Below are positions 1 to 35,528 of a stretch of DNA of 35,528 bases, piece by piece. The stretch spans positions 1 through 35,528 of the forward strand of contig NZ_AUCD01000014.1 in the NCBI RefSeq assembly GCF_000429585.1. The letters are read 5' to 3'. A model generated the notes under the pieces. That model was not told where the DNA came from. It made no database searches and was given only the letters and a program-made list of their open reading frames with translations. Source of the DNA: Atopococcus tabaci DSM 17538. GTDB lineage: Bacteria; Bacillota; Bacilli; Lactobacillales; Carnobacteriaceae_A. The number at the start of each line of letters is the position of its first letter. Within the stretch, counting starts at the first letter, position 1. Position numbers and translations under genes: made by a program.

Positions 1-188
1 ATTGTTTTCTGTATATCGTATCCTTTTTCTTTATAAGTATGAATTAATTCCAAATCAATCATCTCGATTGCTTTGGAAACCAGCTCACACATGACTTTTG
101 GAAGGTATTGATCTAATCGTATTTCACTGTCTAATAATGTTTCAGAATCCTTTAATATACTGGCAATTTCTGCTATAATTTGATTCAT
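1..188 (-). CDS. ISLre2 (UPF0236)-like transposase, N-terminal fragment
   Basis: Open reading frame beginning ATG at 188-186 and still open at the window edge. The product begins MNQIIAEIASILKDSE and continues with an acidic, helix-rich stretch ending ...HTYKEKGYDIQKT. An N-terminal helical region followed by a tyrosine/lysine-rich segment and 'KGYDI' resembles the start of ISLre2-family transposases, whose next conserved block would lie outside the window. The ribosome site GAGG lies 7 bases before the ATG, inside the 3' arm of a hairpin. The family call rests on pattern memory for 62 residues. A conserved hypothetical protein is possible, but the IS-like noncoding end supports transposase. 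Confidence 0.55.
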   Translation of the reverse strand, partial: MNQIIAEIASILKDSETLLDSEIRLDQYLPKVMCELVSKAIEMIDLELIHTYKEKGYDIQKT

Positions 189-240
189 AAGAAGACCTCT
201 TTTCTGGATTTGTGGTTATCTCTAGATTAAGGGTCTTCTT
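189..240 (-). promoter_or_regulatory. Hairpin sequestering the transposase ribosome site
   Basis: Read on the minus strand, AAGAAGACC (240-232) pairs perfectly with GGTCTTCTT (197-189). That is a 9-bp stem with a loop of about 34 bases, and its 3' arm abuts the ATG. The arm contains the GAGG ribosome site. A transcript entering from outside would fold and hide the site. No convincing promoter was placed, so whether native transcripts escape the fold is open. Confidence 0.5.
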
Positions 241-341
241 CCTTTTTGTCTACTTTAATTTCTTACCCTACTATTTTACTTTCCGACAACTATTTTACAC
301 ATAGGACTTTTTCTTAACAACATCTAAACAATTGGATTTGG

Positions 342-370
342 TTGTTGTTTTTGGGCGGAACCGGTAAGAT
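342..370 (+). promoter_or_regulatory. Candidate promoter of ung
   Basis: TTGTTG (342-347), a 17-base spacer and TAAGAT (365-370) lie about 33 bases upstream of the ung start. Both hexamers are imperfect matches to the vegetative consensus, but the spacing is ideal. Confidence 0.35.
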
Positions 371-402
371 GAAAGAGTGAAAAAAGAAGAGAGGGGAATC
401 AT

Positions 403-1095
403 ATGAAACTGCCTGTGGAGAATGACTGGAAAACCATTTTGGAAGAAGCGACCGATACAGAATCCTACGAGAAGTTACGGGAATTTTTGAAGGAAGAGTA
501 CAACTCAGCCACCGTCTATCCCGATATGTACCATATTTGGAAGGCTTTCGAATGGACGCCTTACAACAAAGTCAAGGCGGTCATCTTGGGGCAGGATCCG
601 TATCATGGACCCAACCAAGCACACGGCCTCAGCTTTTCGGTGCAACCGGGAGTGAAAGTCCCCCCGTCTTTGAAAAACATATACAAAGAACTGGAAAGCG
701 ATTTGGGCATCCCTCCGGTGGACCACGGCTATCTGCGCAGTTGGGCGGAGCAGGGAGTGCTGCTCCTGAATACAGTTTTGACAGTGCGGAAAGGGGAACC
801 GAATTCCCACAGAGGGAAAGGATGGGAATTGGTGACCGATGAAGTGATTCAACGGCTGAACGAAAAAGAAAGCCCTGTTGTTTTTATTTTGTGGGGTAAC
901 GCCTCCATCCAAAAAAGAGAACTCATCGACGAAAGCAAGCATTACGTCTTGACGTCTCCTCATCCGAGTCCGTTTTCTGCGAGAAAAGGGTTCTTCGGCT
1001 CCCGACCGTTTTCGAAGACAAATGAATTACTGCAGGAATCGGGGCAGGAACCAATTGATTGGCGGCTTCCTGAAGACCCGGGACAAGAAGAATAA
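403..1095 (+). CDS. ung: Uracil-DNA glycosylase
   Basis: Removes uracil from DNA, the first step of base-excision repair of deaminated cytosine or misincorporated dUTP. The 230-residue product has the family-1 UDG water-activating motif GQDPYHGPNQAHG (about residues 63-75, catalytic Asp in QDPYH), the LLLNTVLTV segment that shapes the uracil pocket, the WGN motif and the C-terminal HPSPFSA loop that inserts into the minor groove (about residues 187-193). Length is typical. GAGAGGGG precedes the ATG by a normal distance. It is the first gene of a plus-strand run with pta but has 113 bases between them and probably its own promoter. Cytoplasmic. Confidence 0.97.
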   Translation: MKLPVENDWKTILEEATDTESYEKLREFLKEEYNSATVYPDMYHIWKAFEWTPYNKVKAVILGQDPYHGPNQAHGLSFSVQPGVKVPPSLKNIYKELESDLGIPPVDHGYLRSWAEQGVLLLNTVLTVRKGEPNSHRGKGWELVTDEVIQRLNEKESPVVFILWGNASIQKRELIDESKHYVLTSPHPSPFSARKGFFGSRPFSKTNELLQESGQEPIDWRLPEDPGQEE

Positions 1096-1147
1096 TTTTT
1101 TCTTATGGATGCGTTAAACCAAAGTTGAGGAAAACTCCTGCATATCT

Positions 1148-1176
1148 GTAAAATTACGAACAAGATGTGTTATTAT
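1148..1176 (+). promoter_or_regulatory. Weak candidate promoter of pta
   Basis: TATTAT (1171-1176) is a good -10 box. The hexamer 17 bases upstream is only a weak -35. The position, 33 bases before the pta ATG, is reasonable. Confidence 0.3.
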
Positions 1177-1208
1177 GTGAAGAGAACCTTAAAAATGGAG
1201 GGAATAAA

Positions 1209-2192
1209 ATGGAATTAGCTGAAGTATTAAAATCAAAAATTAGCGGAAAAGACGTAAAAATTGTTTTCCCGGAAGCGACAGATGCTCGTATTCTTGGAGC
1301 GGTGGTTCGTTTGCATTCAGAAAATTTGATTGTACCAGTTTTGGTCGGCAATCCAGATGAAGTGAAAAAAGCAGCAAAAGATCACGGATTCGACTTGAGC
1401 GGTATCGATATCATCGATCCGGAAACATATGAAGAATTTGATGCGATGGTTGAGGCTTTTGTAGAACGCCGTAAAGGAAAAGCGACAGAAGAGCAAGCAC
1501 GTGAAATTCTTAAAAACGGCAACTATTTCGGAACCATGTTGGTTTACATGGACAAAGCAGACGGGATGGTCAGCGGAGCGATCCACTCAACAGGAGACAC
1601 GGTTCGTCCAGCACTTCAAATCATCAAAACTCGTCCAGGCGTCAGCCGTACAAGCGGAGCGTTCATCATGTTGCGCGGACGCAGCCAAGAAAAATACTTG
1701 TTCTCAGACTGTGCCATCAACGTGAACCCGAACGCCCAAGAATTGGCAGAAATTGCTGTGGAAAGTGCACGTACTGCGAAAATGTTCGACATCGAACCAA
1801 AAGTCGCATTGCTCAGCTTCTCTTCACACGGATCAGCTAAAGCGCCGGAAGTAGACAAAGTGGCAGAAGCTGCGAAATTGGCACAAGAAATGGCTCCACA
1901 ATTTGAATTTGATGGAGATTTGCAATTTGACGCTGCGTTCGCGAAATCTGTAGCAGACCAAAAAGTTCCAGGTTCCAAAGTAGCAGGAGAAGCAACTGTG
2001 TTTGTCTTCCCAGAATTGCAATCCGGAAACATCGGCTACAAGATCGCTCAACGTTTGGGAGGATTTGAAGCGGTTGGACCAATCTTGCAAGGGTTGAACA
2101 AACCCGTTTCCGACTTGTCTCGTGGATGTAACGAAGAAGACGTCTACAAGACGGCCATCATCACTGCAAACCAAGCAATCATGGAAGACTAA
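1209..2192 (+). CDS. pta: Phosphate acetyltransferase
   Basis: Interconverts acetyl-CoA plus phosphate and acetyl-phosphate plus CoA, the entry to ATP-yielding acetate fermentation. The 327-residue length fits the short single-domain Pta of Firmicutes. Recognisable blocks are the N-terminal KIVFPEATDARILGA, GMVSGAIHSTGDTVRPALQIIKT in the middle (substrate-site region, about residues 130-152) and a C-terminal NIGYKIAQRLGGFEAVGPILQG. The frame is open from a TTG 42 bases upstream, but AATGGAGGGAATAAA places the ribosome site at the ATG at 1209. Codon use is strongly biased, as expected for an abundant glycolytic-type enzyme. A strong terminator follows, so it is probably monocistronic. Confidence 0.96.
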   Translation: MELAEVLKSKISGKDVKIVFPEATDARILGAVVRLHSENLIVPVLVGNPDEVKKAAKDHGFDLSGIDIIDPETYEEFDAMVEAFVERRKGKATEEQAREILKNGNYFGTMLVYMDKADGMVSGAIHSTGDTVRPALQIIKTRPGVSRTSGAFIMLRGRSQEKYLFSDCAINVNPNAQELAEIAVESARTAKMFDIEPKVALLSFSSHGSAKAPEVDKVAEAAKLAQEMAPQFEFDGDLQFDAAFAKSVADQKVPGSKVAGEATVFVFPELQSGNIGYKIAQRLGGFEAVGPILQGLNKPVSDLSRGCNEEDVYKTAIITANQAIMED

Positions 2193-2212
2193 TCAAGCGG
2201 AGGGCCGCTTGA
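2193..2212 (+). other. Perfect 8-bp hairpin abutting the pta stop codon
   Basis: TCAAGCGG and CCGCTTGA pair around AGGG starting on the base after the TAA. There is no T-run, so it is more likely an mRNA 3'-end stabiliser or pause element than a terminator. The real terminator follows 15 bases later. Confidence 0.5.
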
Positions 2213-2227
2213 AACCATCCAAACAGG

Positions 2228-2263
2228 AAAAAAGCGATGAGATTCTCATCGCTTTTTCTTTTT
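2228..2263 (+). terminator. Intrinsic terminator of pta
   Basis: GCGATGAG and CTCATCGC pair around a 3-base loop, flanked by an A-run and followed by TTTTTCTTTTT. The symmetric A and T tracts extend the stem. Confidence 0.88.
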
Positions 2264-2310
2264 GCCTGCGTTATGATATTTCTATATTAAATGAAAAGGA
2301 TTTGGGATGA

Positions 2311-2787
2311 ATGAGGAAGACATACCACACAACAACTGAACAAGAAACCAAGCGGTTGGCCGCCGTGTTGTCCCGTCTGCTTTCACCGGGGAGCACCATC
2401 TTGTTGGAAGGACAGCTGGGTGCGGGGAAAACCACGTTCACCAAGGGATTGGCGGAAGAACTCGGAATCAAGCGGGCCATCAAGAGCCCGACCTATACGT
2501 TGATACGTGAGTACACGGAAGGGCGTCTGCCGCTTTACCATATGGATTTGTACCGTCTGGAAGAAACCGGAGCGGATGAAATGGGCTTGGAAGAATACTT
2601 CGAAGGCGAAGGCGTTTCAGTCGTCGAATGGGGCTCGTTGGTAGAAGAAGAAATGCCGGACGAATATTTGAAAATTACGTTCGCCGTTACCGATGAAGCA
2701 GGCATGGAACGGGACATTCAGCTGGAAGCAGTCGGAAAACGGTATGAAGAGATTGTCGCTAAGCTGTCCGAAAACTGGAAAATGTGA
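2311..2787 (+). CDS. tsaE: tRNA threonylcarbamoyladenosine biosynthesis ATPase TsaE
   Basis: Small ATPase that works with TsaB and TsaD to place the t6A modification on ANN-decoding tRNAs. The product has 158 residues. The Walker A loop is GQLGAGKTTF (about residues 35-44), followed by the family's SPTYTLIREY switch-like block, the HMDLYRLEE segment and the VVEWGSLVEEEMP block (Trp and Glu near the active site). AAAGGA lies upstream of the ATG. tsaB and tsaD are not in the window. Nine bases separate it from the following GNAT gene, so the two are co-transcribed. Confidence 0.95.
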   Translation: MRKTYHTTTEQETKRLAAVLSRLLSPGSTILLEGQLGAGKTTFTKGLAEELGIKRAIKSPTYTLIREYTEGRLPLYHMDLYRLEETGADEMGLEEYFEGEGVSVVEWGSLVEEEMPDEYLKITFAVTDEAGMERDIQLEAVGKRYEEIVAKLSENWKM

Positions 2788-2796
2788 GGGACCGCT

Positions 2797-3324
2797 ATGA
2801 GCGAATCAATTGAACTGATCATTCGGGAAGCTGTGCCTGATGATGCGGCTGCACTGTTGGCGTTTATGGACGAGACCGCCCGGCAGACGGATTTCCTGTT
2901 TTTGGAAACCGAGGAGCGAGACATTAGTGTGGAAGAAGAACAAGAACATTTGGCTGAGTTGTTTGATTCCGCCTCTAATTGCCTGTTTGTGGCGCTGGAC
3001 GGCGGGCGGATGATTGGTGCTGCGTCTGTTCATTCTTCGGATGAGCAAAAAATTCATCATATAGGTGATGTCGGCATCGTGGTCCACGAAGAGTTTTGGG
3101 GCATGGGACTGGGGACAGTGTTGATGGAAGAAATCATAGCTTGGTCAGAAGAGACCGGCATCCTCAAGCGGCTCCAGCTTCAAGTCCAAGAAAGAAACAC
3201 TCGCGCACGTAACCTTTACGAAAAAGTCGGGTTTCGCTTGGAGGGCGTCATGGAACGCGGCGTCTTCATCGATGGAGAATATCTGCCTGTTTGTTTAATG
3301 AGCCGGTTGATCGGGAATATATAA
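2797..3324 (+). CDS. GNAT-family N-acetyltransferase
   Basis: A 175-residue acetyl-CoA-dependent acyltransferase. The core motif A is visible as VGIVVHEEFWGMGLGTVLMEE, containing the R/Q-x-x-G-x-G/A-like pyrophosphate-binding turn in the form WGMGLG. It is followed by LQVQERNTRARNLYEKVGFRLEG, the motif B region with the usual N-x-x-A-x-x-L-Y-x-K-x-G-F pattern. The order tsaE-GNAT recalls the tsaE/rimI neighbourhood, but the length and the C-terminal 'DGEYLPVCLMSRL' look more like the RimJ/RimL or spermidine-type group than RimI. Substrate unknown. Starts at ATG after GTGAGGGACC, and ends just before a strong terminator. Confidence 0.85.
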   Translation: MSESIELIIREAVPDDAAALLAFMDETARQTDFLFLETEERDISVEEEQEHLAELFDSASNCLFVALDGGRMIGAASVHSSDEQKIHHIGDVGIVVHEEFWGMGLGTVLMEEIIAWSEETGILKRLQLQVQERNTRARNLYEKVGFRLEGVMERGVFIDGEYLPVCLMSRLIGNI

Positions 3325-3327
3325 TCG

Positions 3328-3369
3328 AAAAGCAGTGCAAGCCAATTGGTGGTTTGCACTGCTTTTTTT
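3328..3369 (+). terminator. Intrinsic terminator after the tsaE-GNAT unit
   Basis: AAAAGCAGTGCAAGCC pairs with GGTTTGCACTGCTTTT (one G-U pair), followed by seven T's. Confidence 0.92.
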
Positions 3370-3384
3370 GTGTCATGGGGGCTT

Positions 3385-3474
3385 GGGCCAAATAACTTGC
3401 TCTTTCAATCACAATTTGGTCCAAAAACAAGGAAACGGACCAAATAAAAGGGGCGGCGGCCGGTGATTTGGTCC
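3385..3474. repeat. Cluster of ATTTGGTCC/GGACCAAAT repeats
   Basis: Within 90 noncoding bases the 9-mer ATTTGGTCC occurs at 3414-3422 and 3466-3474 and its exact complement at 3437-3445. A one-mismatch complement, GGGCCAAAT, starts at 3385. Adjacent copies can pair, giving alternative hairpins. No gene lies between 3370 and 3614, and nothing else was recognised there except the terminator at its end. Confidence 0.6.
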
Positions 3475-3555
3475 GAAAAGGGAGAGGATGCCCAAATGGT
3501 GTAATTTCCCATCGATTATTTGAACAACCGACCGGTTTGTCTATATAAAATATAA

Positions 3556-3591
3556 CAAAACGAAAACCCGCAAAAACGGGTTTTCGTTTTG
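3556..3591 (-). terminator. Intrinsic terminator of the amino acid ABC transporter operon
   Basis: Perfect 15-bp inverted repeat CAAAACGAAAACCCG / CGGGTTTTCGTTTTG with a six-base loop. It lies 24 bases past the stop of the ATPase gene and could act in both directions. Confidence 0.88.
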
Positions 3592-3614
3592 AAGAAGCAT
3601 CAATTGAAATCAAC

Positions 3615-4346
3615 TTAGACCAATACTTTGTCCAAGAAGTTTTTGGTGCGTTCATTTTCAGGCTGATCAAAGATTTGGGAAGGCGGGCCGATTTCGACTA
3701 TCTGGCCTTCGTCCATAAAGACGACACGGTCAGCCACTTCTTTCGCAAACCCCATCTCGTGGGTAACGACCACCATGGTCATGCCATCTTTGGCCAGACG
3801 TTGCATGACCTCCAATACATCTCCGACCATCTCCGGGTCCAGTGCACTCGTTGGTTCATCAAACAACATGAGGTCTGGTTCCATCGCCAACGCCCGGGCA
3901 ATGGCCACCCGTTGTTTCTGCCCGCCGGACAAGGAGTTCGGGTAGACGTCCGCTTTTTCGGCCATCCCGACACTGTCCAGCAAACGCAGCGCCAATTCGC
4001 GGCTTTCTTTGTCTGACAAGCTGCGCAATTGTTTAGGCGCCAAGGTGATGTTTTCCACCACAGTCAAATGCGGGAACAAGTTGAATTGCTGGAACACCAT
4101 CCCGACGTTCTCACGGACTTTGTTGATGTCTTGGGCGGGATCGGTTAAATCGTAGTCATCGATGATGATCCGACCGCCGTTTATCGACTCCAATAAGTTC
4201 ATGCATCGTAAAAAAGTACTTTTCCCGGAACCGGAAGGCCCAATGATGACGACAACTTCGCCTTCGTTGACTTCCAAATTCAAACCTTTCAAGACTTCAT
4301 TGTCTCCAAAGCTTTTTCGTAAACCTTCTACTTTTAATTTAGTCAT
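3615..4346 (-). CDS. glnQ: Polar amino acid ABC transporter, ATP-binding protein
   Basis: ATPase subunit that powers import of polar amino acids (glutamine/glutamate-type). The 243-residue product has Walker [10 protein letters not shown] (about residues 34-42), Q-loop [17 protein letters not shown] signature LSGGQKQR, Walker [15 protein letters not shown] and the H-loop VTHEMGFA. The family is the PAAT/GlnQ-HisP type, which characteristically carries 'FNLFPH' and 'DPEMV'. It overlaps the upstream permease gene by 8 bases, so translation is coupled. The specific substrate cannot be read from the ATPase. Confidence 0.93.
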
Positions 4347-5784
4347 TTATAAGCCTCCTCTCGATTTGGTTGGACAGCTTCGTCAACACGGTGATGATGA
4401 TCAAGTAAATTGCCCCTACAATAATCCACATCGCACCTGATTCATAGGAACGGGCGATGATGATGCGTCCGGTTTGCGTCAATTCGACAATGCCGATGAC
4501 GGAAAGGATAGACGTGTCTTTCAACGTGATGACGAATTGGTTGATCAAAGATGGAATCATAATTTTGATGGCTTGCGGCAAGACAACTTTCTGCATGGAT
4601 GTACCATACGGCAGTCCCAAGCTTCGTGCGGCTTCCAATTGTCCTTTGTCGACCGCCGCGATTCCTCCTCGGACCTGCTCGGCGATATATGCAGTCGTGT
4701 TCAGACTCAACGTAATGATCCCGGCTGTAAAGGCACTGATTTGGAGACGGAACAACTGTGGAACCGTAAAGTACATAAAGAACGCCAAAACAATCAATGG
4801 GATACCTCGTAAGATGGTCACGTAAATATTCGCGATGAGGTTCAACGCTTTGTTTGGCGTAGCGCTGAACAAGCCGATGATGGTTCCGGCAATCAATGAA
4901 ATAGCAAAGGAAGCCAGCGTCAATACCAACGTCCGTCCTAAACCGCTCATCAATGAATCAAAGTTTTGGGAAAGCAACGCGAAAAATCCGCCGCTTGGAG
5001 CTGACGCCGCTTCTTCTCCCAAATAGCGATTCATGATTTCTTCGTACGTGCCATTTTCGACGACATTTGTCAAACCTGCGTTGAACATTTCCAGCAGTTC
5101 AGGGTTTTGACCTCCATTGACTGCAAAGCCAACCGGATATCCTTGTTCCGGCTCAGTTGCCACCCGTAGAGCCAGTCCTTGTTGGATGGCATAGGCCATG
5201 ACCGGATAGTCTTCCACAGCTGCATCGGAGTGTCCGGCAGCGACATCTTCATACATGTTGGCGGAATCTTCAAACTGATTGATTTGAATGTCGTACTCCT
5301 CCGCCAGTTCGTTGGCAAACTGTGCCCCGGTGGTTCCAACTTTTACCGCCACGGTTTTGCCGTTCAAATCTTCATATGAGTTGATGTCCTCGTTGTCTTC
5401 GTGGACAGCGATAACTGGACCTGCGTCAATGTAAGGTTCAGAAAAGTCGAAGTTTTCTTCCCGTTCAGGCGTAATGCTCATGGCGGCAATCACTCCATCG
5501 ACTTGATTTGATTCCAAAGCCTGCACGGCAGCGCTGAAGTTCATCGGCTGCAAGTCATAGGTAAACCCTTGATCTTCCGCGATGGCTTCCAGTAATTCAA
5601 TATCAATTCCGACATATTCCCCATCTGCATTTTGGAACTCAAATGGAGCAAAGGTCACATCTGTTGCAATCGTATAGTGGTTGTCTTCCGTTGCCGATAC
5701 ACTGGACACCGGGAGCAAACTCAACGCAAAAGAAGCGACAAACGTTAATGCAAGTAAAAAAGCACTTGTCTGCTTTCTAATCAT
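4339..5784 (-). CDS. Fused amino acid-binding protein and ABC permease (GlnP type)
   Basis: A 481-residue membrane protein combining capture and translocation. Residues 1-32 are a signal/anchor peptide (charged start, hydrophobic core, VSATE cleavage-like region). Residues about 35-260 are a family-3 solute-binding domain, with [20 protein letters not shown] at its start and the [12 protein letters not shown] hinge. From about 275 to the end is the permease with several hydrophobic helices and the EAA loop [17 protein letters not shown], which docks the ATPase. It has a single binding domain, whereas lactococcal GlnP carries two. The RBS AGGAG lies before the ATG. It is the first gene of the two-gene operon. 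Glutamine/glutamate is the likeliest substrate class by family. Confidence 0.92.
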
Positions 5785-5864
5785 TGTTCTTCTCTCCTCT
5801 AAACTAAGTCTATGTTACAGATTACAAGAAATCATTTCCGGAATGCAAATGATAACTATTCAAG

Positions 5865-5890
5865 ATTATATTAGAAATAGATTAGTAAAG
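5865..5890 (-). promoter_or_regulatory. Candidate promoter of the amino acid transporter operon
   Basis: On the minus strand TATAAT (5870-5865) is preceded, 17 bases upstream, by a weak TTTCTT. The box overlaps one copy of an 11-base direct repeat, CTTTACTAATC (5890-5880), which recurs at 5952-5942. The repeats may be regulator sites. The rest of 5785-6013 shows nothing else I recognise. Confidence 0.45.
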
Positions 5891-6013
5891 AAAGTATTTT
5901 TACGAAAAAGCTTGTCTATCGGTAATGGATAATTAGATTTCGATTAGTAAAGCGTCGGTTCAAGACGAAAAATGAATGATTTATATGTACGAAGAATAAA
6001 CATGCATTTCTAT

Positions 6014-6044
6014 ATAAAAAAACAGACAGAAAAATTCTGTCTGT
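6014..6044 (-). terminator. Intrinsic terminator of the DnaQ-like exonuclease gene
   Basis: ACAGACAGA and TCTGTCTGT form a 9-bp stem that begins at the last base of the stop codon and is followed on the minus strand by a run of seven T's. Confidence 0.88.
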
Positions 6045-6577
6045 CAGCAGTATTTCACTAGTGGCTTTAATGGATGGGTGCCGAATCGATTTTCAAGATG
6101 CAGCAAAATTCCGGCGCATGCCCGGCTGTCATCCAATGCGTGGTGATGACGGTTCAAAGGAATATTCAAGTATTCCGATACGGTATTCAACTTATGGTTA
6201 GGCAGCTCTTTCAACAAACGTCGACTGGACTGGACGGTGCAGATTGTTTGGAAATGAGGTTTTTCAATCCCATAGTATTCCAATGTTCCCAGCAAAACAC
6301 CGCGGTCGAACGGCAAGTTGTGGGCCGCAATCAAGGAATGAGGTTGGAAGTGATGGCGGATTTCCTCCCATACTTCAGGGAAGCGGGGAGCATCGACAAC
6401 GTCTTGTTCGCGAATGCCGTGGATTTGTACATTCCGCCAATCAAAGAAGGTCTCCGGACGGATCAACGTATAATATTCATCCACCACTCGGCTGTCTTTC
6501 ACCACGGTCAAGGCAAGGGAACAGGCGCTGTGTCTTTGGCGGTTGGCTGTTTCAAAATCAATAGCGACAAAATTCAT
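6044..6577 (-). CDS. DnaQ-like 3'-5' exonuclease (DEDDh)
   Basis: A 177-residue nuclease of the DNA polymerase III epsilon/RNase T superfamily. Exo I is FVAIDFETANRQ (Asp and Glu bind metal), Exo II is AAHNLPFDRGVL, and Exo III-epsilon is HHALDDSRACAG (the H-x-D pair of DEDDh enzymes). It is free-standing, not fused to a polymerase or helicase, so it may act in proofreading, repair or RNA turnover. The frame is open 16 codons further upstream, but GGAGGTGCCGCAA just before 6577 fixes the start at MNFVAIDFE. Monocistronic, with its own terminator. Confidence 0.88.
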   Translation of the reverse strand: MNFVAIDFETANRQRHSACSLALTVVKDSRVVDEYYTLIRPETFFDWRNVQIHGIREQDVVDAPRFPEVWEEIRHHFQPHSLIAAHNLPFDRGVLLGTLEYYGIEKPHFQTICTVQSSRRLLKELPNHKLNTVSEYLNIPLNRHHHALDDSRACAGILLHLENRFGTHPLKPLVKYC

Positions 6578-6725
6578 TTGCGGCACCTCCGAACATATAT
6601 TCTTGTCTAGTATACCAAAAAACAAGAAATGTAACAGAGGTTTTTTTATGAACGTTCAGTGTGTTTACCGCCAATTCATCATCAGCCGTCGCCGTGCTCG
6701 TGATTCGTTTTTCTCGTGGAATCGG

Positions 6726-6753
6726 CTGACCCGCCGGCAAAGTGTACGATAAT
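6726..6753 (+). promoter_or_regulatory. Candidate promoter of the GH4 gene
   Basis: CTGACC (6726-6731), a 16-base spacer and GATAAT (6748-6753). The 100-base leader that follows contains the palindrome ACAGTAAACTGT (6800-6811) inside a larger TCCAC/GTGGA arm pair, a possible operator. No clean cre box was found. Confidence 0.35.
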
Positions 6754-6852
6754 GGGAGGAACAACAGCTTAGGAAAAAGCTTGCTTTGTATGGAGGTCCA
6801 CAGTAAACTGTAAGTGTGGAAAAGGCTTTCATCAAAAGGTAGGAGGAGACAA

Positions 6853-8280
6853 ATGAGCAGAGAAGCATTGAAGATTGTGACAATCGGTGGCGGAAGCAGT
6901 TATACTCCTGAATTGATTGAAGGATACATCAAGCGCAAGGATCAACTGCCCATCAAAGAGATTGTGTTGGTTGATATCGAAGAAGGAAAAGAAAAACTGA
7001 ATATCGTCGGCGAGATGGCTAAACGGATGGTCAAAGCGGCTGGGTTGGATTGGAACGTGACATTGACACTGGACCGCAAAGCGGCGTTGAAAGATGCGGA
7101 CTATGTCACCACCCAGTTCCGGGTGGGATTGTTGGATGCACGGGTGAAAGACGAGCGCATTCCACTGTCGCACGGCATTTTGGGACAGGAGACGAACGGA
7201 GCCGGCGGCATTTTCAAAGCATTCCGTACCATTCCGGTGATTTTGGATATCATCGAAGACATGAAAGAACAATGTCCGGATGCGTGGCTCATCAACTTCA
7301 CCAACCCGGCCGGCATGGTCACGGAAGCGGCCATCAAATACGGCGGTTGGGAACGGACATTGGGCTTATGTAACGTGCCGATCGGGCATTGCTCGATGGC
7401 GGCGGAAAAACTCGGAGTTCCAGAAGAAGAGTTGTTCTTCAAGTTTGCCGGAATCAACCACTTCCATTGGCACCGGGTATGGGACAAGCGCGGAAACGAA
7501 TTGACAGACAAAGTGATCGACCTCATCTACGGGCCAAAAGATGAGGAGCAGGAGAGCCACTTGAAAAACATCCACAACGCCCAATTCCACTATGAGCAAA
7601 TCAAAGACTTGGGAATGCTGCCATGTGGGTACCACCGCTATTATTACATTGAAGACGAAATGCTGCAGCACTCCATAGAGGATTTCGAAAAAGGGCAGAC
7701 CCGTGCCCAGGTGGTGAAGCAGACGGAAGCGCGTTTGTTCGAACTCTACAAAGACCCGAAATTGGACTTCAAACCGGAAGAACTTTCCCAGCGCGGAGGC
7801 ACACACTACAGCGATGCGGCATGTGAGATCATCGCGTCCATTCAAAACGACAAACGGACGAACATGGTTGTATCCACACAAAACAATGGTACCATCACTG
7901 ATTTGCCGTATGACTGCGCAGTGGAAGTATCTGGAGTGGTCACCGCCCATGGGTTTGAACCGTACAATTGGGGCGCTTTCCCGAATGCGTCCGCACGAGG
8001 TGTGATTCAAAACATGAAAGGGATGGAAGAAACTACCATCCGCGCAGCGGTGGAAGGAGACTACGGTGCTGCTTTGCAGGCCTTTACCGTCAACCCATTG
8101 ATACCAGGCGGAACCATCGCCAAGACATTATTGGACCAAATGTTGTACGCACACAAAGATCATCTCCCGCAATTCGCCGACAAAATTAAAGAAATCGAAG
8201 AAACGCAACCCGAAACAGTGGCGTATGTCGATGAGTTGATGGAAACCAATGAAGGGACGCTTGCAGAACATATGAAATAA
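6853..8280 (+). CDS. 6-phospho-beta-glucosidase, glycoside hydrolase family 4
   Basis: NAD- and Mn-dependent hydrolase that splits phosphorylated disaccharides delivered by a PTS. The 475-residue product begins with the Rossmann motif IVTIGGGSSYTPEL. It has NGAGGIFKAFRTIP, FTNPAGMV, the metal-binding Cys in GLCNVPIGHC and the FAGINHFHW block that supplies His. CN(V)P at the metal Cys is what beta-specific family-4 enzymes such as CelF/LicH carry, as opposed to the CDMP of alpha-specific ones, hence the beta call. The frame is open 13 codons upstream, but AGGAGGAGACAA sets the start at 6853. No PTS gene is adjacent, so substrate delivery depends on a transporter elsewhere. Confidence 0.9.
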   Translation: MSREALKIVTIGGGSSYTPELIEGYIKRKDQLPIKEIVLVDIEEGKEKLNIVGEMAKRMVKAAGLDWNVTLTLDRKAALKDADYVTTQFRVGLLDARVKDERIPLSHGILGQETNGAGGIFKAFRTIPVILDIIEDMKEQCPDAWLINFTNPAGMVTEAAIKYGGWERTLGLCNVPIGHCSMAAEKLGVPEEELFFKFAGINHFHWHRVWDKRGNELTDKVIDLIYGPKDEEQESHLKNIHNAQFHYEQIKDLGMLPCGYHRYYYIEDEMLQHSIEDFEKGQTRAQVVKQTEARLFELYKDPKLDFKPEELSQRGGTHYSDAACEIIASIQNDKRTNMVVSTQNNGTITDLPYDCAVEVSGVVTAHGFEPYNWGAFPNASARGVIQNMKGMEETTIRAAVEGDYGAALQAFTVNPLIPGGTIAKTLLDQMLYAHKDHLPQFADKIKEIEETQPETVAYVDELMETNEGTLAEHMK

Positions 8281-8283
8281 AAG

Positions 8284-8320
8284 AAACGCCTGCCCGATTT
8301 AATTCTGGGCAGGCGTTTTT
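8284..8320 (+). terminator. Intrinsic terminator of the GH4 gene
   Basis: AAACGCCTGCCC pairs with GGGCAGGCGTTT around an 11-base loop and is followed by T's. Confidence 0.9.
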
Positions 8321-8326
8321 ATGCGT

Positions 8327-8560
8327 TGAACAACCTTCTCAATGTACCTATTTGAAATAGAGTGCCGTTATTTCTTTTGAGAAGCCGCCTCAAAAAAAGA
8401 GATAACTGAAGGCAGGGGACAGTATTTCGTGTGAGAACGCGTCTCAGAGCAAATAATCCATGATTGGCTCAAATAAGTCTCTTGAGAACCCTTCTCGAAG
8501 GAACTATCTTATAAAGTTGGAATGTATTTCGTTTGAGCAAAGAGTGTACAACTAAAAGCA
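8327..8560. repeat. Five degenerate units with 51-54-nt period, each headed by a small palindrome
   Basis: Palindrome-like cores start at 8327 (TGAACAACCTTCTCA), 8378 (TGAGAAGCCGCCTCA), 8432 (TGAGAACGCGTCTCA), 8483 (TGAGAACCCTTCTCG) and 8534 (TGAGCAAAGAG, decayed). The intervals are 51, 54, 51 and 51 bases. Three of the four full units end in a variant of GTATTTCGTT before the next core. The array fills the gap between the GH4 terminator and the end of the P-type ATPase gene. The spacers are not conserved enough for CRISPR, and no coding frame runs through it. Confidence 0.6.
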
Positions 8561-8630
8561 CCAGAACCACCAGACAGCTTACTCGGATGCGTCTTCTTCA
8601 GTCGAACTGTATTCCAGAAGCAAGATTGGA

Positions 8631-11270
8631 TTAACCTTCTTTGGACGGCAACACGAGTTTGCCAATTTCCATGATGATCACAGAAGCAAGGGCCAATCCA
8701 GCAGCGATACCCCATTGAGTCAGTCCGAATTCAGCAGGAATGTTGAAGATTGGACGAATCGCAGGAACCATTGTCATTGCGTACAATCCCATACAGAAGA
8801 TGAACGCGTAGATGACGTATTTGTTTGCGAAGAAACCGGCTTGAACAGCGGTTTGTGAATTGGAACGAGCCGGGAACACTTGAAGTGTCCGAGCCAAAAT
8901 CAAGGTAGTGAACGCCATGGCGATACTCATGTCTGCAGAGTATTGCAAACCGATCGCTTGGGAAATGATGACGGCGATACCAATCAAAGCACCTCTGAAT
9001 ACAACAGAAGAAAGGGTGCCGCCTGCGAAGATCCCTTCATTTGGATCACGCGGGGATTGCTTCATGATGTTCGGTTCGCTTGGTTCCATACCAAGTGCAA
9101 TAGCCGGTACGGAGTCGTTTACCAAGTTGATGAACAACAACTGCAACGCAGTGAACGGGGAAACCCAGTTCAAAAGCAACGCAGCGATGATGGCAATAAC
9201 CGCACCCAAGTTTCCGGAGAACAAATACGCAATGGCTTTTTTGATGTTGTTGTAAACGTTACGTCCAACAGACACGGCACTGACAATGGAGACGAAGTTG
9301 TCGTCCGTCAAAACCATGGCAGCAGAGTCTTTTGCAACGTCTGTTCCGCTTCCCATCGCGATTCCGATGTCGGCTTGTTTCAATGCTGGTGCATCGTTGA
9401 CGCCGTCACCTGTCATAGCAGAAACCTTGCCTTTTTTCTGCCAAGCGTCGACAATCCGGATTTTGTTTTCCGGTGACACACGTGCGTAGACAGAAATTTT
9501 CTCAAGGTCTTTGTGCAATTCTTCGTCAGACAGGGCGTCCAACTCTTGTCCGGTCAATGCCATGTCGCCTTCTTTATAGATGTTCAAGTCTCTGGCGATG
9601 GCACGAGCGGTTGTTTTATGGTCTCCAGTAATCATGACGGTCTTGATGCCGGCAGCTTCCGCTTCTTGAATGGCTGAGTAAACTTCTTCACGAGGCGGAT
9701 CGATCATCGCCATCAAACCGACGAATACCAAATCATTTTCATCTTCAAACGTTACTTCTTGGCCTTCAGCAATTGGTTTGTAAGCAAATGCCAACACACG
9801 GAGGGCACGGTCGGAGAAGCGTTCGTTCTGTTCTTGAAGTGCCTTCAAGTGCTCGTCCGTAAAGTCTTCCACTTGGCCGTTGATCAAGATTTTTGAGGAG
9901 CGGCCAAAGACGATATCAGGTCCACCTTTTGTAAGAAGAACGGATTCTCCGTCAAGGTTGTGGACAGTGGACATCAACTTACGGTCGGAGTCGAAAGGCA
10001 ATTCACCTAAACGAGGGTAAGTTTTACGAACATCCTCGTAAGGTTGGTTCATTTTATTGCTGTAAGCCACCATCGCCACTTCTGTCGGGTCACCGATGGA
10101 GTGGCCGTCTTCGTTGATGCTGGAGTCATTGGCCAATACAGCAATCTGCATCAAACGTTTTTCATCAAAAGACCAAGTCTCCGGCTGGTCGTTGAAGTCT
10201 CCGGTTTGGCCGTTTGGCAGGAAGTAGTCGACAATTGTCATTTTGTTTTGCGTCAATGTTCCAGTTTTGTCGGTACAAATGATGCTGGTGGATCCCAACG
10301 TTTCCACTGCCGGGAGTTTGCGGATAATCGCATGTTTTTTCGCCATTTTGCTTGTTCCGACGGATAAAACGATGGTGACGATGGACTGCAAAGCTTCAGG
10401 AATCGCCGCAACTGCTACAGCAACCGCGAACATGAAGGCGTCCAACAACTGTGTTTGGACTGCTTGAGATTCTCCAAACAGAATACGTACAGCTTGAATT
10501 CCGAAAATCAACACAGAGAGAAGCAAGATGAAGACTCCCAATTTTTTACTGAAGTCTTCTAATTTACGTTGCAACGGGGTTTGTTTTGCACCTGCGCTGT
10601 GAATCAGGTCCGCAACTTTACCCATTTCAGTGTCGTTTCCAGTAGCTGTAACGACAAACTCACCGCGGCCGTAAGTGACCAGTGTTCCGCTGAACACCAT
10701 GTTGGTCCGGTCACCTAAAGGAACCTCTTGCACTAATTGGTCAGGATTTTTTTGAGTTGGAACGGATTCCCCAGTCAACATGCCTTCTTCAATTTGCAAG
10801 GATCCGGTGTCCAACAAACGTCCGTCTGCAGGAACATAATCGCCTGCTTCTAATACAACGATGTCTCCGACAACCACTTCTTTCGCAGGAATGGTCACTG
10901 TTTTGCCATCCCGGATAACTTTGGCGGCAGGAGCGGATAAGTTTCGTAATGAATTCAATGAATCTTCTGCTTTTTTGGTTTGGACCACACTCAAAATGGA
11001 GTTGATGATCAACACTGCAAAGATGATCACTGATTCAACGACTTCGCCCAAGAACAGCTGGACGAGTGCTACGATAAGTAACACAATCACCATTGGATCT
11101 TTGAATGATTCGATAAACAATTGAAGAGTCGATGCCGATTCACCTTGCTCGATTTCATTTAAGCCATCGCGTTCAAGTCTACGTTGAACTTCTTGCTGCT
11201 TGAGACCCTCACGATACGTTTGATACTCTTGAATAATTTGAGGAATAGACTTCTGATATACTTCCAACAC
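8631..11270 (-). CDS. P-type cation-transporting ATPase (Ca2+/Mn2+ exporter type)
   Basis: An 879-residue P2A-type membrane pump. Landmarks are TGES in the actuator domain (166-169), phosphorylation motif CTDKTGTLTQNKM with Asp334, TGDGVND hinge, and about ten membrane segments. In helix M4 the usual PEGLP reads PEALQ (291-295). In M6 NLVND keeps the Asn and Asp cation ligands. The family exports Ca2+, Mn2+ or both. The upstream Mn-type riboswitch suggests manganese detoxification here. The start is GTG at 11270 or the next codon TTG at 11267; AAGGAAG spacing slightly favours the latter. Monocistronic. Confidence 0.92.
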   Translation of the reverse strand: MLEVYQKSIPQIIQEYQTYREGLKQQEVQRRLERDGLNEIEQGESASTLQLFIESFKDPMVIVLLIVALVQLFLGEVVESVIIFAVLIINSILSVVQTKKAEDSLNSLRNLSAPAAKVIRDGKTVTIPAKEVVVGDIVVLEAGDYVPADGRLLDTGSLQIEEGMLTGESVPTQKNPDQLVQEVPLGDRTNMVFSGTLVTYGRGEFVVTATGNDTEMGKVADLIHSAGAKQTPLQRKLEDFSKKLGVFILLLSVLIFGIQAVRILFGESQAVQTQLLDAFMFAVAVAVAAIPEALQSIVTIVLSVGTSKMAKKHAIIRKLPAVETLGSTSIICTDKTGTLTQNKMTIVDYFLPNGQTGDFNDQPETWSFDEKRLMQIAVLANDSSINEDGHSIGDPTEVAMVAYSNKMNQPYEDVRKTYPRLGELPFDSDRKLMSTVHNLDGESVLLTKGGPDIVFGRSSKILINGQVEDFTDEHLKALQEQNERFSDRALRVLAFAYKPIAEGQEVTFEDENDLVFVGLMAMIDPPREEVYSAIQEAEAAGIKTVMITGDHKTTARAIARDLNIYKEGDMALTGQELDALSDEELHKDLEKISVYARVSPENKIRIVDAWQKKGKVSAMTGDGVNDAPALKQADIGIAMGSGTDVAKDSAAMVLTDDNFVSIVSAVSVGRNVYNNIKKAIAYLFSGNLGAVIAIIAALLLNWVSPFTALQLLFINLVNDSVPAIALGMEPSEPNIMKQSPRDPNEGIFAGGTLSSVVFRGALIGIAVIISQAIGLQYSADMSIAMAFTTLILARTLQVFPARSNSQTAVQAGFFANKYVIYAFIFCMGLYAMTMVPAIRPIFNIPAEFGLTQWGIAAGLALASVIIMEIGKLVLPSKEG

Positions 11271-11302
11271 AAACTTCCTTTCTTTTATAAGAAATTACTT
11301 CC

Positions 11303-11326
11303 AAAAACGCCACATGACATGGCGTT
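11303..11326 (-). terminator. Second terminator-like hairpin in the ATPase leader
   Basis: On the minus strand AACGCCA pairs with TGGCGTT around seven bases and is followed by T's. It lies 33 bases before the GTG start, downstream of the riboswitch terminator, and could be an additional attenuation point. Confidence 0.45.
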
Positions 11327-11423
11327 GACCAGAATCTTAGAAACCACATTTCCTAAGCTTCCAGGACCAATTGTGCCACGCTCCTTTCCTTTCTGCGTTG
11401 CGTGCATGGAGGAAGGAACCCTC

Positions 11424-11558
11424 AAAAAAAGAGACTTATACGCCTGTTGTTTGTTAACAGTCGCATAAGTCTCACTAATTAAGACAGTACCAGTAGCAAA
11501 TGAAAACTACAGAATTGGTGATACTGTCACACGAAGGTGCAAGTTACTCCCTCTATGC
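11424..11558 (-). ncRNA. yybP-ykoY-like manganese riboswitch with overlapping terminator
   Basis: The leader starts with GCATAGAGGGAGTAAC, like the 5' conserved GGGGAGUA of this class. GCATA.AG (11558-11551) pairs with CTTATGC (11469-11463) to close the aptamer (P1), and GACAGTATC (11528-11520) pairs with GGTACTGTC (11491-11483). The 3' side GAGACTTATGC is shared with a terminator, GAGACTTAT..CTGTT pairing with AACAG..ATAAGTCTC plus seven T's (11473-11424). The folds are mutually exclusive: ligand-stabilised P1 would block the terminator, an ON switch, as known for Mn2+ sensors of this class. The assignment comes from recognised motifs and hand pairing, not a covariance search. Confidence 0.75.
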
Positions 11559-11581
11559 TCGCTATTCAATTGACAAGATTT

Positions 11582-11610
11582 ATTCTACAAGGGATTTTTT
11601 GAAAATACAA
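11582..11610 (-). promoter_or_regulatory. Promoter of the riboswitch-ATPase transcript
   Basis: On the minus strand TTGTAT (11610-11605), a 17-base spacer and TAGAAT (11587-11582). Transcription would start about 15 bases before the aptamer. Confidence 0.65.
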
Positions 11611-11641
11611 GCAAAAATTATCAATAATAGATAAAAAAATA

Positions 11642-11679
11642 AGAAAACGCTTGCAATACTCAATGTTTAAATGTAAAAT
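11642..11679 (+). promoter_or_regulatory. cre box overlapping the promoter of the beta-glucoside operon
   Basis: AGAAAACGCTTGCA (11642-11655) matches the CcpA site consensus TGWAANCGNTNNCA at 13 of 14 positions. It overlaps TTGCAA (-35, 11651-11656), which is followed after 17 bases by TAAAAT (-10, 11674-11679). CcpA bound here would exclude RNA polymerase, so the operon should be catabolite-repressed. Confidence 0.8.
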
Positions 11680-11719
11680 CATTGTAAATAAAAGACTATA
11701 CATTTAACAGGAGGGCATT

Positions 11720-13114
11720 ATGAAGTACACATTTCCAGAAACATTTTGGTGGGGATCGGCAACAAGCGGGCCTCAGACAGAAGGCGTTTTTGAAGGGGAC
11801 GGAAAAGGCGACAGCATTTGGGATTATTGGTACAAGAAGGAGCCGGAACGCTTTTTCAATGGAGTAGGACCAGAAAAGGCTTCTTATGTTTATAAAACAT
11901 ACAAAGAAGACATCCAATTGATGAAAGAAACGGGACACAACTCCTACCGTACATCCATCCAATGGAGTCGGTTGATTCCGGAAGGCACAGGAGAAGTGAA
12001 TCCGGAAGCAGTCAAATTTTACAATTCCTACATTGATGAATTGATTGCAAACGGCATCGAGCCTTTTATCAACTTGTATCACTTTGATATGCCGATGGCG
12101 TTGCAGGAGAAAGGGGGATGGGAAAACAGAGAAACCGTCGAAGCATATGTTGCTTATGCTGAGAAGTGTTTTGAATTGTTTGGTGACCGGGTGAAGAAAT
12201 GGTTTACCCACAATGAGCCCATTGTGCCGGTGGAGGGAGGATATTTGTACCAGTTCCATTATCCGCTGGAAGTAAACATGAAAAAGGCCGTTCAAGTAGC
12301 GTACCATGAAGCTTTGGCCAGTGCTTTGGCTATCCAAAAATATCGGGAAATGGGACAGGATGGAGAGATTGGCATCATTGTGAACTTGACTCCGAGCTAC
12401 CCGCGTGATGAAAACAATCCTGAAGATGTAAAAGCGGCCCGTATAGCAGACTTATTCTTCAACCGTTCATTCTTGGATCCGGCTATCAAAGGAGAATATC
12501 CGCAAGAATTGGTTGAGCTGCTTCGCGAAATCGATCACTTGCCGGATGTACAACCTGGTGACAAGGACATCATCAAAGAGAATACGGTCGACTTACTCGG
12601 TGTCAACTATTATCAACCGCGGCGCATCAAAGCGAAAGAATCAACGGAAAAATTGGCCGAGGGTCCGATGCCAGATGATTATTTTGATAACTACGACATG
12701 CCGGGGAAAAAGATGAATCCTTACCGCGGATGGGAGATTTACGAAAAAGGCATATACGATCTGCTGATCAATCTGCGGGACAACTACAGCAACATTCCTT
12801 GCTTCATCTCGGAAAACGGGATGGGTGTGGAAGGCGAAGAACGCTACATCAATGAAGAAGGCGTCATTGAAGACGACTATCGGATTGACTTCATCAAAGG
12901 GCATTTGAAATATGTCCACCAAGCGCTTGAAGAAGGCGTGAACGTCAAAGGCTATCATATGTGGACGTGTATGGACAACTGGTCTTGGACCAATGCCTAT
13001 AAAAACCGTTACGGATTCATATCGGTCGATTTGGAAAACGAAGGAAAACGTACAATCAAGAAAAGCGGCCGTTGGTTCAAAGAGATGACCGCAGCAAATG
13101 GATTTGAGGACTAA
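11720..13114 (+). CDS. Glycoside hydrolase family 1, probable 6-phospho-beta-glucosidase
   Basis: A 464-residue family-1 enzyme expected to hydrolyse phosphorylated beta-glucosides in the cytoplasm. FPETFWWGSATS is the N-terminal signature, WFTHNEP carries the acid/base Glu (about residue 169) and CFISENGMG the nucleophile Glu. Ser in DNWSWTNAYKNRYGF occupies the place where non-phospho beta-glucosidases have Glu, which favours a 6-phospho substrate. The Lys that normally sits two residues before the Tyr is Asn here, with Lys one position earlier. It is first in an operon with a lactose/cellobiose-type PTS IIC gene 26 bases downstream. GGAGGGC precedes the ATG. Confidence 0.88.
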   Translation: MKYTFPETFWWGSATSGPQTEGVFEGDGKGDSIWDYWYKKEPERFFNGVGPEKASYVYKTYKEDIQLMKETGHNSYRTSIQWSRLIPEGTGEVNPEAVKFYNSYIDELIANGIEPFINLYHFDMPMALQEKGGWENRETVEAYVAYAEKCFELFGDRVKKWFTHNEPIVPVEGGYLYQFHYPLEVNMKKAVQVAYHEALASALAIQKYREMGQDGEIGIIVNLTPSYPRDENNPEDVKAARIADLFFNRSFLDPAIKGEYPQELVELLREIDHLPDVQPGDKDIIKENTVDLLGVNYYQPRRIKAKESTEKLAEGPMPDDYFDNYDMPGKKMNPYRGWEIYEKGIYDLLINLRDNYSNIPCFISENGMGVEGEERYINEEGVIEDDYRIDFIKGHLKYVHQALEEGVNVKGYHMWTCMDNWSWTNAYKNRYGFISVDLENEGKRTIKKSGRWFKEMTAANGFED

Positions 13115-13140
13115 TACAATAAAAGAAATGAGGAATAACG

Positions 13141-14442
13141 ATGAATACGTTCATTGACAAACTGAGCGAGAAACTCTTGCCTCTTGCCGCAAAACTCGGC
13201 GAAAACCGTTATTTGCTTGTGATTCGAGACGCATTTATGCTGGCTTTTCCACTAACGATGTTTGGTTCCATTATCGTTGTGTTGAACAACTTGCCATTTT
13301 TCAGTTCGGAACTTCAAGGGACATTGAACTCCCTGCTGGGGAACGGACAAAATGCTACCATGTCCATCCTGTCGCTGTTCGTCAGTTTTGGGATCGGATA
13401 CTACCTCAGCCGTTCGTATGATGTGGACCCGGTGTTCGGCGGCGCCATCGCCCTGTCTTCCTTTTTGATTTTGACGCCATTCTTCACTACGACAGAAGCG
13501 GGAGAAGAAGTCGGCGGCGTATTGACCACAGCGCGTCTGGGAGCGGAAGGGATGTTTGTTGCCATGATTGCCGCGTTCGTGGCTGCTGAAATTTATGTCC
13601 GCTTGACCAAGCGCGGGTTCACCATTAAAATGCCGGAACAAGTTCCGGCTGCGGTTTCTCGTTCTTTCTCGGCGATGATTCCTGCGATCATTACATTGGG
13701 CTTCTTTACCCTGCTCAACGCTTTGGTCACCACAGCGTTGAACACCAACATGCATGATTTGATCTTCACACTTGTTCAACGCCCGCTGCTGGCATTGGGA
13801 AGCGGCTTGCCTGCGACATTGGTTGCCTTGTTCTTCGTTCAGTTGCTTTGGTTCTTCGGTTTGCACGGGCAAATTATCGTCAACTCTGTAATGGACCCGA
13901 TCTGGAACACGTTGATGCTGGAAAACTTGGAAGCTTATGAAGCTGGAGAAGCGCTGCCAAACATCATCACCAAACCGTTTATCGAAATTTACACTGTCGG
14001 TATGGGTGGCTCAGGCATGACGTTGATGGTTGTCATCATGATGGCGTTTGTGATGAAGAGCCGGCAGTTGAAAGACGTCGGCAGACTGGCGGTGGCTCCG
14101 GGACTGTTTAATGTCAACGAACCGGTCATCTTTGGATTGCCGATTGTGTTGAACGCCACTATTTTAATTCCATGGCTGTTGACTCCGTTAGTGGTCACAA
14201 CCTTTAACTACACCATGATGAACTTGGGTATCTTCCCAACGCCGACAGGGGTGGCCGTACCGTGGACAGTGCCGGTGTTCTTTAACGGGATGCTGGCCAC
14301 GAACTCCGTCATGGGGGGCGTTTTGCAGCTGATTGACCTTGCATTGATTGCCGGTATTTGGTTCCCGTTCCTGAAAGCACTGGACAAAGCGAACCTTCGT
14401 GATGATATCGCCACGTCCACAACGGATTCAGTAAACTCATAA
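13141..14442 (+). CDS. PTS lactose/cellobiose-family transporter subunit IIC
   Basis: Integral membrane permease component of a Lac-type phosphotransferase system. The 433-residue length is typical for CelB-like IIC. It has about ten hydrophobic segments and the family blocks LLWFFGLHGQIIVNSVMDPIW, and PGLFNVNEPVIFGLPIVLN, the substrate-site NEP loop. It is co-transcribed with the GH1 enzyme. The matching IIA and IIB proteins, needed to phosphorylate the sugar, are not in the window, so it must borrow them from another locus. Substrate is probably a beta-glucoside such as cellobiose. Confidence 0.93.
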   Translation: MNTFIDKLSEKLLPLAAKLGENRYLLVIRDAFMLAFPLTMFGSIIVVLNNLPFFSSELQGTLNSLLGNGQNATMSILSLFVSFGIGYYLSRSYDVDPVFGGAIALSSFLILTPFFTTTEAGEEVGGVLTTARLGAEGMFVAMIAAFVAAEIYVRLTKRGFTIKMPEQVPAAVSRSFSAMIPAIITLGFFTLLNALVTTALNTNMHDLIFTLVQRPLLALGSGLPATLVALFFVQLLWFFGLHGQIIVNSVMDPIWNTLMLENLEAYEAGEALPNIITKPFIEIYTVGMGGSGMTLMVVIMMAFVMKSRQLKDVGRLAVAPGLFNVNEPVIFGLPIVLNATILIPWLLTPLVVTTFNYTMMNLGIFPTPTGVAVPWTVPVFFNGMLATNSVMGGVLQLIDLALIAGIWFPFLKALDKANLRDDIATSTTDSVNS

Positions 14443-14464
14443 GAACATGACACCGCGTTGTAAT

Positions 14465-14499
14465 GAAAGAGCTTACTCGTCTGCCGGGTAAGCTCTTTC
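14465..14499 (+). terminator. Hairpin terminator of the beta-glucoside operon
   Basis: GAAAGAGCTTAC and GTAAGCTCTTTC form a 12-bp stem. The T-run is poor (TCTCAATC), so some read-through into the regulator gene is likely. Confidence 0.65.
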
Positions 14500-14571
14500 T
14501 CAATCAGTTGAAAAATCTGTATTTTTTAATTTTTTTGTTCTATACTGAATAGATGTGGGGGGAGAGGGGAT

Positions 14572-15288
14572 ATGGTGAAATACAAAGACATCGCAAATAA
14601 AGTCAGGGAACAAATCTATTCCGGAGAATACCCGGCAGATTCCATGATTCCCGATCAAAACAGTTTGGCAAAAGCGTTTGGCGTGAGTCGTATGACGGTC
14701 AAAAAAGCATTGGACATTCTGGCGATGGAAGGACTGATTTATCGGCAGCGGGGAGCAGGGACGTTTGTCATGAAAAACGCTCTGATGGCCGGCCGTGATT
14801 CTCTGGTGGATGAATACGAAGGACTGACGACTCAGATGAAAGGGCACAAACTGGTGTCCAAGGCAATTGAATTCGAAATCGGGTTTCCTTCTGAAAAAAT
14901 TCGAGAAAAACTGATGGTGGAAGAAAACAATCCCGTCTATAAAATAATCCGGCAACGGGTGGTCGACGAGGATTTACTGATTCTGGAACACACGTATATG
15001 CCGGCAGATTTGGTACCGGGATTAGCTAAAGAACATGTAGAATCGTCTATTTATGCATATGTCAAAGAAGAGCTGGGATTGAAGTTCGGCGGGGCATTTC
15101 GCCAGATTCATGCGGACAAGCCTGGTGAATACGATTATAAATATTTGGATTGCGGCGAACAGGATCCCGTATTGGAAGTAGAGCAAGTCATCTATTTGAA
15201 AGACGGAAGGCCGTTTGAATACTCCAGAAGCCGCAACCGCTATGACAAACGCAGTTACAATGTCATTGATGTCAAACAAGATAATTGA
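14572..15288 (+). CDS. GntR-family regulator with UTRA sensor domain
   Basis: A 238-residue HutC-type transcription factor. Residues about 5-72 are a winged helix, with DQNSLAKAFGVSRMTVKKALDIL as recognition region and GLIYRQRGAGTFV as the wing. Residues about 95-235 are the UTRA ligand domain, with the usual PVYKIIRQRVVDEDLLILEHTYMP and a C-terminal PFEYSRSRNRYDKRSYNV. It lies right after the GH1-IIC operon in the same direction, so a sugar-phosphate-responsive repressor of that operon is the natural inference. No shared operator was identified with confidence. GGGGAGAGGGGAT provides the ribosome site. Confidence 0.9.
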   Translation: MVKYKDIANKVREQIYSGEYPADSMIPDQNSLAKAFGVSRMTVKKALDILAMEGLIYRQRGAGTFVMKNALMAGRDSLVDEYEGLTTQMKGHKLVSKAIEFEIGFPSEKIREKLMVEENNPVYKIIRQRVVDEDLLILEHTYMPADLVPGLAKEHVESSIYAYVKEELGLKFGGAFRQIHADKPGEYDYKYLDCGEQDPVLEVEQVIYLKDGRPFEYSRSRNRYDKRSYNVIDVKQDN

Positions 15289-15307
15289 ATGTGCTAAAAC
15301 AGGCATC

Positions 15308-15333
15308 TGCTCTGCACGGCAGGGCATTTTTTT
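15308..15333 (+). terminator. Intrinsic terminator of the GntR gene
   Basis: TGCTCTG and CAGGGCA (one G-U pair) around CACGG, followed by seven T's. Confidence 0.75.
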
Positions 15334-15344
15334 AATTAAGGGCG

Positions 15345-15390
15345 AAAAAAAGAACGAGGGCGGAACAAAAGTTCCAGCCTCGTTCTTTTC
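15345..15390 (-). terminator. Terminator of exoA with GAGGCTGGAAC motif
   Basis: On the minus strand AGAACGAGG..GGAAC pairs with GTTCC..CCTCGTTCT and continues into T's. The arm GAGGCTGGAAC resembles the GAGGCTGGGACAAAAG element at 35182. Confidence 0.85.
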
Positions 15391-15408
15391 GTAGTTAATG
15401 GGAAGTGA

Positions 15409-16170
15409 TTAAATCGGTAAATCGATTTGAAGTTCCACCGGGCAATGGTCCGATCCCATAATGGAAGAATGGATGACTGCGTCCACCATATAAGGCTGCA
15501 GGCGGTCAGAGACGATAAAGTAGTCGATACGCCAGCCGGCATTGTTTTTTCGGGCATTGAACCGGTAATTCCACCATGTATAAGCGCCCTCTTTGTCGGA
15601 ATAGAAGTAACGGAACGTATCCGTGAATCCGTGGTCCAACAAACGAGTGAATTCCAAGCGTTCCTCATCGGAAAATCCAGCGCTGGTCCGGTTGCGGGAA
15701 GGGTTCTTCAAGTCAATTTCTTTGTGGGCAACGTTCAAATCACCGCAGAGAATGACGGGTTTTTCCGCATCCAACTGATTGATGTACGCCCGGAAGTCTT
15801 TTTCCCACTGGACCCGGTAATCCAACCGGTTCAATTCGCTTTGGGAATTGGGTGTGTAACAGGTGACAACATAAAAAGTTTCATATTCCAATGTAATCAC
15901 ACGGCCTTCCGTGTCGTGTTCCGGGATTCCTATTCCATACTTTACGGAAACCGGTCGGTGTTTGGTGAAAATCGCCGTTCCCGAATAGCCTTTACGTTCT
16001 GCATAATTCCAATAGTCATAGTACCCGGGCAAATCCAATTCAATCTGTCCTTCTTGCAGTTTCGTTTCTTGTACACAAAAGAAATCGGCATCTGATGCTG
16101 CAAAAAATTCCATGAATCCTTTTTTGACAATGGCTCTCAAGCCGTTCACATTCCATGAAACTAACTTCAT
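15409..16170 (-). CDS. exoA: Exodeoxyribonuclease III / AP endonuclease
   Basis: Cuts at abasic sites and removes 3'-blocking groups in base-excision repair, downstream of glycosylases such as Ung. The 253-residue product shows the EEP-fold blocks MKLVSWNVNGLRA (metal-site Asn), CVQETKLQEGQ (catalytic Glu), YSGTAIFTK, VILCGDLNVAHKEIDLKNP (Asp and Asn), AGFSDEER and the terminal GSDHCPVELQ (catalytic Asp-His). The frame is open eight codons upstream, but AAGGAGACTGAAGCG sets the start at 16170. Monocistronic. Confidence 0.96.
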   Translation of the reverse strand: MKLVSWNVNGLRAIVKKGFMEFFAASDADFFCVQETKLQEGQIELDLPGYYDYWNYAERKGYSGTAIFTKHRPVSVKYGIGIPEHDTEGRVITLEYETFYVVTCYTPNSQSELNRLDYRVQWEKDFRAYINQLDAEKPVILCGDLNVAHKEIDLKNPSRNRTSAGFSDEERLEFTRLLDHGFTDTFRYFYSDKEGAYTWWNYRFNARKNNAGWRIDYFIVSDRLQPYMVDAVIHSSIMGSDHCPVELQIDLPI

Positions 16171-16207
16171 CGCTTCAGTCTCCTTCTCAAACACTCTACT
16201 TGTTTCA

Positions 16208-16236
16208 ATGATATCGGATAGAATGAAAGAAGTAAA
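16208..16236 (-). promoter_or_regulatory. Promoter of exoA
   Basis: On the minus strand TTTACT (16236-16231), a 17-base spacer and TATCAT (16213-16208), about 38 bases before the start codon. Confidence 0.55.
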
Positions 16237-16363
16237 TTTTCTTTGTTTGTGAGAAAAATAATCACCTTTGTTTTAATATAAATGGGAAATTTGTTACACT
16301 GAGCCTATACATAGAAAAGAAAGCGGTTTGAAATTGAACAAATATTGAATGTTATGAAAAAAA

Positions 16364-16393
16364 TTGTTATATTCAAAGTTAGCGTGTTAAAAT
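16364..16393 (+). promoter_or_regulatory. Promoter of the murB leader
   Basis: TTGTTA (16364-16369), an 18-base spacer and TAAAAT (16388-16393), placing transcription start near 16400, almost 200 bases before the murB ATG. The region 16237-16363 is AT-rich and otherwise blank apart from a poor cre-like AGAAAGCGGTTTGA near 16319. Confidence 0.5.
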
Positions 16394-16399
16394 AATCTT

Positions 16400-16557
16400 A
16401 ATCTAGCTGCTTGAACAGCAATTTCAGGGCGTCAGTGCCGCTGAAGTGATTGTGTCTTTGGCACAAGAGAAAACGATGCTTTTGACTTCGATGCCATTTG
16501 CCTACGGTAAAGTCATCGTACAGCCATCAGTCGAGATGGAGAGTTGGGCACGTTTTT
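16400..16557 (+). other. Structured leader or small RNA upstream of murB
   Basis: Hand pairing finds GCTG/CAGC (16406-16419), TTCAGGGC with GCC-CTGAA (16423-16445), TTGTG/CACAA (16450-16466), ACGAT..GACTT with AAGTC..ATCGT (16473-16519), CCATC/GATGG (16524-16539) and a possible long-range GTGCC/GGCAC (16435-16439 with 16547-16551), followed by a six-base T-run at 16553-16558. It matches no riboswitch core I know. The same DNA is open in the murB frame from 16407, so a long N-terminal extension is the rival explanation. Confidence 0.4.
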
Positions 16558-16592
16558 TAAATAAATTCTGGCGAGAGGATACTTATACCATT

Positions 16593-17549
16593 ATGAATGC
16601 AGAAGAAATCAAAAAGGATTTTCCTGAATCGATCATTAAATTGAATGAACCGTTGTCCAAATACACCTATACGAAAACCGGCGGACCTGCTGATGCGGTG
16701 ATTTTTCCCCGTCAAAAAGAAGAGCTCATTAAACTGGTGCGTTGGATCCATGCCCGTAAATGGCCGTTGACTGTTCTAGGAAATGCCAGCAATCTTATCG
16801 TCAAAGACGGCGGCATCCGTGGGGTAGTCATCATTTTGACGGAAATGGACCAAGTGAAGGTCAAAGAAAATGTCATCAAAGCCCAAAGCGGAGCGGCGCT
16901 GATTGATGTGTCCAAACGTGCATACAGTGCAAGTTTGACGGGATTGGAATTTGCATGCGGCATCCCCGGAAGTATCGGCGGGGCCGTGTACATGAACGCC
17001 GGAGCGTACGACGGAGAAGTCCGCACAGTCATCAAAGAAGTGGAAGTTCTGACGCTGGACGGCCGTGTGTTGATGATGAGCAACGAAGAGATGGAATTTG
17101 ATTACCGTCACAGTATCATCCAAGAGACAGAAGATATTGTGTTGGAAGTGACGTTCCAATTGGAAAAAGGGAACAAAGAAAAAATCAAATCCCGGATGGA
17201 TGAACTCACGTACCTGCGCTCATCCAAGCAGCCGTTGGAATACCCGTCTTGCGGAAGCGTCTTTAAGCGTCCGACAGGTTACTTCACCGGAAAACTGATT
17301 CAAGACGCCGGCCTGCAAGGATTGACATGGGGCGGAGCGCAAATTTCCACCAAACATGCCGGGTTCATTGTCAATATAGGCGGCGCAACAGCGACCGACT
17401 ATATCGAATTGATCCGCCACATCCAGCAAGTGATTTGGGAAGAAAACCAAGTCCGTCTGGAAACTGAGGTCCGCATCATTGGAGAAGATCCCGTGACGAC
17501 TGAAACAGTAGTGGAAGATGCCACAGTGGATGCCGGATTAGCGTTTTAA
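16593..17549 (+). CDS. murB: UDP-N-acetylenolpyruvoylglucosamine reductase
   Basis: FAD enzyme that reduces UDP-GlcNAc-enolpyruvate to UDP-MurNAc in cell-wall synthesis. From MNAEEIKKDF the product has 318 residues, usual for the short type-II MurB. FAD-binding blocks are YTYTKTGGPADA, LGNASNLIVKDGGIRG and GIPGSIGGAVYMNAGAYDGE. The catalytic Ser lies in CGSVFKRP, and IVNIGGATATDY closes the C-terminal domain. A start at GTG 16446 would add 49 residues that look unlike any MurB N-terminus. ATG 16593 has only a distant GAGAGGA, so the start is not certain. The polyamine genes follow downstream, as in other Lactobacillales. Confidence 0.94.
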   Translation: MNAEEIKKDFPESIIKLNEPLSKYTYTKTGGPADAVIFPRQKEELIKLVRWIHARKWPLTVLGNASNLIVKDGGIRGVVIILTEMDQVKVKENVIKAQSGAALIDVSKRAYSASLTGLEFACGIPGSIGGAVYMNAGAYDGEVRTVIKEVEVLTLDGRVLMMSNEEMEFDYRHSIIQETEDIVLEVTFQLEKGNKEKIKSRMDELTYLRSSKQPLEYPSCGSVFKRPTGYFTGKLIQDAGLQGLTWGGAQISTKHAGFIVNIGGATATDYIELIRHIQQVIWEENQVRLETEVRIIGEDPVTTETVVEDATVDAGLAF

Positions 17550-17567
17550 CCAACAAATAAAAGACAG

Positions 17568-17607
17568 AGCTTTCTTCGCCTCACAAAAGGCTGAAGAAAG
17601 CTTTTTT
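17568..17607 (+). terminator. Intrinsic terminator of murB
   Basis: AGCTTTCTTCGCC pairs with GGC-T-GAAGAAAGCT around eight bases, then TTTTTCTTTTT. Confidence 0.88.
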
Positions 17608-17622
17608 CTTTTTAAATTTTTG

Positions 17623-17650
17623 TTGCTTTTGCGGCTGAAAGTCGTATAAT
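17623..17650 (+). promoter_or_regulatory. Promoter of the XRE/cupin-pot operon
   Basis: TTGCTT (17623-17628), a 16-base spacer and a perfect TATAAT (17645-17650), about 85 bases before the regulator gene. Confidence 0.65.
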
Positions 17651-17660
17651 AATTCCTGTT

Positions 17661-17720
17661 GTAAACAAAAAGATTAGTTTAAGTAAACTTTTGTTAGTGG
17701 AAGTTTTCTCATAGTAAACA
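17661..17720 (+). promoter_or_regulatory. Candidate operator: three GTAAAC boxes and a palindrome
   Basis: GTAAAC occurs at 17661, 17683 and 17714. The middle one forms the palindrome AGTTTAAGTAAACT (17676-17689, 6-bp arms). All lie between the transcription start and the regulator's start codon, a natural place for autoregulation by the XRE/cupin protein. Confidence 0.5.
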
Positions 17721-17734
17721 AATTGGAGGACTCT

Positions 17735-18277
17735 ATGCAGATAGGGAGCAGAATCAAAAATTTGCGCCTGCAAAAGAATTTAACTCAAGAAGAGCTGGCG
17801 GAACGTACAGATTTAACCAAAGGCTATATTTCTCAAGTTGAACGGGACTTGAGCATGCCGTCATTGGAAGTATTCTTTTCCATGTTGGAAGTGTTGGGCT
17901 GTACGCCGAAAGAGTTTTTTGACGACGAAGCCCAGCAACAAAAAGTCGTTTACCGCAAAGAAGAAGGAAACGAATTCGAAGATCCGGAAAAAGGCTACCT
18001 CTTGAAATGGCTTGTTCCGGAATCCAATGAAAAAGTGATGGAACCGGTGGAACTGAATTTTAAGAAAAACGGCTCATACAAGCAATTTCCACCCTCCAAA
18101 GCGGAAACGTTTGTTATTGTGAAAGAAGGAAGACTTTGTTTGGAACTGGGAAAATCACGGTACTATGCCGACAAAGGGGATGTCCTTTATTTCCGGGCCG
18201 ACAAAAAGCACCAGTTGTTCAATGATGCGGACGGAGAGAGTCAAGCCCTTATGGTGGTCACTGAGTCCTACTTATAG
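17735..18277 (+). CDS. XRE-family regulator with C-terminal cupin domain
   Basis: A 180-residue transcription factor. Residues about 2-62 form a lambda-repressor-like helix-turn-helix (IGSRIKNLRLQKNLTQEELAE, then GYISQVERDLSMPSL). Residues about 105-178 form a small cupin barrel (ETFVIVKEGRLCLEL ... KGDVLYFRADKKHQLFND). This HTH-cupin pairing is known from PuuR-like regulators of polyamine uptake or degradation. It sits 38 bases before potA in one direction, so polyamine-responsive control of potABCD is the likely job. TTGGAGGA lies before ATG 17735; the upstream TTG inside that ribosome site is not a plausible start. Confidence 0.9.
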   Translation: MQIGSRIKNLRLQKNLTQEELAERTDLTKGYISQVERDLSMPSLEVFFSMLEVLGCTPKEFFDDEAQQQKVVYRKEEGNEFEDPEKGYLLKWLVPESNEKVMEPVELNFKKNGSYKQFPPSKAETFVIVKEGRLCLELGKSRYYADKGDVLYFRADKKHQLFNDADGESQALMVVTESYL

Positions 18278-18315
18278 TTAAATGAAATGTGAGTGAAAAG
18301 CGAGGAGTGTTGGAG

Positions 18316-19419
18316 ATGGCAGAAAATACAATCATTCGATTTGAAGACGTCAGCAAACGTTACGACGAGATGGAAGTGTTGAAAAGTGTGTCGTTTGATA
18401 TTGAACGGGGGAAGTTTTACACGCTTCTGGGTCCGTCCGGATGCGGGAAGACAACCATATTGAACTTGATAGCCGGATTCACTGATGCAACCAACGGGGA
18501 CATTTTGATTGATGGAAAAAAAGTCAATGATGTACCGCCGAACAAACGGAAAGTCAACACGGTGTTTCAAGATTATGCCTTGTTCCCGCACATGAATGTG
18601 TTTGAAAACATTGCGTTCGGTTTGCGAATCAAAAAGATGAACCAAAAGACAATCGAACAAAAAGTCTCTGAAGCACTGCGGATGATGCGGTTGGAAGGCT
18701 ATGCCAATCGGGACATCAGTGAAATGTCGGGCGGTCAGCGCCAGCGTGTAGCCATCGCCCGCGCATTGGTGAACGAACCGGACGTATTGCTGTTGGACGA
18801 ACCGCTCTCGGCTTTGGACTTGAAGCTCCGTACAGAGATGCAGTATGAATTGCGCGAATTGCAGCAACGTTTGGGCATCACGTTCATTTTTGTCACACAC
18901 GATCAAGAAGAAGCGTTGGCGATGAGTGACGAAATTTTTGTCATGAAAGAGGGCGAAATCGTTCAAAGCGGCACACCGGTCGATATTTACGACGAACCGA
19001 TCAACCGGTACGTGGCAGACTTCATCGGGGAAAGCAACATCGTCGAAGGCACGATGGTTGAAGACTACCGAGTGGCATTTGGCGGCAAAGTGTTCGAATG
19101 TGTGGACGGCGGGATGCGTCCAAACGAACGGGTTGAAGTGGTTGTCCGTCCGGAAGATTTGATTCTGACTTCTCCTGGAAGAGGAAACTTGGTCGTGAAA
19201 ATTGACACACAGTTGTTCCGTGGAGTTCACTATGAGATCATCGGTTACGATGAAGAAGGCAACGAATGGATGGTCCATTCCACACGCAGAGCGATTGTGG
19301 GGGAGCAGGTAGGGCTGTCGTTTGAGCCGCAGGACATTCACGTCATGCGGTTTGATGAAACAGAAGAAGAATTCGACGCCCGTATCGAAACGTATACGGA
19401 AGAAGGTGAGCGGGTGTGA
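18316..19419 (+). CDS. potA: Spermidine/putrescine ABC transporter ATP-binding protein
   Basis: ATPase of the polyamine importer. In its 367 residues are Walker [11 protein letters not shown]-loop [13 protein letters not shown], signature MSGGQRQR, Walker [12 protein letters not shown], switch His in VTHDQEEA, and a C-terminal TOBE-type regulatory domain from about residue 270 ([13 protein letters not shown]). The frame is open nine codons further up, but GAGGAGTGTTGGAG fixes ATG 18316. Its last bases overlap the potB start (GTGA), so all four pot genes are translationally coupled. Confidence 0.95.
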
Positions 19420-20225
19420 CAAAAAAGCCGAAAGTCTTTTTGTTTGTTCCGTATCTATTATGGTTGGCCTTATTCGTCATCATTCCATTGTTTTTGATTC
19501 TCTATCAATCCTTCTTTGACATTCATGGGCAATTTACTTTCGGAAACATTGTAGAGTATTTCACTTCGGGAACCTACCTCTCGATGACGCTCAGCTCTTT
19601 TTTCTACGCATTTTTGATTACGTTGGTGACATTGGTGATCAGCTACCCGGCAGCGTATCTGTTGACGCGGTTGAAACGCAAACAGTTGTGGATGCTTCTG
19701 CTGATTTTGCCGACATGGATCAACGTATTGTTGAAAGCTTATGCCTTTATCGGCATTTTCAGCCAAAGCGGCAGCGTCAACGACTTCTTGGCGTTTATCG
19801 GCGTCGGCCGGCAGCAGATTTTGTTTACGGACGCCAGTTTCCTGCTGGTTGCGACATACATTGAGATACCGTTCATGCTGTTGCCTATTTATAATGCCAT
19901 TGAAGAAATCCACCCCTCTTATGTCAGCGCCAGCCGGGATTTGGGAGCCAGCCAGTGGGAAACATTCCGGCGCGTCATTTTTCCGCTGTCTTTGAGCGGG
20001 GTTCGAAGCGGCGTGCAGGCTGTTTTTATCCCATCCTTATCTTTGTTCATGCTGACCCGTTTGATTGCCGGTAACCGCGTGATCACGCTGGGAACCGCCA
20101 TCGAACAGCACTTCTTGGTGACTCAAAACTGGGGAATGGGGTCAACGATCGGAGTGGTGTTGATCATCATCATGGTCTTGATCATGCTCTTGACAGGAGA
20201 GAGAAAGAAAGGAGCGGCTAAATGA
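19416..20225 (+). CDS. potB: Spermidine/putrescine ABC transporter permease PotB
   Basis: First of two membrane subunits, 269 residues with about six hydrophobic segments. The EAA loop that docks PotA reads [20 protein letters not shown] (about residues 170-189). It begins with GTG overlapping the potA stop by four bases. The ribosome site GAAGGTGAGCG lies inside potA. Family and position together make the assignment firm; the exact polyamine is not readable. Confidence 0.94.
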
Positions 20226-21070
20226 TGGAGAAACGCTCATTCAAATGGGCCAATCTGTACTTGGTCTTTGTATTTTTGTTGTTGTATGCGCCCATCGCGT
20301 ATTTGATTTACTATTCATTCAATGCTGGCGGGACCATGAACAGCTTCACCGGCTTCACTTGGGAACATTACCAAGCGGTGTTTGAAGACACCCGCTTGAT
20401 TCGGATTGCGTTGGACACATTGAAATTGGCTTTGTCGTCAGCCCTGGCAGCGACCATCATCGGAACATTCGGGGCAATTGGCATCTATTATGTCAAAAAG
20501 CGCCGTACCCGCAACACGCTGCTCAGCTTCAACAATATTTTGCTGGTGTCTCCAGATGTTATCATCGGGGCGAGCCTGTTGATCCTCTTTACGATGGTCG
20601 GATTCCAATTGGGCTTCACGTCTGTTTTCTTGGCGCACATCGCCTTCAGTATTCCAATTGTCGTATTGATGGTGTTGCCGCGTCTGCAGGAGATGAACGA
20701 TTCCATGGTGACGGCGGCACGGGATTTGGGAGCCAATTCTTTTCAAGTATTGAGCCGGATTATCCTGCCGAGCATCACACCGGGGATTTTGGCCGGCTAC
20801 TTTATGGCCTTCACTTATTCTTTGGATGACTTTGCGGTGACGTTTTTCGTGACAGGCGGCGGGTTTTCCACATTGTCTGTGGAAATCTATTCCCGTGCGC
20901 GTCAAGGTGTCAGTCTGGAAATCAACGCGTTGAGCACCATTTTGTTTTTGTTTGCTTTGGGACTGGTTGTAGGCTACTACTTTATCCAACAAGGCCTGGA
21001 GAAAAACAAACGCAAGCGCACAGCGGTGAAAGATCCGACGAACCATGAAAAGGCGGTGAGCCCACGTTGA
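20222..21070 (+). CDS. potC: Spermidine/putrescine ABC transporter permease PotC
   Basis: Second membrane subunit, 282 residues, six predicted membrane helices and the EAA loop TAARDLGANSFQVLSRIILP. It overlaps potB by ATGA. The C-terminal tail beyond the last helix is longer and more basic (EKNKRKRTAVKD) than in many PotC proteins, which are usually nearer 260-270 residues. GAAAGGAG lies just upstream in potB. Confidence 0.94.
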   Translation: MMEKRSFKWANLYLVFVFLLLYAPIAYLIYYSFNAGGTMNSFTGFTWEHYQAVFEDTRLIRIALDTLKLALSSALAATIIGTFGAIGIYYVKKRRTRNTLLSFNNILLVSPDVIIGASLLILFTMVGFQLGFTSVFLAHIAFSIPIVVLMVLPRLQEMNDSMVTAARDLGANSFQVLSRIILPSITPGILAGYFMAFTYSLDDFAVTFFVTGGGFSTLSVEIYSRARQGVSLEINALSTILFLFALGLVVGYYFIQQGLEKNKRKRTAVKDPTNHEKAVSPR

Positions 21071-22140
21071 AAAAACTCACGTTAATGGCTGTTGCTGTTT
21101 TGGCGCTGTCCGGTGTTCTGCATCTTGCAAGCGTGCAGTTAGACCGGGCAGGCGGAGCCACCGATGGCAACACGTTTTACTTCTATAACTGGGGAGATTA
21201 CATCGATCCGGAACTGCTGGAGAAGTTTGAAGAAGAAACCGGGTACCGCGTGGTATACGAGACGTTCGATTCCAACGAAGCGATGTACACCAAAGTTCAG
21301 CAAGGCGGGACCGCATATGATTTGGTGATTCCAAGTGAATACATGATTGACCGGATGATTCAAGAAGACATGTTGATGGAATTGGATCATTCGCGCATTG
21401 AAGGAATGGACAACCTCGTGAAGGATTTCTTGGACCAGCCGTTCGATCCCGGGAATCGTTATTCCATCCCTTATTTCTGGGGAACATTGGGAATTGTCTA
21501 CAATGAAACTCTGATTGACGGCGAATCGCTCGATTCATGGGATGATTTATGGAGTCCAGCGTTGAAAGAAAGCGTGATGCTGATCGACGGCGCGCGTGAA
21601 GTGATGGGCTTGTCCCTTCAGAGTTTGGGGTATTCCTTGAATTCAACCAACGATCAGGCACTGCAAGAAGCCGCTGATAAGCTGGACGGCTTGGTTCCGA
21701 GTGTAAAAGCCATTGTAGCCGATGAAATCAAAACCTATATGATTCAAGAAGAGGCTTCCGTTGCCGTCACATTCTCCGGCGAAGCGGCGGATATGATGTG
21801 GGAAAATGAAAAACTTCATTATGTGCTTCCGGAAGAAGGGTCAAATTTGTGGTTCGACAACATGGTGATTCCAAAAACAGCGCAAAATCCGGATGCGGCG
21901 TATGCGTTCATCAACTTTATGCTGGAACCGGAAAATGCCGCACAAAACGCCGATTACATTGGCTATTCCACTCCAAATGAAGCGGCGATGGAACTTTTGC
22001 CGGAAGAAACCATTTCCGATGAACAGTTTTATCCAAGCGAAGAAACGATGGACCGCTTGGAAGTATATGAAAACTTGGGGCCGGAATACCTCGGCATCTA
22101 TAATGATTTGTTCCTGGAATTCAAAATCCAAAGAAACTAA
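21067..22140 (+). CDS. potD: Spermidine/putrescine-binding protein PotD
   Basis: Extracellular capture subunit, 357 residues. The start is TTG, overlapping the potC stop (TTGA), with GGCGGTGAG as ribosome site. Residues 1-24 are a hydrophobic signal/anchor with no lipobox Cys, so it may stay as an N-terminally anchored protein rather than a lipoprotein. The mature part opens FYFYNWGDYIDPELL, the PotD signature, and includes YDLVIPSEYMIDRM and SIPYFWGTLGIVYNE of the polyamine-binding fold. Last gene of the operon. Confidence 0.95.
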   Translation: MKKLTLMAVAVLALSGVLHLASVQLDRAGGATDGNTFYFYNWGDYIDPELLEKFEEETGYRVVYETFDSNEAMYTKVQQGGTAYDLVIPSEYMIDRMIQEDMLMELDHSRIEGMDNLVKDFLDQPFDPGNRYSIPYFWGTLGIVYNETLIDGESLDSWDDLWSPALKESVMLIDGAREVMGLSLQSLGYSLNSTNDQALQEAADKLDGLVPSVKAIVADEIKTYMIQEEASVAVTFSGEAADMMWENEKLHYVLPEEGSNLWFDNMVIPKTAQNPDAAYAFINFMLEPENAAQNADYIGYSTPNEAAMELLPEETISDEQFYPSEETMDRLEVYENLGPEYLGIYNDLFLEFKIQRN

Positions 22141-22193
22141 ACAACTAAAAAACAGGCTGCTCCTTTGAAGGAAGCAGCCTGTTTTTTAGTTGT
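22141..22193. terminator. Bidirectional 21-bp terminator between potD and the amidohydrolase
   Basis: A perfect 21-bp inverted repeat (22141-22161 with 22173-22193; core AACAGGCTGCT) has A/T tracts on both sides and serves both convergent genes. The amidohydrolase stop codon (22188-22186) and its last codons lie inside one arm. Confidence 0.93.
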
Positions 22194-23388
22194 CTGTACT
22201 TAATGGAGAGAAGTTCATGGCTACAGCGGCAAACAGCTTCACTCCGGTCAAGAAACTGTCTTCGTCGAGGGCGAATTTCGGATGGTGGTGAGGGAAATCA
22301 TAACCTTTTTCTGGATTTCCCGCTCCAATCCAAAGATACGTGGACGGCACAATGTCCGAAAACGCTGAGAAGTCTTCCCCGCCCATAGATGGAGGGAGAT
22401 GGGTGATTTCACCCGAGAACACATTTTCAGCAATCTTTTCAACAATCTGGGTGGTTTCTTCGTTGTTGTTTACGGCGGAATAATCGTAATGATACTGGAA
22501 CGTATACGAAGCTCCGTAAGCTTCACAGGTTGCTTTGACCATCTGTTCCATTTCTTTTTTGATCAACTCTCGGGATTCCGCATGGTGCGTCCGGACGCTT
22601 CCGCCTAAAAAGGCTTTGTCTGGAATCACGTTCAACCCGCTGCGGTCACCGGCATGGAACACCGTATTTGAAATGACGGCCGGATGCAGTGGTTGAAGGC
22701 GGCGGGAGATGATGGTTTGGAATTTCTCCAAAATCTGTCCTCCGATAATGACCGGGTCGATACTGGTCTGCGGGTAAGCGGCATGTCCGCCTTTTCCATG
22801 GATGGTCAATTCGTATAAATCAGAATTTGCTGTGAGTGGTCCGCTTTTGATGTCGATGGTCCCTACAGGAAGAGTCGACATCAAATGATGGCCGTAGATG
22901 AAGTCAAAGTCGTTGAACAAGCCGGTCGCGACCATTTCCTGCGCGCCACCCGGCGGCAGTTCCTCGGCGTGTTGGAAGATGCTGTAAACTTCTCCTTCAA
23001 TTTCCTCGGCATGCTCCGCCAAAAACTGGGTAGCCACCATCAAAATGGCGGTGTGTCCGTCGTGTCCGCACGCGTGCATAATGCCGTCGTTGAGTGATTT
23101 GAATTCCAACTCATCGCGTTCTTCTTGGATGGGAAGAGCGTCAATGTCGGCACGCAACCCGATTTTTTTCCCTGGTTTTCCACCGGTGATTTTCACCAGC
23201 ACAGAAGTTTCGGTAGGGCGGGTGACTTCCACATTGTCCAGCTTACTCATTTCGTCGTAAATGAACTGGCTTGTCTGGTACTCTTGGAAGGACAATTCCG
23301 GATGTTGATGCAGATAACGGCGGTACTCAATCACTTGTTCCTTCCGTGACTCGATGTCTTTCATCCATTCAGTGGTCAATAATTCCAT
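22186..23388 (-). CDS. M20-family amidohydrolase (AbgA/B-, hippuricase-like)
   Basis: A 400-residue dinuclear metallohydrolase that splits N-acyl amino acids. Metal and catalytic motifs are GLRADIDALPIQE, MHACGHDGHTA (metal Cys/His/Asp region), the EELPPGGAQEM Glu pair, YGHHL and PSMGGEDFSAFS near the end. It follows an AbgT-type transporter by 22 bases in the same operon. The pairing is that of the abg system, in which p-aminobenzoyl-glutamate from folate breakdown is imported and cleaved. Other acylated amino acids are possible. GAGGAATGAAAA precedes the ATG. Confidence 0.9.
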   Translation of the reverse strand: MELLTTEWMKDIESRKEQVIEYRRYLHQHPELSFQEYQTSQFIYDEMSKLDNVEVTRPTETSVLVKITGGKPGKKIGLRADIDALPIQEERDELEFKSLNDGIMHACGHDGHTAILMVATQFLAEHAEEIEGEVYSIFQHAEELPPGGAQEMVATGLFNDFDFIYGHHLMSTLPVGTIDIKSGPLTANSDLYELTIHGKGGHAAYPQTSIDPVIIGGQILEKFQTIISRRLQPLHPAVISNTVFHAGDRSGLNVIPDKAFLGGSVRTHHAESRELIKKEMEQMVKATCEAYGASYTFQYHYDYSAVNNNEETTQIVEKIAENVFSGEITHLPPSMGGEDFSAFSDIVPSTYLWIGAGNPEKGYDFPHHHPKFALDEDSFLTGVKLFAAVAMNFSPLSTDN

Positions 23389-23410
23389 TTTTCATTCCTC
23401 CATCTCTTTA

Positions 23411-24937
23411 TCAGCTTAAGAAGACCGGACTGTTTGGTCCCAGCGGCAATCCGATAAGATACCATACGATGAACAGCACTGTCCAAATGATTCCAATTGC
23501 TACCGAATACGGCAATGCATTGGCCATCAAGGTTCCGATTCCGGATTTTTTGTCGTAACGTTGAACGACGGCTAACAACAAAGGCATATAGGGCATCATC
23601 GGACTTAGAGGGTTCGTGATGGAATCACCGATACGGTAAGCCATCTGAGTGAATGCCGGGTGGAAGTCCAACAACATGAACATCGGAATGAATATTGGAG
23701 CCAAAATGGCCCATTTGGAACTGGCGCTTCCGATAAACATGTTGATGAATGCCGTGAGCAGGATGAACCCTATAATCAGTACAGGACCGCTGGCATTTTG
23801 AAGCAGACCAGCTCCTTCGACTGCAAGCACTGTGCCCAAATTGCTCCAGTTGAAGTACGCCATCATTTGGGAGGCGAAGAAAACAATCACAATAAAACTT
23901 CCCATAGACTGCATGGATTTGGTCATCATGAAAGCAAAGTCATGGGAATTTTTAATGGTTCCGGCTTTGATTCCGTACACGAGGCCCGGAACAAAGAAGA
24001 AGATGGTCATGATGATGCCGATACCGTTCATCAACGGTGAATCGTTGACGATGCTGCCGGTTTCTTGGTTCCGCAGCAGGCCGTTTTCGGGAATGGTCAG
24101 GAGAAGGAGAACTAAAAGGACCAACAACGCACTCCAATTTCCCCATTTAACCGCAGCACGTTCTTGCTCGGTATACTCTTTGGCTTCCACTTGTTCTTCT
24201 CTGTCTTCAGGGTTGTACGTGCCCAAACGCGGCAGCGTATATTTTTTCAATATCCAATAGATGACCATGACAAGGATGGGCGTAGAAAAAGCGATAAAGT
24301 AGTAGTTCATCAATACATTCACTTGCAGGGAGGGGTCCACTAAGGCAGCGGCCGGTTCGGTAAAGGCAAAAACCAATGCATCGGACATGCCGGGAATCAA
24401 GTTGGCCGCAAAGCCGCCAAGAGGAGCTACATATCCCACAATCGCACCGGCTATCGGATGGTAACCCATCTTCAGGAAAATGATGGCGGCAAGAGGAGGC
24501 ATCACAATCGGTGCCGCGTCTCCTGCAACGTTTCCGAGAACCCCAACCAAGATAATCACCCAAAGCACAAGATTTTTTGGTGCTTTTTCAACAACAGATG
24601 TGAGCATGACTTCGAAGTAACCGGATCGTTCAGCCAAACCGATCCCTAACATCACAGTCAACACCAGTCCTAAGGCCGGGAAAGCGGTGAAATTAGTGAT
24701 GGCTTCTTCAATTATACGGATAAGATTGCTTTTCGTCAGCAGGCTCTCGACTTGGACCACTTCGTTGGTGGCGGGGTTAACAGAAGATACTCCCAGCAGC
24801 GAGAATACCCATGAAGCAAAAATGATGACCCCAATCAAGAGAATGAAAATCATTACCGGGTTTGGTGTTTTGTTTCCAACGCGTTCAATCCAACTTAAAA
24901 AGCGGTCAACAGCGCTTCTTTTCTTTTGATCTTTCAA
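23411..24937 (-). CDS. AbgT-family transporter (p-aminobenzoyl-glutamate type)
   Basis: A 508-residue inner-membrane transporter with many hydrophobic segments. Family marks are VGNKTPNPVMIFILLIGV at the N-terminus, VLGNVAGDAAPIVMPPLAA in the middle and FIGSASSKWAILAPIFIPM, and DSITNPLSPMMPYMPLLL, near the C-terminus. Members either import p-aminobenzoyl-glutamate or export sulfonamides and related compounds. Coupling to the M20 amidohydrolase favours import. The frame opens at GTG 24946, but that codon lies inside the AAGGAG ribosome site; TTG at 24937 has ideal spacing and is preferred. Confidence 0.91.
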   Translation of the reverse strand: MKDQKKRSAVDRFLSWIERVGNKTPNPVMIFILLIGVIIFASWVFSLLGVSSVNPATNEVVQVESLLTKSNLIRIIEEAITNFTAFPALGLVLTVMLGIGLAERSGYFEVMLTSVVEKAPKNLVLWVIILVGVLGNVAGDAAPIVMPPLAAIIFLKMGYHPIAGAIVGYVAPLGGFAANLIPGMSDALVFAFTEPAAALVDPSLQVNVLMNYYFIAFSTPILVMVIYWILKKYTLPRLGTYNPEDREEQVEAKEYTEQERAAVKWGNWSALLVLLVLLLLTIPENGLLRNQETGSIVNDSPLMNGIGIIMTIFFFVPGLVYGIKAGTIKNSHDFAFMMTKSMQSMGSFIVIVFFASQMMAYFNWSNLGTVLAVEGAGLLQNASGPVLIIGFILLTAFINMFIGSASSKWAILAPIFIPMFMLLDFHPAFTQMAYRIGDSITNPLSPMMPYMPLLLAVVQRYDKKSGIGTLMANALPYSVAIGIIWTVLFIVWYLIGLPLGPNSPVFLS

Positions 24938-24986
24938 TGGACTCACTCCTTATGTATAGGTATGTACAGCAATGACATATTCTTAT

Positions 24987-25015
24987 ATTTTACATGTTGT
25001 GCGTTCCTTAGACAA
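24987..25015 (-). promoter_or_regulatory. Promoter of the abgT-amidohydrolase operon
   Basis: On the minus strand TTGTCT (25015-25010), a 17-base spacer and TAAAAT (24992-24987). Confidence 0.6.
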
Positions 25016-25171
25016 CCAGGTTACTTTCTATTCCATACGCTGCAGGGGAGCAAGACAAAAAGAAGACTAGAAAAAAAGAGGGAATATGGTACAATACGAA
25101 TGATTTTGTTTTAAATGAGCAAAGTATACCCAATGAAGAATACGAGTTACAAATGAGAGAGGTTAAGTTGA

Positions 25172-25633
25172 ATGGGAAATGAAACGGCAGTTCGACTGTG
25201 GGAAGCGTTTAGTACGAATCACCCGAGTGTTCCGGAACGATGCGATGGTGTATGGAAACTGGGAGACTCAGAAGACTATACCAAATGGTCGAATGTATTG
25301 GTGTTGTCCGGGTTGAAGACAGTATACAGCTATCCAGTGGAGGCGATGCGTTCAGAGGGCATCTCGTGTCCGGAAGTGAACGACCATTATGTGCTGTTGG
25401 ACAGCACAGGAGTGGCTGTCGCCGTCATCCAAATATTGGATGGCCAGATATGTCCTTTTGATGAAGTGTCTGAGAGTTTCGCCTACAAGGCGGGAGAAGA
25501 GGACCGTTCATTGGAAACATGGAGAGAAAATCACAAACCATTTTTCAAACGTGTCCTCGAGAGAAATGAATTGGAATTCTCCACAAAAATGGATATTCTC
25601 TGTGTGGAATTCGAAGTGGTTTTTGCAGCTTAA
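25172..25633 (+). CDS. ASCH-domain protein
   Basis: A 153-residue cytoplasmic protein. The [29 protein letters not shown]-like opening, the central [16 protein letters not shown] strand pair and the [24 protein letters not shown] block are the features of the ASCH/PUA-like fold, a presumed RNA- or nucleotide-binding domain. Some members hydrolyse N4-acetylcytidine, but those are shorter, so no reaction is assigned. It lies 44 bases before rpiA and is probably co-transcribed. GAGAGGTTAAG precedes the ATG. A TACAAT at 25090 may be its -10 box, with a poor -35. Confidence 0.8.
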
Positions 25634-25677
25634 AGGATGGAGAATCAATCAAGCAAATAAAAGAAAGGGTGCGGGCA

Positions 25678-26352
25678 ATGGAATTAAAAAAAATGGTTGG
25701 GTACAAAGCGGCTGAATTCGTGGAAGAAGGCATGGTGGTGGGGCTGGGAACCGGCTCAACGGCCTACTACATGGTGGAAGCTTTAGGCAAGCGGATCAAA
25801 GAGGAAGGATTGACCATAACAGGAGTGACCACTTCGTCCCGTACATCCGAACATGCACAATCTGTCGGCATCCCTTTGAAAGACATCGATGAGGTGGAAA
25901 AAATTGATGTGACCATCGATGGAGCCGATGAAATCAGTGCCGACTACCAGGGCATCAAAGGCGGAGGCGGTGCATTGCTGTTTGAAAAAATCGTTGCCTC
26001 GTACTCTGATAAAGTGATTTGGATTGTCGATGAAAGCAAACTGGTCGACAAACTGGGCGCCTTCCCGCTGCCTGTGGAAGTAGTGTCCTTTGGAAGCGGC
26101 CAGCTTCTTCGTTTGTTTGAGAAGAAAGGGTACCGGCCGACTCTCCGAACAGATGAAGACGGACAGACCTACCAAACAGACAGCGGCAATTACATCATCG
26201 ACCTTGAGATGAACGAAATCACCAACCCGCATCAATTGGGCGAGTGGCTGGATGGTCTGACCGGCGTTGTCGAGCACGGATTGTTCTTGGATTGTGTGCA
26301 CACGGTCATTGTCGGTTACGAAGACGGGCCAGAAGTGAAAGACGTCCGTTAA
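25678..26352 (+). CDS. rpiA: Ribose-5-phosphate isomerase A
   Basis: Interconverts ribose-5-phosphate and ribulose-5-phosphate in the pentose phosphate pathway. The 224-residue product shows [11 protein letters not shown] (phosphate-binding loop), [21 protein letters not shown] with catalytic Asp residues, and [15 protein letters not shown] with the catalytic Lys/Glu region. The frame reaches three codons further upstream, but AAAGGGTGCGGGCA places the start at 25678. It shares pentose chemistry with the pyrimidine-nucleoside phosphorylase gene at 31.6 kb, though not an operon. Confidence 0.95.
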
Positions 26353-26374
26353 GCAATAAATAAAGCAAAAGAGG

Positions 26375-26399
26375 CACCCATTTCCTGACGCGATGGGTG
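26375..26399 (+). terminator. Hairpin after rpiA
   Basis: CACCCAT and ATGGGTG pair around 11 bases, extendable by AAGA/TCTT. There is almost no T-run, so termination is probably inefficient. Confidence 0.45.
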
Positions 26400-26422
26400 T
26401 CTTATAGCTGTCTGCATAATAA

Positions 26423-26460
26423 TGTAAACGCTTGCATTAAAACAGATGGCTTTGTATAAT
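26423..26460 (+). promoter_or_regulatory. Consensus cre box overlapping the promoter of the mannose-family PTS operon
   Basis: TGTAAACGCTTGCA (26423-26436) matches the CcpA consensus at all 14 positions. It overlaps TTGCAT (-35, 26432-26437), which is followed after 17 bases by a perfect TATAAT (26455-26460). Strong promoter under direct catabolite repression. Confidence 0.88.
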
Positions 26461-26517
26461 GAAGGCGAAACTTCAGCTTTTGTCGGCGGACGAAAACGAA
26501 AAGTGAGGAGGTTGTTC

Positions 26518-26949
26518 ATGAATACGGCAGTACTGATCTGTACACACGGAAAAGCGGGTGTAGAAATGCTTCGTTCAGTGAAAATGATTATGGGACCTTC
26601 AGACAATGTTAGAGTATTGGATTTTCTTCCGGGTGAAAACACGGATTCACTTGTAGAAAAGTACAAAAAAGAACTCGAAGCGTTGGATACATCCGACGGG
26701 TTGCTGATTTTGGTCGATTTGTTCGGAGGAAGCCCGTTCAATGCAGGAGCCCGCATTGCCATGGAGTTGCCCGACACAGAACTGGTGGCGGGGGTCAATA
26801 TTCCGATGCTGTTGGAAATCATGGCGCAAAGGAGTCTGACGCCATTGGCAGAACTTGCCCGATTGGCGGTGGAGACGGGAAAAATGAGCGTCCAACTGTT
26901 TGACCAGGCGTTGAAGAAAAAAGACGAAGTAGAGGAGGATGAGTTGTAG
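26518..26949 (+). CDS. PTS mannose/fructose/sorbose-family subunit IIA
   Basis: Cytoplasmic phosphocarrier, 143 residues, accepting phosphate from HPr. The phospho-His is in LICTHGKAGVEM (His10). DGLLILVDLFGGSPFNAGARI and LVAGVNIPMLLE are the EIIA-Man fold blocks. GAGGAGGTTGTTC precedes ATG 26518; an upstream in-frame GTG overlaps the promoter and is not used. IIA is a separate protein here, whereas the main mannose/glucose PTS of lactic bacteria usually has a fused IIAB. The C-terminal tail is charged (KKKDEVEEDEL). First gene of a four-gene operon. Confidence 0.93.
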   Translation: MNTAVLICTHGKAGVEMLRSVKMIMGPSDNVRVLDFLPGENTDSLVEKYKKELEALDTSDGLLILVDLFGGSPFNAGARIAMELPDTELVAGVNIPMLLEIMAQRSLTPLAELARLAVETGKMSVQLFDQALKKKDEVEEDEL

Positions 26950-27438
26950 ATGAAAATCGGACTTGCACGGATTGACGATCGATTGATTCATGGACAAGTG
27001 GCCACTGTTTGGGTGAAAGATTCCAACGTCAGTAGAATCATTGTAGTGGATGATGAAGTTGCCAAAGACGAAGTGAGGTCCACCTTATTGAAACAAGTGG
27101 CTCCTCCGAGTGTGAAAGTGAGTGTGGTCGGCGTAGACAAAATGGTGCGTGTGTACAACAACCCGAAATATGAAAACGACCGGGTGATGCTGCTGTTCAC
27201 CAATCCGTTTGATGTGGAGAAGTTGATCGAGCAAGGCGTGTCCATCGAATCCATCAATATTGGCGGGATTTCGTATAAAGAAGGGAAGGTGAAGTTGAAC
27301 AAATCCAACTTTGTCAACAAAGAAGAAGCGGATTGTTTCAGAAGGTTGGCGGACAGAGGCATTGAGCTGGATGTAAGGGGCGTGGTCAATGATCCAAAAC
27401 AAAACATGATCAAGTTGCTGAATGAGAACAATCTGTAA
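26950..27438 (+). CDS. PTS mannose/fructose/sorbose-family subunit IIB
   Basis: Passes phosphate from IIA to the incoming sugar. The 162-residue product opens with ARIDDRLIHGQVATVWVK, where the phosphorylated His14 sits, and contains VMLLFTNPFDVEKLIEQGV and INIGGISYKEGK of the EIIB-Man fold. It starts on the base after the IIA stop, with the ribosome site GAGGATGAG inside the end of the IIA gene. Confidence 0.94.
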   Translation: MKIGLARIDDRLIHGQVATVWVKDSNVSRIIVVDDEVAKDEVRSTLLKQVAPPSVKVSVVGVDKMVRVYNNPKYENDRVMLLFTNPFDVEKLIEQGVSIESINIGGISYKEGKVKLNKSNFVNKEEADCFRRLADRGIELDVRGVVNDPKQNMIKLLNENNL

Positions 27439-27460
27439 GGAAAAGAAAGGATGAGCCTGG

Positions 27461-28282
27461 ATGGCGTTGTCAACATTGCAAATTGTATTGCTTTTCCTTG
27501 TTGCTGGTATCGCAGGTATGGGGAGTGTGTTGGACGAATTTCAAATGCACCGTCCACTCATCGCTTGTACGCTGACAGGACTTGTATTGGGCGATCTCAC
27601 AACCGGCATTATCATCGGCGGGACACTTGAAATGATTGCATTGGGGTGGATGAACATCGGGGCAGCGCAAGCTCCGGATGCGGCACTGGCGTCCATCATC
27701 TCCACCATTTTCGTTATTGCAGGAAACCAAGACATCGGAGCCGGGATTGCGTTGGCGATTCCTTTGGCGGCGGCCGGTCAAGTACTCACCATTGTGGCAC
27801 GTACGGTTACTGTCTTTTTCCAGCACGGAGCAGATAAAGCAGCGGAAGAAGGAAACTTCCGGATGATTGATATCCTCCATATTTCAGCATTGTTCGTGCA
27901 GGCCTTGCGCGTAGCCGTTCCCGCTTTGATCGTTGCATTGACCGTAGGAACCGATGCGGTCCAAAACTTTTTAGGGGCGATTCCGGAAGTCATCATCGGC
28001 GGGTTGAACGTAGCCGGAGGAATGATTGTGGTCGTCGGGTACGCAATGGTCATCAACATGATGCGGACACGTTCATTGATGCCGTTTCTATTCTTAGGGT
28101 TCACCATGGCAGCTTTCGGGGATTATAACTTGGTTGGAATGGGAATTATCGGTTTGGTATTGGCTCTCTTATATGTCCAGCTCAGCCCGCAGTTCAATCA
28201 ACCCGCTGCCGCAAGAACCGCAGCAGATCCGGAAGGCAGCAAAGACTCATTGGATGACGACTTGGACGATGAATTGGATTAA
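27461..28282 (+). CDS. PTS mannose/fructose/sorbose-family subunit IIC
   Basis: Membrane channel subunit, 273 residues. Recognisable blocks are GMGSVLDEFQMHRPLIACTL, GIIIGGTLEMIALGWMNIGAA and APDAALASIIS, all typical of the ManY/ManM group. The C-terminus ends in an acidic tail (DSLDDDLDDELD). The resemblance to mannose/glucose-type IIC proteins is closest, but sorbose, fructose or amino-sugar specificity cannot be excluded. Forms the transporter with IID. Confidence 0.94.
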   Translation: MALSTLQIVLLFLVAGIAGMGSVLDEFQMHRPLIACTLTGLVLGDLTTGIIIGGTLEMIALGWMNIGAAQAPDAALASIISTIFVIAGNQDIGAGIALAIPLAAAGQVLTIVARTVTVFFQHGADKAAEEGNFRMIDILHISALFVQALRVAVPALIVALTVGTDAVQNFLGAIPEVIIGGLNVAGGMIVVVGYAMVINMMRTRSLMPFLFLGFTMAAFGDYNLVGMGIIGLVLALLYVQLSPQFNQPAAARTAADPEGSKDSLDDDLDDELD

Positions 28283-28300
28283 GAAAGGACTGACGCACTT

Positions 28301-29146
28301 ATGGCAACCGAAAAAAAAGATGAGCGGCTGTTTGGAAGAAAAGAAATCAACAATGCGTTTTGGCGGTCCAATTTCTGGCAGGCTTCATGGAACTTTGAAC
28401 GGATGCATGCGTTGGGATTCCTGTTTGTCATGGTTCCGTTCTTGAAAAAATTGTACCCGGAGAATAACGAGGACCGAAGACAAGCAATGAAGCGTCACTT
28501 GGAATTTTTTAATACACAGCCATTCATGGGGTCGCCGATTCTTGGCGTAACGGCGGCGATGGAAGAACAGAGACGGAAAGGCGCACCGATTGATGACGGA
28601 GCCATCAATGGACTGAAAGTCGGAATGATGGGGCCTTTGGCGGGCGTGGGAGACCCGATTTGGTGGGGAACCGCCCGGCCGATCATCGCGGCGCTGGGTG
28701 CAGGTTTGGCTTTGAACGGGAGCATTTTAGGACCGATTTTGTTCTTTGTCCTGTTCAATGTGCTGCGGGTAGGATTCCGGTATTGGAGTTTGGATTATGG
28801 CTACCGAACGGGAACGAACCTCATCAAAGATATGAGCGGAGGCCTGCTCCAAAAATTGACTGTTGGCTCGTCTGTATTAGGATTGTTCATCATGGGGGCA
28901 TTGGTCAACGAGTGGACGACCATCAACGTGCCGCTGGTTGTGTCCCGTGCAGAGAACCCTGAAACTGGGGAAGAAGTGGTCACCACTGTCCAAGGCATTC
29001 TCGATCAATTGATACCTGGTCTGCTGCCGCTGCTCCTCACTTTCTTGGTGATGTGGCTGTTGCGCAGAAAAGTCAGCCCGCTGACCATTATTTTGGGTAT
29101 TTTTGTAGTGGGAATCGTTGGCTATTGGCTGGGATGGCTGGCTTAA
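28301..29146 (+). CDS. PTS mannose/fructose/sorbose-family subunit IID
   Basis: Second membrane subunit, 281 residues, found only in this PTS family. It has a cytoplasmic N-terminus with RSNFWQASWNFERMHALGF, then YPENNEDRRQAMKRHLEFFNTQPFMGSPILG, GLKVGMMGPLAGVGDPIWWGTARPI and C-terminal hydrophobic helices. It lies 18 bases after IIC; AAGAAAGGACTG supplies the ribosome site. Last gene of the operon. Confidence 0.94.
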   Translation: MATEKKDERLFGRKEINNAFWRSNFWQASWNFERMHALGFLFVMVPFLKKLYPENNEDRRQAMKRHLEFFNTQPFMGSPILGVTAAMEEQRRKGAPIDDGAINGLKVGMMGPLAGVGDPIWWGTARPIIAALGAGLALNGSILGPILFFVLFNVLRVGFRYWSLDYGYRTGTNLIKDMSGGLLQKLTVGSSVLGLFIMGALVNEWTTINVPLVVSRAENPETGEEVVTTVQGILDQLIPGLLPLLLTFLVMWLLRRKVSPLTIILGIFVVGIVGYWLGWLA

Positions 29147-29170
29147 GCAGGTGCGATAAAAGATAGAATG

Positions 29171-29208
29171 AAGAGCCGGGTTGCTGACGATGCACCCGGC
29201 TCTTTTTT
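29171..29208 (+). terminator. Intrinsic terminator of the mannose-family PTS operon
   Basis: AAGAGCCGGGT pairs with ACCCGGCTCTT around 12 bases, then a T-run. Confidence 0.92.
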
Positions 29209-29215
29209 GTGCGGT

Positions 29216-30178
29216 TTATAGAGCGACACTCGTTTCCAACTTTTTGTTCAACTTTTTCAACATGTCTTTAGTCATACGGTCCAAATCGTATTTTGGAGAA
29301 AAGCCCCATTCATTTACTGCGCAGGACACATCCAAGGAATTCGGCCAGGACTCCGCAATGCTTTGACGGACAGGATCGACAGCGTATGTGAGTTCAAACT
29401 CAGGGAGGTACTTTTGAATGGCCCGGGCGATGTCTTCCGGGGCGACACTCATCGCAGAAATATTGTACGCATTGCGGTGATGCAAGCGGGAGGCATCGGC
29501 TTCCAGCAACTGGATGATGGCGTCAATGGCATCTGGCATGTACATCATATCCATTTTGGTACCTGCCGCAATGAAAGAAGCGTAGGTCTTTTTGTGCAGG
29601 GCCTCATAAAAAATATCCACCGCATAATCGGTTGTTCCGCCTCCCGGGAGAGTGTCGTAAGAAATCAAACCAGGGAAACGGACAGAGCGGGTGTCGACGC
29701 CGAACTTATGAAAATAGTAATCCGACAACAGTTCCCCGCTGATTTTGGTGATGCCGTACATGGTTGTCGGCCGTTGGATGGTGACTTGAGGAGTATGGTC
29801 TTTCGGCGTTTGGGGCCCGAATGCGCCGATGGAACTGGGGCAGAAAAATTGTAAGCCATGCACCCGGGCAACTTCCACTGCATTCATCAACCCGTTCATG
29901 TTCACATCCCAAGCCAGCTGCGGTTTTGCTTCCGCCACTGCAGAAAGCAGCGCCGCCAGGTGGATGAGGGTATCCAGCTGGTATTCTTCGACCAACATTT
30001 CCATATCCTGTTGATTGGTGACATCTAAAATCTCAAAAATTCCAGTGCCTGTGTTGGAAAATTCAGGTTGGCGGATATCGGTCGCGATAACGTTTTGTGA
30101 TCCGTAAACTTCTCGCAGACGGGCAGTCAGTTCAGAACCGATCTGCCCCAATGCTCCAGTAATCAATATTTTTTTCAT
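29216..30178 (-). CDS. tdh: L-threonine 3-dehydrogenase, short-chain dehydrogenase/epimerase type
   Basis: NAD-dependent oxidation of L-threonine to 2-amino-3-ketobutyrate. The 320-residue product begins [16 protein letters not shown] (Rossmann GxxGxxG), then [21 protein letters not shown], the Ser of [10 protein letters not shown] and the catalytic YGITK, with [14 protein letters not shown] near the C-terminus. These features match the epimerase-like TDH rather than the zinc alcohol-dehydrogenase type. GGGGGAGGAAAATACG sets the start at 30178; the open frame upstream is a shadow of kbl. It follows kbl by 71 bases, the usual pairing, which supports the function. Confidence 0.9.
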
Positions 30179-30249
30179 CGTATTTTCCTCCCCCGAGAAT
30201 TGGGCGGCAGCCGGAAAAAATTTTGACAGCTGCTCCTGGGACTTCAAGG

Positions 30250-31441
30250 CTAGATCACGCCGAGTTCTTTTCCGATTTTTTCGTAGACAAGAAGCACTTG
30301 GTCCAACATTTCTTTTGTATGGGCTGCAGTCGGCATGTTGCGCAGACGTCCGGTTCCCATTGGGACTGTAGGGAAGACGATGGATTTGGCATAGACACCT
30401 TCTTCCTGGAGACGGCGGGAAAACTGTTGGGTCAGTTTTTCTTCCCCGACGATGCACGGGGTGATAGGCGTGTCCGAATGCCCGATGTTAAACCCTAATG
30501 TCTCGAGCCCTTCTTTCAAATAACGGCCATTTTCCCATAATTGTTCATGCTCTTTTGTGGAATGCATCATGATGTCAACAGCTTGGATGATGGCGGCGGC
30601 TGCTCCTGGAGTCATGGAAGTGGAAAACAAAAATGGACGTGCCCGTACTTTCAGCCAGTCGATGACTTCTTGTTTTCCTGCAACATAGCCCCCGACCACA
30701 CCGACGGCTTTCGACAAGGTGCCCATCTGTAAATCAACCTTATCTTGCAGTCCGAAATGTTTCACGGTACCGGCGCCTTTCCCCATCACGCCCGAACCGT
30801 GTGCATCATCCACATAGGTGATCAAATCATACTCTTCTGCGATTTCCACAATTTCAAGAAGGTTGGCCACATCTCCATCCATGGAAAAGACGCCGTCCGT
30901 GATATACATGACTTTTTCGTACCGTCCGCTTTCGGTTGCTTCTTTTGCTGTTTCCCCGGAGATGATCCATGTCCTGGTGGCGTACACGAATCACTTTGGC
31001 GCCGGACAACCGGCAGCCATCAATGATGGACGCGTGGTTGAGCTCGTCTGAGAGGATGGCATCTTATTTGGTCTTGATGGCGGGGATGGCCCCGATATTC
31101 GCGTTGAATCCGGATTGGAAAGCAATGACGGCCTCGGTTTGTTTGAATTGTGCCAGCTTTCGTTCCAATTCGTCATGGATTGTTTGGGTTCCGTTGATTG
31201 TCCTCACAGCACCGGCTCCGGCACCATATATGTTCGTCGCTTCATTGGCGGCATTTTTCAACCGTTCGTCGTTGGCAAAGTCTAAGTAGTTATTGGACGA
31301 CAGGTTAATCAACGTTTTTTCGTTGATGGTGATGACAGGACCGTTGGGACCTTGAACCGTATCAATTTCATTGTACAAGCCTTGTTCACGCAACTCCCTC
31401 AGGCTCTTTTCTAAAAAAGCGCTTAACTTTCTGCTTGTCAT
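30250..31441 (-). pseudogene. kbl: 2-amino-3-ketobutyrate CoA ligase, broken by a stop and a frameshift
   Basis: The intact enzyme (PLP, alpha-oxoamine synthase family) splits 2-amino-3-ketobutyrate with CoA into glycine and acetyl-CoA. Here the first 125 codons (from ATG 31441, RBS GAGGAGG) end in TAA at 31066-31064 within what should be TK-E/N-DAIL. Translation past that stop continues as family sequence ([25 protein letters not shown]) until a G4 run (30957-30954), where one extra base shifts the frame. The remainder ([24 protein letters not shown] lysine in [12 protein letters not shown]) is intact. Removing one base gives 1191 bases, exactly 396 codons plus stop, the normal length. Real decay or assembly errors cannot be told apart here. 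Confidence 0.9.
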
Positions 31442-31483
31442 GTGTTGGCCTCCTCATTTTCTTTGTCCCATTTCACCATAACG

Positions 31484-31497
31484 AGAATGCGCTTACA
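31484..31497 (-). promoter_or_regulatory. cre-like site upstream of kbl
   Basis: AGAATGCGCTTACA matches the CcpA consensus at 12 of 14 positions. It lies 43 bases before the kbl start. Confidence 0.4.
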
Positions 31498-31579
31498 TTC
31501 CATTTTTATGAAAAATGTGGTCAGGATGAGAGAGAAGTAAAAAACGAATAAAATCAATCTGTTCGCATAGATGGTGTGA

Positions 31580-31603
31580 TAGAATATAGAGGAAACGCTT
31601 TAA
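31580..31603 (+). promoter_or_regulatory. -10 box and cre-like site upstream of pdp
   Basis: TAGAAT (31580-31585) is a plausible -10 without a good -35. AGGAAACGCTTTAA (31590-31603) matches the cre consensus at 11 of 14 and would cover the transcription start. Confidence 0.4.
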
Positions 31604-31628
31604 TGTCGATTGCAGGAGGGGAACGTTT

Positions 31629-32933
31629 ATGAGAATGGTTGATTTAATTCAAAAAAAACAGCGCGGAGAAGCACTGACCGCGCAAGAAATCCAATGGATG
31701 GTTGAAGGCTACACCGAAAGCCGCATTCCAGATTATCAAATGAGTGCCATGCTGATGGCCATCTACTTTAATGATATGACGGACGATGAGCGCGCATCTC
31801 TTACGCAGGCGATGGTGGAATCAGGGGAACAGATTGACCTGTCTGCCATTCAAGGTGTGAAAGTGGACAAACACTCCACCGGGGGCGTCGGCGACACCAC
31901 CACATTGGTATTGGCCGCCATGGTTGCCAGTCTCGGTGTTCCGGTTGCCAAAATGAGCGGAAGAGGACTCGGGCATACCGGCGGCACGATTGACAAGTTG
32001 GAGTCCATTCCAGGCTTCCATGTGGAGATTTCCCAAGAAGAATTCATTGACTTGGTCAACAAAAACCAAGTGGCGGTCGTAGGGCAGTCCGGGAACTTAA
32101 CACCGGCCGACAAAAAATTGTATGCTCTTCGAGATGTCACCAGTACGGTTGAATCCATTCCGTTGATCGCCAGCTCCATCATGAGCAAAAAGATTGCTTC
32201 GGGAGCGGACGCCATCGTGCTTGACGTGAAAACGGGTGCCGGTGCATTCATGAAGACCGTGGAAGACGCCCGTGAACTGGCGCAAGCCATGGTCCGTATC
32301 GGAAACCAGGTGGGACGGAAAACAATGGCAGTCATTTCAGATATGAGCCAGCCGCTTGGATATGCCATCGGAAATGCCTTGGAAGTCAAAGAAGCCATCG
32401 ACACGTTGAAAGGAGAAGGTCCCGAAGATTTGACGGAACTCTGCCTCGTGTTGGGCAGCCAAATGGCACATTTGGGAGGTGTGGGCAATGATTTGGATGA
32501 AGCCAAAGCGTTGCTGCAAGAAAACTTGGAGAATGGCAAAGCCTTGGAAAAATTCAAACAGTTTGTCGCATCCCAAGGCGGTGACCCAGATGTCATCGAT
32601 CATCCGGAAAAACTCCCACAGGCAGAATACCAAATCCCGGTGGAAGCCGAAAAAGATGGGGTTGTGTCTCATATCGTGGCCGACAGCATCGGTGTGGCAT
32701 CCATGATGCTCGGTGCGGGGCGTGAAACAAAAGAGAGCAGCATTGATTTGGCGGTCGGAATCGTGTTGAACAAAAAAGTGGGTGACCGGGTTAAACAAGG
32801 AGAACCGTTGGCGTTTCTCCACAGCAACCGCGAAGACGTTCAGGATGTGAAAGAGAAAGTATTGCAAAGCATTTCCATTGAAGAAAAAGCAGATGCTCTT
32901 CCGTTGATCCATGAAATCATCGAGAACGCTTAA
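31629..32933 (+). CDS. pdp: Pyrimidine-nucleoside phosphorylase
   Basis: Cleaves uridine, thymidine or deoxyuridine with phosphate into base and (deoxy)ribose-1-phosphate for nucleoside salvage. The 434-residue product has [15 protein letters not shown] at the N-terminus, the phosphate-binding signature [62 protein letters not shown] and the C-terminal domain with [16 protein letters not shown]-like sequence. AGGAGGGGAACGTTT precedes the ATG. The start is firm and the length typical. Pentose products could feed the pentose phosphate pathway, where rpiA acts. Confidence 0.96.
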
Positions 32934-32942
32934 GACTCTTGC

Positions 32943-32989
32943 AAAAAGCCTTCGATTCAGTATTTAAATGCTGATTTGCAGGCTTTTTT
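32943..32989 (+). terminator. Intrinsic terminator of pdp
   Basis: AAAAAGCCT and AGGCTTTTT form the outer stem, and ATTCAG/CTGAT a second inner stem; T's follow. Confidence 0.85.
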
Positions 32990-33039
32990 ACGCTTAAAAA
33001 TAAACTCAAAAAAACTTTCGAAAAAATATTAAATAACAC

Positions 33040-33068
33040 TTGTAATGTTGGCGGTTGCATGCTATGTT
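33040..33068 (+). promoter_or_regulatory. Promoter of the structured RNA
   Basis: TTGTAA (33040-33045), a 17-base spacer and TATGTT (33063-33068), giving a start near 33075, just before the first helix. An AT-rich tract lies upstream. Confidence 0.5.
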
Positions 33069-33074
33069 ATAGAC

Positions 33075-33478
33075 GTAGAGAGGGAGATGCAAAGCTGTCG
33101 GAAGAATGCATATCGCTCTTTACGACAGAACCATCTTCATGGTTCGAGGGGACGATGTGAAAGGTCGTCCAGGCGCACTCTCTATTCAGCGACAAGCAAA
33201 AAGTTTTGGAAGTCAACCACTGTACACGTATTGAAAAAGAATGTACCAGTCGAGACAGAAGCTGAAGTTTGAAACTGGAACAAGAAGTAAGCAAGATCGA
33301 AGAAGTACTTGCTGAAACTCGAGAGTGCGCTAATGGTAGTGTGATTCCAAGTATGTAGACAACAGACATTTCGATGAAAAGCGGAAGATGGAATAGACAA
33401 TTTCCATCCTGTAAACTGTGTGTGAAGGAATCGCACTATCGTATGAAGAAGGGAGAGGCCGAGCGCCTCTCCTTTTTT
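33075..33478 (+). ncRNA. Unassigned structured noncoding RNA, about 400 nt
   Basis: No convincing coding frame runs through this block. By hand I find: CTGTCG/CGACAG (33095-33128) stacked on AACCAT-CTTC-ATGGTT (33129-33144); GGACGA/TCGTCC (33150-33170); long-range GCGCACTCTC/GAGAGTGCGC (33173-33182 with 33321-33330) enclosing TTCAGC/GCTGAA (33185-33190 with 33261-33266), ACTGTACA/TGTACcAGT (33219-33250) and AGCAAG/CTTGCT (33290-33313); long-range 14-bp GGTAGTGTGATTCC/GGAATCGCACTATC (33335-33348 with 33427-33440, two G-U pairs) enclosing GATGGAA/TTCCATC (33387-33408). All helices are compatible in one fold. It lacks the RNase P, tmRNA and T-box signatures. Function unknown. Confidence 0.7.
33452..33478 (+). 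terminator. Terminator of the structured RNA
   Basis: GGAGAGGC and GCCTCTCC pair around CGAGC, followed by six T's. Confidence 0.92.
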
Positions 33479-33531
33479 GATGCACCGACAGACAGGAATT
33501 CCATTTTTTCATCCGAAACATTCCAGCAATA

Positions 33532-33540
33532 TGATATAAT
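33532..33540 (+). promoter_or_regulatory. Extended -10 promoter of azlCD
   Basis: TGATATAAT is a TGn-TATAAT extended -10 with no good -35 at the proper distance. It lies 31 bases before the azlC ATG, so azlC is transcribed independently of the RNA upstream. Confidence 0.6.
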
Positions 33541-33571
33541 AGCGGTCAAGTGATTTAGGGGGTGGGCTTTT

Positions 33572-34288
33572 ATGACAAAGAAAGATTGGTTGGAAGGATG
33601 TAAGCAGATGATTCCTGTTGCTGTCGGTTATATACCTTTAGGGATCGCAGGTGGAATGGCTCTGCAGAGTGCCGGGTTTTCCACATTCGGCATCTTTTTG
33701 ATGAGCCTGCTCGTCTACGCCGGTGCCGCTCAATTTATGACCGCATCGATGGCAGCGGCCGGTGCCACGGTGCCATCTATCATACTGATGACCTTCTTTT
33801 TAAATTTACGGCATTTATTGATGTCTTCGAGTATCTCAGGTTATTTGAAGAAGAAGTCGTACCCGTTCCTTCTGCTGTTCAGCCATACGTTGACGGATGA
33901 AGCGTTCGGATTGAATACCCACCGCTTCACCACAGGCAACTGGTCTCCGGAAAAAGGACTGGCGGCCAATATTTTGGCCTATTCTTCCTGGGTCCTCAGC
34001 ACGGTAGCAGGTGGGATGATCGGGACAACTCTCCACATCCATACAGCTGTTGTCAACTATGTGTTGATTGCCATGTTTATTTGTATGCTTTTGGAGCAGT
34101 TTGTTTCTAAAGCGCATCTCGTGGTGGGAATCGTTGCCGGTATTTCGGCCGTCATACTGAAGGCTCTGCTGCAGCACAACATCTCATTGGTAATCGCAGC
34201 GCTGATTGCTTCGTTTGCCGGCTATCTGCTTGACAGCCGTCGACAGGAAAAACCAGAGAAAGAAGAGGCGATGCAGTATGACAAGTAG
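33572..34288 (+). CDS. azlC: Branched-chain amino acid exporter, large subunit (AzlC family)
   Basis: A 238-residue membrane protein with several hydrophobic helices. AzlC-family marks are GCKQMIPVAVGYIPLGIAGG at the N-terminus, VYAGAAQFMTASMAA, LNLRHLLMSSSISG and LTDEAFGLNTHRF. With AzlD it forms an exporter of branched-chain amino acids and analogues. GGGGGTGGG precedes the ATG. The C-terminus overlaps azlD by 11 bases. Confidence 0.93.
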   Translation: MTKKDWLEGCKQMIPVAVGYIPLGIAGGMALQSAGFSTFGIFLMSLLVYAGAAQFMTASMAAAGATVPSIILMTFFLNLRHLLMSSSISGYLKKKSYPFLLLFSHTLTDEAFGLNTHRFTTGNWSPEKGLAANILAYSSWVLSTVAGGMIGTTLHIHTAVVNYVLIAMFICMLLEQFVSKAHLVVGIVAGISAVILKALLQHNISLVIAALIASFAGYLLDSRRQEKPEKEEAMQYDK

Positions 34289-34601
34289 TCAAATGTGGCT
34301 GATTATCGGAATGGCAGTGGTGACGTATCTTCCACGTGTGCTGCCGGTATTGATGCTGAGCAACCGCGAGATTTCTGCGCCGTTGAAAAAATGGATGTCG
34401 TTTATCCCGGTGGCCATTTTTTCTGCGTTGGTCTTTTCAGATATCTTTTTTTGGAACGACACATTCAACGCTCATCCGTTCGACAATGCCAAACTGATTC
34501 CTTCCATCATCGTCTTTTATTTGGCTTATAAAACAAAAAATATGCTTTTGTCCATGATGATGGGAGTCTTGGCCATTGCGTTGATGTTATACGTAGTGTA
34601 A
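34278..34601 (+). CDS. azlD: Branched-chain amino acid exporter, small subunit (AzlD family)
   Basis: A 107-residue membrane protein with about four helices. The motif VVTYLPRVLPVLML near the N-terminus and KKWMSFIPVAIFSALVF are AzlD hallmarks. The frame reaches further into azlC, but ATG 34278 behind GAAGAGGCG is the natural coupled start. Partner of the preceding gene. Confidence 0.92.
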   Translation: MTSSQMWLIIGMAVVTYLPRVLPVLMLSNREISAPLKKWMSFIPVAIFSALVFSDIFFWNDTFNAHPFDNAKLIPSIIVFYLAYKTKNMLLSMMMGVLAIALMLYVV

Positions 34602-34627
34602 TAACGGAAAGAAAGAGAGAGAAAGAT

Positions 34628-35179
34628 ATGCCTGAAGACAAGCGAACTGTAAAAACATGTACGGAAACAAAAGTGGTTCAAACTCACCGTGTTTTTCCTT
34701 CCGATTTAAACCATCATGCCACGTTGTTTGGCGGAAAACTGATGAGCCTTATCGACGATACAGCGTCAATATCGGTGTCCCGCTTTGCTCGGAACAATTC
34801 CATCGTCACCGCGTCGATGGACAAATTGGATTTTCTTCATCCCATTCATTCCGGGCATTCGGTCTGCGTAGAAACATACGTGACAGGGGCCGGAAACACC
34901 TCCGTGGAAGTCTTTGCCAAAGTGATGGGAGAAGACTTGGTTACGGGTGAACGATACATCGGAGCGACGAGTTTCATTTCCTTTGTGGTGGTAAAGGAAC
35001 ACGAGGATGAACTCATCAAGCTCCCGCAAATTCAACCGGAAACGACAGAAGAGAAGATGGTGTGCGAAGGGTATGAGATGCGCCGCCAAAAGCGCCTGAC
35101 AGACAGAGACTTCAACATCCGCTTTGCAGAAGCGGTCTCCATGCTGCCGCCGTGGCTGGACGAAAAAGAAGACAAATAA
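34628..35179 (+). CDS. Acyl-CoA thioesterase, hotdog fold (YciA/YkhA type)
   Basis: Hydrolyses acyl-CoA thioesters. The 183-residue product has HRVFPSDLNHHATLFGGKLMSLIDDTAS, with the Asn-His and Asp of the hotdog active site, then TASMDKLDFLHPIHSGHSV and NTSVEVFAKVMGEDLVTGE. A C-terminal extension of about 50 residues makes it a little longer than many homologues. It follows azlD by 26 bases and may be co-transcribed. No complete terminator follows; the IS begins about 10-20 bases after the stop codon. Confidence 0.91.
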   Translation: MPEDKRTVKTCTETKVVQTHRVFPSDLNHHATLFGGKLMSLIDDTASISVSRFARNNSIVTASMDKLDFLHPIHSGHSVCVETYVTGAGNTSVEVFAKVMGEDLVTGERYIGATSFISFVVVKEHEDELIKLPQIQPETTEEKMVCEGYEMRRQKRLTDRDFNIRFAEAVSMLPPWLDEKEDK

Positions 35180-35181
35180 AA

Positions 35182-35197
35182 GAGGCTGGGACAAAAG
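35182..35197 (+). other. GAGGCTGGGACAAAAG element, half of a terminator
   Basis: In related genomes this sequence normally forms the 5' arm of a hairpin with a GTCCCAGCCTC partner, as partly seen in the exoA terminator at 15345-15390. The partner is missing here and IS sequence follows, suggesting that the element was split by insertion or belongs to the IS flank. Confidence 0.5.
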
Positions 35198-35206
35198 CCA
35201 CTAAAT

Positions 35207-35250
35207 AAAAACGACGAGAAATTAGATTAACTAATTTTCTCGTCGTTTTT
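35207..35250 (+). terminator. Terminator hairpin at the IS end
   Basis: AAAAACGACGAGAA-ATTAG pairs with CTAAT-TTTCTCGTCGTTTTT (one bulge) around ATTAA, with T's on the plus strand. It would stop incoming transcription before the transposase. Confidence 0.85.
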
Positions 35251-35262
35251 GCTATATATAAT

Positions 35263-35328
35263 TAGGCATACAAAAAGCACCCTGATATAATATTAGTAAC
35301 GACACTAAACATTAAAGGGGTGCTTTTT
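35263..35328 (+). promoter_or_regulatory. Transposase promoter nested in a ribosome-site hairpin
   Basis: AAAAAGCACCC (35272-35282) pairs perfectly with GGGTGCTTTTT (35318-35328), which abuts the ATG and holds part of the GGGG ribosome site. The promoter lies between and over the arms: TAGGCA (35263-35268), 17 bases, TATAAT (35286-35291). RNA started there lacks the 5' arm and stays translatable, while read-through RNA would fold and be silenced. Confidence 0.7.
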
Positions 35329-35528
35329 ATGTACGTACAATATAACATGAATCAAACTTCACTTCCATTAGAATTATCTACTTGTATTGATCCCAACCAT
35401 ATTGTTTTTTCTATCTATAACTTTGTCGATTCATTAGACGATCATTACTTTAAAATTTTTGAGACTCAGGACGGTCGTCCTGCCTATCACCCAAAACCAC
35501 TCATCATGTCTCTTCTTTATGCCTACAG
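35329..35528 (+). CDS. IS1182-family transposase, N-terminal fragment
   Basis: Sixty-six codons to the window edge, beginning MYVQYNMNQTSLPLEL and continuing through PNHIVFSIYNFVDSLDD and GRPAYHPKPLIMSLLYAY. The IDPNH...V..VD block and the 'GRPAYHPK-LM-LLYAY' block are the N-terminal (DUF772) hallmarks of IS1182/IS5-related transposases. The catalytic DDE region lies outside the window, so intactness cannot be judged. Confidence 0.88.
   Translation, partial: MYVQYNMNQTSLPLELSTCIDPNHIVFSIYNFVDSLDDHYFKIFETQDGRPAYHPKPLIMSLLYAY

Follow-up and report, generated by a model that had tools for sequence, protein, structure and literature searches.

What kind of element is the row of degenerate palindromes that lies between two genes of Atopococcus tabaci DSM 17538, and why is its spacing so constant? 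The row was found in a window of 35,528 nucleotides (the whole of the DNA stretch analysed here; contig NZ_AUCD01000014.1), where positions 8310 to 8545 contain four degenerate palindromes of about 38 nt and one left half with spacings of 51, 54, 51 and 51 nt. As the preliminary description had stated, the row is located between the terminator of one gene and the 3' end of a convergent gene, the latter encoding a P-type ATPase. The features of the region are:

6814-8280, + strand: upstream flanking gene, glycosyl hydrolase family 4 (GH4; Pfam PF02056, PF11975)
8284-8318, no strand assigned: terminator-like inverted repeat with 12-bp arms and an 11-nt loop, 3' of the GH4-family gene
8310-8360, + strand: unit 1, the weakest full unit; palindrome about 8315-8353, core 8326-8342; model match 35.8 bits (training unit)
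8361-8414, + strand: unit 2, 54 nt; palindrome about 8366-8404, core 8377-8393; 42.1 bits (training unit)
8415-8465, + strand: unit 3; palindrome about 8420-8458, core 8431-8447; 43.4 bits (training unit)
8466-8516, + strand: unit 4; palindrome about 8471-8509, core 8482-8498; 46.0 bits (training unit)
8517-8545, + strand: truncated unit 5, left arm alone, GTATTTCGTTTGAG
8631-11270, - strand: downstream convergent gene, P-type cation ATPase (Pfam PF00122, PF00689)

The stem at 8284-8318 is T-rich on both strands and might thus be bidirectional; it was overlooked by a simple terminator scan because the loop limit of that scan is 8. A unit of the row consists of a palindrome of about 38 nt with the consensus TATTTCnnTTGAGAAnnnTTCTCAAnnGAAATA and a spacer of about 13 nt, and is larger than initially recognized. 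A core search of the window recovered 17-mers with at most three mismatches to TTGAGAANNNTTCTCAA at 8326, 8377, 8431 and 8482; four of the five cores described at first thus belong to full units, whereas the fifth (8533-8534) is only a left half, TATTTCGTTTGAG. Likewise, the supposedly recurring lead-in resembling GTATTTCGTT is present in three of the five units but missing from the other two. The units are 48-51% identical to one another, and their periodicity is real: the best self-match of the array among lags 30 to 80 was 65/150 at lag 51, a value reached by none of 1000 dinucleotide shuffles (mean 53.5, maximum 64). The intervals are those noted before. Two possible extra cores at 16124 and 16174 of the window, 50 nt apart, fall within a coding frame or at its beginning and were judged to be chance matches.

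The preliminary description had made its reading depend on further copies in the genome, and a DNA search of the A. tabaci genome found two further places, on contigs C3 and C6. Together with the decayed state of the palindrome units, these copies bear out the idea of a decaying, dispersed tandem element. A covariance model (R1), trained on 10 units from three arrays (window, C3, C6), found non-training units at E <= 0.01, for example on C23 (13554 with E 1.2e-6, 13707 and 13605), C45, C9 and C3 (34752). The C23 array, which is outside the training set, comprises four R1-found units with spacings of 51, 51 and 51; other non-training arrays are located on C9, C67, C45, C52 and at a second site on C3, and the weakest matches in the genome are those on C93 and C96. 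Seven arrays have two or more units recognized by R1; of their 14 spacings, 12 measure exactly 51 and the remaining two 54. Neighbours within an array resemble each other no more than units taken from separate arrays do (whole unit 0.51 versus 0.48, core 0.64 versus 0.61, outer arms 0.49 versus 0.47, spacer 0.34 versus 0.31), and yet the spacing is constant, which indicates that the period outlives the sequence. One of three other arrays of this array family that were tested, L011, was not significant in the shuffle test (124/300). Nine arrays of the family could be assigned to gene pairs by automatic gene calls (4 convergent, 4 tandem, 1 divergent); the association with convergent genes suggested by the single locus is thus no rule, and these mixed orientations also ruled out an early view of ours that arrays always follow the terminator of a same-strand gene. 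Most R1 matches that we read in other genomes looked like chance matches in coding regions (L131, L132, L134, L138) or ordinary terminators (L133, L137), the exception being a row of GAGTTGCTTAGAGAAGGGTTCTCTACGCAACTC in a relative (L130:1505-1660; G023:C4), whose units are spaced by 51.

The units show dyad symmetry. In ten units from three arrays, 77.8% of the 18-bp stem is paired, compared with 37.8-47.8% for slid versions, and two-sided changes in the stem amount to 22 cells against a shuffle mean of 10.7, with 0 of 500 shuffles reaching 22. Beyond the consensus, the two arms of a training unit fit each other significantly (2/2000), whereas those of 11 held-out units pair no better with each other than with the arms of other units (346/2000). 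Arm-offset statistics of inverted repeats were too scattered to be used.

The gene pair flanking the row is kept in ten named relatives, and three relatives carry rows of other sequence at the orthologous position: Marinilactibacillus piezotolerans an array of 52 x 10, an Alkalibacterium metagenome-assembled genome (MAG) one of 51 x 7.5, and Desemzia incerta three palindromes whose centres are separated by 51 and 52. Only a short gap separates the two genes at L021, L026, L028 and L037, and L022, L024 and L025 contain other sequence there. Arrays thus come and go at one site. That the spacing is maintained in relatives although their array sequences mostly differ is the main point that goes beyond the view of a single window.

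We extended this comparison by two surveys, one with Tandem Repeats Finder on named relatives and on sampled stretches of further relatives, the other with an ungapped self-match test that required 58% identity or more over 100 nt at lags of 25-89, a threshold for which the window array itself is too worn. Among 28 intergenic tandem matches in the sampled stretches of the window's taxonomic family (26 genomes, 1.49 Mb, 306 kb of it outside long frames), 22 are at lags 51-53; the other six are three tRNA clusters, a CRISPR-like array, an N run and a coding-like repeat. Family f5 (22 genomes, 600 kb) yielded 13 intergenic matches, with lags of 41 (four times), 50, 51, 52, 53 and 82 in addition to three tRNA matches and one N run, and other families (nine genomes, 320 kb) a single match at lag 38. 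The names Carnobacteriaceae and Aerococcaceae for sampled genomes were inferred from named relatives. We dropped from the intergenic tally lag 61 (the CRISPR-like array, L169), lags 78-88 (tRNA clusters; L171, L281, L288, L289), the lag 89 N runs (L281, L297) and a coding-like repeat at lag 30 (L288). Two matches inside called ORFs, L219 (lag 51; ORF of 159 amino acids) and L266 (lag 50; ORF of 165 amino acids), were not counted as intergenic, but L219 was nevertheless included in the arm-offset, hexamer, orientation and cluster analyses. Matches within reading frames serve as a control, since 16 of 18 have a lag divisible by three, as expected for coding repeats; L211 shows a 100% match at lag 89 within a called ORF.

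The 22 named Carnobacteriaceae and Aerococcaceae loci contain seven intergenic arrays with lags of 52, 51, 51, 41, 84, 51 and 50, the lag of 84 being twice 42 according to Tandem Repeats Finder. The self-match test detected no intergenic array in 23 Enterococcus and Vagococcus loci and none between genes in 35 clostridial or other loci. The arrays are thus lineage-restricted in our sample. Classified by orientation, 21 survey matches comprise 14 tandem (the CRISPR-like array included), 5 convergent and 2 divergent cases, compared with 199 tandem, 41 convergent and 51 divergent background gaps. Many relatives have no arrays in their sampled stretches, and several lack one at the gene pair of the window, which indicates that a function, if any, can be dispensed with at an individual site.

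Clustering of a hand-collected set of 44 arrays at a blastn E of 1e-4 resulted in 34 sequence clusters, with periods of 51 (16 arrays), 52 (18), 41 (5), 50 (2), and 42, 53 and 82 (one each). Nine clusters have two or more members, in four cases from different genomes, which points to some kinship across species. What the arrays share is a short half-site. ACTCAA/TTGAGT occurs in 13 of 27 arrays of the window's taxonomic family and in 6.7% of background windows (p 4e-9; 1169 hexamers tested); the p-values assume independent arrays, although a single genome contributed 9 of the 27 and there is kinship among some families. AACTCA/TGAGTT is found in 13 of the 27 arrays (background 7.5%) and AACTCG/CGAGTT in 9 (background 3.1%). 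Half-sites of the type (C/T)GAGTT are thus enriched, and the TTGAGAA of the window row is a neighbour of the enriched TTGAGT core.

The collected loci include several further kinds of rows. A second hairpin family in the A. tabaci genome (G000), AACTC...GAGTT, occurs at L016:945-1150 (C61; starts of AACTC spaced 51, 50 and 51 by reading) and L209:14182-14365 (C3); another, TCACTTTTACGTGAA...TTCACGnAAAAGTGA with a period of 52-53, lies between convergent genes at L208:18563-18736 and L209:8901-9077 (C3). On contig C7 of the same genome, L213 has three period-52 arrays within 20 kb (1318-1534, 6473-6902 and 18297-18545), with palindromes such as GAGTTTAACTTAGA/TCTAAGTTAAACTC. Long palindromes, GAGCCAGTGGACCACTCCGTCGAGTGGACCACTAGCTCGG, repeat with a period of 82 bp at L274:15293-15635 (G090), and two kinds of 52-bp units alternate at L173:10403-10855 (G012), giving a higher-order period of 104 bp. 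The array at L169:4983-5301 (G005; 61-bp period, repeat GGATCACCCCCGCGTGTGCGGGAAAGAC) was judged CRISPR-like from its look.

How can these observations be explained? A fixed period, a free sequence, dyads, a common short half-site and the occurrence in all gene orientations argue for an element acting as DNA rather than as RNA, and rows of mostly different sequence but nearly the same spacing in relatives hint that the spacing itself matters. By analogy with the gyrase-binding BIME-2 elements of Escherichia coli, which arrays of this class would resemble functionally, the most likely explanation is a row of sites for a putative dimeric protein or topoisomerase; a multi-site protein-binding array, as proposed at the outset, is therefore still the leading idea, with the binding protein being putative. 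Each unit would offer a pair of inverted half-sites, often with a (C/T)GAGTT core, and a period of 51-53 bp (41-42 bp in a minority) would set successive units on nearly one helix face. Units facing the same side might allow cooperative occupancy of the row by a protein that binds as a dimer or by an enzyme that wraps DNA, for instance a topoisomerase, and the row might then contribute to supercoiling or chromosome folding. Helical phasing as the reason for the period is likewise an inference. The period is near five DNA turns, as described at first, but the ratio 51/5 = 10.2 and the two spacings of 54 count against strict phasing. A quantization into about five turns at 51-53 and about four at 41-42 is suggestive only, because the gap between 41 and 51-52 rests on few independent families (G058, Atopostipes, Ruoffia). 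We thus tentatively regard the window row as a decayed member of a class of intergenic dyad arrays of Carnobacteriaceae-like and Aerococcaceae-like bacteria, with BIME-2-like sites about five turns apart for a candidate binding protein or topoisomerase.

The strongest competing explanation is that both the period and the palindromy arose by mutation. Replication slippage together with template switching at quasi-palindromes would create and homogenize units in tolerated intergenic DNA, where old arrays decay without function, and the length of about 51 bp would follow from the amplification mechanism, for example from hairpin size plus a fixed gap. Some arrays are indeed young and near-identical (93% matches in the Alkalibacterium MAG; L226, L295), sequences at one site turn over among species and are absent in others, no strong link to gene orientation exists, and correction of arms through template switching could mimic compensatory change. 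However, the decayed family of the window is still at 51 despite the loss of array-specific identity, whereas neutral decay should shift spacings too, and distinct sequence clusters have one narrow period and an enriched half-site in common. We therefore consider such minisatellites the less likely explanation, albeit a serious competitor. Considerably less probable is an RNA-level element, that is, rows of hairpins in 3' untranslated regions that stabilize transcripts or block read-through coming from the neighbouring gene. Hairpin-forming units with two-sided changes and the C6 row, which precedes a terminator-like stem, would fit; but the C9 row sits between two such stems (by reading), gene orientation is mixed with one divergent case, and strict periodicity would serve no evident purpose in RNA. 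Folded as single strands, the region of the row is unremarkable (z = -1.79 and -1.00 for the two strands), and the nine Rfam matches to the region up to E 10 include no CRISPR family and none close to its gathering score, most of them overlying the terminator stem, which also speaks against the small-RNA repeat considered earlier. Mobile REP- or MITE-type repeats spread by a Y1 (IS200/RAYT-like) transposase are very improbable, because four array-bearing genomes (G011, G012, G002, G058) have no Y1_Tnp match, even though the repeats are palindromic, dispersed and intergenic and the A. tabaci genome has five such matches (RAYT and IS200 types not separated). One of these five is full (C2) and four are truncated (C98, C5, C53, C25), some at contig ends; the truncated ones are likely IS200-type copies that broke the assembly.

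The preferred reading of DNA-level rows of dyad sites also has to be set against known systems. BIME-2 elements are bound and cut by gyrase according to two studies (PMC6379681; PMC2817692), and REP sequences carry a GTAG or CGTC tag at one repeat end according to a third (PMC3733652), which also mentions the EFAR elements of Enterococcus faecalis. Like the enterobacterial BIME-2/REP elements, proposed gyrase sites, the arrays are regularly spaced intergenic tandem palindromes, and the window family consists of 20-40 bp palindromes in several copies. In contrast, they lack a recurring terminal tag (at 8320-8560 of the window, read by eye, GTAG is absent and CGTC occurs once, within a core) and a general Y1 partner, and several unit sequences per genome share one period and GAGTT-type half-sites. 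EFAR elements are similar as modular small palindromic repeats of Lactobacillales, but the Enterococcus and Vagococcus loci sampled here are without arrays. They are insertion-like and mostly 170 bp long, and we know of no 51-bp rule for them. Minisatellites such as MIRU-type intergenic VNTRs consist of tandem units of about 50-80 bp between genes; unlike these, the arrays show dyad symmetry and a period surviving the loss of unit identity, and Tandem Repeats Finder reports many of the relatives' arrays but not the window array. CRISPR arrays also have palindromic repeats at regular spacing, but there near-identical direct repeats alternate with unique spacers, whereas the repeats here are degenerate and the palindromes only about 13 bp apart.

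Palindromic intergenic arrays as such are already known. A search of the open-access literature yielded, among the titles listed, no paper on the arrays described here or on a period shared by mostly unrelated sequences of two families. A wider proposition would be that Carnobacteriaceae and Aerococcaceae keep genome-wide dyad rows whose period is locked to four or five helical turns and whose sequence is almost entirely free except for a (C/T)GAGTT half-site, an architectural system with the period as the conserved signal for a candidate conserved DNA-binding protein or topoisomerase; in this full breadth we regard it as rather doubtful. Dispersed palindromes are usually recognized by their sequence, but here the period outlasts the sequence inside a single genome and reappears in arrays of two families that are mostly unrelated to one another, so that a phase-dependent DNA function becomes directly testable. 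If the period were instead the product of an amplification mechanism, it would tell how tandem palindromes arise.

Follow-up and report, generated by a model that had tools for sequence, protein, structure and literature searches.

A new family of large structured RNAs with a cre-like promoter site in Aerococcaceae/Carnobacteriaceae-type Lactobacillales

Several regulatory RNAs have been placed under the control of CcpA. RosA of Bacillus subtilis (S345, about 229 nt) is repressed by CcpA at a cre and released on poor carbon sources (PMC8216469), and RsaI of Staphylococcus aureus, listed at 111 nt, is a CcpA-repressed, trans-acting RNA that is derepressed under glucose starvation (PMC9266662). 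Within the Lactobacillales, ArgX of Lactococcus lactis is a CcpA-repressed sRNA of 66 nt with its own promoter (PMC6586332). SR1 is a further precedent for a CcpA-repressed sRNA (PMC6586332). In roughly one third of lactic acid bacterial species, the promoter of the 6S RNA gene contains a cre, and repression is the expected effect of a cre that overlaps a promoter (PMC8414754).

Here we describe a structured RNA gene of about 404 nt in the window, by which we mean the whole stretch of 35,528 nucleotides of Atopococcus tabaci DNA that was analysed. The gene is discrete, carrying its own promoter and terminator elements, and belongs to a new family of non-coding RNAs of Aerococcaceae/Carnobacteriaceae-type Lactobacillales. 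Judged by Rfam and the searched open-licence papers, the family is undescribed; no description of it was found in those papers.

The RNA gene between pdp and azlC

The RNA gene is flanked by pdp, which encodes pyrimidine nucleoside phosphorylase, and azlC (33572-34288, Pfam AzlC). Delimited by fold, family comparison and covariation, it runs on the plus strand from the first helix, P1, to the end of the terminator T-run (33075-33478), with its 5' end placed from the position of the promoter. The first-pass annotation had proposed a promoter of the form TTGTAA-17-TATGTT, and the sequence bears this out, showing a promoter of the sigma-A type: the -35 box TTGTAA lies at 33040-33045 and the -10 box TATGTT at 33063-33068, both on the plus strand and separated by a 17-bp spacer, and the -10 box is extended (TGC before it), its counterparts in homologues being of the TATATT type. 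At the other end, an intrinsic terminator occupies 33446-33478 of the same strand; its stem, GGAGAGGC/GCCTCTCC, spans 33452-33472, the six T's already remarked on follow at 33473-33478, and in homologues the terminator is conserved and covaries.

Between these signals, the predicted plus-strand fold begins with the 5' hairpin P1 (33075-33123), in which 33075-33090 pairs with 33108-33123 around two 1x1 internal loops; P1 is captured by the covariance models R1 and R2 described below and is 100% identical in a second genomic copy. Two smaller hairpins follow, P2 (GAACCAT/ATGGTTC, 33128-33145), seen in both the fold and the family comparison, and P3 (GGACGAT/GTCGTCC, 33150-33170), which shows compensatory change. 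The multibranch domain P4 (33172-33331) is closed by a long-range helix of 33172-33182 with 33321-33331, and the P5 domain (33333-33442), which contains inner hairpins, by one of 33333-33348 with 33427-33442. The two long-range helices noticed at first reading are found here: GCGCACTCTC at 33173-33182 pairs with GAGAGTGCGC at 33321-33330 over 10 bp with a 138-nt loop, and 33335-33348 pairs with 33427-33440 over 14 bp, G-U pairs included, with a 78-nt loop. The helices claimed earlier are borne out; their count of nine was too low, the predicted fold having 14 when all those of 5 bp or more are counted.

The minimum free energy of 33071-33479 was -144.2 kcal/mol, compared with -102.6 +/- 5.6 kcal/mol in 100 dinucleotide shuffles (z = -7.4, 0/100), and the z value was still -4.5 after the last 40 nt, which hold the terminator, had been removed. 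The same fold was obtained for the second genomic copy and for the copies of Lacticigenium (z from -6.9 to -8.2), and 11 family members folded without the terminator gave z values from -2.7 to -10.3. Coding potential was low, as had been claimed: the plus strand of the RNA holds no ORF of note, and for the two ORFs on the antisense strand, of 100 and 84 aa, Pfam gave no match above a curated cut-off. The idea of a dual-function RNA with a small ORF was dropped because no SD-led small ORF is conserved across the family.

The earlier view that the RNA is of no recognised class agrees with the Rfam searches, in which no family reached its cut-off anywhere in the window. No match above the gathering threshold was obtained in the window or in 13 homologous loci, with RNase P, tmRNA, T-box and riboswitches included, and permissive searches of the window and the homologues likewise gave nothing above cut-off.

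An RNA family of common architecture

BLASTN searches within the same genome revealed a second copy of the RNA on contig C51 (L002 1001-1398), and a weak match in another genome of the same bacterial family corresponded to two tandem copies in Lacticigenium naphthae (L003). These two copies, on the minus strand at 1205-1575 and 1826-2194, are near-identical, lie about 620 bp apart and adjoin a DUF2187 gene. A covariance model of P1 and P2 (R1) extended the set to two other families within the order, and a second covariance model (R2) gave additional members beyond R1. By-eye removal of plain terminators and coding sequence left 28 family loci; the weak model matches L049, L073, L077, L078, L109, L111 and L115-L119 were inspected and rejected as belonging to one or other of these two kinds. 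The second copy, the family itself and the cre-like site described below were absent from the first-pass annotation.

The 28 loci include those of Desemzia incerta, Desemzia sp. RIT 804, Pisciglobus halotolerans, Ruoffia tabacinasalis, R. halotolerans and L. naphthae. When 395 genomes sampled evenly across the order were searched, 25 of them, in nine genera and three families, remained as carriers after inspection; among 399 genomes sampled evenly across the class, no member lay outside the order Lactobacillales. Within the reach of the 73-position model the family is lineage-restricted. Searches with the single motif GCATATCGCTCTTTA, allowing one mismatch, returned only chance matches beyond the window genome and Lacticigenium. 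Among phages and plasmids, BLASTN gave no related element, and pattern scans of viral contigs gave none.

Members are about 254-420 nt long, the most divergent being L105 (254 nt), and nearly all have in common the order P1, P2, P3, the long-range domain P4, the long-range domain P5 and the terminator. P1 is the best conserved part. A domain equivalent to P4 is present in other clades; across distant clades the equivalence of P4 and P5 is one of position and shape, the sequences there not being alignable.

Compensatory change was examined clade by clade. Six copies from the family of Desemzia and Pisciglobus (f2 g30) show two-sided change at 15 of 91 pairs with 97.6% of cells paired, a result reached in 0/500 shuffles, with shuffle and slid controls nowhere near; nine distinct copies from the family of Ruoffia (f5 g36) show it at 9 of 125 pairs with 98.6% paired (again 0/500 shuffles), and the Ruoffia group at 14 of 102 pairs, figures that are supportive and not probabilities, as the clade alignments are small (4-10 sequences) and the kinship of their members inflates the shuffle results. 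For the window RNA, the first-pass annotation had named covariation at the long-range helices as the test of a structured RNA. Comparison with the paralogue and Lacticigenium revealed two-sided change at 3 of the 11 pairs of the P4 long-range helix and at 5 of the 6 pairs of P3; when locus L097 was added, the P5 core showed it at 4 of 10 pairs. The changes in the P4 and P5 helices answer the test in favour of structure. The P5 helix GTGTGATTC/GAATCACAC is also found in L097.

Two further features of P1 were observed. Its loop motif CTGTCG (33095-33100) is complementary to CGACAG (33123-33128) at the P1/P2 junction, so a 6-bp pseudoknot is possible; the pairing comprises 6 bp in the window RNA and its paralogue and 4 bp (CTGT/ACAG) in Ruoffia-type copies, and it found no support in the other clades compared. 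In several g36 copies (L102 1217-1584 on the minus strand, L103 and L106-L108), the 3' strand of P1 can alternatively pair locally, with AAAGAG/GAAGAG in the P1 loop. This modelled alternative hairpin might conceivably constitute a two-state switch.

The 5' region also bears on a possible link to Enterococcus Ref66 (RF02839), under which the RNA would be a relative of that RNA and the antitoxin of a type I toxin-antitoxin pair. For one homologue, Ref66 was the top Rfam match below threshold on the same strand (18.5 bits, E 0.12, full length, with co-linear 5' ends), and in an E. faecalis record it resembles the family in its -10 region (ACATGTTATTAT) and 5' hairpin (AAAGAGAGATATGC). In that record (NZ_CP143580.1, L143 1501-1618), near gatC, Ref66 overlaps the 3' end of an opposite-strand gene for a 'putative holin-like toxin', an arrangement that suggests a type I antitoxin RNA. 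The score of 18.5 bits, however, compares with a gathering cut-off of 92, and matches were weaker or lacking in the other homologues searched. Ref66 is about 120 nt long, is without P4 and P5 and has no apparent cre at the same place of its promoter, and a homologue of the holin-like toxin was not found in the family loci. Membership of Ref66 was therefore rejected after the E. faecalis comparison, on the sub-cut-off score and the lack of a convergent toxin gene, and we regard an antitoxin role of this type as very improbable. The resemblance lies in the -10 region and the first 5' hairpin, and the 5' hairpin of the new family might conceivably be distantly derived from Ref66-like RNAs.

Gene neighbourhoods and the cre-like promoter site

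The two copies in the window genome differ sharply in how well their parts are preserved. P1-P2 is identical at 71 of 71 positions, compared with 69% identity in the promoter and 55% in the remainder, so that the P1-P2 module is the likely core of the RNA; from these identities, this 5' module would be either unusually constrained or recently converted. The paralogue has an FMN reductase gene on one side and marR on the other, and the order FMN reductase, RNA, marR, DUF2187 is common to it and the related genus f2 g30. Since this gene order recurs there, the site of the paralogue is probably the older one, the paralogue the ancestral copy and the window RNA a duplicate. In two genomes of genus g3, of the same bacterial family, decayed NADPH-FMN reductase genes lie upstream of marR (L011 331-950; L014 2370-3060, minus strand), and at the corresponding marR site of the window genome the reductase gene is intact, with the RNA paralogue coming after it. 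In other genomes of this bacterial family, the inspected regions upstream of DUF2187 lack the RNA and contain only reductase genes in decay, tRNAs or short gaps.

These neighbourhoods also bear on whether the window RNA could act in cis, either as a leader or attenuator of azlC (for example, one sensing amino acids) or as a product of the pdp 3' UTR. It does lie directly upstream of azlCD, which encodes a branched-chain amino acid exporter, and in the same orientation. Against this, the RNA has its own terminator, and 50-60 nt further on azlC has its own promoter, as had been noted earlier, with the extended -10 TGATATAAT at 33532-33540; pdp itself has a terminator-like hairpin at about 32945-32990, and no T-box or riboswitch was matched in Rfam. 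The downstream gene, moreover, varies by clade: it is azlC at the window RNA, marR at the paralogue and in f2 g30, and elsewhere what we take, several names coming from protein sequences, to be an MBL-fold hydrolase (Ruoffia), a pyruvate oxidase (G305) or a zinc-binding lipoprotein (g36), among others. Because downstream genes differ between clades, the RNA is very probably not cis-acting, and a leader or 3' UTR origin seems highly unlikely to us. The window RNA is free-standing, and the changing neighbours together with the lack of a conserved small ORF argue for action in trans. The original description of a free-standing, elaborately folded and lineage-restricted RNA has thus gained support from the varied neighbours, the compensatory helix changes and the lack of an Rfam match.

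A cre-like palindrome occupies the same place in the -35/-10 spacer of all 28 family promoters, with 0-2 mismatches to TGWNANCGNTNWCA (none at 10 loci, one at 14 and two at 4), for example as TGTTAGCGCTTACA or GTAAACGCTTACA. Shuffled promoters reach at most one mismatch in 0.4% of cases and at most two in 6%. Both covariance models begin four bases before P1 and leave the promoter spacer outside, so the search did not select for the site. The -35 box of the other family promoters is TTGACN, or TTGTTA/TTGTTT in the bacterial family of the window. In addition, ccpA scored above the TIGR01481 cut-off in 9 of 9 carrier genomes tested. On this evidence, control of the RNA family by CcpA is well supported. 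The site of the window copy, TGTTGGCGGTTGCA at 33046-33059 on the plus strand, has two mismatches and is among the weakest, and that of the paralogue, TGTTAGCGCTTTCG, has one. CcpA control of the window copy is likely on these grounds; given that 6% of shuffled promoters reach two mismatches, this copy may have partly lost it.

A structured RNA gene with a promoter cre recalls 6S RNA (RF00013), for which such a site has a precedent in lactic acid bacteria (PMC8414754), and a divergent 6S RNA was accordingly weighed. Its fold, a rod with a central bubble, is not that of the window RNA. The window has no 6S match, and the genome has a separate 6S RNA above cut-off (C33:12430-12615), as do 30 of the 31 genomes searched, this one included. 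The 6S reading is therefore refuted, and we give it practically no weight.

Proposed function and comparison with CcpA-controlled RNAs

We consider it probable that the window RNA represents a new family whose members are repressed by CcpA, released as preferred sugars run out and active in trans; it would then probably be a regulator that comes into play once good sugars are exhausted. While good sugars are present, CcpA/HPr-Ser-P would occupy the promoter and repress the RNA gene. Upon exhaustion of the preferred sugars, the RNA would accumulate and act in trans, most likely by pairing with mRNAs or other sRNAs. Pairing is the default mode for such RNAs, and between pairing and a protein scaffold we infer the former as the most likely mechanism. 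The invariant P1-P2 module may serve as the common core, as a 5' stabiliser and/or a protein-binding element, and the more variable P4 and P5 domains may present target-specific segments.

Alternatively, the RNA could be a ribonucleoprotein scaffold or protein decoy, in which the conserved P1 serves as the binding site of a protein, possibly CcpA itself, and the remainder is a stabilising fold that offers no pairing surface. This reading would suit the invariance of P1-P2 between the paralogues despite its being mostly paired, and CcpA of S. aureus binds bulge-interrupted RNA helices near terminators with about the affinity it has for cre DNA (PMC9130240). No cre-like sequence is evident in P1, however, and the reported binding of CcpA to RNA is weak (about 10 micromolar) and general, so that we hold a scaffold or decoy to be unlikely. 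A broader idea is similarly speculative: these could form a class of large multi-domain RNAs in which the 5' module recruits a protein, possibly CcpA in a sugar-dependent feedback, and the fast-changing long-range domains are interchangeable parts for target recognition or scaffolding.

Large structured RNAs are rare in bacteria, and the discovery of each has tended to uncover a function not seen before. The present family offers numerous natural variants, a pair of paralogues within one genome and a strong regulatory clue, and a part in the shift from good to poor sugars lends itself to direct testing in carriers such as Lacticigenium, Desemzia and Pisciglobus. If the proposed regulation by CcpA and action in trans are true, carbon catabolite control would gain a level of regulation by RNA in these bacteria, among which few regulatory RNAs are known.

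Among the described CcpA-controlled RNAs, RosA likewise is non-coding, has a promoter and a terminator to itself and is repressed at a cre site. It differs in being half the size, in the position of its cre (-1 to +12), in the G-rich regions by which it sponges RoxS and FsrA, and in its lineage, and no P1-P5 architecture has been reported for it. RsaI is much smaller and has known mRNA targets that it reaches through SD pairing, and no homology to it was found; ArgX, at 66 nt, is smaller still and overlaps the 3' end of argR. With a cre-like site at 28 of 28 family promoters (two mismatches in the window copy), ccpA in 9 of 9 carriers, and an own promoter and terminator with no fixed neighbour, the RNA is, by analogy, best placed with the known kind of CcpA-controlled regulatory RNAs, from which its size and multi-domain fold set it apart.
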